This document shows positions 1 through 64,000 of a stretch of DNA of 64,000 nucleotides, piece after piece. This stretch comes from Bacteroidota bacterium (GTDB lineage Bacteria; Bacteroidota; Ignavibacteria; Ignavibacteriales; Ignavibacteriaceae). The stretch spans positions 1 to 64,000 of the forward strand of contig JADFLR010000005.1 in assembly GCA_022564295.1 (NCBI GenBank). The letters run 5' to 3'. The notes beneath the pieces were generated by a model. It did not search any database. It had not been told where the DNA came from and saw only the letters and a program-made list of their open reading frames with translations. Position 1 is the stretch's first letter. Each line of letters opens with the position of its first letter. Position numbers and translations under genes: made by a program.

Positions 1-238
1 TATTGGGGCCCTTATAATAATAGACTAAATATTTTGTTTTTAGAGAATTATATATCCTTAATGTTTCATCGATGTTATCCAATGGTATTTGACTTATTTG
101 AATTGAATAGCAATAATTATCTGTTAGTATAGAGGAATTGATATGTAAATTATCCTTTGGGGAACTTACAGGATTTTTATTTTTTTCACTACCTATAACC
201 AGAATGATAAATACAAATAATAAACTATAAAATTTCAT
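1..238 (-). CDS. Partial secreted hypothetical protein (C-terminus off the window)
   Basis: An open frame starts with ATG at 238 and runs leftward off the edge for 79 codons without a stop, so it is absent from the ORF track. The first residues (MKFYSLLFVFIILVIG) form a hydrophobic signal segment followed by a polar, Asn/Lys/Ser-rich stretch, which suggests export; no lipobox cysteine is visible. I do not recognise the mature part. It is on the same strand as the kinase gene upstream and is separated from it by about 270 bp of palindromic repeats, which looks like a cassette-type arrangement. The reading is direct; a function cannot be given. Confidence 0.55.
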   Translation of the reverse strand, partial: MKFYSLLFVFIILVIGSEKNKNPVSSPKDNLHINSSILTDNYCYSIQISQIPLDNIDETLRIYNSLKTKYLVYYYKGPN

Positions 239-288
239 TCAAATCTCTAAAATATAAATATTCGCCAGTTTAATATAGTCTTACCAAA

Positions 289-376
289 CAGCGTTGCCGC
301 TAACCGGCAGCACAGCTTGCCCGCCATTTCCCGATTTATCGGGAGAAGGCAGGAACAGCAATGCCATTAACCGCAG
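289..376. repeat. Direct repeats around an imperfect palindrome
   Basis: Two similar 22-23 nt units, CAGCGTTGCCGCTAACCGGC at 289 and CAGCAATGCCATTAACCGCA at 356, enclose a stem containing CCCGAT-TT-ATCGGG. The block lies between the partial gene at the edge and the kinase gene. Its TAAC-bearing ends and foldable centre resemble recombination or REP-like elements, but I cannot assign it to a named family. Confidence 0.5.
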
Positions 377-429
377 CTACTCTTTATTTATAAAAATATT
401 TCTTAGAACAGGCTACCTTAAATAACAAC

Positions 430-511
430 TTTATTTTGTACGCACAACTTAATAATTACACAAAAGCCGAAAGTGAATGCTCAGTCGCCTTGAGCAACTT
501 GTTATAACGCA
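430..511 (-). repeat. attC-like palindromic site at the kinase gene 3' end
   Basis: Read on the minus strand, the sequence directly after the kinase stop codon is TGCGTTATAACAAG, then a short hairpin GCTCA-AGGCGAC-TGAGC, and further on TTGTTAT. R''-like GTTATAAC followed by AAG and a TTGCTCAAGGCG-type block is what the 5' half of many integron attC sites looks like. The far half is poorly conserved. Its first 12 nt are repeated as an exact inverted copy at 2046-2057 on the other side of the gene. The integron assignment is inference; no integrase of that type is in the window. Confidence 0.4.
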
Positions 512-2029
512 TCATATATAGTTAGAAATAAATTCCTTAATTCTATCAACGGATAACTGTGATATACTTTTTACATAAATATGCATTCCAGTTATTTGAA
601 TTTCTCTCTCGATTTCACTGAACTCAAAAGCAAAAGGTTCTATTCTTTCGGATCTGACAAGAGCTGAATTTGTATTAAATGATGTGTACCATTCTCCGTA
701 TATGTCATTTGGATTTTCTAATAAAACCAAATTAAATCCACGTTGATCGTTTGCTTTTACGTGACCCCAAGCGACAATATTGCGATTGTATAATTTAGGA
801 ACTCTTAATTCTCTTTTAATAAATGATCTGCCAAAATCACTGACTTCAAATTCCTTCCAAAATTTTTCCTCAATGATAACATCTAATTCTATTATAATAA
901 TTTGGGAATAATTGTTTGTTATAATATAGTGTAAATCGTGACCTCCTTCTTTAATGTTAATTGTTATTCCATCAGATTTTTGTTTAAGCTCATTTATAAA
1001 TATCTCAATTGGTTCAACAATCTCATTCTTTAGCTGGTACTTGACCAGTTTTTTTAATGATTTGATTTCTTCCTCTCTTTTTTCCCTTTTTAATCTGGCT
1101 TCGGTTGCTGCTTGATTCTCATCTGACTTTCTTGAAATTATAGATTCTATCAGTGGTGAATCTTGACTATTCGGCAAACTTTCCTTTGCTAAATTATTTT
1201 TAATATCTTCCCAATTAGTAAATCGTTGAGATGCTTTCTTCTCTATCATTTTGAAAATTGTATTTACAAAAACATTACTTAACTCTGTGTTAGTTGTTTT
1301 AGGACTTTTTGGATTTTGATAAAAATGTGCTTCTTGCCATTCTGTATAATCTCCCTTTGTAATAGTGAATGGATGAGATAAACAAGCTAACTCATAAAAC
1401 ACAAAGCCCATTGAATAAATATCCATCTGAATCGTATTTTTCTCGAAACGCCATCCTTCAGGAGCCATAAAGGGTAAGCAACCAATCCCTTTAAATGTTG
1501 ATGTTCGAGTGCTTTCAGTGACAATTTTAGATAATCCAAAATCACTAATCTTTAAAGTGTTGCCATCAAATAGAATATTATCAGGCTTAATATCGCGATG
1601 TATTAAACTATTATTAATCGCATTCATTCCATCGCAAAGTTGATTAAACATTTTCAACAATTCTGAATTGCTAAAAAAATCACTATTAATTTTTCGTTCA
1701 TTAATCTTGTCATCAAGAGTACCGCCATTAGCGTATTCCATAATTATGTACAAGGGTAATTCTGGGTATAATAATCCATCGTGAAAATAGTAGTATTTAA
1801 TAACGTTTTTATGAGAAACCTTTTGAGATAATCCACCCTCATTGATAAAAGAGTTAAGAACATTATCACTCACAAATGGCGATTGAATTGTCTTTAGTGC
1901 GAAGACTTTATTTTTAGATTTGTGGTTAATTTTATAAACATCCCCAAAACTTCCATTACCTAAAAATTCTATTACTTCATACTCATTTTTCTTTCCATCA
2001 TAAAATATTGATCCAGATTTTACTATCAT
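512..2029 (-). CDS. Eukaryotic-type Ser/Thr protein kinase with C-terminal extension
   Basis: The first ~290 residues are a Hanks-type kinase: glycine loop GNGSFGDVY (24-32), ATP lysine in ALKT (K46), catalytic loop HRDIKPDN (144-151), DFG (163-165) and an APE motif, so all residues needed for phosphotransfer are present. No transmembrane helix is seen, so the protein is probably cytosolic. Residues ~310-350 are charged and coil-like; the last ~150 residues form a domain I do not recognise. The start at 2029 has a purine-rich AGAGAAAG upstream. An exact 12-bp inverted repeat (500-511, 2046-2057) brackets the gene closely, suggesting it moved as a unit. The substrate is unknown. Confidence 0.9.
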   Translation of the reverse strand: MIVKSGSIFYDGKKNEYEVIEFLGNGSFGDVYKINHKSKNKVFALKTIQSPFVSDNVLNSFINEGGLSQKVSHKNVIKYYYFHDGLLYPELPLYIIMEYANGGTLDDKINERKINSDFFSNSELLKMFNQLCDGMNAINNSLIHRDIKPDNILFDGNTLKISDFGLSKIVTESTRTSTFKGIGCLPFMAPEGWRFEKNTIQMDIYSMGFVFYELACLSHPFTITKGDYTEWQEAHFYQNPKSPKTTNTELSNVFVNTIFKMIEKKASQRFTNWEDIKNNLAKESLPNSQDSPLIESIISRKSDENQAATEARLKREKREEEIKSLKKLVKYQLKNEIVEPIEIFINELKQKSDGITINIKEGGHDLHYIITNNYSQIIIIELDVIIEEKFWKEFEVSDFGRSFIKRELRVPKLYNRNIVAWGHVKANDQRGFNLVLLENPNDIYGEWYTSFNTNSALVRSERIEPFAFEFSEIEREIQITGMHIYVKSISQLSVDRIKEFISNYI

Positions 2030-2045
2030 AATCTTTCTCTATGTT

Positions 2046-2057
2046 TGCGTTATAACA
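2046..2057 (+). repeat. 12-bp inverted repeat partner upstream of kinase
   Basis: TGCGTTATAACA is the exact reverse complement of 500-511. It lies 16 nt before the kinase start codon, while the partner abuts the stop codon. The inner GTTATAAC is itself palindromic. Confidence 0.7.
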
Positions 2058-2209
2058 TATTATTAACCTGCAAGAACATCACTTCAATTTTAGTAATATC
2101 CTGCAGAAATATTGTTCTTAAATTATTCATCTCCGACTAATCCTTCACCACCAAAAATCAGGTCATTCCCCATCCAGTATTGTAGTTATTGAAAGGGGCT
2201 TCATCTTTG

Positions 2210-2232
2210 CATTTCTACACTCGGTAGAAATG
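2210..2232. repeat. Perfect 9-bp hairpin
   Basis: CATTTCTAC and GTAGAAATG are separated by a 5-nt loop. There is no adjacent U-run on either strand, so it is not a classical terminator. It sits between the kinase promoter side and the decayed argS end copy and may mark an element boundary. Confidence 0.45.
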
Positions 2233-2254
2233 TATAACATAATACAAATTGGTA

Positions 2255-2343
2255 TTAAACTCAATTGTTTACATCCGCCCGGGTGCGGTAAGACTCAAAA
2301 TGCACAAACCGTTTTGAAGTACAGTTTTAGTTGCTTTGGCAAG
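2255..2343 (-). pseudogene. Decayed second copy of the argS 3' end
   Basis: These 89 nt align without gaps to 2826-2914, the last ~25 codons of argS plus 14 nt after its stop; I count 13 mismatches (about 85% identity). The argS reading frame and TAA stop are kept, reading LAKATKTVLQNGLCILSLTA against LAEATKIVLQNGLGILGVTA in the intact gene. The GIY-YIG gene lies exactly between the two copies. Either the 3' end was duplicated when the nuclease gene arrived, or the arriving element brought a substitute 3' end. Six of 25 codons differ in amino acid, consistent with loss of constraint. Confidence 0.85.
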
Positions 2344-2380
2344 CGACAGGCTATTAAAGATTTATGGCTTCTCCGTTCGC

Positions 2381-2492
2381 TTCGACTACGCTCAGCAAAC
2401 GTAATGTTATTATGTGTATTTATATTTCGGCTACGCTCAGCAAACGAAAAATTATAATCTGCTTTAATACAGCTTGTTGAGCGAAGTCGAAA
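2381..2492. repeat. Cluster of CGCTCAGC-type interspersed repeats
   Basis: TTCGACTACGCTCAGCAAAC (2381) and TTCGGCTACGCTCAGCAAAC (2426) are direct repeats, and 2472-2492 holds an inverted relative that also forms a hairpin (AGCTTGTT / AACAAGCT). In other frames they give the spurious AERSR peptides seen in the ORF track. Repeats of this look are common in Bacteroidota genomes. A 19-nt stretch AACARGCTACCTTAAATWA at 2491 also occurs at 407, near the kinase cassette. Confidence 0.65.
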
Positions 2493-2506
2493 CAAGCTAC
2501 CTTAAA

Positions 2507-2818
2507 TTATTTTAACCATCTTTTGTAATGGCTTGTATTTTTGCATTCAGCATATTTGTGTAACTTATCAACATCTCTTTCAATCAAAGCTTTTTTCTTT
2601 TTATGACTCCATCCTTGAACTTGTTTCTCACGGTAAAATGCTTCATCAATTCTTGAAAATTCTTCAACATAAACAAGTTTAACGGGTAAACGTTTTTTTG
2701 TATAATTAGCACCGTGTGAGTTTTGGTGCTCCAAAAGTCTTCTTTCCAATTCTTTTGTACTTCCCGTGTAATAAGTCCCATCAGCACATTCAAGTATGTA
2801 CATATACCCGATACTCAT
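2507..2818 (-). CDS. GIY-YIG nuclease family protein (UPF0213/YhbQ-like)
   Basis: A 103-aa single-domain GIY-YIG protein. YMYILECADGTYYTGSTKEL carries the two signature strands, ERRLLEH the conserved Arg region, and FYREKQVQGWSHKKKKALI the Glu/metal region and basic helix. Free-standing proteins of this type are predicted DNA endonucleases; their biological role is mostly unknown. The gene starts 21 nt after the argS stop on the same strand with no clear Shine-Dalgarno. It is flanked by intact argS on one side and the decayed argS 3' copy on the other, with CGCTCAGC repeats beyond, which suggests a small mobile unit that lands at gene ends. Confidence 0.88.
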   Translation of the reverse strand: MSIGYMYILECADGTYYTGSTKELERRLLEHQNSHGANYTKKRLPVKLVYVEEFSRIDEAFYREKQVQGWSHKKKKALIERDVDKLHKYAECKNTSHYKRWLK

Positions 2819-2839
2819 AATACATTTAAACTCAATTGT

Positions 2840-4468
2840 TTACATCCGCTCAGGTGCAGTAACACCCAAAATACCCAAACCGTTTTGCAGTACTATCTTT
2901 GTTGCTTCGGCAAGAGCTAACCTTGCTTCGGCTAATTTCTTTTCGCTTCCAAGTATTCTGCAAAACGTGTAAAATTTATGGAATGCCGCTGCAAGCTCTT
3001 CCAGGTAAGAGCATATCCTGTGCGGCTCAAAGTTCTCAGAAGCATAAAGTATCTCTTCTTCGTATTTATTTAACTTTTTCAGTAATTGCTGTTCCTCTTC
3101 CTTTACAAGCAAGTTCAGGTTTTCCACAGAAGAAATAATGTTCTCTTCCACAACAGTCCTGAGAATTGAGCAAATCCTTGCGTGTGCATACTGCAAATAG
3201 AAAACAGGATTCTCATCAGACTGCTTCTTCGCAAGTGTTAAATCAAAATTCATATGTGAAGAAGTGTTTCTCATATTAAAAAAGTAACGCACAACATCGC
3301 TGCCCACTTCATCAACCAATTCATCAAGTGTAACATAATTTGCTTTACGAGTTGACATCTTCACCACTTCCCCATCTTCAAGAATGGTTACGAATTGATA
3401 TATAAGTACCTTTACCTTGTCCGTATCATAATCAAGGGCTTTTAATCCAGCAAGAACATCGGGATAAGCTGCGGCATGATCAGAACCGAAAACATCAACA
3501 ATCAAATCGTATCCTCTATCAAACTTTGTAATATGATATGCAATATCAGGTAACCGGTAAGTCGGCTCGCCAGATGATTTAACAATAACTTTATCCTGTT
3601 CACCGCCCAGCTTGGTAAATTTCAGCCAGACTGCATTATCTTTTTCATACGATAAGTTTTTCTTATTAAATGTACTTAAGAGAGCTTCAATTTTTCCTTC
3701 CTCGAAAAGAGTATTTTCATTAGAGAATGTATCGAATTCTAATCCGAGTAGTTTCAACGATTTTTTAATATCATTAAAGATCACCCCTTCGGCTTTCTCT
3801 TTAAATTTTCCTTCCGGATTTTCATTCTTTAATGAATCACCAAATTCCTTAACCATTTCCCCCGCTATTTCTTTAATGTATTCTCCCTGGTAGTAATCTT
3901 CAGGGAAATTAATTTTTTTACCCAACAACTGCAAATACCGCTGTTTCACAGAATCACCTAACACACGCATTTGTCTTCCGGCATTGTTAAAGTAATATTC
4001 CCTTTCAACTTCATAACCTATTGCTTCAAGCATATTTGCAACAGTATCTCCGATCACTGCATTTCTTCCATGTCCTACAGTTAGGGGTCCGGTTGGATTC
4101 GCCGAAACGAATTCTACATTTGCCTTCTTACCTTTGTACTTATCTGTTCTTCCGTAATTTTCTTTTTGTGTTAAAATATTTTCTATCACCTTTGCCATAA
4201 ATGAAGGAGTAAAAAAGAAATTGATAAAACCAGGTCCGGCAATCTCAATTTTTTGAATTATATCTTCATCATATTTAAGGTTCGAAATAATTTCTTCAGC
4301 GATTTGTCTTGGATTTTTCTTTAACTTTTTTGTGAGCATCATCGCAACATTGCACGAAAAATCTCCATGTGAAATTGTTTTTGGTATTTCAAACATCAAT
4401 TCAACATCAGATAAAAATGTTAACTTCTGCGATGCTTCTTTAAATATTTTTTCTAAATAGTTTTTCAA
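2840..4468 (-). CDS. argS: Arginyl-tRNA synthetase
   Basis: Class I aminoacyl-tRNA synthetase that charges tRNA-Arg in the cytosol. The N-terminal Add-1 domain is followed by ANPTGPLTVGHGRN, the HIGH-type motif, and KMSTRKANYV, the KMSKS-type loop, then the C-terminal DALR anticodon-binding domain. The length of 542 aa is normal. The start is TTG at 4468; no good upstream ATG was found and no obvious ribosome site is seen. The last 25 codons occur a second time at 2255-2343. The cognate tRNA-Arg(CCG) is elsewhere in the window (26.6 kb). Confidence 0.97.
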   Translation of the reverse strand: MKNYLEKIFKEASQKLTFLSDVELMFEIPKTISHGDFSCNVAMMLTKKLKKNPRQIAEEIISNLKYDEDIIQKIEIAGPGFINFFFTPSFMAKVIENILTQKENYGRTDKYKGKKANVEFVSANPTGPLTVGHGRNAVIGDTVANMLEAIGYEVEREYYFNNAGRQMRVLGDSVKQRYLQLLGKKINFPEDYYQGEYIKEIAGEMVKEFGDSLKNENPEGKFKEKAEGVIFNDIKKSLKLLGLEFDTFSNENTLFEEGKIEALLSTFNKKNLSYEKDNAVWLKFTKLGGEQDKVIVKSSGEPTYRLPDIAYHITKFDRGYDLIVDVFGSDHAAAYPDVLAGLKALDYDTDKVKVLIYQFVTILEDGEVVKMSTRKANYVTLDELVDEVGSDVVRYFFNMRNTSSHMNFDLTLAKKQSDENPVFYLQYAHARICSILRTVVEENIISSVENLNLLVKEEEQQLLKKLNKYEEEILYASENFEPHRICSYLEELAAAFHKFYTFCRILGSEKKLAEARLALAEATKIVLQNGLGILGVTAPERM

Positions 4469-4577
4469 TTTTGTTAATAGATTATTATTGGATTTTTATT
4501 TCCGAGGTACAAAAATAAGCAATTAAGGAGAGGATTGGAAAAATCAGTAGTTTTGATTATATGATGGGTGGTTAATC

Positions 4578-4710
4578 AAATTGTCATTCAGGAAGAATCC
4601 TGTTAATACTAGTAAATAATTTTATTAATGATCGTCATCGTAATAACAAGTTTCCGTCTGAATGACCGATAGGCAGACCTGCACAATCGGCAGGTAAACT
4701 GAATGACGTA
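4578..4710. repeat. GTCATTC-type interspersed repeat block
   Basis: ATTGTCATTCAGGAAGAATC (4578) matches a similar unit at 13941 (TTGTCATTCAGCAGGAATCT). CTGAATGAC-bearing units and a CCGAT...ATCGG pair follow up to 4710. The block fills most of the argS-rsfS gap; no gene is visible in it. Confidence 0.5.
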
Positions 4711-4725
4711 AGTTTTTTTAGAAGC

Positions 4726-5094
4726 TCAATTAGTGCTTTGTGAATAAGCTGGATCGGATAGTTTTTCTATTTCAGCATCTCCCCAAAGTTTTTCCAGATT
4801 ATAAAATTCCCTCGATTCCTTTTTGAATACGTGCACAATAACATCAACATAATCGAGCAGAACCCAGTTTAATGCCTGGTATCCTTCTCTGTGCCAGCAC
4901 TTTATTCCATCGTCTCTTAGCGATTTATCAACATCATCTGCAATGGCTTTTACCTGCACATTAGAATCTGCTGAGCAGATAACAAAATAATCGGCAAATG
5001 ATGTAAGCTCTTTTAAATTAATTATTATAATATCATAACCTTTTTTGTTAAAAATAATATCGGTAATTTTTTTTGAAAATTCTTTTGAGTTCAA
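4726..5094 (-). CDS. rsfS: Ribosome silencing factor RsfS (YbeB/Iojap family)
   Basis: A 122-aa protein that binds uL14 on the 50S subunit and blocks subunit joining under starvation. Typical family segments are visible: DIIIINLKELTSFADYFVIC near the start, KCWHREGYQALNWVLLDYVDVIVHVF in the middle and FYNLEKLWGDAE at the end. Length is as expected. It follows the LytR_C gene after a 10-nt gap on the same strand, so the two are probably cotranscribed. Confidence 0.93.
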   Translation of the reverse strand: MNSKEFSKKITDIIFNKKGYDIIIINLKELTSFADYFVICSADSNVQVKAIADDVDKSLRDDGIKCWHREGYQALNWVLLDYVDVIVHVFKKESREFYNLEKLWGDAEIEKLSDPAYSQSTN

Positions 5095-5104
5095 TTTCTA
5101 CTCA

Positions 5105-5584
5105 CTAATTGTTTTGAAATAATTGTTTATAATCTTTACCAATTATTAATGTAACATCTAAAAAATAATTTTTATTCTTTTGATCAATTACCTGTTTTTT
5201 ATCAATACCAATTACTTCTGCCAGGTATTCTGCATTAATAATGTTTCCTGTTCTATCAATAACTATGGAATTATCAATTTTAAACGTTCTGTAGTTGCCT
5301 GTATTAACTACATCAAAATTTTTCTTTCGAAGAGAATCTGTAAACATATCCGCAATACCGTCAACACCGCAGCCGTTTAGAACTTCAATCTGCATATTTT
5401 TTTTATGCTTAACTAATTTATCAATTTCAGAATTCTCTCCAAACACATTCAACTTACTTAGAAGAGAATATCCTAAAAATAAAATAAGAATGGAAAGAAT
5501 AAAAATTGAAATGTTTAGAAATAGATTAGTTGAACGATGCAATGTCCTTTTTTCGGCTTGAACTGTTTCGGGTTTTTCTTTCAC
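5105..5584 (-). CDS. LytR C-terminal domain (LytR_C) membrane-anchored protein
   Basis: 159 aa with one hydrophobic helix (about residues 22-44, LFLNISIFILSILILFLGYSL), then a LytR_C fold: IEVLNGCGVDGIADMFTDSL, a central NTGNYRTFKIDNSIVIDR and a final AEYLAEVIG... segment. The topology implies a short cytoplasmic N-terminus and a periplasmic domain. In Ignavibacteria and relatives this domain often stands alone next to rsfS, as here, without the LCP catalytic part. The role is unknown; a cell-wall link is inferred from the domain name only. Confidence 0.8.
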   Translation of the reverse strand: MKEKPETVQAEKRTLHRSTNLFLNISIFILSILILFLGYSLLSKLNVFGENSEIDKLVKHKKNMQIEVLNGCGVDGIADMFTDSLRKKNFDVVNTGNYRTFKIDNSIVIDRTGNIINAEYLAEVIGIDKKQVIDQKNKNYFLDVTLIIGKDYKQLFQNN

Positions 5585-5619
5585 TCAGTCTTCTTTACAC
5601 CTGCTTACATAAATTAAAA

Positions 5620-6123
5620 TCATCTTTGAAAAACCGATTCGCCACCCGTACTATTACGATAAAATGGGTTTCCATAAAACCCGCTTCCCGATCCAAAATA
5701 AGAATTGTAATAAGGTAGATTGCTATACTGAATTGAAATTTGCATATCCTTGAACGGATAATAATTGATCGCTGCCCTGCTGATATAGATTCCGTTTATA
5801 TTGTTTTGAAAATTTTGACCAAATGAACTGTAAGGAGAATAAAGTATGCTTACATCCATCTGTACATTTAGATTGCTCATCAGCTTATAAAACATACTAT
5901 TTGTGTAACTTCCCAATGAGGTGCCGTATCCGCCAAAAGATGTATAGGAAAGAGAAAACGAATGCCTCATCCGGAAATTTTCAGAATTTAAAAATCCAAA
6001 TGCAAACCCTGAAGATTGATCAACAATGCCTTCCTTAACTTTCGGTTGATTCAAACCATCGTCCCTGAATTGACCGAATGCAGAAAGCGAAATAACGATT
6101 AATATTAAAAATAGTTTTGTCAT
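5620..6123 (-). CDS. Small secreted, possibly outer-membrane, hypothetical protein
   Basis: I choose ATG at 6123 rather than the track start at 6177, because translation from there begins with a clean signal peptide (MTKLFLILIVISLSAFGQ). The mature ~150 residues are rich in Tyr, Ser, Gly, Phe and alternating patterns such as NLNVQMDVSILYSPY and FKDMQISIQYSNLPY, suggesting several beta strands. It is too short for a full barrel. It lies upstream of the LytR_C/rsfS pair on the same strand and diverges from the trp operon. No recognised family. Confidence 0.6.
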   Translation of the reverse strand: MTKLFLILIVISLSAFGQFRDDGLNQPKVKEGIVDQSSGFAFGFLNSENFRMRHSFSLSYTSFGGYGTSLGSYTNSMFYKLMSNLNVQMDVSILYSPYSSFGQNFQNNINGIYISRAAINYYPFKDMQISIQYSNLPYYNSYFGSGSGFYGNPFYRNSTGGESVFQR

Positions 6124-6234
6124 TTGAAACTTATAAATGTGCATAAGGATAATATATAAATCCATCTCTAAAATCAATGGTAAATATAGTTAACAAATCT
6201 ATCTCAAAAAATCCCGAAAAATCCTCCTTTGCCC

Positions 6235-6264
6235 TTGATTAAATGAAAATGTGTGTTATATTTA
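6235..6264 (+). promoter_or_regulatory. Candidate trp operon promoter (Bacteroidota-like)
   Basis: TTG at 6235-6237 and TATATTTA at 6257-6264 are separated by 19 nt, close to the Bacteroidota consensus TTG-N19/20-TAnnTTTG. The site is just ahead of the trp leader ORF. Assigned by eye only. Confidence 0.5.
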
Positions 6265-6275
6265 CACAATAATTT

Positions 6276-6371
6276 ATGAAAAAGAATAGCAAAACATATT
6301 ATCGTTCATTTTCATCCGTAAATATTAATGGATGGTGGTGGGGAATAACGAGCATTAATATGTCCTGGTGA
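6276..6371 (+). CDS. trpL: trp operon leader peptide
   Basis: A 31-codon ORF (too short for the track) between the trp promoter and trpE. It contains three consecutive Trp codons (TGG TGG TGG at 6333-6341, peptide NGWWWGI) and a fourth Trp as its last residue before TGA (MSW-stop). A terminator hairpin follows 26 nt later. This is the classic arrangement for attenuation: a ribosome that stalls at the Trp codons when charged tRNA-Trp is scarce lets transcription continue into trpE. The ORF and hairpin are seen directly; the mechanism is inferred from the enterobacterial model. Confidence 0.9.
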   Translation: MKKNSKTYYRSFSSVNINGWWWGITSINMSW

Positions 6372-6396
6372 TTCTGAGTAAATACTAATTTTTTCA

Positions 6397-6429
6397 AACC
6401 CTTCTCAGTACACTGGGAAGGGTTTTTTT
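6397..6429 (+). terminator. trp attenuator (intrinsic terminator)
   Basis: AACCCTTCTCAG pairs with CTGGGAAGGGTT (one G-T pair) over a 4-nt loop and runs into T7. It stands between trpL and trpE, 13 nt before the trpE start. A competing antiterminator is not obvious; CTGAG at 6374-6378 can pair with CTCAG in the left arm. Confidence 0.88.
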
Positions 6430-6442
6430 ATTATCTGTAGAG

Positions 6443-7924
6443 ATGGAAATGGATTTCAATATATTTAATTCGTTAGCAAAAGAATATAACCTAATTCCTG
6501 TTTATGAATTAATGACAGCTGATATGCTTACCCCCGTCATTGCATATTTGAAGATCAGGCAAAAAGGCAAGTATAATTTTCTTTTAGAATCTGTTGAGGG
6601 TTCGGAAAATCTTTCAAGGTATTCTTTTATTGGAAGAAATCCTGCTTATGTTTTCAGCAATAAGGGTGAATTAATTACAATTAGAAACCAAACAAAGGCA
6701 TCACAGATAAACAAAAGCATTTTTGATTTTATCAGGCAAGAGTTGAAAATTTACCGGCATCCAATTATAGATGATCTGCCCGATTTTACCGGAGGAGTTG
6801 TTGGTTATTTTGGTTATGAAAATTCTTCGCTGATTGAAAGTGTATTGAAAAAAGAGATGAAAAAAACCGATCAGCCGGATTCTATTTTTGGTTTTTACGA
6901 TACTATACTTGCATTCGATCATTTTAAACATCAAATAATACTTATAACAAATGTTAAGATTGAAAATGATACAAACCTCAAACAAGAATACGAAGCCGCA
7001 AAACAAAGACTATCCATTCTTAAAACTGAATTACAAAAGCCTTTTACTTATTCATCCGACTTTAAATTAACAAACAAACTGCAAGAAGATTTTGATCCGA
7101 CTGAGTTTTACAAGCAGGTTGAATCGGGTAAAGAACATATTTATGAGGGTGATATATTTCAGATTGTAATTTCAAAAAGATTTTCAGCAAGATTTTCAGG
7201 TGATCTTTTAAATGTTTACAGAGCTCTTAGAATTATTAATCCATCTCCCTATATGTACTTTCTCGAATTCGAAAATGATTTTTCTGTAATAGGAACTTCA
7301 CCTGAAGACCTGCTAAAAGTGAAGAATGGTGTTGCCCAGGTTCTACCGATTGCAGGAACAAGAAGACGGGGAAAAACAAATGAGGAGGATCTTGCATTAG
7401 AAAAAGATTTAATGAAAGATGAAAAAGAATTAGCCGAACACACGATGCTTGTTGACCTTGGAAGAAATGATCTTGGAAGAGTTTGTAAATACGGAACTGT
7501 GAAAGTTACTGAGAATATGAAAGTCCATCGTTACTCACACGTAATGCATATAGTATCGAAGGTTGAGGGCATTATATCTGATGATAAAGATTCAATTGAT
7601 GCACTTAAATCATGCTTCCCTGCCGGAACAGTAACCGGGGCACCGAAAATCCGTGCAATGCAACTCATAAGCAAGTATGAAAAGTCTGCCAGAAATGTTT
7701 ATGCTGGTGCGGTTGGTTATTTTGATTTCTCAGGCAATCTTGATATGTGCATCGCAATCAGAACATTGTTTGCAAAAGAAAATACAATTTATTGGCAGGC
7801 AGGTGCAGGTATAGTTGCAGACAGCAAACCAAACCTGGAAGCAAAGGAAATAAAAAATAAATCGGCAGCATTAGTTAAAGCGTTAAAATTTGCAGAGGTA
7901 TTGGATGAAAATTTTAGTAATTGA
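6443..7924 (+). CDS. trpE: Anthranilate synthase component I
   Basis: Converts chorismate, with ammonia from TrpG, to anthranilate. The LLES motif for tryptophan feedback binding is at residues 47-50, and the chorismate-binding core is present (GTSPEDLL, PIAGTRRRG, LVDLGRNDLGRV, CFPAGTVTGAPK). 493 aa is a normal length. The start at 6443 is followed by a second ATG two codons on, so 6449 is possible. First enzyme gene of the operon, placed right after the attenuator, and overlapping trpG by 20 nt. Confidence 0.97.
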   Translation: MEMDFNIFNSLAKEYNLIPVYELMTADMLTPVIAYLKIRQKGKYNFLLESVEGSENLSRYSFIGRNPAYVFSNKGELITIRNQTKASQINKSIFDFIRQELKIYRHPIIDDLPDFTGGVVGYFGYENSSLIESVLKKEMKKTDQPDSIFGFYDTILAFDHFKHQIILITNVKIENDTNLKQEYEAAKQRLSILKTELQKPFTYSSDFKLTNKLQEDFDPTEFYKQVESGKEHIYEGDIFQIVISKRFSARFSGDLLNVYRALRIINPSPYMYFLEFENDFSVIGTSPEDLLKVKNGVAQVLPIAGTRRRGKTNEEDLALEKDLMKDEKELAEHTMLVDLGRNDLGRVCKYGTVKVTENMKVHRYSHVMHIVSKVEGIISDDKDSIDALKSCFPAGTVTGAPKIRAMQLISKYEKSARNVYAGAVGYFDFSGNLDMCIAIRTLFAKENTIYWQAGAGIVADSKPNLEAKEIKNKSAALVKALKFAEVLDENFSN

Positions 7925-8471
7925 TAACTACGATTCCTTTACGTACAATCTTGTTCAGTTGTTGGGTAAAGAAGTAAGTTCGATCATCGTTAAGCGAAAT
8001 GATAAGATTACAGTTAAGGAAATCGCAAAATTAAATCCGGATAAAATACTTATTTCACCGGGACCCGGTAAACCGGAAGATTCAAATGTATCCCTGGCTT
8101 GCATAAAAGAGTTTGGAAGTAAGCTTCCTATTCTTGGAGTATGTTTAGGTCATCAGGCAATAGGAATAGCTTTTGGCGGAAAGGTAATTAAAGCGCCAAA
8201 ATTAATGCATGGTAAAACATCGCTAATGAATCATGATAAAAAAACGATATTCAAGAATATCCCGCAAAAATTTAATGCTACACGATACCACTCATTGATA
8301 ATTGATCATGATTCTTTGCCTAGTGAACTAGAAATTAGTGCTCGTACGGATGATAATGTGATAATGGGAATTAGACATAAGACATTTCCAATCGAAGGAA
8401 TTCAATTTCATCCGGAATCGATTTTAACAGATGAAGGTAAAAATATTATTAGCAACTGGGTTCAATTATGA
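7905..8471 (+). CDS. trpG: Anthranilate synthase glutamine amidotransferase component II
   Basis: Class I glutamine amidotransferase that supplies ammonia to TrpE. I start it at ATG 7905 (MKILVIDNYDSFTYN), the usual N-terminus, not at the track start 7890. The nucleophile C80 lies in GVCLGHQ, and the oxyanion region in SPGPGKPEDS; the catalytic His/Glu are in FHPESI. 188 aa, as expected for a free-standing TrpG. Its 5' end overlaps trpE by 20 nt and its stop overlaps trpD (ATGA), which points to translational coupling. Confidence 0.96.
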   Translation: MKILVIDNYDSFTYNLVQLLGKEVSSIIVKRNDKITVKEIAKLNPDKILISPGPGKPEDSNVSLACIKEFGSKLPILGVCLGHQAIGIAFGGKVIKAPKLMHGKTSLMNHDKKTIFKNIPQKFNATRYHSLIIDHDSLPSELEISARTDDNVIMGIRHKTFPIEGIQFHPESILTDEGKNIISNWVQL

Positions 8472-9487
8472 TAAAGAAAATGCTGCTAAAATTAATAGAT
8501 GGTAAAAATTTAAGTCTAGAAGAATCTACAAATGTGATGAATGAAATAATGACCGGGAAAGTGAACCCTTCTTTGCTGTCGGGAATATTAGTTGCATTAA
8601 AATCGAAAGGAGAAATAGCAGAAGAAATTGCCGGTTTTGCTTTAGCCATGAGGGAGAACAGCATCAAACTTAATAATACAGATGATAATGTAATAGATGT
8701 TTGCGGAACAGGTGGTGATAGTTCCGGAACTTTTAATATCTCAACTGCTGCAGCGTTTGTGGTTGCAGGTGCAGGAGTAAAAGTAGCAAAGCATGGCAAC
8801 AGATCGATTTCAAGTAATTGTGGAAGTGCGGATGTTTTAACCGAGCTTGGTGTGAATATTAATCTGCCTGTAGAACAATCTGCAAAAGCACTTGAAGAAA
8901 TTGGAATAACATTTTTATTTGCTCCTAAATTTCACCCGGCAATGAAACATGCAGCACATGTTAGAAGAGAATTAGGGATGAAAACCATTTTTAATTTACT
9001 TGGTCCGTTAACAAATCCTGCAGGAGTTAAAAAACAGATCATCGGAGCATACAGTGATAATACGGTGAAATTACTTTCACAGGCAGCACACTATCTTGAG
9101 TTTGATAAAGTATGTTTTTTATGTGCGGGGAATAAGTATGATGAAATTATTCTCGATCAAAAAACAAAAATGATAGAATACAACAATGATGGTTTAACCG
9201 AAACAGAAATAAGTGCTGCAACTTTCGGTTATCCGGAAGTTAGTGTAAGTGAGATTCAAGGTGGAGATGTTAAAGACAATGCTCAAATAATTTTAGAAAT
9301 ATTTAAGAACAAAAATCGCAATGGTGCATTTCACACAGTCTGTGCAAATGCTGCGGTTGCACTTTATTCAGCAGGTGTTTCCGATGACCTGAAGAAGTGC
9401 AAAAATGCTGCTGAAGAATCAATATTAACAGGTGCGGCGTACAATAAATTGAAAAGTTTGATTGAGATTGGAAATGCTGCAGAGTAA
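8468..9487 (+). CDS. trpD: Anthranilate phosphoribosyltransferase
   Basis: Transfers phosphoribose from PRPP to anthranilate. The PRPP-binding signature CGTGGDSSGTFNISTAAA and the following KHGNRSISSNCGSADVL are clear, as is HPAMKHAAHVRRELG. 339 aa, free-standing (not fused to TrpG). The start ATG overlaps the trpG stop (ATGA). Confidence 0.97.
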   Translation: MIKKMLLKLIDGKNLSLEESTNVMNEIMTGKVNPSLLSGILVALKSKGEIAEEIAGFALAMRENSIKLNNTDDNVIDVCGTGGDSSGTFNISTAAAFVVAGAGVKVAKHGNRSISSNCGSADVLTELGVNINLPVEQSAKALEEIGITFLFAPKFHPAMKHAAHVRRELGMKTIFNLLGPLTNPAGVKKQIIGAYSDNTVKLLSQAAHYLEFDKVCFLCAGNKYDEIILDQKTKMIEYNNDGLTETEISAATFGYPEVSVSEIQGGDVKDNAQIILEIFKNKNRNGAFHTVCANAAVALYSAGVSDDLKKCKNAAEESILTGAAYNKLKSLIEIGNAAE

Positions 9488-9502
9488 AATTAGAAACGCG
9501 GA

Positions 9503-10297
9503 ATGAACATTTTAAATGAAATATTAGAAGTGAAGAAAAAAGAGGTCTCCGATTTGCGAAGAAAATATTCATTATCATCTTTTACTGAAACCGAGTTTTT
9601 TGAAAAAGAGACTTTAAGCTTTTATAATTCACTTAAAGATAAATCTGAAATGTCTGTAATTGCCGAAATAAAAAAAGCAAGTCCGTCTAAGGGAACAATA
9701 AAAGAAGATTTTGATCACATAGCAATTGCTAAAACATATTTTCATAATGGTGCAAATGCTGTTTCTGTGCTTACCGATGAAAATTTTTTTAAAGGTAAGC
9801 TTGATTATTTAAAAGACATTGCAAGTTTTAAAAGTCTTCCGCTATTAAGAAAAGATTTTATAATTGATGATTATCAAATTTTTCAATCAAAAGCATTTGG
9901 TGCAGATTTTATTTTACTGATAAGTGAAATTCTTTCAAAAAATCAGATAGCCGAATTAACTCATGCCGCCTATGAAATTGGATTGGAAGTTTTGCTGGAA
10001 CTACATTCGGAAGGACAGTTGAATAAAATTGATTTTAATCTTAACAAACTGGTTGGTATTAATAACAGAAACTTAAACGATTTTTCTGTTGACTTAAATA
10101 CCTGTATCAATATTTCTCACTATCTGCCTGAAGGTGTAATGGTTGTTGCAGAATCCGGTATAAACAAAAAATCAGATGTTCAATTACTTAATAAAAGTAA
10201 CATCGATGCAATTCTTGTCGGAGAATATTTAATGCGCAGTGAAAATATTGATGCTGCCTTAGTGCAATTAAAAAAGTGGTGCCGAAATGAAAATTAA
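9503..10297 (+). CDS. trpC: Indole-3-glycerol phosphate synthase
   Basis: Ring closure of CdRP to indole-3-glycerol phosphate by a (beta/alpha)8 barrel. Motifs seen: IAEIKKASPSKG (residues 53-64), LRKDFIIDDYQI, LLELHSE, GINNRNL and VVAESGI, with the catalytic Lys and Glu residues in place. 264 aa is typical. 15 nt downstream of trpD; its end overlaps trpF by 11 nt. Confidence 0.96.
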   Translation: MNILNEILEVKKKEVSDLRRKYSLSSFTETEFFEKETLSFYNSLKDKSEMSVIAEIKKASPSKGTIKEDFDHIAIAKTYFHNGANAVSVLTDENFFKGKLDYLKDIASFKSLPLLRKDFIIDDYQIFQSKAFGADFILLISEILSKNQIAELTHAAYEIGLEVLLELHSEGQLNKIDFNLNKLVGINNRNLNDFSVDLNTCINISHYLPEGVMVVAESGINKKSDVQLLNKSNIDAILVGEYLMRSENIDAALVQLKKWCRNEN

Positions 10298-10901
10298 GAT
10301 TTGCGGTATTACGAATATAGAAGACGCTTTGGCTGCTGAATCCTTTGGAGCCGATGCTGTGGGTTTCATCTTTTATAAAAAAAGTAATAGATATGTTTCA
10401 CCAGAGCAAGTAGAGCATATTATAAAAACTTTATCGCCTTTTACAACAAAGGTTGGTGTTTTTGTTAACGAAACTTTTGAGATAATTAATAAAATATCCA
10501 AACAAACAGGGATTAATGTTGTGCAGCTTCACGGAGATGAAAATTTGCATATTATGAAAAGTATTTTGCTACCTGTCATAAAAACTTTTCGGGTTGATGA
10601 TAACTTTGATTACAATAAGTTAAATCAATATCAGGAATATTCAATATTGCTCGATGCTTATTCCGAAAAAAATTACGGTGGAACCGGTAATAAATTAAAC
10701 TGGGAGAAAATCCCTTTTAAAATAAAAAATAAAATTATTCTTGCGGGTGGAATTTCATCAGATAATATTGAAATCATTTATAAAAATATAAATCCGGCAG
10801 CAGTCGATCTTTCTTCTTCCCTGGAAAAAACGCCTGGCAAGAAAGATAAAAAGAAGATGGAAAAGTTTTTTAACAAAGTAAACTTAATAAGGAGACAGTA
10901 A
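10287..10901 (+). CDS. trpF: Phosphoribosylanthranilate isomerase
   Basis: Amadori rearrangement of PRA to CdRP. The N-terminal KICGITN holds the conserved catalytic Cys (C6), DAVGFIFYKKSNRYV and VQLHGDE follow, and LLDAYS carries the catalytic Asp. 204 aa, separate from TrpC as in most non-enteric bacteria. Overlaps both neighbours (11 nt with trpC; TAATG with the DAHP synthase gene). Confidence 0.96.
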   Translation: MKIKICGITNIEDALAAESFGADAVGFIFYKKSNRYVSPEQVEHIIKTLSPFTTKVGVFVNETFEIINKISKQTGINVVQLHGDENLHIMKSILLPVIKTFRVDDNFDYNKLNQYQEYSILLDAYSEKNYGGTGNKLNWEKIPFKIKNKIILAGGISSDNIEIIYKNINPAAVDLSSSLEKTPGKKDKKKMEKFFNKVNLIRRQ

Positions 10902-11941
10902 TGCTGATATTAATGGATCTTAATGCTCCAAGAGAACACATTGAGAAAGTAAAAAAGAAAATCGTTGCTAAGGAATGCACACCGCACGAAATTCCCGGCT
11001 CACGTAAGCTTGCGATCGGTATAACAGGACCTTCGGGTAATCTTTCCATTGAAGATTTTTTAGGAATGGATTCTGTTGATGAAGTACTTCGTGTATCAAA
11101 ACCGTACAAACTGGTTGGCAGAGAAATGAAACCTGATGATACGGTAATTGATTTTGAGAATGCTTCAATCGGTGGAGAGAAACTTACAATTATTGCCGGA
11201 CCATGTTCTGTTGAAAGCAAGGATCAGATATTTGAAGTTGCCGGCTCACTTAAAGAACTGGGAATAAAATTTTTACGTGCCGGAGCATATAAACCTCGTT
11301 CAAGTCCGTACTCTTTTCAGGGATTGAAGGAAAAAGGCATCGAATATCTTGCAGATGTTAAGAGGGAACTTGGAATGAAAATCGTTACTGAAGCAAAAGA
11401 CACACACACATTACCTTTGATAGCTGAAGTTGCTGATATAGTGCAGATTGGTGCGAGAAACATGCAAAATTTTTCACTCCTTGAAGAAGCGGGAAAGATC
11501 AAAAATCCCATCCTTTTAAAAAGAGGTTTGGCTGCAAAGATGGAAGATTTATTAATGAGCGCCGAATATATTCTATCTCAAGGAAACTACAATGTTATTC
11601 TTTGTGAAAGAGGAATACGAACCTTTGAAACCCATACACGAAACACACTTGATTTAAATATTGTTCCTGTAATAAAAAAACATTCTCATCTTCCAATTAT
11701 AGTTGATCCTTCACACGGTGTTGGCATCTGGGATAAAGTAACTCCGATGGCAATGGCTGCCGTGGCTTGCGGTGCCGATGGTTTAATGATTGAAGTACAC
11801 TCGCATCCTGAGGAAGCTCTTTCTGATGGGTTTCAATCTTTAACGATCAAGAATTTTAAGAATCTCTTAGAGAAAATCGAAAAGATTGCTTCGGTAGTAG
11901 ATAAAAGGATAGACAATGAAGAAATCCAGATCAGCAATTGA
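10901..11941 (+). CDS. aroF: 3-deoxy-7-phosphoheptulonate synthase (type I-beta, N-terminal ferredoxin-like domain)
   Basis: First step of the shikimate pathway, PEP plus erythrose-4-phosphate to DAHP. Residues 1-~75 are a regulatory ferredoxin-like domain as in Thermotoga AroF; the barrel follows with [41 protein letters not shown] and VDPSHGVG. 346 aa. In Thermotoga the FL domain mediates inhibition by Tyr/Phe. Here the gene sits inside the trp operon, so its expression should follow Trp attenuation. The TAATG junction with trpF and the 26-nt overlap with trpB argue for coupled translation. Confidence 0.94.
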
Positions 11942-13124
11942 AATGCCTGATAGCAGAGGAAAGTTCGGAAAGTATGGTGGAAAATTTGTTCCTGAAACTT
12001 TAATCGCTCCGTTAAAGGAACTTGAATCAACTTACTTATTGATGAAGAAGGATAAACAGTTCAAGAAAGAGTTGATGCAGCTTCATAAAGAATATTCGGG
12101 AAGACCGACTCCACTTACTTTTGCAGATAAATTAACTTCATATTACGGCAAAGGAAAAATTTATCTTAAACGTGAAGATCTTTGTCATACGGGCGCGCAC
12201 AAAATCAACAATACTCTCGGTCAAATTCTGCTCGCAAAAAAATTGGGTAAAACAAGAATAATAGCTGAAACAGGTGCAGGACAGCATGGTGTGGCGACTG
12301 CTACGGTGTGCGCTAAATTTGATTTGGATTGTGTTATTTACATGGGCGAAATTGATATGAAAAGGCAGGAACCAAACGTCTTCCGAATGAAGCTTTTGGG
12401 AGCTGAAGTTGTTAGTGTGAAATCCGGCAGTCAAACATTAAAAGATGCTACAAATGAAGCAATAAGAGATTGGGTAACAAACGTAACAGATACACATTAC
12501 ATAATCGGTTCTGTTGTCGGTCCTCATCCTTATCCAATGATGGTAAGAGATTTTCAGTCTATAATTGGATTGGAAACCAAAAAACAAATTATTGAAAAAG
12601 AAAATAAAGAACCTGATTACATTATTGCCTGCGTTGGCGGCGGAAGTAATGCAATAGGAATTTTTTATCCTTTCATTAATGGTAAGGTTAAACTAATTGG
12701 TGTGGAAGCTGCTGGTTACGGTTTGGATTCAAACAAACATTGCGCGACTTTAACTCTTGGCAGAGTAGGAATTTTTCATGGGATGAAAACATGTCTTCTT
12801 CAAACAGATGATGGGCAGATTTCCGAAGTTCATTCAATTTCCGCAGGACTCGATTACCCTGGCGTTGGACCTGAACATAGTTACTTAAAAGATAATTTTT
12901 TAGTTGAATACGATTCCATAACAGATGACGAAGCATTAAGTGCGGTAAAACTTCTTGCACAAACTGAAGGAATAATTCCAGCATTAGAAACCGCTCATGC
13001 TATAGCATACCTCGAAAAACTTTTACCTAAAACTAGTAAAGATGAAATTATTGTTTTAAATGTAAGCGGAAGGGGTGATAAAGATCTTTCAATTATAATG
13101 GATTCATACGGGGATAAAATTTGA
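11916..13124 (+). CDS. trpB: Tryptophan synthase beta chain
   Basis: PLP enzyme joining indole and serine to tryptophan. PLP Lys96 is in [15 protein letters not shown], the phosphate loop in [10 protein letters not shown], and [12 protein letters not shown] and [13 protein letters not shown] are conserved. 402 aa, TrpB1 type. The start at 11916 has AAAGGATAG upstream; the next ATG (11943) has no such site. The 5' end overlaps the DAHP synthase gene by 26 nt and the stop overlaps trpA. Confidence 0.97.
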
Positions 13125-13912
13125 AATCAAAAATTTCGAAATATATTGAGGATAAAAATACGAAGGGAGAAAAAATCCTTTCGGTTTTTTTAACTTCCGG
13201 TTTCCCCGAAAAGGATCATTTTGTTGAACTTGCACTAAATGTTTTAGCTGCCGGTGCGGATATGCTTGAGATCGGTTTTCCATTTAGCGATCCCATAGCA
13301 GACGGACCAATTATTCAACAGTCATCACAAACAGCTTTGAGCAATGGAATTGATCTCCTTAAAACATTGAAGTACGTTAAAGAGATTAACGAGCATACTG
13401 ATAAACCAATTATTCTTATGGGATATGCTAATCCTTTATTGAGTTACGGCTTAGAAAAGTTCGCAGATGATTCGAAGAGAATTGGAGTTGATGGATTGAT
13501 TGTTCCCGATATTCCGCTGGATGAATATGATAACTTTTTCACATCCAAATTTGATGGGACAGATATAATTCTTTTAATCACTCCTACCACACCAATCGGA
13601 AGAATAAAAATGATCGATGATAAAAGCTCGGGATTTGTTTATTGTGTAAGTGTTATTGGCATTACAGGCGCCCTAAAAACAACAGATACAGATAATCTTC
13701 AATTTATAAAAAATGCTTATGAACAATGCACAAACAACAGAGTTCTTGTTGGTTTTGGAATTTCATCCGTTGAAGATGTAAAATATTATAAGCCGCATTG
13801 TGACGGTGTAATTGTAGGCAGCGCTGTTATTAAATCACTAATGAATGATAATAGCAAATATCAGAAAACATTAGAGTTGGTTCGTAATTTGAAAAGTGGT
13901 TTGATAAATTAG
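13121..13912 (+). CDS. trpA: Tryptophan synthase alpha chain
   Basis: Cleaves indole-3-glycerol phosphate to indole and G3P; partner of TrpB. Catalytic Glu50 and Asp61 lie in [22 protein letters not shown] is the phosphate-binding loop. 263 aa. The start codon is TTG, embedded in the trpB stop (TTGA); no ATG or GTG would keep the N-terminus, so the TTG is probably real and depends on coupling. Last gene of the operon; no clear terminator follows. Confidence 0.96.
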
Positions 13913-14020
13913 TTCTATATTTTTAGTAATGAAAAAGATATTGTCATTCAGCAGGAATCTTCTTATTTAACTTGAATAACCAAATAATTTAGTAACTCAT
14001 ACTACGTCAAAGTTGTTTTT

Positions 14021-14149
14021 GAATTGCCATGCCCTTTAGGGCGTGGATTAAAAATACCTTAAATTTCTGGTCTTTAGTCTAAAACAGTGTGGGCTAAAGC
14101 CCAGAGTTAGTAGTTTCTCCAGCCACGACTTAAAAGTCGTGGCAATTCA
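14021..14149. repeat. 129-bp element with terminal inverted repeats
   Basis: GAATTGCCATG at the left and CGTGGCAATTC at the right are inverted copies (one mismatch). Inside are three more palindromes: CATGCCC/GGGCGTG, GGGCTAAAGCCC and CCACGACTT/AAGTCGTGG. It looks like a MITE- or REP-like unit. Its right end supplies the stop codon of the RidA-like gene. Confidence 0.65.
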
Positions 14150-14602
14150 CTTCACCTTAACGATTATCTCAACTTCTACAGCAGAATCAGCAGGCAATTC
14201 ATTCACACCAACAGCACTGCGAACATGCTTACCTGATTCTCCAAATATTTTCCCCAAAAACTCTGATGCACCGTTCGCAACTTTGGGTTGATCTGTGAAC
14301 CCATCGGCGCTGTTCACAAAAACTGTTACTTTCACAATTTGCTCTATCTTGTTCAAATCACCTATTTCACTTTTTATGGAACTTAATCCATTCAGTGCAC
14401 ATAATTCTGCAGCCTTTTGCCCTTCTTCAATTGTAAGGTCAAATCCTATCTTTCCGCTGTACATTAACTCTCCGTCTGCAAACGGAACCTGACCAGAGGT
14501 ATAAACATAATCACCTGTTCGGATTGCAGGAATGTATGCTGCAAGAGGTTTCGGAGTTTCCGGAAGTGTAAAGCCAAATTCTTTCATTTTTTCTTCTACC
14601 AT
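14147..14602 (-). CDS. RidA/YjgF/YER057c family protein
   Basis: 151 aa of the longer YjgF subgroup (PKPLAAYIPAIRTGDYVYTSGQVPF at the start). The conserved Arg for substrate carboxylate is present in KHVRSAVGVNELP, and the C-terminus ends VEVEIIVKVK. RidA proteins hydrolyse reactive enamine/imine intermediates from PLP enzymes; this subgroup is less well defined, so the activity is only likely. The stop codon lies inside the end of the 129-bp inverted-repeat element, suggesting that element insertion fixed the present C-terminus. Convergent with trpA. Confidence 0.85.
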   Translation of the reverse strand: MVEEKMKEFGFTLPETPKPLAAYIPAIRTGDYVYTSGQVPFADGELMYSGKIGFDLTIEEGQKAAELCALNGLSSIKSEIGDLNKIEQIVKVTVFVNSADGFTDQPKVANGASEFLGKIFGESGKHVRSAVGVNELPADSAVEVEIIVKVK

Positions 14603-14691
14603 TTTGTTACCTAAAAAATTAATATTAAACTGTTTTTATATAAATTTGCACACAATTTAAAATAATTATGTACCGTAAAGGAAATTGATAA

Positions 14692-15456
14692 ATGACTGAA
14701 TCTAAATTTAATGAATTCGTTCAGATAGTAAAAAGACTTAGAAAAGAATGTCCATGGGATAAAGAACAAACAAATGATTCAATTAAGGCAGCAACAATAG
14801 AGGAAGCGTATGAAGTTGTTGATGCCATTGATAATAAAGATTACGATGAATTAAGAAAAGAACTCGGCGATCTTTTACTGCACGTAGTTTTTCATACGGT
14901 AATTGCAGAAGAATCAAATCATTTTAAGATTGATGATGTAATAGACTCTATTCAAGAAAAACTTATACGGCGCCATCCTCATGTTTTTGGAGATACAAAG
15001 GTTTCAGGTTCGAGTGAAATATTAAAAAACTGGGAGGAGATAAAACTAAGCGAAGGAAGAGCGAATCTTCTGGATGGTATGCCTCCCTTACTTCCTGCAT
15101 TGCAGCGGGCACATCGCATACAGGAAAAGGTTTCTAAAGTTGGTTTCGATTGGGAAAAGAAAGAAGATGTTTGGAAAAAAGTGATTGAAGAAATTGAAGA
15201 GATGCATCAATCGGAAAAAGATGGTACTCATGATGAACTTGAGAGTGAAATTGGTGATGTGTTTTTTGCTCTTGTAAACTATGCGAGATTTTTAGGAGTA
15301 AATCCTGAAAACGCTTTAAGGAAAACAAATAAAAAGTTTATAAAAAGGTTTGGCTATGTTGAAAAGAAGATAACGGAATCGGGAAGAAAATTATCTGAAT
15401 CTACACTTGAGGAAATGGATAAATATTGGGAAGAAAGTAAAAATATTGTTGATTGA
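14692..15456 (+). CDS. mazG: Nucleoside triphosphate pyrophosphohydrolase MazG
   Basis: Hydrolyses NTPs and damaged dNTPs to NMP plus PPi. Two tandem MazG domains: RLRKECPWDKEQTNDS and EEAYEVVDAI...ELGDLLLHVVFH in the first, EIEEMHQ...ELESEIGDVFFALVN in the second, with the EExxE/ExxD metal residues of both. 254 aa is normal. Start preceded by GGAAA. Its TGA is immediately followed by the phoH stop on the other strand (zero-gap convergence). Confidence 0.95.
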   Translation: MTESKFNEFVQIVKRLRKECPWDKEQTNDSIKAATIEEAYEVVDAIDNKDYDELRKELGDLLLHVVFHTVIAEESNHFKIDDVIDSIQEKLIRRHPHVFGDTKVSGSSEILKNWEEIKLSEGRANLLDGMPPLLPALQRAHRIQEKVSKVGFDWEKKEDVWKKVIEEIEEMHQSEKDGTHDELESEIGDVFFALVNYARFLGVNPENALRKTNKKFIKRFGYVEKKITESGRKLSESTLEEMDKYWEESKNIVD

Positions 15457-16416
15457 TTATTTATTATTTCCGTTGAATTTATCATAAGCATCAATTATAT
15501 CTTTAACTAACCTGTGCCGCACTACATCAGAACGATCGAAATAAACAAAGGAGACACCTTTTATATTCGATAAAATATCGCGTGCCTGTACCAGCCCGCT
15601 TACCTGCTTTGGCGGAAGGTCTATCTGCGTAATATCGCCGGTTACAATCGCTCTTGAATTAGCTCCCAATCTTGTGAGAAACATCTTCATTTGCATAGCC
15701 GTTGCATTCTGAGCTTCATCAAGAATAACAAAAGCATTGTTCAATGTTCTTCCTCTCATATATGCAAGCGGAACAATTTCTATAATCCCTTTTTCAAGGT
15801 AAGAACGTAGTTTTTCGGAGGGAAGCATATCGTCCAGTGCATCGTAAAGAGGTTTAAGGTAAGGATCGATTTTTTCTCTGAAATCGCCGGGAAGAAAACC
15901 AAGACTCTCTCCTGCTTCCACAGCAGGGCGTGCCAGAATGATCCTTTTTACTAATCCTTTTTTTAACGAGGATATTGCGAGAGCAACTGCCAGGTATGTT
16001 TTGCCGGTTCCTGCAGGACCTATTGCAAAACAGATATCGTTTTTGGTTGCTGCCTCAACATATTTTCTTTGTCCGGAAGTTCTTGCTTTAATTACATCGT
16101 GCTTGGTGTATAACACAATTGAATCATATTCCTGCTCATCAATTATTACCTTCCCCTCAATAGTTAAATTCAAGATGGTTACGACATCATCCCCTGTTAA
16201 CTTGCCGCTTGTGTTAAGCACGTAAGCCATTTCTTTAAAGATTTTCTCTATCCCTTCAACTTCTTCAATCACTCCCTTTATAAAAACATTTTCACCGCGA
16301 ACAGTTATCGAAGCGTTGAATCTATCCTCAACAATTTTGAGATTGGAATCATTCATTCCCAATAATGAGAGCATATCAACATTATCTAATACTATTTTTT
16401 TTTCTACTGCCGTCAT
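15457..16416 (-). CDS. phoH: PhoH-like P-loop ATPase
   Basis: 319 aa. An N-terminal KH-like segment (residues ~25-90) is followed by a P-loop NTPase with Walker A GPAGTGKT (133-140) and Walker B/DEAQ box (VILDEAQNAT), then LGANSRAIVTGDITQIDLP. PhoH proteins are RNA-linked ATPases, in many bacteria found next to ybeY; here ybeY is not adjacent. Gene symbol follows family use. Confidence 0.93.
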   Translation of the reverse strand: MTAVEKKIVLDNVDMLSLLGMNDSNLKIVEDRFNASITVRGENVFIKGVIEEVEGIEKIFKEMAYVLNTSGKLTGDDVVTILNLTIEGKVIIDEQEYDSIVLYTKHDVIKARTSGQRKYVEAATKNDICFAIGPAGTGKTYLAVALAISSLKKGLVKRIILARPAVEAGESLGFLPGDFREKIDPYLKPLYDALDDMLPSEKLRSYLEKGIIEIVPLAYMRGRTLNNAFVILDEAQNATAMQMKMFLTRLGANSRAIVTGDITQIDLPPKQVSGLVQARDILSNIKGVSFVYFDRSDVVRHRLVKDIIDAYDKFNGNNK

Positions 16417-16439
16417 TTGTAGTTCGGGTTTAAATAAAA

Positions 16440-16469
16440 AAACCCTTATCAGAATACTGACAAGGGTTT
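16440..16469 (-). terminator. Intrinsic terminator after the LysM gene
   Basis: On the minus strand AAACCCTTGTCAG pairs with CTGATAAGGGTTT over a 4-nt loop and is followed by a T-run. It separates the LysM gene from phoH. Confidence 0.85.
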
Positions 16470-16506
16470 CTTCTTAAATTTATATTTAACCAAAGCTAAA
16501 AGAATT

Positions 16507-17193
16507 TTATTGAACCGGAGCTGGTTTATAATTTTTTCTTAACTTTGCGTATTTAGACTTCTCTTCCTCAGAAAGTGGTGGAACTTTAAATACCTGATCA
16601 GGATAAATTAAATCCGGATTTTTAATCTGGTCGCGGTTTGCCTTGTAAATTATCGGCCAGGCAAAAGCGTTACCGTAATGTTCTTTTTTCTTAGCAATAC
16701 CCCAAAGATGGTCTCCTCTTACAACTTTGTAAGAGATTACATCCGGTTTTTCAACCCATGCATCAAGAGCTTTTTGCATTTGAACATGAACTTTCTGGAA
16801 GAATTCAGGTAAAGCACTGATCTTATTCATTTTTAAAGCATCAAGATCAGCTTGTCTGTCTTTTTTAGGTCCTTCTTTTCTTCTGATTTTACCGTCTAAT
16901 TCGTTAACTGCATTTCTGAAGTTATCTACGTCTTCTCTTGTAGCACCAACTAAAGCATACAGTTCATCAATGCATTCATCTGGTGATTGAAGACCTGATT
17001 TTTGTGCATTAAGATTGTCTATATCCGATTTAAGAGCATCAATCTCATTTAAGAGAGATGTTTTCTTCTCGCCCAAACGGGTCATTTCCGCTTGCCATTC
17101 TTCTTCGGTCATTTCTCTTTCCTGTGCAAAGGATACAACCGATAAAAGAAGAACAAGGGAAAGAAGGCTTAGAATATATTTTGTGAGTTTCAT
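16507..17193 (-). CDS. LysM domain protein with coiled coil, exported
   Basis: 228 aa: signal peptide (about 1-24, ILSLLSLVLLLSVVSFAQ), then a charged heptad region (~28-135: EMTEEEWQAEMTRLGEKK..., coiled coil), then a LysM-type peptidoglycan-binding domain (YKVVRGDHLWGIAKKKEHYG...IYPDQVFKVPP, ~155-210). Likely periplasmic and cell-wall bound. A small coiled-coil lipoprotein is encoded just upstream on the same strand (45-nt gap), so the two may form an envelope tether. Function inferred from domains. Confidence 0.85.
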   Translation of the reverse strand: MKLTKYILSLLSLVLLLSVVSFAQEREMTEEEWQAEMTRLGEKKTSLLNEIDALKSDIDNLNAQKSGLQSPDECIDELYALVGATREDVDNFRNAVNELDGKIRRKEGPKKDRQADLDALKMNKISALPEFFQKVHVQMQKALDAWVEKPDVISYKVVRGDHLWGIAKKKEHYGNAFAWPIIYKANRDQIKNPDLIYPDQVFKVPPLSEEEKSKYAKLRKNYKPAPVQ

Positions 17194-17238
17194 TTATTTT
17201 CTCCAAAATTGATTAAATTATTAAAAACCAACTAACTA

Positions 17239-17514
17239 TTATTTGGGTAACTTTTCTAAGTTAGCCCTTGTTTCTTCTTTTTGCTTGTTGCATTCAGCAA
17301 GCTTCCGATTTATTTCGGATATTTCAGCTTCGAGAGAAGCTCTTTCGTCTTTCAAGGTATTTGCCTCGCTCTCAAGAGATCTCACTTCAGCTGTTAAAGC
17401 ATCAAGTTCTGCAAATTGAGCCTCGCTAACACCTCCGCATCCGGCAAGCAAGGATGCGCTCAGTATAAGAGCACCAGCAACCACCGGAATTTTGAGTGCT
17501 TTAAGTAGGTTCAT
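17239..17514 (-). CDS. Small coiled-coil lipoprotein (Lpp-like architecture)
   Basis: 91 aa with a signal peptide ending in lipobox LLAGC (Cys ~26), then an uninterrupted heptad coiled coil (LDALTAEVRSLESEANTLKD and on). Size and layout recall Braun-type lipoproteins, although no C-terminal Lys-Arg tail is present (it ends EKLPK). A strong ribosome site GGAGGA stands 4 nt before the ATG, consistent with an abundant envelope protein. Cotranscribed with the LysM gene. Confidence 0.82.
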   Translation of the reverse strand: MNLLKALKIPVVAGALILSASLLAGCGGVSEAQFAELDALTAEVRSLESEANTLKDERASLEAEISEINRKLAECNKQKEETRANLEKLPK

Positions 17515-17678
17515 ATGTTCCTCCTAAATTAATTAATTAAAATACAGATTATTTAATAATCAGCGTTTATTGTAGTTTGTCTACAAACTTAGTTTCCATA
17601 AAATGTATTATTTTTGGATATGATATTTAGTGATTTTGATTGAAATAAACAACTATTTGAGCTATGATTAATTAAAAA

Positions 17679-18359
17679 TCACAATAATCTTTTCTCTACA
17701 AAGCTGGTAAAAGTGTCCCCTGCTATAATTATGTGATCAAAAACCGGAATATCCATAATTTTACCTGCATCAACTATTTTTTTTGTAATTGAGATATCTT
17801 CGTTACTTGGTTCAGGATTTCCGCTTGGATGATTATGAATTAAAATTATACTTGCCGATAAGGAATCGATTGCCACTTTAAATATTTCACGCGGATGAAC
17901 AACACTTGAGTTTAGATTGCCAATTGAAATTGTTTCGTTCTTAATTACTTTATTGGCTGAGTTAAGGCAGACCACTATAAATTTTTCTTTTACTTCATCG
18001 CGCAAAATGGGTATAAATATTTCTGCTATATCATTTGGTGAAATGATTTTTTTATTTGAAAATAATTTCGATTGTGATTGAATTCTCCGACTCATCTCAA
18101 AGGCAGCTAGCAAAGTTGCTGCTTTATCTTTGCCTATTCCTGCTTCTTTTGTTAATGAATCCAAAGACCTAGACGCAAGATTGAAGAGATTCTTTTCTTT
18201 GTTTATTATTTCATGCGCAATGGTTAACACAGATTTTCCCTTCATACCTGTGCGTAACAGAATTGCAAGTAATTCTGCATCACTTAAATTCTGAGGACCG
18301 CGAAGAATCAGTTTTTCGCGGGGTCTGTCTTCAAGAGGTAAATCTTTTACGCCTAAAAT
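17679..18359 (-). CDS. radC: RadC/JAB-domain protein, probably starting at an ATT codon
   Basis: The JAB metalloprotease-like domain with HNHPSGNPEPSNEDI (metal ligands) and VIDHIIIA is clear. The track starts at ATG 18245, but conserved RadC N-terminal sequence continues upstream in frame: VKDLPLEDRPREKLILRGPQ, then NLSDAELLAILLRTG (helix-hairpin-helix part). From the upstream in-frame stop there is no ATG, GTG or TTG. AAAAGGTG followed after 5 nt by ATT (18359) gives the expected length of about 226 aa. I therefore propose an ATT start coupled to the preceding gene, whose TAA overlaps the ribosome site. RadC activity is unclear in general. Confidence 0.8.
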   Translation of the reverse strand: MLGVKDLPLEDRPREKLILRGPQNLSDAELLAILLRTGMKGKSVLTIAHEIINKEKNLFNLASRSLDSLTKEAGIGKDKAATLLAAFEMSRRIQSQSKLFSNKKIISPNDIAEIFIPILRDEVKEKFIVVCLNSANKVIKNETISIGNLNSSVVHPREIFKVAIDSLSASIILIHNHPSGNPEPSNEDISITKKIVDAGKIMDIPVFDHIIIAGDTFTSFVEKRLL

Positions 18360-18370
18360 ATTTTCACCTT

Positions 18371-20140
18371 TTAATTTCCCGAGTGAAATTTTTCTATAAG
18401 CTCGAACACACCGTCCCGGTATCTAACGATGTTCAAAAATCTATTTACACGATTTTCATCAAATGATATATTATTGTGATAACCGTTACTAACCATACCC
18501 GAAAGAATTTTATTTTTAATAGCCAATCTGCCTGGCACAATATTCGCCATTACTGTTAACAAGTATTTTGCAACGTCATATCCGTAAAGAACATTTCTGC
18601 CGGGGTCTTTCCCATACACTTTTGAAAATCTCTCGCTGAATTCCTGGTAATCATTATCATTAAAATCAATAAAATAATCCGATGAGAATGTAAGCATATT
18701 GCTGAGCCCCGGAGCAGATTCAAAACCTCTTGCAGAAAACCAATCCTGATTTCCAAAAATCGGCAAGTATAATGAGTCCTGTCCCATCTGTGATAATATG
18801 GCTGTAGCATCAACTTTGTCTGCTAACGGTATATAAATTCCCTGAAGAGTATCGGGTGCTTCTAGAAGTATATCAACAGCAACTATTCTTGAAATAGGTT
18901 CGGATAAAGAAAAAGAATTACTTTTATATGTTTCTTTTACTTTTATTGTACCGCCGAGTTTTTCAAATTCTTCTATAAAAGATGCTGCAATTAATGGTGA
19001 ATAACCATCAATTGAATTTAACACTGCCATATTTTTCTTGTTTTCAACAAAGAAGACATACTGCGCCATAATTTTGCCTCTTACAGCAAGTGGAGGATTT
19101 GCCTGAAAGAAATTTTCGCTAACAGCAGTTAAATCATTATCGGTTGCAGTTGGTGAGATTATCAGTAGATTGGTGCCATTAAATGTTTTAATTGTTACCC
19201 TCACCTCATTACTGAATATGGGACCCAGTATTACTTTGATAGAAGAATTGCTTCCAAGCTCGTTTCTTATTTCATTTATTTCATCTTCATTGTTTTTTGT
19301 ATCCCTGATGATAATTCCAATTTTAACATCTCTACCCTTATTGAATTCTGCTACGGCAAATTTAACACCTTGCAATATTTCATCCGCTGCAGCAGAAGTT
19401 GGATAATCGTTCTCATCATTCTGTAATGGAAGCAATACACCAATATATGATTTGCCACCAGATTCTTCATCAGGTACTATGGGATTATCATAAAGATTTT
19501 TTGCTTCTGCTGACTCTTCTGATGAAGGATACTTTTGTAAGATTTGTGATAATGTAACGAGTGCGTTTTCTCTTTCTTTCTCTTTAAAATATGATTTTGC
19601 GAGCAAGAGCAAAAGATATGGTTTAACTTTATCGCTGGTAAATGAATCACTTAATTTTTTAAGGTCTGAAGAACTGAGATAGTTTCGTGCAATTTTTTCA
19701 CCTATGTCTTTGGCATCCAAACGGTATAATATTGATTTTGTTCTTGCAATTAAAAATGCAATTTCCTTTAATGCATCATAATATTCGTAGTTATCAAGAT
19801 TTAATTTTACAAAAAGTATTCTTATTTCTTCGGTGTATTTACTTGAAGGATAATTCTCCAAAAACTCTGTAATTAATTTCCATGCACCTTCATATTCTTT
19901 TTTCTCAATAAGTATTTTTATTGTGAAAAAATATGCTGCGGTGGTTTTTGAATTCAGATCGTACTCATTTATTATTTTCTCAAAACCTGAAAGGGCAGAA
20001 ATAAATTCCCTTGCATCATATAATTTTACGGCACGTGAAAATTCAGTGTCTATTTTTTTCTGATTCACCTGCGCCAAAGAGCTTATGGAAAAGAGAAAAA
20101 ATATTAAAGCTAGTATTGAGAGTGAAAAGTTTTTAAACAT
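18371..20140 (-). CDS. Exported TPR plus type-1 periplasmic-binding-protein fusion (LpoA/LppC-like)
   Basis: 589 aa: signal peptide (ILALIFFLFSISSLAQ), about 190 residues of TPR-like helices (BamD-like spacing, e.g. FEKIINEYD, LITEFLENYPSSKYTEE), then a Leu/Ile/Val-binding-protein fold (Peripla_BP_6; IGVLLPLQND, GPIFSNEVR, LLIISPTATDND, GYDVAKYLLT). This order resembles LpoA, the activator of PBP1A, though that role here is inference. It overlaps the TPR gene by 8 nt and is followed by radC, forming part of a guaA-TPR-this-radC run. Confidence 0.8.
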   Translation of the reverse strand: MFKNFSLSILALIFFLFSISSLAQVNQKKIDTEFSRAVKLYDAREFISALSGFEKIINEYDLNSKTTAAYFFTIKILIEKKEYEGAWKLITEFLENYPSSKYTEEIRILFVKLNLDNYEYYDALKEIAFLIARTKSILYRLDAKDIGEKIARNYLSSSDLKKLSDSFTSDKVKPYLLLLLAKSYFKEKERENALVTLSQILQKYPSSEESAEAKNLYDNPIVPDEESGGKSYIGVLLPLQNDENDYPTSAAADEILQGVKFAVAEFNKGRDVKIGIIIRDTKNNEDEINEIRNELGSNSSIKVILGPIFSNEVRVTIKTFNGTNLLIISPTATDNDLTAVSENFFQANPPLAVRGKIMAQYVFFVENKKNMAVLNSIDGYSPLIAASFIEEFEKLGGTIKVKETYKSNSFSLSEPISRIVAVDILLEAPDTLQGIYIPLADKVDATAILSQMGQDSLYLPIFGNQDWFSARGFESAPGLSNMLTFSSDYFIDFNDNDYQEFSERFSKVYGKDPGRNVLYGYDVAKYLLTVMANIVPGRLAIKNKILSGMVSNGYHNNISFDENRVNRFLNIVRYRDGVFELIEKFHSGN

Positions 20141-21047
20141 CGGAAGCCAATTTATTGTTAAGAAGATCGTTGGTTTTACCTTTTCCTTCTAATGCTAATT
20201 TATTTTTCGGATCTAATTTTATTGCAGTGTTGTAAAAATTTAATGCTTCAATCAGCTTACCGGATTTCAAATAAGCATCAGCAATGTAAATATAATCATT
20301 CGAGGTTATATCGTCTTTCAAATCGATATGTTTTTCAAAATATTTTTTTGCTTTATTATAATTATCAAGATTCAAATTAATTTTACCTGCCCATTCATAC
20401 AGAACAGCTTCTTTTTTATTAAGCTCAATACCTCTATTAATTGAGTCGGAGCTGTGGGTGTACATTTTAAGATAATAATATATTTTGGCGATTATCAACT
20501 GCAGTTCCCAGTCATCATCATACATTACCTCAGCTTTCTTTGCATATTTTAGTGCATTCTCATATTTGTTTAATTCAAGTTCAAGCTTTGCTAAAATAAG
20601 ATATGCTTCGTGTATAAGTTCCGGCTCTTCATCAGAAATAATAAAACCGAGTAGATGCACTTTTGCTAATTCGTAATTATTTAGATAAAAATAACAGTAA
20701 CCTGTTAAATATGAAGCAAATGGATCTTCGATGGATAAACTTAGAAGTAAATTCAGCGCTTCATCCCATTTTTTATTGTGCATTAAAAATTGAATGTAGT
20801 AAAGTTTTATCTCGTAATTATCGGGTTGCCTGTCTAATATCAACTTCAAAATTTTTTCCGCACTTTTCTTCTTCCCCTTTAGCTGATAAATATCGGCAAG
20901 ATTAATATACGATTCGTGAAACTCCGGAAATTCATCAATGAGCAATTGATATACTTGAATTGCATGCAAATACTTTCCCTGTGCTTCAAATTCTTTAGCG
21001 CTTTTTATTTTATGTTGAAATTTGTAACCCAATTTATTCCCATTCAA
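20133..21047 (-). CDS. Tetratricopeptide repeat protein
   Basis: 304 aa made almost wholly of TPRs, about seven units (e.g. [53 protein letters not shown]). No signal peptide, so a cytoplasmic scaffold is likely. It overlaps guaA (14 nt) and the TPR/binding-protein gene (8 nt), showing one transcription unit. Partner unknown. Confidence 0.85.
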
Positions 21048-22575
21048 TTGTTGCGGGCGGTTTTGAACTTATATCGTAAACAACCCTGTTAATTCCTCTT
21101 ACTCTGTTAATTATTTTATTCGAAACATCTGCAAGAAAATCATGTTCGAACGAAAACCAATCAGCCGTCATTCCGTCGTGCGAAGTTACAGCTCTTAAAG
21201 ATAAAACATATTCGTAGGTTCGAGAATCACCCATAACGCCAACAGTACTTACAGGAAGTAATACGGCAAATGCCTGCCAAATTTTATTGTACAACCCTGC
21301 TTCTCTAATTGCAGAAATAAAAATATCGTCTGCCTCTCGTAAAATGTCAAGTCTTGGTTTGGTTATTTCACCAAGCACTCTTATTGCTAAGCCGGGTCCG
21401 GGAAAAGGATGCCTTTGAACAAGCTCCTTATCAATTTTCAATTCCTTTCCAACTTTTCTAACTTCATCTTTAAATAAATCGCGGAATGGTTCGATTAATT
21501 TTAGATGCATTTTCTCAGGTAAACCACCAACATTATGATGCGTTTTTATAGTTGCCGATGTTCCATTCACAGTAACAGATTCAATTACATCAGGATAAAG
21601 CGTACCCTGAATGAGGAATTTTGCATTCTCAATTTTCGTTGCTTCTTCCTCAAAAACTTCAATGAAAGTTTTGCCGATTATCTTTCTTTTTTCTTCGGGA
21701 TCAGTAACACCTGTTAATGCAGAGAGAAATCTTTCCGATGCATCAACATGAATATGATTCAGGTTTAGTTTTTCATCAAAAAGTTTTCCAACCTTTTCAC
21801 TTTCATTTTTTCTCATCAAACCATTATCAATATGTATTGATATCAGATTATCACCGATTGCCTTCTTCACTAAAACTGCTGCGACGGTTGAATCAACACC
21901 TCCGCTTAAAGCACAAATTGCTTTATCAGTTCCAACAATATCTCTGATAGAATTAATTTTCTCATCAATAAAATTCTTTGGTGTCCAATCTCCTGTACAT
22001 TTACAAATATTGAGAAGAAAATTATCGATTATTTTCTTTCCGTCTTCAGTATGAACAACTTCCGGGTGAAACTGCACACCGTAAACACGTTCATATTCAT
22101 TAGAGATTGCACAAATTGGTGAGTGATCTGATTTACCCAAAATTTCAAATCCCTCAGGTAGTTCGGTAAGATGATCGCCATGACTCATCCACACAATAGA
22201 ATTGTTTTTTACATCTTTGAAGAGATCCGTACCATATAGAATGCGAATTTGTGCTTTCCCATACTCTCTGTTTTCAGCTTGTTTAACTTTTCCGCCGTAA
22301 TGCAAACACAATAATTGAAGACCATAACAAATGCCAAGAACAGGAACTTTTACATCAAGGATTGCCGGATTAAGTTTTGGTGCATCTTCATCATAAACGC
22401 TTAAAGGTCCGCCGGAAAGAATGATACCCTTTACATTTTCATTTTGAAAGCAAGAAACATCAAAATCATGCGGATAAACTTCGGAATAAACATTTGCCTC
22501 TCTTATTCTTCTTGTTATCAGTTGTGTGTACTGCGAACCGAAGTCGATAATGATTATGGTTTCGTGACCGCTCAT
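21034..22575 (-). CDS. guaA: GMP synthase (glutamine-hydrolysing)
   Basis: Converts XMP to GMP. Class I amidotransferase domain with nucleophile C83 in GICYG and HPEV; ATP pyrophosphatase domain with P-loop [14 protein letters not shown]; dimerisation domain ending KPPATIEWE, the usual C-terminus. 513 aa, full length. First gene of the four-gene minus-strand run. Confidence 0.98.
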
Positions 22576-22616
22576 TGCAAATTAAAATAATTATCTAAAC
22601 AAAATTGTAAAAAAGA

Positions 22617-22636
22617 AAACCCGCAAAAACGGGTTT
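22617..22636 (-). terminator. Intrinsic terminator after gcvH
   Basis: On the minus strand AAACCCG-TTTTT-CGGGTTT, followed by a T-rich tract, between gcvH and guaA. It ends the efp-accB-accC-gcvH unit. Confidence 0.8.
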
Positions 22637-22705
22637 AGATATTATAAGTTAATATTCGGGTTAGACTAAACAAAATTAACCGTATTATAATTACTGTTCT
22701 TATTG

Positions 22706-23083
22706 CTAACCTAATAATTCCTTGTAAGCTGCGCTGTCTAATAAAGCATCTATTTCTGAAGTATCTGCTATTTCAACTATTAACATCCAACCTTCTCCGT
22801 AAGGATCAGTATTTATTAACTCCGGTGAATCAATAAGTGCGGTATTAAGCTCGGTAACTTTTCCGGAAAAGGGACCGATAAGATCACTTACTGTTTTAAC
22901 AGCTTCAATTGTTCCAAAGGGTTCGCCTTTTATTATATCTGAAAGATCAGAATCGATGTCAACATATACTATGTCGCCAAGTTCACCCTGTGCATAATCA
23001 GTAATTCCGAGTTTTACGATGTTGCCATCAACGGCAATCCATTCATGATCTTTTGAATATTTTAGATTGTCAGGTACATTCAT
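22706..23083 (-). CDS. gcvH: Glycine cleavage system H protein
   Basis: 125-aa lipoyl carrier; the lipoylation Lys63 is in TIEAVKTVSD. Shuttles the aminomethyl group between the P, T and L proteins, none of which is in this window. Its place directly after accC is unusual but seen in this lineage as far as I recall; lipoyl/biotinyl domains are related folds, so I checked the ETVEAVKTV-type motif to separate it from BCCP. Confidence 0.95.
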   Translation of the reverse strand: MNVPDNLKYSKDHEWIAVDGNIVKLGITDYAQGELGDIVYVDIDSDLSDIIKGEPFGTIEAVKTVSDLIGPFSGKVTELNTALIDSPELINTDPYGEGWMLIVEIADTSEIDALLDSAAYKELLG

Positions 23084-23116
23084 AATTCCCTCTTTATAAA
23101 GGTTAAATATATTTAG

Positions 23117-24454
23117 TTAAGTTAATTCAAAATTTTCTAAAAAGCTTGTATCAAATTCTCCGGAAAGAAATTTTTTATCTTTAAGCACTTTTATATGAAA
23201 TGGAATAGTTGTTTTTATACCTTCCACGGTAAATTCCTCTAACGCCCTTTTGCCGCGAGCTATAGCGTGTTCTCTGTTTTTTCCCCAGACAATTAACTTT
23301 GCAATAAGCGAATCATAATAAGGCGGGATTGAATACGATTGATAAATATGAGAATCAATCCTTACTCCAAACCCACCCGGATAATGAAGTGATGTAATTT
23401 TACCGGGAGAAGGTCTGAAATCGTTATATGGATCCTCAGCGTTAATTCTGAATTCAATACTATGCCCAACGGGTTTTTGAGGTTTTGTATCCACTTTCTC
23501 GCCGGCAGCTACTTTAATCTGCTGCCTTATCAAATCAACATCGTACGCCATTTCAGTAACAGGGTGTTCAACCTGAATTCGTGTGTTCATTTCCATAAAA
23601 TAAAAGTTCTTATCTTTATCCATAAGAAACTCAACAGTGCCTGCGCCTTCATAGTTTACCGATTTAGCACCGAGCACCGCAGCTTCCCCAATTTTTTTTC
23701 TCATTTCACTATCGATTGCAGGTGATGGCGCTTCTTCAATTAATTTTTGATGACGACGCTGCACGGAACAATCTCTTTCACCATAATGATAAACATTGCC
23801 AAACATATCACCCATAATTTGAATTTCAATATGCCTTGGGTTTTCAAGAAACTTCTCAATATAAATAGCCGGATTTCCAAAAGCCGACTCAGCTTCAGTA
23901 CGAGCCATTTGAAAAGCTCCATCAAATTCTTCTTCCTTCCAGACTATGCGCATTCCTTTTCCGCCGCCGCCTGCCGATGGTTTAAGAATTACGGGGTACC
24001 CGATTTCCGCTGATAGTGTTTTTGCTTCATTAACGTCTTCAATAATTCCATCACTGCCGGAGATAACAGGCACGCCGTTCTTTTTCATCGTAACCTTGGC
24101 AAAAGCTTTATTGCCCATTGCATTTATCATTTCAGGCGATGGACCGATAAACTTGATATTTGATTCCGCACATATTTCTGAAAAGTCGGCGTTCTCTGCC
24201 AGGAAGCCATAACCGGGATGAATTGCATCCGCACCGGTTATTTGTGCTGCAGATATTATCCCGGGAATTTTTAAGTAACTATCTTTACTAAGGGGTGGTC
24301 CGATACAAACTGCTTCGTCAGCAAATGTAACGTGCAGACTCTCCTCATCAGCTTCGGAATATACTGCAACAGTTTTTATTCCTAATTCTTTACAAGTGCG
24401 GATAACTCTAAGAGCGATTTCGCCGCGGTTGGCGATTAGTATTTTACTGAACAA
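23117..24454 (-). CDS. accC: Acetyl-CoA carboxylase biotin carboxylase subunit
   Basis: 445 aa. Carboxylates biotin on AccB using ATP and bicarbonate. ATP-grasp features: [14 protein letters not shown] (glycine loop), [36 protein letters not shown] with the catalytic Arg/Glu, and the C-terminal [16 protein letters not shown]. Full length. Operon with accB upstream and gcvH downstream. Confidence 0.97.
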
Positions 24455-24478
24455 TTGTCTCTCAGTTTTAAAATGATT

Positions 24479-24955
24479 TTAATTAGGCTCAATAAAAAAC
24501 AAGGGTTGATTGTATTCAACCGGTTTTCCGTTCTCCACAAGAATTTTAGCAACTTTGCCGCTAACATCACTCTCAATCTCATTCATCAATTTCATTGCTT
24601 CAACAACACATAATACTGTTCCGGGAGAAACCGAATCTCCCACTTGAACATACGAATCTGCATCCGGCGCTGGTGCTCTATAAAATGTACCAACAATTGG
24701 TGAATTGATCTCGTGAATATTACCGGTTGGCTCTTTGCTTTTTTCAGCAGGAGCCTTTTCTCCTTTAATCGCTGCTGGAGATGCATGGCCTTCAACCAAT
24801 TCTGTTTGAACGACCATTTGAGGTTGGAAGTTTGCCTGGTTATTTCTTATCTTTTTGGCAACCTTTATTCGTAAGCCGTCCTCTTCAATTTCCAAATCAG
24901 TAATACCACTTGTATCAACAATTTTAACAAGTTTTCTGATTAAATTAAGATCCAT
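24479..24955 (-). CDS. accB: Biotin carboxyl carrier protein of acetyl-CoA carboxylase
   Basis: 158 aa. N-terminal ~70 residues with the usual IRKLVKIVDTSGITDLEIEE start, a linker rich in Ala/Pro/Lys, and a biotinyl domain in which K122 of EAMKLMN is the biotin site; PIVGTFYRAPAPDADSYV is typical. 24 nt upstream of accC. Confidence 0.96.
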   Translation of the reverse strand: MDLNLIRKLVKIVDTSGITDLEIEEDGLRIKVAKKIRNNQANFQPQMVVQTELVEGHASPAAIKGEKAPAEKSKEPTGNIHEINSPIVGTFYRAPAPDADSYVQVGDSVSPGTVLCVVEAMKLMNEIESDVSGKVAKILVENGKPVEYNQPLFFIEPN

Positions 24956-24970
24956 AATAAATCCTTATAA

Positions 24971-25534
24971 TTAAGATTTTACTCTCTCAACATATTCGCC
25001 CGTCCGCGTATCTACTTTAAGTGTATCATCAGCATTGATAAACAGCGGGACGTTTATTTGCACGCCGGTTTCCAATTTTGCAGGTTTAACTGCGCCTGTT
25101 GCTGTGTTCCCCTTAAAACCGGGTTCTGTTTCAACAACTTTTAGCACAGCAAAAACTGGTGTATCAACCGAAATAATTTCAGTGCCGTTAAATAAGATTT
25201 CTACCTCTTCACTTTCCTTAAGAAAGTTAACTGTATCGCCAAATACTTCCACAGGAACATTTATCTGTTCATAGGTTTCGTTATCCATACAAACAAGCGA
25301 GTCGCTTTCTCTGTATAAGTACTGATATTTTTTTCTTTCAACTCTAACAATCTCTATCTTTTCACCTGCTCTGAATGTATTGTCCAGAACTCTGCCGGTT
25401 TTTAAGTTTTTAAGTGTACTGCGAACAAAAGCACCTCCCTTACCGGGTTTTACGTGCTGAAATTCTACAATACTATAAAGATTGTTTTTAAATTTGATTA
25501 TTAATCCGTTTCTAAAATTTGAAGTATCTGCCAT
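24971..25534 (-). CDS. efp: Translation elongation factor P
   Basis: 187 aa with the three beta-barrel domains of EF-P. The modifiable tip is KPGKGGA, with Lys32 in the position that EpmA lysylates in E. coli; no modification gene is near. EF-P relieves ribosome stalling at polyproline. First gene of the efp-accB-accC-gcvH unit, 15 nt before accB. Confidence 0.96.
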   Translation of the reverse strand: MADTSNFRNGLIIKFKNNLYSIVEFQHVKPGKGGAFVRSTLKNLKTGRVLDNTFRAGEKIEIVRVERKKYQYLYRESDSLVCMDNETYEQINVPVEVFGDTVNFLKESEEVEILFNGTEIISVDTPVFAVLKVVETEPGFKGNTATGAVKPAKLETGVQINVPLFINADDTLKVDTRTGEYVERVKS

Positions 25535-25781
25535 AAAATTCTTTTAAGTATTTGTTTAAACTGAATAAAAAATAGATATTAAGCCACCGAAAGTCAAGAA
25601 TAACAATTGATCATTTACATTATGAAACAATATAGTGGACTATCTAAAAAGCTGTTGATAACGTTTTATCATGCTGCGTCTGTCGGAATATAATTCATTC
25701 TTTAATGTTTTTATTTCCAGTTTGCAAGGGAATAACACAAATTAAAAATAATGTGACTGGCTCTGTGTACAGTCTCAATTA

Positions 25782-26477
25782 TTATTTATTTAGTTCAACC
25801 AATGCAAGGTATTTATCCACCTGTTTTCTTGCTTCCGAAGTTGCATAATCTTCTTTTATCTTTTCGAGTAAAATTTTCGCTTCTTCGGTATCGCCGGCAT
25901 TATAATAATTAACAGCAGCGTCTAAAAGATAATCAGGATTTTGTGCGTTAATTTCTGCCGCACCGGCAGCTTCGTTATAAAGATCTGCTGCTCTTTGATA
26001 ATCCCTTTTTGCAGCGTAATAACCCGCCATACCTGCAAGTGCCGAAGCTTTATAAATATCAATGCTTCCGCTGTAATCTTCGTAATATTTAAATGCTTCT
26101 TCGTAATTGCCAAGATAAGAATAAGCGCCTGCAAGATAAATTTTTGCAGTTTCACCATTTTCGGTGCTGCCAAATTCTTCAACAACTCGTTTTAAACCGA
26201 TGATATTAGTTCCCTGTCTGCCTTCAATTGCTTCGAGGTACGAACCCGAATCAAAAATTTGCATTACACGCGAAAGATGTAAACCGGCTTCATCATTTGC
26301 CGCTTTCTGCTGATTGACATAAAAATAAGCAGCAAAAGCAGCAACTATTAATATACCGCCGTAAAGAACTATCTTGCTTTTATAGTCTTCATAAAAATTT
26401 TCAACCTTTACCATTAAGGAAACAAGTTTATCTTCTTTAATTTCCTTTTTTGAAAGTTTTTTCTTCTTTGTTAACAT
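25782..26477 (-). CDS. TPR protein with single N-terminal membrane helix (YfgM-like)
   Basis: 231 aa: a Lys-rich cytosolic start, one membrane helix (~38-55, IVLYGGILIVAAFAAYFYV) and a periplasmic TPR domain (YLAGAYSYLGNYEEAFKYYEDY, AADLYNEAAGAAE, AVNYYNAGDTEEAKILLEKI). The arrangement matches YfgM/TPR_21 proteins, which assist secretion chaperones; function here is inferred. Upstream lies tRNA-Arg. Confidence 0.8.
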   Translation of the reverse strand: MLTKKKKLSKKEIKEDKLVSLMVKVENFYEDYKSKIVLYGGILIVAAFAAYFYVNQQKAANDEAGLHLSRVMQIFDSGSYLEAIEGRQGTNIIGLKRVVEEFGSTENGETAKIYLAGAYSYLGNYEEAFKYYEDYSGSIDIYKASALAGMAGYYAAKRDYQRAADLYNEAAGAAEINAQNPDYLLDAAVNYYNAGDTEEAKILLEKIKEDYATSEARKQVDKYLALVELNK

Positions 26478-26576
26478 TCACAAATCCTTTACAATGTTTT
26501 ATCTAATAATTAGAAAAAAGAGTACAAAATTAACATTTAATTTTGGAATCTCCCAATACAGAAGGGGTAAAACTCG

Positions 26577-26650
26577 TACGCCCAAGAGGATTCGAACCTC
26601 CAACCTTCGGAACCGGAATCCGACGTTCTATCCAGTTGAACTATGGGCGC
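26577..26650 (-). tRNA. tRNA-Arg (anticodon CCG)
   Basis: Full cloverleaf on the minus strand: acceptor GCGCCCA with TGGGCGT, anticodon stem TCGGA/TCCGA with loop TTCCGGT (anticodon CCG), T-arm GAGGTTCGAATCCTC, discriminator A. CCA is not encoded. A 43-nt decayed copy of its 5' half is found at 43.54 kb. Confidence 0.95.
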
Positions 26651-26862
26651 ATAAACAATTTCAACAGGTAAAATAATACCTATTGGTTAATCCATCCAGC
26701 TTTTCCATGTCTTATCAGGATTAAGTTTACCTGCTGTCGATGATTTGTCAACGAAAGCACGCTATAGGAACTAATTTAATAATTAGTTTTTTGAGTTTCA
26801 AACATAAACATTTCTATTGAACTGTTCCATTTAATTCAGAAAACCTAAAGATTGATAATTAA

Positions 26863-27117
26863 AGAGTTCACGTTTTCTTAAAAATAACTGGTTTATCTTC
26901 AATTTATGATGATGAACAATCTCCAGTAATTTTTACCGAATCACACGCATCTACTGATTTTTATCACTACAAAATCTGCTTTCTCATCAACAGGGTTAAT
27001 ACGCCAATTGGTGTAATAATTGATAAATCCCTAATTGCGAATGATATGAATACTGAATATTTTACCCCGATTTTAGTTAAAAATGTAATGTTTTACAATA
27101 AACTTACGAAAGGATAA
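26863..27117 (+). pseudogene. Cryptic start-less reading frame before the 67-aa gene
   Basis: 85 codons are open without an ATG/GTG/TTG near the 5' end and with balanced composition (IYDDEQSPVIFTESHASTDF ... GVIIDKSLIANDMNTEYFTP). It ends TAA 4 nt before the start of the next small gene, whose ribosome site lies in its last two codons, an operon-like join. It could be a decayed gene or one using a rare start. The rest of 26651-26862 shows nothing. Confidence 0.35.
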
Positions 27118-27121
27118 TACA

Positions 27122-27325
27122 ATGGGAATTTCTATTAACAGAGCAGCTGTGGGTACTTACCGTGATATTTCTGGCAAAAGCAGAAAATATAATTATTATG
27201 ATTCAATTCAATCAAACCTGTTAGAAAAACTGGATCAAATTCAGAAGAAAGACCTGTTTTTTATTCTTTCCGTTAACTCTTTTGGAATGTTTGTTATTCT
27301 TTACTTTTTACTATACTTATTTTAA
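27122..27325 (+). CDS. Small membrane hypothetical protein
   Basis: 67 aa with one C-terminal hydrophobic helix (FFILSVNSFGMFVILYFLLY). A good ribosome site (GAAAGGATAATACA-ATG) supports translation. The N-terminal half is polar with Tyr/Ser/Lys. It is the only plus-strand gene in a long minus-strand stretch. No family recognised. Confidence 0.55.
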   Translation: MGISINRAAVGTYRDISGKSRKYNYYDSIQSNLLEKLDQIQKKDLFFILSVNSFGMFVILYFLLYLF

Positions 27326-27382
27326 TAATATTAATAAGACAAGAGGTAGCTGTTAATCCATAGCTACGCAAACTTCGGTTTC

Positions 27383-28100
27383 TTACTTATCGATAAATCC
27401 GTAACTTATTAAAAGCAAACTCTGATCCTGGATAAGACCGATTCCCGGAGCATAAGTTTTAAATTCCCTTTCGAATCTATTAAGAGCTGTGCCTTACTTT
27501 AGTTTTAAGACGGTCGGTGAATGTACTTGCAGATGTTTCGAGAACTTCATCAAGAGTAATGATCTCAGCCCGATCCATAGCTACTCCCAGCGCAACTTCC
27601 TGGTAATACATTAAACCCACTTTAGGTTTTCCAGCCATTATTAGACCGGGCATTGCACCGTTTATACCAGCCAGCCACGCACCTTTATGATTGACTATTT
27701 CTCCATCGCTGTAAAAATCAACTTCTTCTCCAAAGTAAAACACATCTCCGGTTTCATTATCAATTTCAAAGATATTTCTTGCAACTTCATACAACTCATC
27801 GTTTTTAAATTCTCTTTCTTCAACTACGCGCGTTATAAAACCATCAACTTCTTTTGTTTCATCAAGCACCGTTATTACTAACTTTGCATCTGTCATTCCT
27901 AAAAATCCTGTTGAGCCCTCAAGAACAATCTGGAAACCCGGTTCCAGAATAAAGTAATCGTTTCTTCCGCTTGATACCAGACTGCGGTTTGAAATATCAA
28001 AATTGTTTTTATAAGACGAGTTCTGGGCATCAACATATCCTGTAGAAAAAATTCCAATTATCATAATAAATGTAGTTACTACCTGAATTATCTTTAGCAT
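27383..28100 (-). pseudogene. Secreted protein paralogous to the 38.4-kb gene, frameshifted near its 3' end
   Basis: I start at ATG 28100 (signal peptide MLKIIQVVTTFIMIIGIFST; AGAAGAGAAT upstream); the track start at 28283 overlaps another gene in a different frame. The product parallels the 277-aa protein at 38385: ILEPGFQIVLEG / ILRPGYQMVLKG, VLDETKEVDGFITRVVEE / VLDETRMFYLPDEGWVTTRVIEE, FGEEVDFYSDG / FGDEVDIYNDD. Frame 1 stops at 27480, but the conserved end continues in another frame to 27383 (FERE-FKTYAPGIGLIQDQ against FKTHAPGVGLLGED). So one frameshift, or a sequence error, separates the last ~33 residues. Confidence 0.8.
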
Positions 28101-28171
28101 ATTCTCTTCTTTGGTATTACTAGATAAAGCTATTAATTTAATGGTGAAATTAGAAACAAAAATAAAAATAT

Positions 28172-29029
28172 CTAAGGCAATAATGAAAACATTATTCCTA
28201 TTTCGGATGCAAAGTCGGTTGCTTTTGAACTTACACCTATCCCTGTACTTGCTTTCAACAAAACGCTCTGAGTGATAAACCATTGAATCTCTGGTACCAA
28301 TGCTACCTCGTCCTCAGAACCCTCAAGCATAACAAATAAACGAAAACTGTTTGAAATTCTTTTTAAATATTCGAGAGCATATTCACCGGGCTCGACTTTT
28401 TTTTCACCAGCATCATATTCAAAAGCCAACCGAAGTGTGATAGTTCCAAAATTGAATCCTTTGATTACACCAGCACCTAATTTGAATTCCCAATCGCTTG
28501 TACCGATTAAACTATGCTTATCACCTGTTGGGAATACGTACTCGAAGTAATTAAAAAATTCTGGCACACTTGGGTTCTCATGATTCCAACGCCACCTGAT
28601 CTGTCCCTCTACATCGCTTATGCCAGATTCGGTAAACTCTGATTCTAAAGATGAAGTATCATTCTCAGACTTTGTTAAAGTAGCAGTAATGACTCCAGCC
28701 TCAAATTCTAATGCTAATCTATCGGATATACCATATCCCAGAAATATTAAAAACTCATTTGCTTGGTATTGTCCCCTGAACTCTTGCATAGATGGAAGAC
28801 CAAAATCAAATGGTTCGTATTCCATATTGCTATCATAATAGTATTCATAAAAAGGATAGACAAGTAATTCACCATCTCGAACATAAGTACCGAATATTGA
28901 CATTGGAATTCCGGTACCCCGATCCTGCAGGTAATCCGGAATCTCCTCCTGCGCAAAACTCACTATGGGTTGAATCAGCATTGCTGTTAAAATAAGTTGA
29001 AGTATAAGGATGATAATTTTGATTACCAT
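28172..29029 (-). CDS. Predicted outer-membrane beta-barrel (transporter-like)
   Basis: 285 aa with signal peptide (IIILILQLILTAMLIQPIVSFAQ). The mature protein alternates polar/hydrophobic residues in strands, e.g. FLIFLGYGISDRLALEFEAGVI, EGQIRWRWNHE, FEFKLGAGVIKG, ASEIGIMFSLLP, and resembles small barrel proteins annotated as putative transporters (phenol-degradation MetA-like). The substrate is unknown. It lies just upstream of the frameshifted secreted gene on the same strand. Confidence 0.65.
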   Translation of the reverse strand: MVIKIIILILQLILTAMLIQPIVSFAQEEIPDYLQDRGTGIPMSIFGTYVRDGELLVYPFYEYYYDSNMEYEPFDFGLPSMQEFRGQYQANEFLIFLGYGISDRLALEFEAGVITATLTKSENDTSSLESEFTESGISDVEGQIRWRWNHENPSVPEFFNYFEYVFPTGDKHSLIGTSDWEFKLGAGVIKGFNFGTITLRLAFEYDAGEKKVEPGEYALEYLKRISNSFRLFVMLEGSEDEVALVPEIQWFITQSVLLKASTGIGVSSKATDFASEIGIMFSLLP

Positions 29030-29299
29030 TTTGAACTTCCTTCTTAGCTGAATTTAAATCATTATAAAATAAGATAATAAAATGACATTGCTTCCGGTTA
29101 ATTCTAAAACATGATTAAAAAAACGAATAAGACTATTAATCGCTGCACGAAAAAAAAATTGAATGAACGATTGAATCCGAGGCTGATCAAAACCTTTTTA
29201 ACATTGTTTATAAATGTTTGAAGCTATGCCACAATCATTCAATATGTAATTTAGACAGTTACCCTCCTGATTAACTCCCGCAGTATCAACATAATAATA

Positions 29300-30001
29300 T
29301 TACTCCTCTCCGGTAGTTATAAAAGAAGTTTCAACAAACGAGCTGTTTCCATCTTTAGCAACCGTACCTATAGACAAAGTATATTCCAAACCGGATTGTA
29401 GAAAACCTTCAGGCACACTAAACTCAGTTACACTTCCAGGTAGCTTTACAAGAAGCTTAACATCCAATTCATCCTGATCAATTTCAATGATGTAAGCCGC
29501 CAGGTTTTCAACAGGAGTCCATTTTATTGTCAGCCGCTCTATTATCACATCTTCTTCATCAGCACCTGGCTGAAGAATGAAAACTGTAGCGGGTAAATTG
29601 TGATTCAATGTAGACTCACTGTAGAATTCTTTTCCGTTTATTGAATAACCACTAAATTTATAAACCCCCTCAGAGTAAGCTGATTTTAATCCATCAACAT
29701 CTTTTGGTTCAGGAGATTCAAACCGGAATTGCCGTATTCCTAATGTTGAAGAATCGGGAGCCATAAAATCGATAACGGTGCGCCCATCCGGAGAAACAAC
29801 TGTGAGCATTGCAAGCCCTTCATCATCACCCTTAACTTCGAATACAACTTCGACATCACCATCAGTTTCATTCTGTTCGAAGCGAATGTTTGCAGTTTTA
29901 AAAGGTTTCGACAAATCTCCTTCACGGCTAGCCTCCTGTGAAAACCCGGACGCACTAAGAAGAAAATGAATCCATATAAAAACTAATAATCGTTTTGTCA
30001 C
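29300..30001 (-). CDS. Secreted protein with Fn3-like domain
   Basis: 233 aa, signal peptide (LLVFIWIHFLLSASGFSQ). Residues ~30-130 are beta-rich; the C-terminal part (LTIKWTPVENLAAYIIEIDQ ... LQSGLEYTLSIGTVAKDGNSS) has the W and Y spacing of a fibronectin type III domain. Such domains usually mediate protein or polysaccharide contact outside the cell. It follows the porin gene on the same strand after 28 nt. Exact role unknown. Confidence 0.65.
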   Translation of the reverse strand: MTKRLLVFIWIHFLLSASGFSQEASREGDLSKPFKTANIRFEQNETDGDVEVVFEVKGDDEGLAMLTVVSPDGRTVIDFMAPDSSTLGIRQFRFESPEPKDVDGLKSAYSEGVYKFSGYSINGKEFYSESTLNHNLPATVFILQPGADEEDVIIERLTIKWTPVENLAAYIIEIDQDELDVKLLVKLPGSVTEFSVPEGFLQSGLEYTLSIGTVAKDGNSSFVETSFITTGEE

Positions 30002-30028
30002 TCAAAATTCCTCCTAATTGAAAAATAG

Positions 30029-31195
30029 TTAGAAATCAAATTGCAATTGAACCTGAAAGATATTGTTATCAATTTCCTTCGTCCCCTCCTCTTTTTTAAA
30101 TGTATAATCTACTGCTAACTTAAGCTTCTGACTGTGTATATAATAATTAAAACCAATACTTGTCCATTTTAATTTATCAAATAAGTCAATATTACTCGGA
30201 TCAACTTCCTGATAACGGACGACAAACTCTACCTTGGGAAGAAAGAGATAACCAGCCTGAACATAGAAACCAGATCCGTCAATATCACTACTATCTGCAT
30301 CTGTATCTTGTGTGTACATATCATACTCTGCCTGAGCGGTAAAGGGGCCCATATTAAAAAAGAGATCCACGCCCAATGCATAAATGCTAAAACTTTTGTC
30401 ACTAATCCTTGGATCTTCTGCCTCTGTGAGGTAAGCAGCATTTCCACCGATTGATAATCTCTGCCCTTCACCTATATAAGAACCCCAGTAATCACCATAT
30501 CCGTCCGGTTTTGCAGGATCCAAAAAATCATAAACTAATCGTCCTGAGGTCAAAGCTCCATTCGATGATCTGGCTAACTGTGTGGTATCAATACCGAGTG
30601 TCTCGAACTGTACATTATCGAATACACCAAAACCATACGAAAGATGACCACCTAAAGGACGTCCATGTAGAAGTAAACCAACTGTATTGTCTGCAAATCC
30701 CAAAACTGTTAGTGCACCTTTAATCAGACTTCGATCCATCAGTAGTAATTTTGAATCGGAAGTTAATGCGTCCCTCGAAAAGACAAAATCATACAATCCA
30801 GCACGAAGATTTATATCTTTTGCAAGATTAAAATTCAACCACGCATTCTCAACCTGTGCTTTTGGTGTTTTATTAAACCGACCAACATTATCAAGCTTAA
30901 CTTCAAAATAATATTTACCTAATCCAAAAAAATTACCCCCACCCTTCATACGCAACCTGCGTATAAAGAAATCATTATTCTTATCTATCTCATTGTATTC
31001 ATAACGGGTTTGAATACGAAGCCCCGGTGTAAATGTAATGTCTCCTTCTCCATCAGGTGTTACGTATTGGGACTGTGCCTGTAAAGGGATTGCAGTTAAA
31101 AAGAATCCCAGAATTGCCAGCATAATGCCAACAACACTAACTAAAAACTTTATTCCGGGCTTATGTGATTTATGAGAGCAGTATATTCCCTTCAT
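30029..31195 (-). CDS. Porin of the OprO/OprP (phosphate-selective) type
   Basis: I start at ATG 31195, which has AAGGAGA upstream; the track start (31276) adds 27 residues that look non-coding. The 388-aa product has a long signal region (ending PLQAQS) and a beta-barrel pattern typical of the family: GLRIQTRYEYNE, RRLRMKGGGNFFGLGKYYFEVKLDN, ENAWLNFNLAKDINLRAGLYDFVFSRD, and final aromatic FQVQLQFDF. Anion selectivity cannot be read from sequence. Upstream of it, in the same direction, are the RND pumps. Confidence 0.8.
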   Translation of the reverse strand: MKGIYCSHKSHKPGIKFLVSVVGIMLAILGFFLTAIPLQAQSQYVTPDGEGDITFTPGLRIQTRYEYNEIDKNNDFFIRRLRMKGGGNFFGLGKYYFEVKLDNVGRFNKTPKAQVENAWLNFNLAKDINLRAGLYDFVFSRDALTSDSKLLLMDRSLIKGALTVLGFADNTVGLLLHGRPLGGHLSYGFGVFDNVQFETLGIDTTQLARSSNGALTSGRLVYDFLDPAKPDGYGDYWGSYIGEGQRLSIGGNAAYLTEAEDPRISDKSFSIYALGVDLFFNMGPFTAQAEYDMYTQDTDADSSDIDGSGFYVQAGYLFLPKVEFVVRYQEVDPSNIDLFDKLKWTSIGFNYYIHSQKLKLAVDYTFKKEEGTKEIDNNIFQVQLQFDF

Positions 31196-31300
31196 TTTTG
31201 AATCTCCTTTTAAATTATTATTGGTTAGATCAAGACGATGCAGGGATGGCGAAAAAATATTCGCCATCCACAGCATATTATTTTTAATATAAAATTCACA

Positions 31301-34300
31301 TCATCTATTATTAATATTAACAACTTCTGCTGCCTGCTTAGCACCAAAGCGTAAATACAGAGGAGGAATAATAAGCAGGTTGAGTAATGTAGAGGTAACT
31401 AATCCACCTAATATTACCACAGCCATTGGATGTTCTATCTCATTACCGGGGATACTGCCCGCAACCACAAGTGGAAGTAATGCCAATCCGGTTGTGGTTG
31501 CTGTCATCAATATAGGTGCGAGACGTTCCTTTGCACCGCGCAATACGAGTGAAGTACCAAAAGTTTCACCTTCATACTTTTCCAGATGCTGAAAATGATT
31601 GATCATTAAAATTCCGTTTCGTGCGGCTATTCCTAGAATGGTTAGAAATCCTACAAGAGAACCTAATGAAATGACACCGTCCCCTAAATATGCTGCGAGC
31701 ACTCCACCCACAAGGGCGGAGGGAAGCAATATAAATGATAAAGTTGACAGCCGTACACTTTTGAAGGATGTGTGAAGAAGAAAGAAAATACCAATAAGAG
31801 CAATAACTGCATAAATCAACATTTTGTTTGCAACGGACTCACGTTCAGCATACTCTCCAATCAATGTTGGATAATATTCGTGCGGGAAATCAACTCCTGC
31901 AAGTGCAAGTTTAACATCGGCTACAACAGAGCCAAGATCCCTTCCCTTCACATTACCACCAACATCAATTTTTCGGGTAAGATTTTCATGTTTTATTACG
32001 TTCGGAGTTGGTCTGATTTGTACATCTGCTACATCTTCCAGATGGATATAACCCCCACCGGGTATATCAATCAGGAGATTACGAATATCAGTCAGACTAT
32101 TCCGTGCTTCCGGAATACTCCAGACATTTACATCATACGTTCTGTGAGCAATATGAATGTCTCCCATCTCTTCACTAGCTACCAAAGTTGTAGCTGCCCT
32201 ACGAACATCCCCTGGTTTAATACCATAAAATGCAGCTTTTTCCAGATCCACCTTTACTTCAATTTGTGGAACTTCTTCCTGGAATTCAATATGCAAATCA
32301 ATCAATCCGTCAATTTCCTCAAGAGCTTCTTTAACATCATTTGCTTTTTCACGGAGCATATCTAATTCAGGACCATAGATACGTACTGTAACTGCCTCAT
32401 GTGTTCCTGTTAGTACCTCCCTTATTCTTTCTTTCAAATAAGTAAGTACATCGCGATAAAGTCCGGGATACCCGTCAACCGTTGCCTGTATACTATTTAT
32501 AGTCTTCTCATAATCAACTTCCGGATCAACGCTGATCCAATTCTCACCGAAATACATACCGACTACTTCATCCATTATCAATGCCTGCCCAATATGAGCG
32601 CCAAAATTTCGCACGCCGGGAATTTCGCGTAATTCCTTACTGGCGGCAATTGTTATACGGTTCATTTCAGGCCACGATGTTCCGGGCTTTGTAAGCCAGT
32701 GCATTAAAAAGTCTCTTTCCTTAAATGAAGGAAGAAGAGACTGACCAAGCTGCGGTAAAACCAGCATACCTGCTAATACGATAACACCGACTGTTACATA
32801 GGCAGACCGCGGTGTATTTACCACACGAGCGAGAACTGCACTGTAGATTTTGTGAAGAATTCTTATGAGAGGAGATTCTCGCTTTTCTAGTGGAACATTT
32901 CGTAAAAGTATGTAACTCAAAGCCGGTGTAATTGTGAGTGCTACAACCATAGAAGCCAATACGGCTAGTGAGTAGGAAAGAGCAAGTGGTGTAAAAAATG
33001 CACCGGAAAGTCCACCCATCGCAAAGACCGGAAGTACGGCCACAACACAAATTAAAGTTGCAAAGATAATGGCATTACGTACTTCGAGCGAGGCTTCAAG
33101 GATTACCCTTCCAATCGATACCTTTCCACCTTCTAAACGATGCTGGCGCAATCGCCTAACAATGTTTTCAACATCAACTATAGCATCATCAACCACAGCA
33201 CCGAGAGCGATAACAAAACCGGCTAAAACCATTGTGTTGATAGTTGCTCCCTGGATGAAAAGTACAAAGCCTCCGGCAATTAGTGAGAGAGGAATTGCGA
33301 TACAGCTTATTAATGCAACACGCCACTCATAAAGGAAAATAAAGAGAATCAATATTACTAATATACTTGCAATAAGTAATGCACTTGAAAGGTTATCAAT
33401 AGACATCTTTATAAAGGTTGCCGGTCGAAAAATTTCAGAATCTATATCAATACCTGGTAACCCCGGACGTAACGCATCCAGTGCTTCTTCTACACCTCGT
33501 GTTACTTGCAAAGTGTTACCCCAGGGAAATTTTTCTACGATTAGCAGTAAACCAATATCATCGTTAATTATAGCATCTCCTATCATCGGTTGATGATCTA
33601 TAACTACTTTGGCTACATCCCTTAACAGAAGCGTCTTACCATCCTTTACCCTTAGAACCACATTGCCAAGATGATCAGGGTTTACCTCATCGGACTTGTA
33701 GATGAGAGGTAAAACATGACGGATGGAGAGTCTTTGATTTGGTGTATCGATCCAGCCACCCGTACCAATATGATGCCCATCTGAAAACTGTAACATTCCA
33801 ACATTCAGGGCGTCTGCAGTTGCTTTCTTAACCTCGTCAAGCGTAACCTGGTGTTTTTGAAGCAGTTCCGGAACTACCTCTACCTGAAGCATTTGAATCC
33901 TTTCGCCCCAAATAGCCACATTAGCAACACCGGGCACGGTCATCAATCTTTGCCTTATCGTCCAGTAAGTAATCATCGAAAGGTCGATTACTGAAAGTGA
34001 ATCTGATGAAATCCCTATTTTCATACATCGACTGGTTGCAGATAGAGGGGGCAGAATTATTGGAGGTGAAGCCCAGGTTGGTAACCCGGGAGTAATCAGG
34101 GAAATACGCTCCTGTACCATTTGCCGTGCAAGCATCAAGTCAGTATTAGTTTTGAAAATCATCTTAATAGCAGATAACTGGGGAACAGATTTTGAGCGCA
34201 TAACATCTAAACCAGGTATTCCTTGCAGCGATTGCTCAAGTGGTATCGTAACCAGAGCTTCAACTTCCCCGGGTGATAGTCCGAGGCAGGGGGTCTGAAT

Positions 34301-34444
34301 TTCCACTAAGGGCGGCGAAAACTCTGGGAACACATCCACAGGCATATTATTAATCTGAGCGATACCGAAATAGAGCATTACCGCGGCAATTGCTATTACC
34401 AGGTAACGAAATCTCAGGCTCGTGCAAACAATCCATCGCATCAT
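31301..34444 (-). CDS. RND efflux permease, CusA/CzcA (HME) type, copy 1
   Basis: 1047 aa inner-membrane proton-driven pump. Twelve-helix layout with two large periplasmic loops; starts with the usual MPVDVFPEFSPPLVEIQT, has AIKMIFKTNTDLMLARQMVQERI, and the TM4 motif GAVVDDAIVDVENIVRR containing the proton-relay Asp pair. HME-type pumps export metal ions, but many CusA-like pumps of this subgroup lack an assigned substrate. Paralogous to the 1044-aa pump upstream; the two probably work as a hetero-trimer or in tandem with the 145-aa adaptor-like lipoprotein between them. No TolC gene is near. Confidence 0.93.
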   Translation of the reverse strand: MMRWIVCTSLRFRYLVIAIAAVMLYFGIAQINNMPVDVFPEFSPPLVEIQTPCLGLSPGEVEALVTIPLEQSLQGIPGLDVMRSKSVPQLSAIKMIFKTNTDLMLARQMVQERISLITPGLPTWASPPIILPPLSATSRCMKIGISSDSLSVIDLSMITYWTIRQRLMTVPGVANVAIWGERIQMLQVEVVPELLQKHQVTLDEVKKATADALNVGMLQFSDGHHIGTGGWIDTPNQRLSIRHVLPLIYKSDEVNPDHLGNVVLRVKDGKTLLLRDVAKVVIDHQPMIGDAIINDDIGLLLIVEKFPWGNTLQVTRGVEEALDALRPGLPGIDIDSEIFRPATFIKMSIDNLSSALLIASILVILILFIFLYEWRVALISCIAIPLSLIAGGFVLFIQGATINTMVLAGFVIALGAVVDDAIVDVENIVRRLRQHRLEGGKVSIGRVILEASLEVRNAIIFATLICVVAVLPVFAMGGLSGAFFTPLALSYSLAVLASMVVALTITPALSYILLRNVPLEKRESPLIRILHKIYSAVLARVVNTPRSAYVTVGVIVLAGMLVLPQLGQSLLPSFKERDFLMHWLTKPGTSWPEMNRITIAASKELREIPGVRNFGAHIGQALIMDEVVGMYFGENWISVDPEVDYEKTINSIQATVDGYPGLYRDVLTYLKERIREVLTGTHEAVTVRIYGPELDMLREKANDVKEALEEIDGLIDLHIEFQEEVPQIEVKVDLEKAAFYGIKPGDVRRAATTLVASEEMGDIHIAHRTYDVNVWSIPEARNSLTDIRNLLIDIPGGGYIHLEDVADVQIRPTPNVIKHENLTRKIDVGGNVKGRDLGSVVADVKLALAGVDFPHEYYPTLIGEYAERESVANKMLIYAVIALIGIFFLLHTSFKSVRLSTLSFILLPSALVGGVLAAYLGDGVISLGSLVGFLTILGIAARNGILMINHFQHLEKYEGETFGTSLVLRGAKERLAPILMTATTTGLALLPLVVAGSIPGNEIEHPMAVVILGGLVTSTLLNLLIIPPLYLRFGAKQAAEVVNINNR

Positions 34445-34501
34445 GGCGAACCTCCTTTGTATTTAAAAATCCAACAATTCATAAAAAACCTCTATCTAAA
34501 T

Positions 34502-34939
34502 TTAATGACCTATTTCAAATTCGGTACCGTATATTTCAGCAACACCTATAGTTGCGACTAAAGTACCAACTGGTGGACCATCATTAAGAAATACTTTGTC
34601 ACCCTCAATGTAATCAACATCAACAACATACCTGACAAATACACCAGACTGCGGGCTTGTATATACCCAGGTTTGTCCCTCCGGTCCATAAAGTAATGCT
34701 GAATAAGGTACAACCTTTCTCGGAAGCGAATTATTTACTTCAATAACTGCTGTGGTTTGAACGCCTATGCGCTCCATTGCCCTTTCCGTAAAAGTCACAC
34801 GACTAAAATCCGATCCTTCGATCTCCTCCACATCGGATGGATGTTCGAAGTGGTAGGATCCTTCCTCTTCTTGGCAAGCCCAAAATTGCAGAACTGCAAG
34901 AACGAGTAAGGCAACTATCCATCGATTTTTTTGTTTCAT
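34502..34939 (-). CDS. Mini periplasmic adaptor-like lipoprotein of RND pump
   Basis: 145 aa: signal peptide with lipobox LQFWAC (Cys ~22), an acidic stretch, then one region that matches only the C-terminal part of CusB/HlyD adaptors (RIGVQTTAV, VVPYSALLYGPEGQTWVYTS, VDYIEGDKVFLNDGPPVGTLVATIGVAEIYGTEFEIGH). The lipoyl and hairpin domains of a normal ~400-aa adaptor are absent. The ORF is intact with its own signal, so it looks like a true short form rather than a remnant. It sits between the two pump genes. Confidence 0.8.
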   Translation of the reverse strand: MKQKNRWIVALLVLAVLQFWACQEEEGSYHFEHPSDVEEIEGSDFSRVTFTERAMERIGVQTTAVIEVNNSLPRKVVPYSALLYGPEGQTWVYTSPQSGVFVRYVVDVDYIEGDKVFLNDGPPVGTLVATIGVAEIYGTEFEIGH

Positions 34940-35009
34940 TGGTAACTCCTATTTAATTTATTATCATAAATTTTATTTATTATTTTCATTTTAAATTTTC
35001 TAATTGAAC

Positions 35010-38000
35010 TTATTCCGTAGCCAATATTACCTGACCCAAATCCAATTCAGGTTGTGGGTCTGCACCAAACATTAAATACATAGCCGGCACACCCAACAGG
35101 GTGTACAATGTTGATGTAACAAGACCACCTAAAATTACTATTGCTGCAGAGTGTACGATCTCGAGTCCTGCTATATTTCCAAACAGAGCCATTGGTAAAA
35201 CAGCAATAAATGTTAGTATTGCCGTTGTTAGAATTGAAGTAGACCGATCACGAGTTACCTGCTGAATAAGCTCCGGTCCAAAAGATTGCTTACCAATACT
35301 TTCAAAAGTCCGGTAGTTATGAATAAGTAGAATATTGTTTCTAACAGCAATGCTAAATACAGTTACAAATCCAAGAATGGAACCGAGTGAAAGAAGACTG
35401 CCGGAACTGAACAATGTGATAATAATACCACCTACAAGTGCCATAGGTAAAGTCAGGAAAGTAGCAGTTGCTAATTTCCAGCTTCTAAAGACAACCTGAA
35501 GAAGGAGCAATATCAAGATTGCTGCGGCAATTGCAAAACTTAGGATGCGTTCCTTAGCAGCTAACCTTTCCGCGTATTCTCCTAATAATTCCGCTCTGTA
35601 CTCCAGAGGAAAGTCAAATTCACTTATAATACGATTAATGTCGGCTGATATACTTGAATAATTACCACCGTTAATTGTTGCGCTAACATCTACATAACGA
35701 ATAACTGATTCGTGCTTAATATTGGTAACACCAGGAACAATACGGATATCAGCTACATTTTTTAATGGTATAGAACCCATTGTTGGTGTATTTATTAATA
35801 GTTCGTGTAAGCTTGTAAGACTGTGTCGTGTTTCAGGTACACCCCAAACTACTACATCAAAAACTTTCTGTTCTTCAAATAAATTGCCGACTAATATTCC
35901 GGATACCAAAGATGTCGATTCACGACGGACATCTCCTGGTTTAAGCCCATAATGTTTGGCTGCTTCAAGATCGACCTCAATTTCTATCGTAGGCTCTTCT
36001 TCATGATAAAGAACTTTGGATTCAATGATGCCATCGACATGGGTAAGAAGATTTTTTATTTCTTCTGCCTCGCTTCTTATCATACCAAGATCTTCACCAT
36101 AAACTCTAACTATAAGTGATTCATCCGTTCCTGATAGCTCTTCTCTAACTTTTGATTGCAGATAGGTAAGAACCTCATTTGACAAACCCGGATAGCCCTG
36201 TACAACTTCCTCAACTGAAGAAACAGTCGATTCATAATCGGCTGAAGGATCAATACTGACCCAAATCTGTCCGGAATTGATATTTGTTACTCTGTCTGAT
36301 AAAACTGCTCTTCCAACATGTGCACTTACATTACGCACACCGGGAATTGAACGCAGTTCGTTGCTTACAAGAATGGCAATCCTAGTCATTTCAGGATGTG
36401 ATGTGCCTGAAGGACCATCCCATCGAACCAACAAATCCATCTCGTTAAAAACAGGTATTACTGAATCTTGCTTGAGGAACATTGACGCAATTATGCCAAC
36501 AACTATGATTGCACATACAGTTAAAAATGCAGTGCGTGGAATTCGCGTTGCCCACATAAATAAAATATCGTATACCCCTTTTAAAGCTTTTGTAATTGGG
36601 GAGTCTCCGCTTTGAGATGATGTATTTTTTAATAACAGTAGACTTAAAGCCGGAGTTACAATAAGTGCCATCACAAATGAAGCGGCTAATGCCAAAATGT
36701 ATGATGATACAATTGGCTGATAGAATGCACCTGACATACCCTCTAGAAAGAAAACAGGCAGCATGACAAGTACTATGATCAGTGAGGCATATATAACCGG
36801 GCTGCGCATTTCGATGGAAGATTCGTAAATAATGGTAGCAAGGTTTTTGTCACTGCCTTCATCACGATGCTGCTGAATCCTCCGTTTAATGTTTTCAATG
36901 TCGATTATTGAATCATCAATTATCAAACCGATTGCAATTATTAATCCTGCAATTATCATCATATTTAGAGTTATCCCCTGAAGATACAGTACTGTAACAG
37001 CCGTAATAATTGAAAGTAAAATTGTCACGATGCTGATCAACGCAGATCTCCAATTTAGGGAAAGGGCAAAAAGTGCTAGTATTAGAAGAAGTCCACCAAT
37101 GAGTAATGTTGTTGTTAGGTTACTGGTAGCCACCTCCAGGAATGTTGCCGGTCTAAAAAGCGTAGAATTTATATTCAAACCGGAGAGACCTGGCTGTAAA
37201 TTTTTTAATGCTGATTCAACTTCAGCAGTTACGTTTACGGTATTAGCCCAGGGAAATTTTTCAACAATAAGCATAAGGTTTGGTGATTCATCTACTATTG
37301 CATCTCCAATGAGAGGTTGATGTTCCTCCACCACTTCGCTTACATCACCAAGTCGCAGCGAGGTACCATCGACAACCACTTGAGCAAGTTGCTCTGGAGT
37401 TGAAATCGGTAAAATATGACGGATACCAAGTCGTTGGTTGGGAGTATCAAAAAAACCACCTGTGCCGGGTGTTGATGCCTTTAAATAACTTAATGGAGAT
37501 ACCCAGAGAGCATTTCCTGTTGTCTTAATTATTTGATTTAATGTAACTCCTTTTTTCTCTATTTTTTCGGGATCAACCAGAACCTGTAATTGACGTTTGC
37601 GTTGTCCCCAAATGGATACATTTGCAACACCGGGTACACCCATCAAACGTGGAACTATCGTCCAGCGGGCAAGAACTGACATATCGATTAGAGAAAGTTC
37701 TTCCGATGATAAACCGATCATTAAGACACGACTTGTTGACGACAGGGGATTAAGCATTGCCGGTGGTTTCGAGACTCCGGGCAACGCAAATATTGATACA
37801 AGTCGTTCCTGTACCATTTGTCGTGCTTTCATAATGTCTGTGCCTTGCTTAAAAATAAGAACAATAGATGAAAGTCCCGCAATTGATTCAGAGCGGATTT
37901 CTTCAACCCACGCAACACCATTGAGCATATCTGCTTCCATTGGTGTGGTAATCAGGGCTTCGATTTCTGCTGCGGAAAGACCCAGTGCTTCTGTTTGGAT

Positions 38001-38144
38001 TTCCACATAAGGACGGGAGAATTCAGGCAACACATCCACTGGAATACTAGTAAGTTCTGTAATACCAAATATTATCAGTAACACAGCAACTGTAGCTATC
38101 AGGAGTCGTACCTTCATACTCGCAATAATAATTCTTTTCATCAT
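35010..38144 (-). CDS. RND efflux permease, CusA/CzcA (HME) type, copy 2
   Basis: 1044 aa, same architecture as copy 1: SIPVDVLPEFSRPYVEIQT at the start, SSIVLIFKQGTDIMKARQMVQERL, TM4 IAIGLIIDDSIIDIENIKRR with the Asp pair, and ALVGGIIITLFSSGSLLSLGS late. It ends with a short tail PQPELDLGQVILATE not seen in copy 1. Divergence is even along the length, so the duplication is old. Tandem with the mini-adaptor and copy 1 on the minus strand. Confidence 0.93.
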   Translation of the reverse strand: MMKRIIIASMKVRLLIATVAVLLIIFGITELTSIPVDVLPEFSRPYVEIQTEALGLSAAEIEALITTPMEADMLNGVAWVEEIRSESIAGLSSIVLIFKQGTDIMKARQMVQERLVSIFALPGVSKPPAMLNPLSSTSRVLMIGLSSEELSLIDMSVLARWTIVPRLMGVPGVANVSIWGQRKRQLQVLVDPEKIEKKGVTLNQIIKTTGNALWVSPLSYLKASTPGTGGFFDTPNQRLGIRHILPISTPEQLAQVVVDGTSLRLGDVSEVVEEHQPLIGDAIVDESPNLMLIVEKFPWANTVNVTAEVESALKNLQPGLSGLNINSTLFRPATFLEVATSNLTTTLLIGGLLLILALFALSLNWRSALISIVTILLSIITAVTVLYLQGITLNMMIIAGLIIAIGLIIDDSIIDIENIKRRIQQHRDEGSDKNLATIIYESSIEMRSPVIYASLIIVLVMLPVFFLEGMSGAFYQPIVSSYILALAASFVMALIVTPALSLLLLKNTSSQSGDSPITKALKGVYDILFMWATRIPRTAFLTVCAIIVVGIIASMFLKQDSVIPVFNEMDLLVRWDGPSGTSHPEMTRIAILVSNELRSIPGVRNVSAHVGRAVLSDRVTNINSGQIWVSIDPSADYESTVSSVEEVVQGYPGLSNEVLTYLQSKVREELSGTDESLIVRVYGEDLGMIRSEAEEIKNLLTHVDGIIESKVLYHEEEPTIEIEVDLEAAKHYGLKPGDVRRESTSLVSGILVGNLFEEQKVFDVVVWGVPETRHSLTSLHELLINTPTMGSIPLKNVADIRIVPGVTNIKHESVIRYVDVSATINGGNYSSISADINRIISEFDFPLEYRAELLGEYAERLAAKERILSFAIAAAILILLLLQVVFRSWKLATATFLTLPMALVGGIIITLFSSGSLLSLGSILGFVTVFSIAVRNNILLIHNYRTFESIGKQSFGPELIQQVTRDRSTSILTTAILTFIAVLPMALFGNIAGLEIVHSAAIVILGGLVTSTLYTLLGVPAMYLMFGADPQPELDLGQVILATE

Positions 38145-38384
38145 AATCTGGCCTCTGTTAATATTTTATGAAATAATAATTAACTCATTTCTATCCTTTT
38201 ATTTCTCAAACACTCATTATAGTGTGAGATTAAAAACGTTTTAGAAAACCTCGTAATCGTACTTTTCCTGCCCCGGTACATCTAAACAGGTTTTCAGATA
38301 ACTTCAGTGCCAACTGCATAACATCAACAGGTACAGGAAACTATTAAATTTTATCACCGACAGTACATCGGTGCATCAAACATA

Positions 38385-39218
38385 TTACCTTAAAAAGATT
38401 ATTTCTCCCTTGTACTGCGGTATCAGCTTTCCTGTTTTCCTATCAAATATATTATAACCAAACGCGACCAATTCAAGAGTATCTTCTCCAAGCAGTCCTA
38501 CTCCGGGTGCGTGGGTCTTAAACGTTTCTGCACCTTCCGGCTCACTCCAGTTGGTTTCACGTACTCTTACACAATCTGTAAATGTGCCTGCCGGTGTTTC
38601 TATTGTTAGTCCCATTTCCCAATTTTCCGCACGTTCCATAGACATTCCTTCTGCCATTTGCTGATAGTATCTTGCTTTCAGCATAAAGCTTCCCGGCATA
38701 AAAATACCTGGCTTTGCTAAACCATTCTTATCGGGCTCCCCTGCGTGCCATGTTCCGTCGTGACTTTCTATTTCAGTACCGTCGTCATTGTAAATATCTA
38801 CTTCATCACCAAAATCATAAAGATCTCCTGTTTCCTTACATAATGCGAAGAAACCTCTTGTGAACTCTTTCGGTTTGCCATCAGCCCATTCCAGTTCCTC
38901 TATTACCCTGGTTGTTACCCAACCTTCATCGGGAAGATAGAACATACGTGTTTCATCAAGAACAGTATGCACAAAAACGACATCTTCTCCGTCCTCCACT
39001 CCTTTGAGAACCATCTGATAGCCGGGTCTGAGAATGTAATAAGTGTTTTCTCCTTCATCGATAAATGTGCAATCCTGTGTCCGGAACTGATCAGTATATC
39101 CGGTTTCCTCATCTACCGCCTGTGCCATAACCAGACCGCTAAAGAATGTTAGACAAGTGAATGTTACAATTGTGAAGACCAATTCTTTTTGGCCAAACTT
39201 GTTCAATTGTGATTTCAT
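38385..39218 (-). CDS. Secreted protein, intact paralog of the frameshifted 27.4-kb gene
   Basis: 277 aa, signal peptide (about residues 12-33, LVFTIVTFTCLTFFSGLVMAQ). Mature domain rich in acidic and aromatic residues: YYILRPGYQMVLKGVEDGED, GDLYDFGDEVDIYNDDG, YYQQMAEGMSMERAENWEM, FKTHAPGVGLLGEDTLELVAFGYNIF. It has no cysteine lipobox. I do not know the family name; similar proteins occur with RND or copper-handling genes as far as I recall. It is placed between the pumps and the DUF5916 protein, and its paralog lies at the other end of the locus. Confidence 0.75.
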   Translation of the reverse strand: MKSQLNKFGQKELVFTIVTFTCLTFFSGLVMAQAVDEETGYTDQFRTQDCTFIDEGENTYYILRPGYQMVLKGVEDGEDVVFVHTVLDETRMFYLPDEGWVTTRVIEELEWADGKPKEFTRGFFALCKETGDLYDFGDEVDIYNDDGTEIESHDGTWHAGEPDKNGLAKPGIFMPGSFMLKARYYQQMAEGMSMERAENWEMGLTIETPAGTFTDCVRVRETNWSEPEGAETFKTHAPGVGLLGEDTLELVAFGYNIFDRKTGKLIPQYKGEIIFLR

Positions 39219-39291
39219 TTTATTTACTCCATTTTTGTTAAGAATTATTAGTTAATTAGTTTAAGATTTAACTGCATAAGTATTTTTAAGT

Positions 39292-41607
39292 TTAAAACCG
39301 CCAGGTGTACTGAACTTTAATTGGCATTTCATTGGATATGAATTGCCAGCGCTCTTCATCCGACCTTCTTATCTCGTTGTGATTATAAACGATGAAAATA
39401 TCTCCAAACGGATGGAACGTCCATCTCAGCCGGTTATTAGTGCCTAATTCCTTGCTTTGTGTATCATACTGTGTAAGACTGCTTATTTGCAGATCCGATG
39501 AAAAATTGATTTCTATCCGTATCCCAAATAATTCTTCCGTGAATTCCTTCGGTTCGAGGATAGGCTCTTCTTCTTCTTCCTCCGGTTCAAAATCTTCAGG
39601 CAGTGAGAGCATATTACCTAAATTTTTCTCCATTGAAAGTTCCAGTGTAAAGAATGCTGAAGGTTTAAACGCCAGGGTTGCTTCGATTGTGCTCAGATCA
39701 CCATTATAGTAATCACCAAATTCCCACAGAATCCCCCCGCTGATTATACGTTTTTCAGCCAGCCTTCCACCTACATAATACCGCAGCCACTCATAGGACC
39801 CTGCAGGTATGTCAACATCAGTCGCAATTTCAAAGGGCTCTCTTGGTCTGTCTCCTGCCGGTATAAAACCGCCCGAGAACTGATCACCACTTTCAAATAG
39901 CCAGTCAAGTGGTTTAATATCCCCTTCATAACTTTCCCACGTTGAATTATTGCGGGTGTTATAAAGAGTAAAAGATAATTCGTGTGTCATCTGGCGAACT
40001 ATTTGCCAGTTAGGACGAGGTTTATACTCACCGGTAATATCCCATATATGAGTGTTGTTACGTGGTAAAAATCCGAGAGAAGGATCGAAGCCATCCCCAA
40101 GGTGAAGGGTTGAAAAATTAAGGTCAAACAAATCGTTGGGGTAATCAATTCTAAAACCATAAGAAGATTTATCGCCGGTTAGATCTTCACGATCATTAAG
40201 TAATCCCCATACGCCAATGAGAAAGTTCTTTTCATCCATAAAATTTGAGGTTCTGTAAACAAAGTCAACACCGGCTGTCCATGCGTCGGATCGACCAAGT
40301 TGATCTCCGAATGTACCGATAGCTCCAACTGATGATTCTTCTAATATATTTTGTCTTACACGGAAAGAGCCCATTGTTGTCTGAGGTATATGAATCTTTA
40401 TGTCTTCATCGATATCACCTATCTGCAGACTATCTATTCTACGGGTGTTTACAACTAATGCTCCCAGATTAGTTTCACCTACACGTCCCTGAATTTTGGC
40501 ACCTACATTTATTGGTACTTCTCTCAGGTCATCCTCGCCCTTGCCGATAAGACCAATCCTTCGGCTGTAGAACGGAATAAGGTTGTCTTCATCTAAACCC
40601 AAACCAAACTCAAAAATATCAGATCCTCCCAGAAAGAATGTTCTTTTCTCAGGGAAGAAAAGCGGGAAACGTGTTAAGTTGATCCGCCGGACATCTACTT
40701 CTGTTTCAGCAAAATCAGTATTGATAGTGAGTGCAGATATGAGATTCGGTCCTAGTCTTTGAGTCACATCAAGACTAGGTTCAAGCTCGTATTCAGTATC
40801 TTCCAAACCTGTTTTATTAGCTCTTCCAACTAAAGATGGACGTACGCTTAAACCAAAACCGAAATCGAATTCCGGCAGGTCTGTGATAAGCCCTGCACGA
40901 ATTGTTTGGAACACTTCAAAATCTCTTTTGGCTCCGGACCAGCGGCTGGTCTCTTGCAATCGCTGAACTCGTCTTTGTACATTAAATCCCCATTCGGTAA
41001 GATCTTTTTCAAAACTAAGACTATTAATTGGTATCTTAATTTCTACATACCAACCATTTTCATCACGTGAAGTTTTAGCTTCCCAAATTGCATCCCAATC
41101 ACTATTTACATCCTCGCCCTGTTCAATTACTAAACCATCGAAACGTGCACCATCGGGATTGACTGCAAATACATAACCTGAACGACCGTCGAGAAAAGTA
41201 TCAAACACGATTAGAATATGGTCTTCCGATTCGAGGTCGGAATCACGTGCTTTAGAGAATGATACGATTCCATCCGGGTCTTCATCGAAACACCTGACAG
41301 CTATAATTATATCGCTCGTATTTGTAAATACTTTGATGATCGTCTGTCCGGCAGGTTCACCGCCTTCTTCCGGTTCTATTGTTATAAGATTGGCAATGGA
41401 ATCTATAGCAGTTTCCCACTCTAATAAATTAAATATTCCATCAAATGTAAATTCAGGGGTAAGTTCACTTACTTGAAGAGTGGGCTTTGCACCCAAAGTT
41501 TCCTCTTCTTCCTCTTCTTCCTCTTCTTCTTGCGCAAACACATGGCTTGCCAGCAATAAAAAGATAGCGATGGACGGCAACCAAAGAATAAATCTAATAG
41601 ATCGCAT
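39292..41607 (-). CDS. DUF5916 outer-membrane protein with CBM9-like N-terminal domain
   Basis: 771 aa: signal peptide followed by a poly-Glu run (EEEEEEEEEE, ~27-36), a CBM9-like beta domain (~50-230: WETAIDSIANLITIEPEEGG, FDTFLDGRSGYVFAVNPDGARFDGLV, NGWYVEIKIPINSLSF), then a DUF5916 barrel (RVQRLQETSRWSG, FFPEKRTFFLGGSDIFEFGLG, ending IKVQYTWRF). Typical of Bacteroidota outer membranes; ligand unknown. First gene of the minus-strand envelope locus, with about 400 bp free upstream. Confidence 0.85.
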   Translation of the reverse strand: MRSIRFILWLPSIAIFLLLASHVFAQEEEEEEEEEETLGAKPTLQVSELTPEFTFDGIFNLLEWETAIDSIANLITIEPEEGGEPAGQTIIKVFTNTSDIIIAVRCFDEDPDGIVSFSKARDSDLESEDHILIVFDTFLDGRSGYVFAVNPDGARFDGLVIEQGEDVNSDWDAIWEAKTSRDENGWYVEIKIPINSLSFEKDLTEWGFNVQRRVQRLQETSRWSGAKRDFEVFQTIRAGLITDLPEFDFGFGLSVRPSLVGRANKTGLEDTEYELEPSLDVTQRLGPNLISALTINTDFAETEVDVRRINLTRFPLFFPEKRTFFLGGSDIFEFGLGLDEDNLIPFYSRRIGLIGKGEDDLREVPINVGAKIQGRVGETNLGALVVNTRRIDSLQIGDIDEDIKIHIPQTTMGSFRVRQNILEESSVGAIGTFGDQLGRSDAWTAGVDFVYRTSNFMDEKNFLIGVWGLLNDREDLTGDKSSYGFRIDYPNDLFDLNFSTLHLGDGFDPSLGFLPRNNTHIWDITGEYKPRPNWQIVRQMTHELSFTLYNTRNNSTWESYEGDIKPLDWLFESGDQFSGGFIPAGDRPREPFEIATDVDIPAGSYEWLRYYVGGRLAEKRIISGGILWEFGDYYNGDLSTIEATLAFKPSAFFTLELSMEKNLGNMLSLPEDFEPEEEEEEPILEPKEFTEELFGIRIEINFSSDLQISSLTQYDTQSKELGTNNRLRWTFHPFGDIFIVYNHNEIRRSDEERWQFISNEMPIKVQYTWRF

Positions 41608-42006
41608 TTTTTTGCCTTACGTTTTTTTTTGATCCGTGCAACTTATATAAGTCACTGAAGTTTAAGCATTGCTCTTTGTACTAACACAAATATTTATGTC
41701 TGCTACAGACTTAAAAATTTATGTTTAATACTGTATAAATAGAATAAATTATATTACTCTCGGAAAAAATATCGGAATTAAATTGGTTGGTTTTCCGGTT
41801 TGAATAATTAGCCATAGTAAGCACGAACTAATTCATTTAATTGAAAATACTTATGAAAATAATCTCAAGGTAAATGAATTAAGAAATTGGTAACTATTTA
41901 TAGAGCAGAGACATAAAATGAATTAATAACTTAGATTCATTATTTCCAGGTTTTTACTGATATGTTTAATCCAACACGGTTCTATTAGGTTTAAACTTTT
42001 TGCAGT
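41608..42006. other. Intergenic stretch, no supported gene
   Basis: About 400 bp of AT-rich sequence. It should hold the promoter of the DUF5916 gene near 41.65 kb. Around 41790-41890 one plus frame is open for ~30 codons after a stop (HELIHLIENTYENNLKVNEL), possibly a gene remnant, but too short to call. Confidence 0.4.
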
Positions 42007-42231
42007 TTATTTTTTAGGGATTTTATAGGCAGGTATTCTTGCGGCGATTTTTTTTTGAGTTTCCTTATTGATTGATCGGGCTATACTCTTGTTTTGTTTT
42101 CTGTAAAAATTCAACAGCTCAAATTTATCTTCGTTTCTCTCAATGTATTTTCTCTTATTTTGCCGGATAATTTCATTGAAAAATACAAAGTTGAATATAT
42201 CGAGCTCGGTGATATTTGTTTTTATAGGCAT
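42007..42231 (-). CDS. Small basic hypothetical protein
   Basis: 74 aa, Lys/Arg/Asn-rich, predicted helical (ITELDIFNFVFFNEIIRQNK ... FELLNFYRKQNKSIARSINK). No signal, no membrane helix, no cysteine pair. It lies 70 nt downstream of the 333-aa gene on the same strand. The helical N-terminal half vaguely recalls anti-sigma N-termini, but I would not name it so. No clear ribosome site. Confidence 0.45.
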   Translation of the reverse strand: MPIKTNITELDIFNFVFFNEIIRQNKRKYIERNEDKFELLNFYRKQNKSIARSINKETQKKIAARIPAYKIPKK

Positions 42232-42301
42232 CGTGATAATTGAGCGCTGTTTTAGAATAGTATATTATCAAAAATCAGTAACTCGGAAAATGTCTTTTAA
42301 A

Positions 42302-43303
42302 TTACCTTAATTCTTTTGCAATTTTACTTTTTAGTTGCTTCAGAAGATATTCAAGAATATTGTGATATTTTTTCTGGTATTCTTCTTTTGTGAGTCCACT
42401 TATGTAGGGTGCTAAATATTTGTACAGGCATGGATTGACACCCCCGTCACCGAGATCTGCAGCTAATGTTTTTAAAGCACACTTAAAGCTTTCATATTCT
42501 TCAATAGTTAATTTACCATTATCCAGATACGAAGATTTCAGCTTTTTCTCGGTATACGAAAGGGCAATATTGAGAATCTCACTAATTTCAATTTTATCTG
42601 AGATATCATTAACATAATCTGAAGATAAATAATCTGAGAGATTGATATGTTTTAGTCTGAAGATTAGTTCATTTAAAGGTATGGCAGGAAAATATTGTGT
42701 TTCGGTTTTTATAAAATAGAATAATGATTTTAAGAGAATTTTACTTTCATAAAATAAATATGTTGGTATTTTATAAAATTCATCATCGGTTATAACAATC
42801 CAATTTATATTTGAATTCTTTGGCTCAGTTATATGAACTTTGCCAAGATAACTTACTTTTTTATAACCTCCCGTACGGATAAGATAATTAACTGAATCCA
42901 GTATTCTCGAAAAAAACGGATCGGACTCACGTAACATACGGGAGATATGCTGTTCCATGCGGTTACTGATTATCTTGTTGAGAAAGAATAGCGATTCGTT
43001 TTCGGAGTTAATTGGTGGGTTCCAGTTTCTTATATCATCAACTATGTTGAAATGATTATTATAATTTGCATTCTTAAATAAAGGTGCAATCGCTTCAATT
43101 GCAATCTCTTCAAGTGTGTCTTGGTTGGAGTTGACTAAATTTTTTATTCTACTATAGCGATGATTTAAATAAGACTCACCAATTTTGAACAGCCGCTCAA
43201 TAAAATTGTTCAACTCCCCTGTCGTGTATTCACCATCACACAACTTGGTAAAAAAACGATAGTAAGAATAGTCTTTTTCTAAAACCCTCAAGAATACCTC
43301 CAT
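42302..43303 (-). CDS. Hypothetical protein, alpha-helical, cytosolic
   Basis: 333 aa without signal or membrane segment, mostly helical with Asn/Tyr/Ile-rich composition (e.g. NNFIERLFKIGESYLNHRYS, FFLNKIISNRMEQHISRMLR). The last 40 residues are basic (YQKKYHNILEYLLKQLKSKIAKEL). I do not recognise a domain. The EIAIEAIAPLF and repeated helix pattern could suit a regulator or sigma-like fold, which is speculation. ATG at 43303, with GGAGGT a few bases before it, supports the start. Confidence 0.7.
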   Translation of the reverse strand: MEVFLRVLEKDYSYYRFFTKLCDGEYTTGELNNFIERLFKIGESYLNHRYSRIKNLVNSNQDTLEEIAIEAIAPLFKNANYNNHFNIVDDIRNWNPPINSENESLFFLNKIISNRMEQHISRMLRESDPFFSRILDSVNYLIRTGGYKKVSYLGKVHITEPKNSNINWIVITDDEFYKIPTYLFYESKILLKSLFYFIKTETQYFPAIPLNELIFRLKHINLSDYLSSDYVNDISDKIEISEILNIALSYTEKKLKSSYLDNGKLTIEEYESFKCALKTLAADLGDGGVNPCLYKYLAPYISGLTKEEYQKKYHNILEYLLKQLKSKIAKELR

Positions 43304-43538
43304 TAAAATTCCTATACATAAAGAATATAAAAATATATTTATTAAATGCTATAAATATTTTAAAGACGAAAAAAATAATTTTGCGAAAAGTGTATCATGT
43401 GTATCATTAAGGTACATCTTAAAATGCTGAGAGGATCAATGCTTGGATTGAAAAAAGTGGTGGAAAGAAAGGGAAAGAATGCAATATTTGCTTCCTCATT
43501 GTACGCCGGAATGACTCGCTCGACAAGTTCGTGACAAT

Positions 43539-43581
43539 CTTCGGAACCGGATTCCGACGTTTTATTCAGTTGAACTACGGA
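43539..43581 (-). pseudogene. tRNA-Arg(CCG) 5'-half remnant
   Basis: 43 nt match 26605-26647 of the intact tRNA-Arg with 5 mismatches and no gaps: D-arm, anticodon stem and loop (anticodon CCG still readable). The T-arm and 3' acceptor half are replaced by a GTCATTCCGGCGTAC-type repeat (43500-43535). The flanking stretch 43304-43672 has no gene. It may be a scar of an element that once used this tRNA. Confidence 0.85.
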
Positions 43582-43672
43582 TACGATTGAATAATATTTT
43601 TCTTAAGTAGTATAAAAACAATTAATTAGCCGTAACTGTTCTATTTATTTGTGCAAACAATTATTAAAAAAA

Positions 43673-43879
43673 CTAATCCGATTCAGCTAATTTTTCTAAT
43701 AATTTTAATCTAACATCAGCAGCATCAAATTCAGATTTATCAAAGTAGGTGTGAACTAAAAAGATATGATATTGTAATACATCAAGCATTTCTTTTACAT
43801 CGGGCTTATCGCTAATTTCTCCCTCATAAATTAACTTTGTGATCTCTTTATTGGTTTTATGAAGCATTTGTTCTATCAT
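43673..43879 (-). CDS. Small helical hypothetical protein
   Basis: 68 aa, acidic, predicted two-helix protein (TNKEITKLIYEGEISDKPDV, VLQYHIFLVHTYFDKSEFDA). No signal or motif. GAAAGAAAAT before the ATG. Located 33 nt downstream of the YgjP-like peptidase gene, same strand, likely cotranscribed. Function unknown. Confidence 0.6.
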   Translation of the reverse strand: MIEQMLHKTNKEITKLIYEGEISDKPDVKEMLDVLQYHIFLVHTYFDKSEFDAADVRLKLLEKLAESD

Positions 43880-43912
43880 AATTTTCTTTCATTCATTTTA
43901 TTTAAGCTACTA

Positions 43913-44632
43913 TTACCACATTCCAATTCTATAATCTTTTAATTTTCTATCAACAGTTTTAGCGTTACCGTAAATTTTATCCAATACATCCCAAAAGTTT
44001 TTGCTGTGGTTATGTTCCATTGTATGAGCAAGTTCGTGAAGGATAACGTAATCAATCAAATCTTCAGGTAATACCATTAAGTGCAGACTAAAGTTTACAT
44101 TTCCTTTTTTAGAACAACTTCCCCATCGGGACTTAATGTTTTTTATAAAAACTTTGTTGTAGTTGAAATTATGTTTTGCAGCAAGCTCGTTTACTCTTGC
44201 GGGTATGTAATTTTTTGCTTCTATTCTTAATGCTTCTTCAATAACTTTTCGAATAAAAAACTGTACTGATTTATGTGCAACTTCTAAGTGCCCAGGATAA
44301 AGTATTTTAATCTCTCCACCGGATATGCTCGCAGTTATTTCCTTACCATCCGTTTTGCTGAAGATAAGCTTATGTTTTTTTATACGGAAATTTGTGTTCT
44401 CATCAAACACTGTGTGTCTTCTCTCTGCGTTTTTAATTTTTTCCTGATGTTTTTTTATCCAATCAATTTTATTCTGCACCACACATTCTGCTTCTGCAAA
44501 ACTGATCTGAATTGGAAAAGAAACTCTTACCTCTTTAAAGGGTTTAATTGTTATACTTATATATTTTGCACGCCGGTTTTTAATGAATTGTATGCTGCCT
44601 ATATCGGCAATTTGTATTTTTTTTGAAACCAT
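43913..44632 (-). CDS. YgjP-like (DUF45) zinc metallopeptidase
   Basis: 239 aa. The zinc motif HELAHTMEHNHSKNFW (HExxH plus downstream His) is near residue 205, preceded by KNIKSRWGSCSKKGNVNFSL, diagnostic of the YgjP/WLM-related DUF45 family. Cytosolic. Some family members accompany restriction systems, but many are stand-alone as here. Substrate unknown. Confidence 0.88.
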   Translation of the reverse strand: MVSKKIQIADIGSIQFIKNRRAKYISITIKPFKEVRVSFPIQISFAEAECVVQNKIDWIKKHQEKIKNAERRHTVFDENTNFRIKKHKLIFSKTDGKEITASISGGEIKILYPGHLEVAHKSVQFFIRKVIEEALRIEAKNYIPARVNELAAKHNFNYNKVFIKNIKSRWGSCSKKGNVNFSLHLMVLPEDLIDYVILHELAHTMEHNHSKNFWDVLDKIYGNAKTVDRKLKDYRIGMW

Positions 44633-44671
44633 CAGGGACAGGACAATATAGAATAATAAATCAACATTTTA

Positions 44672-45721
44672 TTAAACTCCAATTCTTATGTGGTTTGAGT
44701 AAATCCATGCCTTTTTGTGTATGTAAACCTCTACTCTGTACACACCGTTTCTTTCGATAATAAAATCAGCGCAAGTATCGACAGTGTCGGCTATTTCTTC
44801 CCCATTTCTAATAAGTTTTATTTCTGCTTCCTTAACAGGAAGTAAAACACGAAGTTTAATTTTATCGGTGCGGTTTATATAATCTCCCATCTGATAAATT
44901 TTATCATCAGCTTCAGCAAAAAATCTAAATCCCTTAGAATCGGCATGATAATCGTTTGCAAAAAAACATTTGCCATCAGCCAAAGCATTATAAATTGTTT
45001 TTTTAGTATTTCGAATTGACTCTTCGCTGTTGTCACGTATAAGTTCATTCTTTAATAGTATATGTGTTCTGATAGATTTGAAAAGAACTTTGTATGGAAA
45101 AATCTCAACTTCTAAAAACCCTAAAAGATTATATTTGTGAGCGTGTGCATCAACTCCGCCAATTCCCACAACTTTACGTTTTAGATTTAATTCATCCCAA
45201 AGTTTTAAAGTTTCTTTCTGCGGTGCGGTAATAGTTCTTAAGGGATGAAGAAATGCCTGATATTTATTATCTTCAGTTAAGTTTTCCATCCATTCGGACA
45301 TATGATTCCAAATCTCAATTCCGTTAAAGTCTTCGGTGTCCCATTCAATCCAGGGATAAGGAGGATGTTCTTTCATATGCTGTCTTTTTTCATGCGGATG
45401 AGCCAGGAAACCTATTCCCCCATCTTCTTTTATTTTTCTTACATACTCTTTTGCTGAAGTTCTTGTTGAGTATGTTTTATTTATTCCGAATGCCAGGTAA
45501 TGATTTTTATTTTCCTTATCGTTAATCTCGCTTCCAACCAGGCATAAAGTATTTCCATACCAGTTTTCATAACCTTCGTCCAAAGCCCGCAAGGTGTTAT
45601 GGTCTGTTAAAATTATATAATCCAATCCGACCTCATCGGCAAACTTTGCTATTTGCGGAACTTCTCCGGAACCATCGGAAAAAACCGAATGCATATGTAT
45701 TGCGCCTATATATTCAAACAT
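44672..45721 (-). CDS. PHP domain metal-dependent phosphoesterase
   Basis: 349 aa. N-terminal PHP motifs: GAIHMHSVFSDGSGEVPQIA (HxH and SDG), DYIILTDHNTLRAL (DH), FLAHPHEKRQH and later GVDAHAHK provide the metal ligands. The C-terminal ~90 residues are a beta-sandwich-like extension (IKLRVLLPVKEAEIKLIRNG ... YRVEVYIHKKAWIYSNHIRI). Likely a soluble phosphoesterase with unknown substrate. Confidence 0.88.
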   Translation of the reverse strand: MFEYIGAIHMHSVFSDGSGEVPQIAKFADEVGLDYIILTDHNTLRALDEGYENWYGNTLCLVGSEINDKENKNHYLAFGINKTYSTRTSAKEYVRKIKEDGGIGFLAHPHEKRQHMKEHPPYPWIEWDTEDFNGIEIWNHMSEWMENLTEDNKYQAFLHPLRTITAPQKETLKLWDELNLKRKVVGIGGVDAHAHKYNLLGFLEVEIFPYKVLFKSIRTHILLKNELIRDNSEESIRNTKKTIYNALADGKCFFANDYHADSKGFRFFAEADDKIYQMGDYINRTDKIKLRVLLPVKEAEIKLIRNGEEIADTVDTCADFIIERNGVYRVEVYIHKKAWIYSNHIRIGV

Positions 45722-45856
45722 TTTTATCGTAAAAAATGGAGAGTAAAAATAGAAATAAAATTATTATGCTAAAAGCCAAAGTTATTGTCTAAAAAGGTTT
45801 TAGCTAATGAAAGTGTGTTCAAAATAAAGTTGCACAACCGTTTGTTACATTAAACC

Positions 45857-45884
45857 TGACTTGCTTGCTGCAAGCAGGTTTTTC
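45857..45884. repeat. Hairpin of interspersed repeat type
   Basis: AACCTGaCTTGC pairs with GCAAGcAGGTT and is followed by TTTTT on the plus strand. No plus-strand gene precedes it, so it is more likely a REP-like repeat than a terminator; AGAATGACA at 45950 belongs to the same GTCATTC family. Confidence 0.4.
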
Positions 45885-46012
45885 GGGAGAAGTATCTCAA
45901 AGAATAAAAAACTGGAGATTCTTTATTCGGCAATTGACGGAATTAGAATGACATATCTAACTTTTGCAATACGCACTTATTTCGTTTGATAATTAGCACA
46001 CAACAAACCTTT

Positions 46013-46405
46013 TTAAAACCGATAAGAAAGATTTACTAATATCCTTCCTGAAGAATATTTGCTCTGAAAAATTCCTTCGTAAGTGAAGTTAATATAAACA
46101 GGTTTAAGCAAACGCGTATTAATGTTGAACGAAACTGACTGTTGTGTAATACCTTCAATGTTTTGAGTAAACTGGTATTTAGTATTCCTGTATCCTAAGG
46201 AAAGTCCAACCCCCCAGCTAAGGTCTTTGTAAATTCTCAATCCCCAATTAGTACCCGTTACATAACTGCTGTATAAACGAGTATATGAGAAAGTCATTCC
46301 GGAATTAATTATAGGGACAATTGAATAATTTACATAACCACCGTAATTGTTCGATGGTTTGATATCGCCAGGTTTGAATCTATATTCGTAATTAACTTCT
46401 TCTTG
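46013..46405 (-). pseudogene. 5'-truncated outer-membrane barrel gene fragment
   Basis: The track gives an ATG at 46297, but the frame is open upstream to 46405 with matching composition (EYRFKPGDIKPSNNYGGYVN, YSIVPIINSG) and no start codon; it runs into the end of the next gene. The strands NWGLRIYKDLSWGVGLSLGY, LLKPVYINFTYEG and terminal RILVNLSYRF are typical of a barrel C-terminus. I read it as the 3' remnant of a larger gene joined to the neighbouring gene by a deletion. Confidence 0.6.
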
Positions 46406-47135
46406 TTAATACAATCTCAATTTTAGCAGATTTTATAATGCCTTTTCTTACAATTTTTGGAAGACCAGCTAATTTCAGATCTTTTTTCATTTTCCGCAAA
46501 ATTCTTCTTATCTTGATAAAATCATTTGGAATAAATGACATAGCTTTAACAAATGAGAATTCCCTGTAACGTTCGGGAGAAGTTTTTACTTTGAATTCAT
46601 CTAATGTTTTCGCATCAAAATCTATTGCTTTAGTTACTTTGCTTGCAAGATTTTCTCTAAGATCATTCATGGCATTAATGCCCATTTCCTGTCCCTGAAT
46701 TGTTCTTGGAATTTGGACATAAATAAACCTGCCAACCACACCGCTTAATACGACCAAAACCATACTCCAAAAACTAACAGAAACAATTCCTCTTAACTTA
46801 AATGCAGTATGATAAAGAACTAACATGGGACCAACAGTACAAAGAAAAATATGTAATTCCAACCAATGTTTTAAAAAACCGAACTTAAAAAACCATTTAA
46901 CCCTTTTTCTAATCATATAGATTGAAACACCCACTATCATCATCAACGTTCCAATTATGCCAAAACCATGTCCCCAATCGCCACTAGGTTTTAATAATGT
47001 ATGCTGAGAATTAAAAAACCTTTCCTCTAATGGTGTCGAATAATAATCGTAACCATTGAGTGCCAGCAATACCATAACAGCTGCACCAACAAAAAAGAAC
47101 GATCCGACATAAATTTTATGTGGAGTTTTATTCAT
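46392..47135 (-). CDS. Integral membrane protein, possible heme-binding cytochrome b-like
   Basis: 247 aa with four membrane helices (~10-30, 55-75, 88-110, 117-140), His residues at helix ends (KHWLELHIF, LVLYHTAFKL) that could be heme ligands as in ferric-reductase or b561-type proteins, then a ~100-residue basic cytosolic tail. The last residues overlap the barrel fragment, so the C-terminus may be altered by the same deletion. Function inferred only. Confidence 0.65.
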   Translation of the reverse strand: MNKTPHKIYVGSFFFVGAAVMVLLALNGYDYYSTPLEERFFNSQHTLLKPSGDWGHGFGIIGTLMMIVGVSIYMIRKRVKWFFKFGFLKHWLELHIFLCTVGPMLVLYHTAFKLRGIVSVSFWSMVLVVLSGVVGRFIYVQIPRTIQGQEMGINAMNDLRENLASKVTKAIDFDAKTLDEFKVKTSPERYREFSFVKAMSFIPNDFIKIRRILRKMKKDLKLAGLPKIVRKGIIKSAKIEIVLTRRS

Positions 47136-47264
47136 AAAGGGTTTATCTGTTCATGACACATTAGCATAAGTTCCAGTAAGATTAAAAAAGGTGACGAGTA
47201 AAAGATGTCTTAATACTTACTGGGTTGAGAAGCGGCGAATTGCCGGTTTGTAGTAAATAGGTTT

Positions 47265-47564
47265 TCAGATGATTTTATTGAGGGTGAGATACCTGGTTGA
47301 ATGCTCCATAGTGAGGTCATTTAGCTTATTGATAAGTAAGTTTATTCGTTCGTCGTCGTTATCATCAAAAGCATCAAATGCTTCTTCCGATTCGAAAGTA
47401 TATTGTTCCTGGTATTGATTTTGTTTTCCCTTAACTCTAAAAACAGAGTAATCTTCCAAACCATCCGCGTTTAATAAGTTTTTTAGTTCATTTACTACAC
47501 TAAGGAATTCTTCTTTATTATTTTCTTTTAACTCGTATTGAATTGTGAAAATGACCTTCGACAT
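47265..47564 (-). CDS. Ferredoxin-like alpha/beta-barrel (ABM-type) small protein
   Basis: 99 aa with the strand-helix pattern of dimeric alpha/beta-barrel domains (VIFTIQYELKENNKEEFLSV, EDYSVFRVKGKQNQYQEQYT, FESEEAFDAF). No catalytic residues can be named. It is 15 nt downstream of dapF on the same strand. Confidence 0.6.
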   Translation of the reverse strand: MSKVIFTIQYELKENNKEEFLSVVNELKNLLNADGLEDYSVFRVKGKQNQYQEQYTFESEEAFDAFDDNDDERINLLINKLNDLTMEHSTRYLTLNKII

Positions 47565-47579
47565 TTGTTCTCCGTATAT

Positions 47580-48404
47580 TTAACTAAATAAGTTTATAGA
47601 TATCTCTCCTTTAAAAACATCTTTTACAGGTCCGGTGAGAGAAACACTTTTGTAATCCGAACCATCAACCATAAAACTAACAACCAATTCGTCTCCTCCT
47701 TTTGTGTGCAAAGAGACCGGGGGCTTAATTCCAAATTTTATATTTCCAATAATAGCAGCAGCCACAGCACCTGTTCCGCAAGCATAGGTTTCATCTTCCA
47801 CGCCTCTTTCATAAGTGCGGATGAATATCTCCTTGCCGGTTGTTTCAATAAAGTTTACGTTTGTACCTTCAGGAGCAAAACTTTCGCTGTAACGAATTTC
47901 CTTCCCAATTTTTATAACAGGTACATCATCAATATCATCCACAACAATTACAACATGAGGTGAACCCGTATGAAGAAAACTTGCCGAAATACCAGATCCT
48001 GCAACATCTAATGAAATGTTTTCTTCAATATTTTCAGGCGGTTTCATATTGAATTTGATCAAACCGTTATTCAACAACTCGCCGGTGTATTCAATTTCGT
48101 TCGATATAAAAGAAACATTATTTGATTTCGTTTTTCCAGTATCGACAGCAAATTTTATCGAACATCTTGCACCGTTTCCGCAAAGCGTGCCCGTAGAACC
48201 ATCAGCATTAAAATAATCCATAGAAAAATCAAATTTTTCACGATCACTAATAATAATTATTCCATCAGCACCAATCCCGTTTCTGCGGCTGCACAAACGG
48301 CTGATTACATTAATTGTAAGAACAATTTCCGGGTTTTGGGCTTTATCGATTATAATAAAATCGTTGCCCGCCCCGCTCATTTTTACAAAGGAAATATTCT
48401 TCAT
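47580..48404 (-). CDS. dapF: Diaminopimelate epimerase
   Basis: Interconverts LL- and meso-DAP for lysine and peptidoglycan synthesis. The two catalytic Cys are C75 (LCGNGARC) and C209 (YACGTGAVAAA); MSGAGNDFIIID at the start and GSPHVVIVV are conserved. 274 aa, full length. Confidence 0.97.
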   Translation of the reverse strand: MKNISFVKMSGAGNDFIIIDKAQNPEIVLTINVISRLCSRRNGIGADGIIIISDREKFDFSMDYFNADGSTGTLCGNGARCSIKFAVDTGKTKSNNVSFISNEIEYTGELLNNGLIKFNMKPPENIEENISLDVAGSGISASFLHTGSPHVVIVVDDIDDVPVIKIGKEIRYSESFAPEGTNVNFIETTGKEIFIRTYERGVEDETYACGTGAVAAAIIGNIKFGIKPPVSLHTKGGDELVVSFMVDGSDYKSVSLTGPVKDVFKGEISINLFS

Positions 48405-48532
48405 TTCAGATGTTCAATTTACCCCAATACTAACTTGTTTTCAATGTATTAAGTAATAAAAATAAATTTAATCGAATGATTGAAATATCAGATTTAATAT
48501 TTTAAGAAAGGGATAAATGAAATGCGGAGCCA

Positions 48533-48552
48533 CAATAAATAGCAACTCCGCA
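48533..48552 (-). terminator. Probable terminator after the TM2 gene
   Basis: TGCGGAG and CTCCGCA pair around a 6-nt loop 8 nt beyond the TM2 stop; on the minus strand it is followed by ATTTCATTT, a weak U-tract. Confidence 0.55.
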
Positions 48553-48560
48553 AATTAATT

Positions 48561-48920
48561 TTAGTTTTGAGAGAAATTCTTTACAAGAGATGCAACTTGC
48601 TGCGCTTCTTTTGAGTTATATTCAAATGAAAGTTTTTTATAATTTACAAGGTCTATAATTGTTCCGATTAGACAAAGACCGGCAGTTAAAAAGTACAATA
48701 TTCCCATTCCAACCTGGTTGAGAATAAATCTTTGAATTCCTGCGATGCCCATCAATCCAAGCAGAGTAAGTATCATAATTGTAGTTGGATCTTTTCTACG
48801 CGAACTATAAACAGACGCAAATTGCTGCGCATGTTCGTCATCAAAATCTTTAATTAACTGCTGAACATACATTAATTCTTCGCCTTCAAGATAAGGCATT
48901 AGTTGCAAAATGTTTGCCAT
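48561..48920 (-). CDS. TM2 domain protein
   Basis: 119 aa: a helical cytosolic N-terminal half (QLMPYLEGEELMYVQQLIKD), then a TM2 domain, two helices joined by a short turn (GIAGIQRFILNQVGMGILYF, CLIGTIIDLVNY). Start ATG 48920 with CTGGAG upstream; its 5' end overlaps the DUF2752 gene by 35 nt. TM2 and DUF2752 proteins are often neighbours. Role unknown. Confidence 0.82.
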   Translation of the reverse strand: MANILQLMPYLEGEELMYVQQLIKDFDDEHAQQFASVYSSRRKDPTTIMILTLLGLMGIAGIQRFILNQVGMGILYFLTAGLCLIGTIIDLVNYKKLSFEYNSKEAQQVASLVKNFSQN

Positions 48921-49260
48921 AATTACTCCAGTTGTTTTTTAGTAATTGAATGATTCTTATAATTAATACAGTAAGTGCAAGTAAACCAAGAGGATGAGAT
49001 AAAAAAGAGTTGTAAATTTCTCCCTGAAAAATAAATGAAATTGAATTACCCAAACCGCAGCCGGGACAAAAATCGAAACCTAAATTATTAATCGGGCATA
49101 TTGCAAAATGAGTTTCGCCGGGAGTATGTAAAAACGCTAAATACAACAATGCGCCAATCCAGATTGCCGCTTCCAAGCCAATTATTTTAGGCAGCAATAA
49201 TAACTTATTAAAATAATTATTTGTTGGAAACCGCAGTATTTTTGTTTGTGTTATTTTCAT
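48886..49260 (-). CDS. DUF2752 membrane protein
   Basis: 124 aa, three hydrophobic segments, with the signature ICPINNLGFDFCPGCGLGNS (CPxCG-type) and LSHPLGLLALTVLIIRI. DUF2752 proteins are small inner-membrane proteins of unknown function. Overlaps and precedes the TM2 gene. Confidence 0.82.
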   Translation of the reverse strand: MKITQTKILRFPTNNYFNKLLLLPKIIGLEAAIWIGALLYLAFLHTPGETHFAICPINNLGFDFCPGCGLGNSISFIFQGEIYNSFLSHPLGLLALTVLIIRIIQLLKNNWSNYGKHFATNALS

Positions 49261-49438
49261 TGTGCAGAAGGATAGTTAATTATGGCTTTTAACTTAGTCA
49301 ATGAAAAATAAGAAATCAATTATAGTTTGATGAATGGCAGGATTTTGGAGGCGAATGACACCTTGTGTAATGTGAAATTAAACATCCAATATTTACTAAT
49401 TGATTAGGTAACGATTGCATCAAATTAGGCAATAAAAA

Positions 49439-49469
49439 AAGGGCTAAACATATTTAATGCTTAGCCCTT
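49439..49469 (-). terminator. Intrinsic terminator after the pseudopilin operon
   Basis: Minus strand AAGGGCTAA / TTAGCCCTT with a 13-nt loop, followed by TTTTTTT. It lies 22 nt after the stop of the PilX-like gene. Confidence 0.88.
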
Positions 49470-49491
49470 AAGAAAAAACTAAATTATGTAT

Positions 49492-50706
49492 CTATTCTAA
49501 CCACGATACGATCTCCATTTCACCAGTTCCGGGATATCCTGGAGGAGATGCTAACATTAATCTTTCATCGTACTTATAGCTTCTATTAAAACCCCAAATA
49601 TTGCCCCAAACAATGACACCAATTTGTACCCTTCTTTTATTTTGAATTCCACCATATAAATTTATAAAACCATTTGGTTGTGTAAAACTCGACCATCCGG
49701 CACCAAAACCACCTTCTTCGGCATATATTGAGGCATGTATATTGATGTCTGAGCTGTTTGCTAAATTATCTGCAATTAGAACACTTTTCTTTGCTACAAT
49801 ACCTAACATATCTGTTGAGTTAGGGTCAATTCTAGGATCGTTATAATAAACAATATCATCATCTAAGTAGATACTCCCTTTTGAACCTGTTCCCGTACAG
49901 CCAATAGTATATCGTCCTTTTACAGTACCCTTAATCCTCATTGTTCCGTTATTAACGAATATTATTCCATTGGGTGCAAAGCTTTGTGCGAGTACCGTAG
50001 AATCCGGATCATTTGCAGCGTATCGATATTTCAAACTATCACCTGCGAACGTAATATAAACAGTATCCATCCCATTAAATCTATGCCCATCCGAGATAGC
50101 CAAATTGCTTAGATCATTAAGCCCACTACTTGGGAAAGCCAGACTTACACCTGCTTCGTAACCTCCATAAAAGTATGGGGCATCCAGAGCCGCAGACTGA
50201 TAATTATGAACTCCGGTTTTTGTTGTGGCTTTTCCATAAAATACGGGATGTCTATAAGCGTTAATCCTACCTTCCGAGTGAAATGGACCCCAAATAGTAT
50301 CTTTATAACTCCAATATAGATACCCTGGATCATTTATTGAGAGATAAGCAAATTTTGAAAAACTACTCGGCTTAAAAATAACCTCAACAGTTTTTGTTAT
50401 GCCTCTGTAGGTTCCTGTAGTTGTTAATTTTTTGATATTAAGAAACGGATCCACAACAACCACATTTCCATTAAGTAAACCGCCATCAAATTCTACATCG
50501 GAAAATCCTTGCTGCCAGTTATCATTTAGAAAAATTTCGTTGGCAGCCAGGTTTGCACCAGTAACAGCAATATTATATGCAATGGTTCTAGCGTGATAAT
50601 CAACCATGTTCTGTACAGAACGGTTTGCGACATTATTAGCATTGTAACCCATAACAAGAAACAATGCACTAAAACCAAGAACTAAGATAAAAGCTAATTT
50701 ACCCAT
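49492..50706 (-). CDS. PilX-like (DUF4900-type) pilus-associated protein
   Basis: 404 aa with one N-terminal hydrophobic helix (KLAFILVLGFSALFLVMGYN) without a cleavable site, then a long beta-rich region (SIYLDDDIVYYNDPRID, ILIADNLANSSDINIHASIYAE) that resembles the extracellular part of PilX/DUF4900 proteins. Last gene of a four-gene minus-strand unit with PilW-like and PilV-like genes. Likely a minor component or primer of a type IV-like or type II-like pilus; no motor or major pilin gene is in the window. Confidence 0.7.
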   Translation of the reverse strand: MGKLAFILVLGFSALFLVMGYNANNVANRSVQNMVDYHARTIAYNIAVTGANLAANEIFLNDNWQQGFSDVEFDGGLLNGNVVVVDPFLNIKKLTTTGTYRGITKTVEVIFKPSSFSKFAYLSINDPGYLYWSYKDTIWGPFHSEGRINAYRHPVFYGKATTKTGVHNYQSAALDAPYFYGGYEAGVSLAFPSSGLNDLSNLAISDGHRFNGMDTVYITFAGDSLKYRYAANDPDSTVLAQSFAPNGIIFVNNGTMRIKGTVKGRYTIGCTGTGSKGSIYLDDDIVYYNDPRIDPNSTDMLGIVAKKSVLIADNLANSSDINIHASIYAEEGGFGAGWSSFTQPNGFINLYGGIQNKRRVQIGVIVWGNIWGFNRSYKYDERLMLASPPGYPGTGEMEIVSWLE

Positions 50707-50717
50707 TATACTACTCC

Positions 50718-51317
50718 TTATCTGTTACGAAGATTTTTGGCTGCTAATCTTATCTGTCTCCAAAACGCTATTGAATACTTTTCGTCATAAGCTGCAACAT
50801 CTTCAACTGTTAAATCTATTTGCATTGTATATATCTCGCCCGGAACAGCAATAGGAAAGCTGATAGGATTACCAAGAACATCAAAAAAGGTTAAATTAAA
50901 CTGAGTTACTCCTAAATTTACACCAACCGGGACTTCGCTATTAACAACTCTGTATAAAAATCTATCTCTGGGATTAGGTGTGCTCAGTAATTCACTTGTA
51001 GGACCTAAGTAGTAATGCATGGTATCTACATTACCATCAGAATCTACATCTGTTAAATATTTTATACTGGTTGAATCCGCTGAAATTATTGCCCGAGTTG
51101 GAATTGGAATTTGCTGCCAATCTTCACAGTAACCAATCTTTCTAAAATCGTGTTCGAGAACTTGTACAATTGTCGCTAAATTTGTTTGTGCAATTAACTC
51201 ACCAGTTCCTGTATAAGTATTTTCGACGGCATTGCCATTTATTTGAGCCAAATTAATCATTAAAATTCCGCCGATAATCATTGACCCAAGTATATCTAGT
51301 ATAACGCTAATACCCAT
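50718..51317 (-). CDS. PilW-like minor pseudopilin
   Basis: 199 aa: N-terminal hydrophobic helix (VILDILGSMIIGGILMINLA), then ~165 residues with beta content (TSIKYLTDVDSDGNVDTMHYY, YTMQIDLTVEDVA, IAFWRQIRLAAKNLRNR). No standard prepilin leader (G-FTLxE) is seen, so class membership is inferred from layout and neighbours. 11 nt before the PilX-like gene. Confidence 0.65.
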   Translation of the reverse strand: MGISVILDILGSMIIGGILMINLAQINGNAVENTYTGTGELIAQTNLATIVQVLEHDFRKIGYCEDWQQIPIPTRAIISADSTSIKYLTDVDSDGNVDTMHYYLGPTSELLSTPNPRDRFLYRVVNSEVPVGVNLGVTQFNLTFFDVLGNPISFPIAVPGEIYTMQIDLTVEDVAAYDEKYSIAFWRQIRLAAKNLRNR

Positions 51318-51326
51318 TTTTATCTC

Positions 51327-51821
51327 CTATCTGAAATACCAATAACTATATATTGATGATTGTGTAATTGTATCTTTCATAAACGGACTTGAAACCTGAA
51401 TAACAATTTTCTTATGCCAGGTTCTTGAATTGTATTTTACTTTAAGATTGTTCGGGTGGATATAGTATACCTCACAATAAACTTCAAACACAGCGGAAGG
51501 CATTGATGAGTCAACCCTGGTATATCCATCAAAATCATCAAAGTCGTTAAATGTTTCATAAGTTTCACCATTCCCAGGTCCTAAGTTTGATGCAGGAGTC
51601 AGTTGAGTAGTGTTAGTAACGGTATTTGTATCAGTTTTTGTATCAAACGCAAGACTTTTTGCTTCTTCTATTATCGATGTTATAATTGAAGTTGCTATTA
51701 CACCATATTGAGCTTCTGCACGAATAGTATCCGTTTGGAGGTTGTTTGTGTTAACTCTCAACATCAAAGTTGATAAAAGTATCAGCGCTCCTATTGTTAA
51801 CATCATTTGTCCCGTATTCAT
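51327..51821 (-). CDS. PilV-like minor pseudopilin
   Basis: 164 aa, N-terminal helix (MMLTIGALILLSTLMLRVNT) followed by a Thr/Asn/Asp-rich region and beta strands (AVFEVYCEVYYIHPNNLKVK, HKKIVIQVSSPF). As with its neighbour, no classical leader peptide is visible. Overlaps the lipoprotein gene by 4 nt. Confidence 0.65.
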   Translation of the reverse strand: MNTGQMMLTIGALILLSTLMLRVNTNNLQTDTIRAEAQYGVIATSIITSIIEEAKSLAFDTKTDTNTVTNTTQLTPASNLGPGNGETYETFNDFDDFDGYTRVDSSMPSAVFEVYCEVYYIHPNNLKVKYNSRTWHKKIVIQVSSPFMKDTITQSSIYSYWYFR

Positions 51822-52033
51822 TTAGCCTCCTGGCAAAGTTCTATATCAATGTTTTTCGTAACGGATAATTGATTCTCCACAGACATACCTTCTTTTTCAG
51901 GTAGTTTAACACAGTTTGGTGAATTTGATTGATGTGTGAATTGTGTTTCGGGTGAAGTTAGTAGGAAAGAATCATCCGCACACCCCACCGGAAGAAGTGC
52001 TGAAAGCAGCAAAGTGGTTTGTATGGTTTTCAT
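51818..52033 (-). CDS. Small lipoprotein heading the pseudopilin operon
   Basis: 71 aa: signal peptide with lipobox LLPVGC (Cys 18), then a short polar region with two more Cys. No fold recognised. The ATGA-type 4-nt overlap with the PilV-like gene supports a real gene in the operon. Confidence 0.65.
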   Translation of the reverse strand: MKTIQTTLLLSALLPVGCADDSFLLTSPETQFTHQSNSPNCVKLPEKEGMSVENQLSVTKNIDIELCQEAK

Positions 52034-52655
52034 TTTTACTCCAAGATATTACGAATACTTTAATTACTTAGTTGAAATAGCCTAAGTCGAGCATCCATCT
52101 TACCAAAGAGCGTTAACAGGAACTTATATTATTTATTCCTTTTCAGTTACTTTTACACAAGGACAATGCCATCATTAGTTAGTTGTAAAAATTTGATTTT
52201 TTGTATAAAATCAACGATTACCTCAAAATTAGAACTACATTAATTGTATCTAATTAATAATGTGTCCCAAAGAGAAACAATCAAACTGGTGTAATCAGTT
52301 GATATCCAACTCCGTTTATTGTAATGGAAATGTTAGCCACGAAAAGCAATATATCTTTAAGAAAACAAACAAAAGGATATAATTGCAGAACTAAATAATG
52401 ACAAAGGAAAATTGCAAAACCCGTGCCATATTCAAAACTATTGTGGTAAAATTTCAAGAATCAAAAATAAAACCATTATTTAGTTAAGTTTTAATACAAA
52501 AAAATGGCTTTTGAACAAATTTTTAGTATGAGACTTCTGAAAAATAACTTGGTGATAAACCTTTCATTTTAAGCCTGCCGTCGAAAAACTACAACCAGCA
52601 GGTAAGCTCAGCACCACTATTATGATTAAATATTTCACAAGTCTTCGTTTACCAA
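52034..52655. other. Intergenic region between pseudopilin operon and island
   Basis: About 620 bp, AT-rich, no convincing ORF. It should contain the promoter of the pseudopilin operon. AGCCTGCCG...CAGCAGG near 52570-52600 forms a weak palindrome of the interspersed type. The right end is the tmRNA-like attachment site. Confidence 0.5.
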
Positions 52656-52683
52656 GTGGAGGTGGCGGGAGTCGAACCCGCTC
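52656..52683 (-). other. Attachment site: tmRNA (ssrA) 3'-end fragment
   Basis: On the minus strand GAGCGGGTTCGACTCCCGC forms a T-arm, followed by the acceptor strand CACCTCCAC, the pattern of tmRNA 3' ends (e.g. Chlorobium GCGGGTTCAAGTCCCGCCAT...). The rest of a tmRNA would extend to higher coordinates but is replaced by the integrase region, so this is only the duplicated end of a target gene. A tRNA 3' end is a less likely alternative. Confidence 0.75.
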
Positions 52684-52772
52684 TAAGTGATTGTAATTAC
52701 TTCAGCTTACTAAGATTGATGGTATTATTGATGAGTAATTCATCTAAACAACACTTACCCAGGTCGCTTTAG

Positions 52773-53786
52773 ATGTACTTATCAAAAAGAATAAACGGTT
52801 ATTATTATATCTATTATAAAGATAAGTATGGAAAACATCAAGGTATCTCTACAAAATCAAAACTTAAAAGTGATGCTCTCGAATTCCTTACTAACTTCAA
52901 ATCAGAACTAAAAAAGAAAGAGCATCAAAAAGTAATTCCAATACTCCTTGATGCTTTTAGGAAAGAGTTTCTAAAACATTCTGAAGCAATTCATTCTCCT
53001 AAAACAACTAAGACATTTATCACAACATTTAGATACCTTCAGGAGTTTCTGGGTAATATCTCTTTAGCGGAGATTAAAGAGAAAGACATCAAGGCTTATA
53101 TTGATAACCGTATAACCTCTGCCTCAGTTTATCAGGCAAGAAAGGATTTAATCAACTTAAGCAGTTGTTTCAATTGGTCAATATCAGAAGGATATATTTT
53201 AACTAATCCTTGTAAAAATGTTCCGAAGGTTAAGGTACCTCAAAAGATGCCTGTATTCTTTAGCAGAAAAGAATTTAACAAGCTTCTGGAAGTAATAGAC
53301 AATCAAGACTTAAAAGACCTTATCACCTTTGCTGTTAATACTGGCTGCAGACAAATGGAATTACTTACAGCTGAATGGAATCAAGTTAATTTTGAGCAAA
53401 GTTTGCTTATACTTGATAACCATAATCATGTTACTAAAAGCAAAAAAATCAGGTCAATCCCTTTGAACAAAACTGCAGTTGAAGTTTTATTGAGACGTAA
53501 GGAACTCAACTCATACAATCAAAACATATTTATTCACAAAGGAAGGGCACTCATACCTAAACGTGTTCAAAATAATTTTAGAATATATATTAAAGTTGCA
53601 GGTCTTAATCCTAAATTAAATTTTCATTCGCTTCGTCATACCTTTGCAAGCTGGTTAGTTCAAATGGGAGTTTCAATTTATGAGGTTAGTAAATTATTAG
53701 GGCATTCAAATATAAAAACAACTGAAATTTATTCTCATTTAAGAACTGAGGATTTAATGAAATCAGTTAACCTATTAAATAACTAA
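52773..53786 (+). CDS. Tyrosine recombinase / integrase of the island
   Basis: 337 aa. An Arm/core-binding N-terminal half (SAM-like, FITTFRYLQEFLGNISLAEI) and a catalytic domain with the Arg in NTGCRQMELLTAEW, HSLRHTFASWLV (HxxR), LGHSNIKTTEIYSH (His and nucleophile Tyr). All active-site residues are present. It starts 90 nt from the tmRNA-like att site and points into the island, the usual arrangement for integrative elements using ssrA or tRNA ends. Confidence 0.94.
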   Translation: MYLSKRINGYYYIYYKDKYGKHQGISTKSKLKSDALEFLTNFKSELKKKEHQKVIPILLDAFRKEFLKHSEAIHSPKTTKTFITTFRYLQEFLGNISLAEIKEKDIKAYIDNRITSASVYQARKDLINLSSCFNWSISEGYILTNPCKNVPKVKVPQKMPVFFSRKEFNKLLEVIDNQDLKDLITFAVNTGCRQMELLTAEWNQVNFEQSLLILDNHNHVTKSKKIRSIPLNKTAVEVLLRRKELNSYNQNIFIHKGRALIPKRVQNNFRIYIKVAGLNPKLNFHSLRHTFASWLVQMGVSIYEVSKLLGHSNIKTTEIYSHLRTEDLMKSVNLLNN

Positions 53787-53907
53787 AGCAGTAAAGCATT
53801 AAACCAAGTTATTTAATATCCATTACTTGCCAATTGTTAAGTATATTTTTCTTGCCTAATCACTCTTTATATCTTAGCTTGCATTTAGAAAAAAAATGGG
53901 AATTGAA

Positions 53908-54258
53908 ATGAAAACAAAATGTAAATCTATACTTGTAATGAGTTTTCTGCTTTTTGTTCTTTTTATAGTTCGCTGTGCTCCTGCTCCTACAACCACAACA
54001 CTTATAATGTTTGACAATGAAATCTATCCACCAACAAAATCTTCCAAAATAGTTCTATATGAAAGAAGATTAGAACTACCAACAAAATATGTGGAAATTG
54101 GAACAATCAAGTTTACAGGGAATCCGAATTTGAATGACATTAAAACGCAAGCTGCAGAAAAGGGTGCAATGGGAATTATTCTGGACGGTAACAACTATAT
54201 TCTAATCAGATTTGAACAAAAATTGGAGGAGGAGTCTAATGAAACTAAGACTATATAA
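53908..54258 (+). CDS. Small lipoprotein, hypothetical
   Basis: Starts at 53908 (or 53896 as in the track); the shorter form begins directly with the signal peptide (MKTKCKSILVMSFLLFVLFI) ending VRC, a weak lipobox. The mature part (ERRLELPTKYVEIGTIKFTG ... KTQAAEKGAMGIILDGNNYI) has the pattern of small RcsF/DUF4156-like envelope lipoproteins. It overlaps the next gene by 20 nt. First cargo gene after the integrase. Confidence 0.6.
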   Translation: MKTKCKSILVMSFLLFVLFIVRCAPAPTTTTLIMFDNEIYPPTKSSKIVLYERRLELPTKYVEIGTIKFTGNPNLNDIKTQAAEKGAMGIILDGNNYILIRFEQKLEEESNETKTI

Positions 54259-55195
54259 GCTCACTTTTATACTTGTACTATTTCTCAATTTTTCTATTAA
54301 CTCCCAAACAGATGGTGAAAGCAAATATCTCGAAATGAAAAACTGTTTTGTATTAGGGTTAAGCGAAAAAGGACTGGAAATAGCAATTGAATTATTAAGT
54401 AGACCAGAATATGCTGATGTAAAAGAGGAGACTGTCTTTTATATAGCTGAATTTTTCTTCGTTGTAGGATTAGGAGCCAAAGAAATTGATATCCACAACC
54501 TTAATAAAGCATACACTTATTACAAAGTCTATAATCATGATTATCCAAATTCAGTTTATACAGATGTTGTAAATAAAAGACTTCATACATTAGAATCTTA
54601 TTATGGAGATTGGATAACGTTCAGAAACCTTTATGATATCATAGAGAATGAAGCACTTATTGTGGAAAAAAAGTTATCATTTGCTACAAAAAAACTATTT
54701 TGGTTTTCAAATCCAAATCTGTTTAAATTTTTCTCCTATACTGAATCTGAACAATCATCAATTGAACTATTAGATAGGTATTTTGATGAAATAATTGTTA
54801 ACCATCCGGATTTTGAAGTTTATGCTTATTATTATAAAATACTTGCTCGATTTTCTAAAATCAGGGGTAGAAGTTTAGTTAAGGAAGGACTTTTAGATTT
54901 AAATGTTGATAAATTTCAACTACATCTTAATGTAGAAGAGCTTACAGATAAGGGATTTAAGTTTCGTATTGAACTGGAAGAAATGCTAAGACCATTGAGT
55001 GAAAAGCATCCTAATCATCCTCTTGTGCTTAATTTACATTTAATTTACGCAAATTATTTTAAACTTATAGATGATGAGAAATTTGATTCTTATACAAAAA
55101 AGCATTTAGAATTTGTGGTGCAAAACGAACCTGACAAAACACACCCTCGATATCTGATGGCAAAGGAATTTCTACTAAGTAACAAGTTTCAATAA
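54239..55195 (+). CDS. Exported helical-repeat protein, hypothetical
   Basis: I use ATG 54239 (MKLRLYKLTFILVLFLNFSI), preceded by GGAGGAG, instead of the track start 54212. 318 aa with signal peptide and TPR/SEL1-like helices (AIELLSRPEYADVKEETVFY, YYKVYNHDYPNSVYTDVVNK, LEFVVQNEPDKTHPRYLMAK). Likely periplasmic. Coupled to the upstream lipoprotein gene. No named family. Confidence 0.7.
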   Translation: MKLRLYKLTFILVLFLNFSINSQTDGESKYLEMKNCFVLGLSEKGLEIAIELLSRPEYADVKEETVFYIAEFFFVVGLGAKEIDIHNLNKAYTYYKVYNHDYPNSVYTDVVNKRLHTLESYYGDWITFRNLYDIIENEALIVEKKLSFATKKLFWFSNPNLFKFFSYTESEQSSIELLDRYFDEIIVNHPDFEVYAYYYKILARFSKIRGRSLVKEGLLDLNVDKFQLHLNVEELTDKGFKFRIELEEMLRPLSEKHPNHPLVLNLHLIYANYFKLIDDEKFDSYTKKHLEFVVQNEPDKTHPRYLMAKEFLLSNKFQ

Positions 55196-55263
55196 TTTTC
55201 TTATCTCAAAATTTACTATTTTTTACCTATCAAATAAACTAAAATCTTGCATAGGGAGCGAAT

Positions 55264-55581
55264 ATGACCAGGCCGGAACGTGCAATGCAAATCTGGCAAG
55301 TCCTTCTAGGATTAGCTTACAACAGACAAACAATCACCTATGAAACATTGGCTGAACTCATAGGAATGGGTAATATTTCTGTTGCTTTAACCCAACCCCT
55401 TGAATTATTAATGAACTACTGCAAAGAGAATGACCTTCCACCTATTACAATATTAGTTGTGCAAAAACATTCTGGGATTCCAGGTCAGGGACTCACTACA
55501 ATAGAAGAACTTAACAAAGACAGAGAAAAAGTTTTTAACTATGAGTGGTTTAAGTTAAAACCTTTATCTTTAAATGATTAA
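55264..55581 (+). CDS. Small MGMT-fold/wHTH-like conserved protein
   Basis: 105 aa (MTRPERAMQIWQVLLGLAYN, QTITYETLAELIGMGN, PPITILVVQKHSGIPGQGL). The YETLAELIG segment is reminiscent of the alkyltransferase-like wHTH (Ada C-terminal, YgiN-type), without the PCHR catalytic Cys. I recall this as a widespread small conserved family often near mobile or defence genes, but have no name for it. Single gene with GGGAGCGA before the start. Confidence 0.6.
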   Translation: MTRPERAMQIWQVLLGLAYNRQTITYETLAELIGMGNISVALTQPLELLMNYCKENDLPPITILVVQKHSGIPGQGLTTIEELNKDREKVFNYEWFKLKPLSLND

Positions 55582-55830
55582 GGATAATATTAAAAAGATT
55601 ATTTCTGTTCAGGGTTTTTAAATATTTTTTTTATCACATCTAAATTAAATCCTCTAAAGAAGCATTCAGTTTTCTGCCAATTTACAATAGAATAGTTCTT
55701 TTTAAAGCATTAAATCACATAATGAATTTTAAACTATTTGAATTCAATAGTGTTGCATTGATACTTTCGTCTATTTTTAGTAAATTTCAGCGTCTTGGTA
55801 AAGTTTATCGAGACGAATGATTAAAATAGA

Positions 55831-55971
55831 TTCTTGGTATTAAAGTAATATTGAGAAGAAAGGAGTTTTAGAATGCACTCAAGATGCCCCCCATAGAGTT
55901 ATATCTATAATAAATTCAACTAATTTCAATCAACATTTATTCTTGGTATTATTTAATATCGAGAGAAGGAG
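55831..55971 (+). repeat. Duplicated leader segment before the GHKL ATPase gene
   Basis: TTCTTGGTATTAAAGTAATA...AAGGAG (55831-55865) and TTCTTGGTATTATTTAATAT...AAGGAG (55940-55971) are near copies 109 bp apart, each ending in a strong ribosome site. The first is followed by an 8-codon ORF ATG...TAG (55873-55896, MHSRCPP), the second by the ATPase start. The remainder of 55582-55830 is AT-rich and has no gene. Confidence 0.75.
55873..55896 (+). CDS. Putative 7-residue leader peptide
   Basis: ATG at 55873 with AAGGAG 7 nt upstream reads MHSRCPP and stops at TAG. The Pro-Pro-stop end and the copied leader make regulation by ribosome stalling possible (EF-P dependent), but the peptide may simply be a by-product of the duplication. 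Confidence 0.35.
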   Translation: MHSRCPP

Positions 55972-55978
55972 TATAAAA

Positions 55979-57493
55979 ATGTTTACATATAAAGCAAATT
56001 CAATAAACCTACCTAATCCTGCCAAACTATTAGATTCATTAAGGTCAACTGGATATGATAATTACAATGCTCTAGCAGATATCATTGATAATTCCCTTGA
56101 TGCCGATGCTAACAAAGTCATCATTGATATCTATCAAGAAAAAGGTGATTTTAAAATAATTATTGCTGATGATGGTAAAGGAATGGATTTACATGTTCTC
56201 GATGAAGCATTGAAACTGGGCTCAGAAACTGATAAAGATTATCAGTCGGATTTAGGAAGATTTGGTATGGGTTTATCAACAGCAAGTCTTTCTATGTGCA
56301 GAAGAACTGAAATTATCACGAAGGATAAATCAGGTAAATTGTTAAAGTCTGTTACAGATTTAGATTGGGTTAAAGAGTCAAATGAGTTCAAGAAATATCT
56401 TGGCGAAGTTGATAATGATGATATTGATTTATTTAACAGTTATCTAAAAAATTCTGAAAGCGGAACAATAGTAATTTTCTCTAAATCAGATAGAATACAA
56501 AACACAAATACAACCGTATTCACAAATACGCTAAAGAAACACGTTGCACGAATATTTCGAAGGTTTTTAGAAGCGGGAAAAGTAATAATTATTAATAAAG
56601 AGAAAGTTCAACCATTTGACCCATTAATATTAAATGATAGTAATACCCGAGTTTATAGTGATGAAGAGTATGAGATAAAAATACAAAAGGGTGATAAATA
56701 TTATGAGGATACAATTAGAATTAAATTTGTAATCGTTCCCAACTATGGTTATTCAGGAAACAGAGATAAAGGGATAAATTATCAAAATCAGGGTTTCTAT
56801 GTAATGCGAAATCAAAGAGAATTATTTGCAGGTAGTAATCTTGACGGGATTTATACGAAGGATGCTCATCTCAACAGATTTAGAGCTGAAATATATTTTT
56901 CAGGTTCGTTGGACGATTTAATGGGTGTACATTTTACAAAGAGAAGCATCAGTATCGACCAAGCATTACATGATAAGATTAAAGAGTATTCTAGAGGACA
57001 AATAACAGAAATACAAAAAATTGCTGATAGTGAGAGACCAAAAAGTGAAAAAGTAGTTTCACATAGTAATTCTGAGAAACTAATTTCTAAAAAATCAAAA
57101 CTATTAGTTAAACCTCCTGCAGAAGAAGAACCTAAGAGAGAAACGGATGGTAAAAAAAATAAAAAAGAACCTGATTCTAAAGATAGAAAAAGAGACTTTG
57201 TTGAAAGGCTTAGACTAATCTGCAAATTTGAAGAACGTTCAATGGAAAAAGTTGGCCCTTTATATGCTCCATCAATGGAAGGAAAAAAAGTTATTATTAC
57301 CTGGAATAGTGACCATCCGTTTTACAAATTAATTGTTGAGAGGAAAGAAGATAAAACATTTGTGACAGCATTGGATTTCTTGATATTTTCATTTGCAAGC
57401 GCAGAACTTAAATCTGTAAATGATGAGAATGTATCTTTGCTTGAAGGTATTAGGCAGTATATGTCTCAAAATCTTCGAGTATTAGTAGATTAA
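55979..57493 (+). CDS. GHKL (Hsp90/MORC-like) ATPase, candidate defence protein
   Basis: I start at ATG 55979 (AGAAGGAG 7 nt before), not at 55943. 504 aa: Bergerat ATP-binding fold with N-box LADIIDNSLDA (32-42), G1 DDGKGM (64-69), G2 LGRFGMGLSTAS (~92-103). The catalytic base position, normally Glu (ExxxN), is Asp34. A second domain follows, then a Lys/Glu-rich linker (~370-410) and a C-terminal dimer-like region with ITWNSDHPFYK. MORC-like ATPases occur in bacterial defence and mobile islands; the specific role here is inference. Followed by two unrecognised genes. Confidence 0.85.
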   Translation: MFTYKANSINLPNPAKLLDSLRSTGYDNYNALADIIDNSLDADANKVIIDIYQEKGDFKIIIADDGKGMDLHVLDEALKLGSETDKDYQSDLGRFGMGLSTASLSMCRRTEIITKDKSGKLLKSVTDLDWVKESNEFKKYLGEVDNDDIDLFNSYLKNSESGTIVIFSKSDRIQNTNTTVFTNTLKKHVARIFRRFLEAGKVIIINKEKVQPFDPLILNDSNTRVYSDEEYEIKIQKGDKYYEDTIRIKFVIVPNYGYSGNRDKGINYQNQGFYVMRNQRELFAGSNLDGIYTKDAHLNRFRAEIYFSGSLDDLMGVHFTKRSISIDQALHDKIKEYSRGQITEIQKIADSERPKSEKVVSHSNSEKLISKKSKLLVKPPAEEEPKRETDGKKNKKEPDSKDRKRDFVERLRLICKFEERSMEKVGPLYAPSMEGKKVIITWNSDHPFYKLIVERKEDKTFVTALDFLIFSFASAELKSVNDENVSLLEGIRQYMSQNLRVLVD

Positions 57494-57499
57494 TCATAT

Positions 57500-57702
57500 A
57501 ATATGGATGCAGCTGTAGAAAGCTGCATCCATTGAAGGTTCAATCTGGACTATATGTATTTTCTTCGGATGGAAGCAACTAAATCAAGTTCACATTCATA
57601 AACACCTTTATCTCTTTTACCTACTAATACATTCTTTCTAACAAAATATCCATGTTACTCATACCATTCTGCTACTAACTGTTCTAAATAATTTGATGCC
57701 AT
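57500..57702 (-). pseudogene. Decayed PD-(D/E)XK-like nuclease family gene start
   Basis: From ATG 57702 the frame reads MASNYLEQLVAEWYE, TAA, HGYFVRKNVLVGKRDKGVYE, CELDLVA, and then must shift by one base to continue FHPKKIHIVQIEPSMDAA. This is the N-terminus of a conserved family with the Glu...Asp spacing of PD-(D/E)XK nucleases, here broken by one nonsense codon and one frameshift, and cut off at the palindrome. It lies antisense between two island genes. The rest of 57703-57896 holds only a short remnant frame ending LREDYEKLHPTEFNDLLVAL. Confidence 0.75.
57503..57532. repeat. 12-bp perfect stem at pseudogene end
   Basis: ATGGATGCAGCT and AGCTGCATCCAT with a 6-nt loop. It follows the ATPase stop by 9 nt, with no U-run. 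Read on the minus strand, the right arm is the ATG GAT GCA codons of the pseudogene, so the palindrome was made from pseudogene sequence. Confidence 0.7.
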
Positions 57703-57896
57703 CTAAATTTCGTTTGTTAAATTACTTACATCTAAAATTACTATTTTTAAATTAATATATAACCATTTTTAATCATTTACATTTCTACGGGAAGATTATG
57801 AGAAATTACATCCCACTGAGTTTAATGATTTACTTGTTGCATTACCAAACTTATTAGAATGATTAAGACAAAAATAGTTTTCGTTCTTAACAATCA

Positions 57897-58610
57897 ATGA
57901 GGAAATTTATTAAAGAAATATTGTCGAAATTTCCTAAATCAATCTGGTGGTTAGCAGGGGGTGTTCTGTTATTCTCATTAATTGATAAAATTATTACTAC
58001 CATACGTGATGGGGAAACATTAGTAGTGACTGAAGGATGGTTGTATTTACTTTTAATGTCGGGGGTGTTAATTGTAATAGGATTATTTATTAGCATATTC
58101 AGAATCGCTTATAAAAATTTTCATCAAGATAAACCATTCGAAACTCCAATTTATGTGCCCAAAAGCCTTAAAAATTCAAAAATGCTTCCTCATCATATTG
58201 ATTTATATGAAGAAAAGGATTCATCTTATGAATTCACAGTTAAAGCAGTACGCAGTTTTCATCCTGAGGATAATCCTGGAGTGGAAAGATTTCTTAAAGC
58301 AATAACTATTAAACCAATCCTTTGTAGTAAATGTAAAAATGAATTGGCTGAAGTCTCTAGTGATTTTCCTAGGGATATAGTATATAGCTGTCCCCAGTTC
58401 ACTTGCGAGAATCATCTCAAAATTAAATTAAAGAGAAATCGATATGAATTATTCATTAAACAAATTATGTTTCAAATTATTAGTGACATCCGAAAAGATT
58501 ATAAAAAATATTGGCAATTGTATGTAGACAAGTATAATGAGCTTACTAAAGGTAAATATGATGATTATTATGAACCCCTTAGTTTTAACGACTTGAGGTT
58601 TTATCTATAA
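57897..58610 (+). CDS. Two-helix membrane protein with zinc-ribbon-like cytosolic domain
   Basis: 237 aa: two N-terminal membrane helices (~17-35 WWLAGGVLLFSLIDKII; ~50-70 YLLLMSGVLIVIGLFISIF), then a soluble region with Cys pairs CSKC (~142) and CPQFTC (~165) that could bind zinc, and a charged C-terminus. Resembles effector-type membrane proteins in defence systems, but I recognise no family. The next gene follows after 34 nt; together with the ATPase gene they form a same-strand trio. Confidence 0.65.
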   Translation: MRKFIKEILSKFPKSIWWLAGGVLLFSLIDKIITTIRDGETLVVTEGWLYLLLMSGVLIVIGLFISIFRIAYKNFHQDKPFETPIYVPKSLKNSKMLPHHIDLYEEKDSSYEFTVKAVRSFHPEDNPGVERFLKAITIKPILCSKCKNELAEVSSDFPRDIVYSCPQFTCENHLKIKLKRNRYELFIKQIMFQIISDIRKDYKKYWQLYVDKYNELTKGKYDDYYEPLSFNDLRFYL

Positions 58611-58644
58611 TAAAAATATTGATAATGCTGTCTGCCAAGTTGAG

Positions 58645-59361
58645 ATGAATAAAAAAGTAAAACAAAAATATTATAGAGATGCTATTAATCACCTGTCAGG
58701 AATCATTTCTTATATCAATGAAAAAAAGCAGGAAGAGGATAAACCAGACAAACTAACTTTTTTCTTAGGTAGGTTTTATTACATAAATGAAAGTGGTGAA
58801 AATAAAACAGGATTACTCAATGATGGATTACTCCTTTTACCATTCGTGGGTAGGTTTGTAAATGGAGTTACTGCTGATATCAATCCTAAACCGACAACTC
58901 ATAACATAGATGATATTCTAAAATTTTGTATAACCATCAGGGATTCTTTAGCCAAAGAATTAGAGAGGTTGAATAGTACAGGAGAAGGAGTAACTACGGA
59001 ATTATCTAATATGCTTTTGAAAAAAATTGATAAATATTTTGAATCAAAGATTATTTCTCCAATGATTGAAACTGCTACCGATAACGCTAAAATTCTCATA
59101 CCACAATTTCTAAAAAGTCCCATCGAAGAATTAAATTCAGACATTCGAAGGTGGTATGAGAACAAGCAAAAAGCAATTAAGACTAAAATAAAAAATCGAG
59201 TTGGAGATATATACGACAATCTTGATAAATCACAAAAGAGCAAACAATCCAAAGCTGATTTTGCAAGAGAAGTATTTCCACATATCAAACATAATGAAAA
59301 GAGTGGAAGCGATAATTCAATAGACTGGAACGCTGAACAGTTAATTAAAATGCTTACATAA
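58645..59361 (+). CDS. Hypothetical cytosolic protein of the ATPase trio
   Basis: 238 aa without membrane segments; predicted helical, Lys-rich, with a DDILKFCITIRDSLAKELER central helix. The N-terminal ~70 residues include LTFFLGRFYYINESGENKTG (strands). No domain recognised. In the same direction as the two upstream genes and separated from the next module by a tandem-repeat region. Confidence 0.6.
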   Translation: MNKKVKQKYYRDAINHLSGIISYINEKKQEEDKPDKLTFFLGRFYYINESGENKTGLLNDGLLLLPFVGRFVNGVTADINPKPTTHNIDDILKFCITIRDSLAKELERLNSTGEGVTTELSNMLLKKIDKYFESKIISPMIETATDNAKILIPQFLKSPIEELNSDIRRWYENKQKAIKTKIKNRVGDIYDNLDKSQKSKQSKADFAREVFPHIKHNEKSGSDNSIDWNAEQLIKMLT

Positions 59362-59396
59362 ATTTCTAAAACTATTGACTCCTATATAGATTCTCT

Positions 59397-59429
59397 CCTA
59401 CTAATTACCTACTAAATACCTACTCTTTG
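59397..59429 (+). repeat. Three tandem 11-bp repeats
   Basis: CCTACTAATTA CCTACTAAATA CCTACTCTTTG, head to tail, one repeat per helical turn, 68 nt before the RHH gene start. Their phasing suits cooperative binding of a small repressor or initiator (operator or iterons). Confidence 0.7.
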
Positions 59430-59496
59430 ATTACAAACCTTTGTTCAATTTTCCGTTCATTGATATTGTAAATACAATGTTTCTACAAGGTTTAAA

Positions 59497-59643
59497 ATGG
59501 ATAAAAGAACAAAATTTTTAATAATCCGATTACGCTCTCAAGAGAAAAAAAAGCTTTTTGAGTATGCGAATTCTGTTGATACCAGCGTAAGCGTACTGAT
59601 TCGTAAACTAATAAGAGTAACAATTACAAAAAATAGCCGGTAA
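59497..59643 (+). CDS. Ribbon-helix-helix (CopG/Arc-type) DNA-binding protein, 48 aa
   Basis: Too short for the track. ATG 59497: MDKRTKFLIIRLRSQEKKKL, then FEYANSVDTSVSVLIRKLIR. This has the RHH layout: an N-terminal beta strand with alternating residues (KFLIIRL), helix A, a turn with DTSVS and helix B (VSVLIRKLI). Size equals CopG/Arc. The tandem 11-bp repeats upstream are plausible operators. In plasmids and integrative elements such proteins control copy number or mobilisation. Confidence 0.7.
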   Translation: MDKRTKFLIIRLRSQEKKKLFEYANSVDTSVSVLIRKLIRVTITKNSR

Positions 59644-59696
59644 GTGCGCTAATATATACCGGCTATAATCACATAACAATTTATGATACAAGTGTA

Positions 59697-60119
59697 ATGC
59701 GCAACAAAGATAATATAACACTTCGCTTAATACAACTACAGCCAAAGATTTATAAAGTTCGGCTTCAGCTTCCTACAGAAACACGTTTTATTGGTGCAAT
59801 TAACTTTACTGGTGATGGTGTATACTATAAAAAAATCAAACTCTCCATACACGAATTCCATAAGACTTCATCAGTTGGTTTTTGTTATGACCTGCTTAAC
59901 AATTACGAATTTAAATGGATTAAAGTCTTTACAGACAATAGAGTGCTGGAGACTTCCAGAAGATTTGTTCTTGAGCACGGTACAATTAAGCAGTTCTATA
60001 GCAAGAATTTAGAAAAACAGATTTTTTTAAAACTTAATCTGTTTGGTCGTGACCGAGCAGAACAATGGGAAAATAATAATGGTATCCAAACAAATTTATT
60101 TGAAGAGGTATTGATATGA
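59697..60119 (+). CDS. Island hypothetical protein, beta-rich
   Basis: 140 aa, no signal or membrane helix. Alternating strands in the first half (KIYKVRLQLPTETRFIGAIN, GDGVYYKKIKLSIHEF) and a helical C-terminal half. Family unknown. Overlaps the next gene by 4 nt (ATGA), so one operon; placed between an RHH gene and a replicative ATPase. Confidence 0.6.
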   Translation: MRNKDNITLRLIQLQPKIYKVRLQLPTETRFIGAINFTGDGVYYKKIKLSIHEFHKTSSVGFCYDLLNNYEFKWIKVFTDNRVLETSRRFVLEHGTIKQFYSKNLEKQIFLKLNLFGRDRAEQWENNNGIQTNLFEEVLI

Positions 60120-60358
60120 CTTGTATGTGGCAGGAAATTAAGGGAGAACCTTACTACCGCTTTCAAACAGATGAACCAAAAATTGCTGCTAAGCTTAAAC
60201 GAAGAAAACACTTTGAACAATGTAGCTGGGGTCTAAATTGTCCCCATTGGATTTTCGTTTCACGCTATACAAGACCGTCCAAGGCTCGAAAGGCTCTTGG
60301 GATACTTACGGGTCGTCCCCTTAAAAAAGATAGCGAGGAAGACGTTTATTTCTCTTAA
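60116..60358 (+). CDS. Small basic hypothetical protein
   Basis: 80 aa, Lys/Arg-rich, with CMWQEIKGEPYYRFQTDEPK and HFEQCSWGLNCPHWIFVSRY; a Cys/His/Trp cluster could bind metal. Coupled by 4-nt overlap to the 140-aa gene. Unknown role; likely cytosolic. Confidence 0.6.
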   Translation: MTCMWQEIKGEPYYRFQTDEPKIAAKLKRRKHFEQCSWGLNCPHWIFVSRYTRPSKARKALGILTGRPLKKDSEEDVYFS

Positions 60359-60413
60359 AACGTTCCCTATTTGTAGTTAAAAATCAATCCTCAACAAAAA
60401 TTTATGTATACAT

Positions 60414-62015
60414 ATGGAAAATAATTTACCTATCGAATCGCTTCCCCGGGACGCCCGTGATTTCTTTGAGGAGCGTGCGGCAATATTTGAGTTTGATGCT
60501 GGCTTAGATAAGCTGACTGCTGAAAAGTACGCTCTTGCTGAAACAGCGAAAATATTCAGCTTACAACAACTTCAGTTAATTAATAATGGTAAAAACGATA
60601 TGTCCGAAACAAACAATAATCTGAACCCCGTAGAAATTTCCCCATATGCACGAAAAGCCTTAGAAGAGACTGTAACTTTAAGAAAACTAAATATCGCACA
60701 AGATTTTATAGATGGTATTTTGTATTATGGCATTAAGCTGAATGAAAAATCATTATTAATTTCATCTAAGCGAGAATTCTTTTCAGTTGAGGAAGCTATG
60801 GAGAAGCGCTTTAAACTTATAGATATTGAGGTTGAGAAGAGCAGATTTTCAGTTAGTGGCATTAAATCTTTCTTGAGTGGAGATGAGGTCAATCTTTATA
60901 AATTGTTCAATGGCATTAGAAGCTACATTAAGAGTTATATTATTCTTCCATCTGACTCACTTTATGATTTACTCGCTCTGTGGGTGATGGGAACATATGT
61001 ATTCAGGATTTTCCGGTATTTTCCATATATACATCTATTAGCTGAAAAAGGTTCAGGAAAAACTTTACTAATGGAGATTCTGTCCCCTGTTTGCTTTAAT
61101 GGGGAAATTTCTGTTAGTAATACTACAGCAGTAATCTTTCGTGAAGTTCAAGCACTTTCACCTACATTATTTATTGATGAGGCTGAAAAATTGTATAGGC
61201 GTTCATCAGAAGCAAATACTGCTATGTTGGAAATTTTACGAGGTGGTTATAATATCAGTGGAACAGTTAAGAGATGTGATAAAGAAAGCCATAAGGTAAA
61301 AAGTTATAGTTGTTACAGCCCAAAGATGTTTGCAAGTATTTCTGATATAGAAGATGTTCTCGGTGATAGAGCTATTAAAATTAGAATACTAAGAAAGACT
61401 GAATCGGAGAGCGTTGACAATTATATGGAAACTCAATCAGTTCTTCAAACACATGAGAAAATCCGAACTTCTCTTTACAATTTTGGACTCAATTTTGCAC
61501 CTACAATCTTTGAGAGATTTTCTCAATTCAATCTGGAAGATGAGAATTATAGGCATTTAAGGAACAGAGAAATGAATTTATGGTGTCCTTTATTAATTTT
61601 ATCATCTATGGTAGATGACTATTCTGAAAATTCTTCTGATAATATTACAAGCAATAATTTAATTCAGCTTTCAAAAGCAGTTGTTGCTGAAAAACAGTAC
61701 GAGGATTTTACAGAAAATCAAACTGTAGTCGTTTCAAAAACAATTTTAATTATGCTTAATGATATCCAGCCAACAAAGACTGAGGACTCATCATTTTTAT
61801 ATGATACCGATGCTACGTATTCTTATTTTATTGAGCAGGAAGGCTTTGATTATTTAACATCAAAAACACACTTCTCAAGAATATTAAATAAGACCTGCAA
61901 AATAAAAACAAAGCCATACGATGGGAATAAAAAATCTAAAAGAGCATATGTTATTAATAAAGAAGAAATAGAAGATGTGCTTAGCCGTTATTCGAAAAGA
62001 GATTTAGAAGAATAA
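60414..62015 (+). CDS. AAA+ ATPase, replicative helicase/primase-like (DUF3631/P4-alpha-type)
   Basis: 533 aa. An N-terminal ~180 residues without obvious catalytic motif, then an ATPase with Walker A AEKGSGKTLLMEIL (~214), Walker B LFIDEAEKL, a GGYNISGTV loop and MFASISDIEDVLGDRAIKIRIL (sensor/Arg-finger region), then a wHTH-like C-terminus. The pattern fits phage/plasmid-type helicase or DUF3631 proteins. Situated between tandem repeats (59.4 kb) and AAGTGTAA boxes (62.0-62.25 kb), so I take it as the island's replication or maintenance protein. Confidence 0.75.
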   Translation: MENNLPIESLPRDARDFFEERAAIFEFDAGLDKLTAEKYALAETAKIFSLQQLQLINNGKNDMSETNNNLNPVEISPYARKALEETVTLRKLNIAQDFIDGILYYGIKLNEKSLLISSKREFFSVEEAMEKRFKLIDIEVEKSRFSVSGIKSFLSGDEVNLYKLFNGIRSYIKSYIILPSDSLYDLLALWVMGTYVFRIFRYFPYIHLLAEKGSGKTLLMEILSPVCFNGEISVSNTTAVIFREVQALSPTLFIDEAEKLYRRSSEANTAMLEILRGGYNISGTVKRCDKESHKVKSYSCYSPKMFASISDIEDVLGDRAIKIRILRKTESESVDNYMETQSVLQTHEKIRTSLYNFGLNFAPTIFERFSQFNLEDENYRHLRNREMNLWCPLLILSSMVDDYSENSSDNITSNNLIQLSKAVVAEKQYEDFTENQTVVVSKTILIMLNDIQPTKTEDSSFLYDTDATYSYFIEQEGFDYLTSKTHFSRILNKTCKIKTKPYDGNKKSKRAYVINKEEIEDVLSRYSKRDLEE

Positions 62016-62018
62016 TAA

Positions 62019-62249
62019 AAGTGTAATTAAAACCTTTATTTTAAGAAAATTATGATAACTATTACACTTACATTTTGATATTGATAACGGAGTCAAGTTC
62101 TCTTTAATCTACCTAAATTGAACAACGCATATAAAATTATACTCTGTTACCTTTATACTACTTATAAAGTGTAAGTGTAATTTTGTATAAAAATTGTTTG
62201 AATATAATTTATAATCCGAATAATTGTTATTACACTTCTGGTTACACTT
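62019..62249. repeat. Six AAGTGTAA boxes downstream of the ATPase gene
   Basis: AAGTGTAA occurs at 62019, 62167 and 62173 on the plus strand and TTACACTT at 62062, 62230 and 62242 on the minus strand, six exact 8-mers in 231 bp, two of them overlapping. The surrounding sequence is AT-rich. They could be initiator boxes of an origin, or operators. The gap 62250-62502 shows nothing else. Confidence 0.7.
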
Positions 62250-62502
62250 TATTCAACTCCTCCTTTATCAAGTCCCAATTATTTCCATATATCAATACAG
62301 GAGATAATTGCTAATAACATTAAATTATAATAAGTTGTATATCAGGAGATGTTATCCCCTGCCACTTTACTTCTTTACCGGCAGGGGGGAATGTTAAGAG
62401 TTGGCAAGCAGGCATTAAAGGAAATTTATTTCAGTCCAGGTAACATTCATTGATATAATACTGATATGCTGCAAAATTTTTTAACGTTTGAGGAGGAATG
62501 AT

Positions 62503-62985
62503 ATGCCTAAATTATTTGGAACATTTATAATAATTTTCTTATGCGGAAGTTATTCAACTGCACAAACCCTATCAGATATATTCTGGGAGTCAAATGCTTA
62601 CCCAGAAAATTTTACCCAATATCATCGTCAAAGCAAAATTCAATATGAAGATATATTTCAACGATGTTTTGATACCTTGTTTCGTGATTTTTCTAAATAT
62701 AGGCGAGAAGAATTGAAAGAATGTGAGCAAAGGCCATATTGGGATGAATACTTATTGTGTATTGAAGAGGATATTGCTGTTCTGATGCTTAGCTGGCTCA
62801 AGAGTATTGACAGAACACTATATGAGCATGTTCCCTGGGAAGAGACAATCTATGGGAGTATTATGATTGAAGCAAAAAAATCATTGTCTCATCGTTCATG
62901 GATAGACCATATACGTTCGCTGCATTCCTCTATAGAAGAGCAATTGAAGCCTTGGAATTATTTTGGTTGTACACCCGTCTGGTAA
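62503..62985 (+). CDS. Secreted hypothetical protein
   Basis: I use ATG 62503; AGGAGG is 6 nt upstream, while the track start (62488) is a TTG before that site. 160 aa with a signal peptide (MPKLFGTFIIIFLCGSYSTA) and an aromatic, charged mature part with three or four Cys (RCFDTLF, LKECEQRPYW, LLCIEED). Probably periplasmic. No family recognised; alone in its transcription direction with ~270 bp free downstream. Confidence 0.6.
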   Translation: MPKLFGTFIIIFLCGSYSTAQTLSDIFWESNAYPENFTQYHRQSKIQYEDIFQRCFDTLFRDFSKYRREELKECEQRPYWDEYLLCIEEDIAVLMLSWLKSIDRTLYEHVPWEETIYGSIMIEAKKSLSHRSWIDHIRSLHSSIEEQLKPWNYFGCTPVW

Positions 62986-62991
62986 GATTAA

Positions 62992-63183
62992 AATTCTTTC
63001 GAAGAGATTAAAATAGTTTTAGAAAAGAATTCTTCAGAAAATGAAATTTCAGAACTTGATATTGTTGCATTTCAAGTCTATGATGCGTTGGGAAGTGAGA
63101 TTGCAACACTTGTAAATAAAGCAAAACTATTAAATATTTTAATTGACAATCAGCAAACTATCTTTCTACAGTATAAGAATTGA
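62992..63183 (+). pseudogene. Remnant of a T9SS C-terminal sorting domain
   Basis: An open frame without start reads NEISELDIVAFQVYDALGSE IATLVNKAKL, closely like the Por-secretion tail (VxxKVYDVLGxEVATLVNE) of type IX cargo, then drifts and stops at 63183. The rest of a cargo gene is absent. It shows that the lineage has T9SS and that island sequence decays. Between 63184 and 63362 I see no gene. Confidence 0.6.
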
Positions 63184-63362
63184 TTTGAATACCAAGTTTT
63201 AATAGTGTTATACATAAAGAAAGAAATCCATAATTACTTTTCTTTCGATTCTCAGTGCATGGGAACTTTATTTTGTCTATGTTTTAGTAGTGATATCCTT
63301 ACTTCGATATTAATTTCATTTTTTATGACACTTTTTTCTGCATTTAACCTCTTTTCAATTAT

Positions 63363-63641
63363 ATGGCTTCAAAAGAATTAAAGGAAAAAATAGAAGCAGT
63401 TAAGGAATTGACCGAAATTTTTAAAGTCGAAAGAATGGTCTATTTGGGGGTTACCATAATTGCATTATTAATGCTATTAGGGAGTGCCCTTTCTTTAATA
63501 ATTAAAGGAGAAATTGGCATTGCTGAATTAGGATTACTATTTGGTTCTTCTGGTATGATTACTTACTCTACTGGTAGGTTACTCTTTATGTGGAATGAAG
63601 CATTAAAGCTTTTATATTCATCAAAAAATTCCAAGGATTAA
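63363..63641 (+). CDS. Small two-helix membrane protein
   Basis: 92 aa: charged amphipathic start (ASKELKEKIEAVKELTEIFK), two membrane helices (MVYLGVTIIALLMLLGSALS; AELGLLFGSSGMITYSTG) and a short polar tail. The ORF begins right after a T-rich stretch; no strong ribosome site. The next gene starts within ~16 nt, so the two are probably cotranscribed. Function unknown. Confidence 0.6.
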   Translation: MASKELKEKIEAVKELTEIFKVERMVYLGVTIIALLMLLGSALSLIIKGEIGIAELGLLFGSSGMITYSTGRLLFMWNEALKLLYSSKNSKD

Positions 63642-63656
63642 AACTTGGAAAATTCA

Positions 63657-64000
63657 ATGGAAAAATACAGAAAGAATAGAATCCTAAATGCTTTTCTATC
63701 TATTGTAGGTTTCATTATTATCATAATATCTCTTCTCTATTCATATTTTCAGCTTTCAAATGCAGAAGATGAGCTCACTAAAAAAAGAATTCAGATAGAT
63801 AGTTTAAATACAATAAATGATTCACTTAATAATAGTGTTGAAGAATTAAAACTCACACAAAATTCTATCTTAGATTTTTTAGTGTCAGTTACTGGTGAAC
63901 GAAACATAAGTATATTAAACTCGTCGGTAGATTGGAATGAGATTCAAAGTGAAATATTAAATTTGTCATCTGGTAACAGAAAAGATGCAATTCTTTTTGC
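63657..64000 (+). CDS. Partial membrane protein with coiled coil (runs off window)
   Basis: From ATG 63657 (an in-frame TTG at 63645 with AAGGA upstream is an alternative): a basic start, one membrane helix (AFLSIVGFIIIIISLLYSYF), then a coiled-coil-like stretch (EDELTKKRIQIDSLNTINDS) and a polar domain cut by the window end. Topology suggests a membrane-anchored periplasmic or cytosolic sensor. Not in the track because it is open-ended. Confidence 0.6.
   Translation, partial: MEKYRKNRILNAFLSIVGFIIIIISLLYSYFQLSNAEDELTKKRIQIDSLNTINDSLNNSVEELKLTQNSILDFLVSVTGERNISILNSSVDWNEIQSEILNLSSGNRKDAILF

Follow-up and report, generated by a model that had tools for sequence, protein, structure and literature searches.

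Origins of PICIs follow directly on the 3′ side of the initiation gene, with one set of iterons on either side of AT-rich DNA (PMC6092414). The SaPI Rep protein uses its C-terminal domain to recognise iterons located downstream, and Cch2 of SCCmec binds direct repeats downstream of its own gene (PMC7581432). Replication of pRN1 needs 166 bp downstream of rep, within which only a stem-loop of ~100 nt has been shown to be required (PMC4234260), and TrfA of RK2 binds the clamp (PMC4980987). A 2018 report held the placement of the origin 3′ of rep to be common to no known bacterial replicon besides PICIs.

A related arrangement occurs in the stretch of DNA analysed here, the first 64,000 nucleotides of contig JADFLR010000005.1 from a Bacteroidota bacterium of the Ignavibacteriaceae, referred to here as the window. 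Positions 59690–62249 very probably constitute the module by which an integrative element of 12.3 kb, inserted at the 3′ end of the tmRNA gene ssrA, is replicated; a 533-residue ATPase would serve as initiator helicase at boxes 3′ of its gene. The module is probably a replicon of the type that pairs an initiator helicase with a 3′ iteron origin. Its features, with those of the surrounding island, are as follows.

52655–52681, no strand assigned: attL, an exact 27-bp copy of the ssrA 3′ end, from repeat comparison
52773–53786, plus strand: tyrosine integrase of 337 residues, beside the left repeat copy (Pfam Phage_integrase, 9.3e-32)
59497–59643, plus strand: ribbon-helix-helix-like protein of 48 residues, from weak NikA-like and RHH matches below the curated cut-off
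59690–59697, plus strand: lone seventh copy of AAGTGTAA; it overlaps the start codon of the 140-residue gene, the first of the operon
59697–60119, plus strand: putative replication-module accessory of 140 residues with the C-terminal β-clamp-type motif IQTNLF, from family context and motif
60116–60358, plus strand: accessory of 80 residues with a compact α/β model (pLDDT 88), from family context
60414–62015, plus strand: Walker-type ATPase of 533 residues, the proposed initiator helicase, from conserved motifs, weak fold matches and homologs
62019–62249, both orientations: six AAGTGTAA boxes, the proposed iterons and origin, from exact matches and cluster statistics
62182–62228, no strand assigned: 47-bp spacer, 85% AT, between inward-facing box pairs, from composition

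The precedents of PICIs, SaPI Rep, SCCmec Cch2 and pRN1 lead us to propose that the ATPase binds the boxes, melts the DNA and loads. It would bind the AAGTGTAA boxes just behind its own gene, probably via its C-terminal domain, open AT-rich spacers between inverted boxes and then load as a ring-shaped helicase. The 140-residue protein may tether the host β clamp through its C-terminal QxxLF motif, the 80-residue protein would be an accessory of the module, and, because no primase domain is apparent in the module, the host primase would be used for priming. Supporting this reading are the gene content, the att repeats, the box cluster, recurring 3′ arrays, small-gene families that lie beside replication genes, and the motif; from these we infer that the ATPase binds the boxes, melts DNA and acts as a helicase, that the clamp is contacted, and that the island excises and replicates. 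The replication module proposed in an earlier note on this DNA gains independent support from the arrays of relatives, the small-gene families, the clamp-type motif and the ssrA att repeats; the ATPase may, as that note suggested, drive autonomous replication of the excised island.

At the origin, the likeness to PICIs and SaPIs is one of layout only, with short-repeat sets around AT-rich DNA right behind the initiator gene (PMC6092414, PMC7581432); an integrase, a specific att site and a similar island size (about 15 kb for PICIs, ~12.27 kb here) are also shared. Distinct from those islands are two small accessory genes, unnamed in Pfam and NCBIfam. In sequence the ATPase has no credible match to solved structures of this kind, and in fold it resembles PriRep1 only weakly (7pds, E 0.014). 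RepAM initiators of actinomycete integrative elements are of the DUF3631 type (PMC3218068); the window ATPase is homologous to DUF3631 proteins, and a Streptomyces plasmid likewise has an array 3′ of its DUF3631 gene, but the window protein lacks a DUF3631 match and no FtsK-type transfer gene was found among the island proteins examined. Among archaeal plasmids of the pRN1/pXZ1 type, a pXZ1 ORF contains a homologous helicase region, a small gene lies upstream of rep, and in pRN1 an essential region lies 3′ of rep (PMC4234260); in contrast to the primase-polymerase domain of pRN-type rep proteins, Pfam shows no primase family in the window ATPase, and pXZ1 has no short-box array. SCCmec Cch2 likewise combines an initiator-type helicase, downstream repeats and a small partner protein (PMC7581432), and the SCCmec iteron AAGTG is similar, perhaps coincidentally, to the five bases with which AAGTGTAA begins; the recombinase is of another type and the island has no CCPol. 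Iteron plasmids with a clamp-binding initiator, such as RK2 with TrfA, also have a clamp-type motif in a plasmid-like replication module (PMC4980987), whereas in the island it resides on a separate small protein rather than on the initiator.

The island spans ~12.27 kb and is defined by the exact 27-bp repeat and the integrase. Situated just beyond the window is the second repeat copy (contig positions 64921–64947), which coincides with the 3′ end of ssrA on the minus strand; the repeats that had been reported on both sides of the ATPase are these two copies. Conserved in four congeners are ssrA with the att core and its right-hand neighbour genes, but the pre-insertion site could not be reconstructed because the left flank is not conserved in these four genomes. 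Close relatives of the island integrase are also encoded at six loci holding the 140-residue family. PICIs are characterised by helper-phage induction, interference and packaging and by a lack of phage structural or lytic genes; a Pfam scan of part of the island ORFs found no phage structural family here. Elsewhere in the island, positions 55943–57493 encode a 516-residue GHKL-type ATPase that matches MzaB of PADLOC (1.3e-31), with no partner genes recognised among the neighbours scanned.

The 533-residue ATPase contains a Walker A motif (EKGSGKT, residues 211–217), a Walker B motif (LFIDEAE, residues 252–258) and a downstream arginine (GDRAIKI, residues 317–323). It matches no family in Pfam or NCBIfam, DUF3631 and Pfam primase families included, and its sequence does not detectably place it in any named family of initiators. 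A profile search of solved structures returned a spurious ZNF622 match and weak noise, with nothing credible. The AlphaFold model is of mediocre confidence (pLDDT 69), and its weak fold matches include, besides the SaPI-type PriRep1, ORC/Cdc6 (E 0.0016), AsfvPrimPol, MCM, Rep40 and D5; none has an E value below 0.001, and the fold assignment therefore relies on motifs and homologous proteins.

Of 195 other genomes sampled from related organisms, 8 encode a homolog of the ATPase; named relatives also came from a collection scan, which located them in Ignavibacteriota, Omnitrophota, Bacteroidetes, Armatimonadota, Planctomycetota and archaea. In the tree, the window ATPase groups with members from Ignavibacteria, Omnitrophota and Bacteroidetes (support 88/92), with very long branches. 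The ATPase is homologous to DUF3631 proteins, and one of five members of its clade matches DUF3631 itself (1.7e-7). More distant homologs are encoded on circular plasmids of Acinetobacter, Deinococcus, Streptomyces and Sulfolobus islandicus (pXZ1) and by two phages; viral contigs, searched with one sequence or with an alignment (A5), yielded no homolog.

The six boxes, which the earlier note had placed within 231 bp directly after the ATPase gene, are exact matches at 62019(+), 62062(−), 62167(+), 62173(+), 62230(−) and 62242(−), three per strand, with the first lying 4 bp past the ATPase stop codon (62015). They form the largest 8-mer cluster in 100 kb of the contig (six copies versus three for the next independent clusters), and in 40 dinucleotide shuffles of the window no 8-mer cluster exceeded four. 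Across the 4.07-Mb genome the 9-mer AAGTGTAAT is found 86 times, about as often as base composition predicts; four copies fall within 219 bp here, whereas every other 1-kb stretch of the genome holds at most two, which excludes a box that is simply common in the background. The AT-rich spacer between the inward-facing pairs is a candidate melting site.

Boxes were also sought behind related ATPases, as had been suggested, and the same or a variant box was found at the loci of the closest relatives. In the first 350 bp beyond the 3′ end of the ATPase gene, and with at most one mismatch, AAGTGTAAT is found six times in the window (expected 0.15, from the rest of each locus), six times in the Melioribacteraceae locus L014 (two exact; expected 0.20), three times in L012 (two exact; expected 0.20) and three times in L073 (none exact; expected 0.05); L012 and L013 are the same locus in two genomes and were counted once. 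Locus L015 has five copies of a variant box, TCGTAA, 3′ of its ATPase gene. These closest relatives are only ~31–35% identical to the window protein, and the 3′ flanks of seven more distant ATPases each contain no more than one AAGTGTAAT-like match. The array test grew in steps (a cluster scan of many loci, inspection of flanks by eye, a shuffle test and a box count, in that order), and this comparison within the Ignavibacteria is therefore exploratory.

Arrays of other boxes occupy the same place further off. The shuffle p-values given here come from many small tests with a floor of 0.005, without multiple-testing correction, on loci that are not phylogenetically independent: CTTAAA ×7 in Omnitrophota L079 and L087 (p 0.005), another box in Omnitrophota L080 (p 0.02), TGCACA ×7 in Armatimonadota L088 (p 0.005), GTGAAC ×7 in two inverted groups ~100 bp apart in Hadesarchaea L089 (p 0.005) and a marginal array in L078 (p 0.03). 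A circular Streptomyces plasmid, which also encodes a PrimPol, an HTH protein and an integrase, has CCGCTAC ×10 3′ of its DUF3631 gene (p 0.005). The later loci (L078–L081, L085, L087–L089 and L091), fetched by protein similarity alone and analysed with the same k-mer lengths, come closest to an independent test. The shuffle test found no 3′ array at homologs L016–L018, L074–L076, L081, L085 and L091, on three Acinetobacter plasmids, pDrdII and pXZ1, or in two phages, and the 3′-array rule is therefore not universal. Among rep-type genes with both flanks tested, an array (p ≤ 0.02) lies 3′ in 16 of 34 and 5′ in 1 of 34, a tally that mixes ATPase, PrimPol and other rep-type genes, some of them included because the cluster scan had already shown an array. 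Taken together, the box appears to travel with the ATPase, the same or a variant box lying behind the closest relatives and others at the same place further off.

On inspection, ATTACAT-like repeats 3′ of the ~295-residue rep genes of L044, L045 and L048 resemble arrays; they were not significant in the shuffle test and were left out of the tally. In L012, AGGTAACA is repeated seven times (15607–15881) directly after a 719-residue ORF (13403–15562), possibly a further 3′ array beside a rep-like gene. The same locus (7601–12343) and L013 (8033–12064) contain an ORF of 1343–1580 residues in which radical-SAM and spore-photoproduct-lyase-like parts are joined to a DnaG_N-like and DUF3631-like helicase region.

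The boxes could instead be a partition site or operators of a DNA-binding regulator, either the 48-residue RHH-like protein or another, with the lone box as main operator. The RHH-like gene lies just upstream of the operon, its product being a possible repressor or excisionase, and the lone box covers the first start codon of the operon; speculatively, this box is an operator, or it may be there by chance. The same box, however, recurs 3′ of the ATPase at two loci, L012 and L014, in which a tblastn search gave no credible RHH relative (best E 0.83 over 11 residues), and different ATPases have different boxes in the same position, which makes this explanation unlikely. As a variant, a regulator that shares the boxes with the origin may act in autorepression.

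A second explanation is that the array is mainly a structured element (a stem-loop or cruciform origin, or an RNA structure) in which the inverted arms outweigh the sequence of the boxes. The RNA fold of 62010–62262 has a z-score of −5.25, five stretches from four arrays folded as DNA give stem-loops with z-scores of −3.0 to −4.0, and the ~100-bp stem-loop that follows rep in pRN1 has to stay intact (PMC4234260); a terminator scan found none inside the box array. Inverted boxes, however, necessarily give stem-loops to some degree, L014 has direct runs and unequal box numbers on the two strands, and the 9-mer is conserved although the ATPases themselves have diverged strongly. We consider this explanation quite improbable, and even then the array would remain an origin. 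That the island is a degenerate relic, which once had the module and now neither replicates nor excises, would fit the lack of a second copy of the ATPase and small genes in the 4.07-Mb genome, but the reading frames of the module are uninterrupted and the 27-bp att repeat contains no mismatch, leaving this reading very improbable.

Preceding the ATPase in the proposed replication module are the two small genes, described earlier as coupled and indeed joined by an ATGA overlap at 60116–60119. Neither family is named in Pfam (curated cut-off) or NCBIfam. Members of the 140-residue family lie directly 5′ of DnaB-type and putative initiator genes in L050, a prophage-like locus, and in L051, upstream of a RecA-type helicase with an intervening Cys-rich gene in L046, and also upstream of a ~295-residue rep-like protein related in sequence to part of a PrimPol protein; the family was not found in phage records. 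A β-clamp-type C terminus (QxxLF or QEDFF) is present in all nine aligned members. This is a short pattern, and a QxxLF-type C terminus occurs in 20 of 571 background ORFs, mostly of the 140-residue family or of the HTH family of PrimPol elements. By its QxxLF-type motif, the 140-residue protein is a putative β-clamp-binding accessory. In L049, an ORF at 422–844 resembles a second family copy beside the first (1295–1714), also with the C-terminal motif.

It is possible, and we put it forward tentatively, that Ignavibacteria, Omnitrophota, Armatimonadota and archaea harbour a largely undescribed group of replicons in which such ATPases work with origins of inverted iterons, always placed 3′ of the ATPase gene and with a box that differs between ATPase lineages, and that in the islands of Ignavibacteria the β clamp is brought to the origin by a separate family of small proteins. 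If so, a layout thought special to PICIs would be a recurring solution in unrelated lineages, archaea included, and two families of small genes that Pfam and NCBIfam do not name would acquire a replication role open to testing. Such a pairing of box with ATPase lineage would also allow the origins of many unannotated integrated elements to be located 3′ of the ATPase gene.

Most members of the 80-residue family are found close or adjacent to PrimPol genes within small elements that carry two integrases; the family also occurs near a rep-like ORF. A fold search with the 80-residue protein gave no significant match in PDB or viral libraries, and the family is absent from plasmid records; among viral contigs it occurs in one (L102), whose encoded proteins match L052. 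Nowhere else in the sampled loci do the 140- and 80-residue genes occur together with an ATPase of this type. Four small elements (L057, L059, L060 and L061) have two tyrosine integrases, a PrimPol gene and a relative of the 80-residue gene, together with an HTH gene with a QxxLF-type end and TGTCCAA arrays 3′ of the PrimPol gene.
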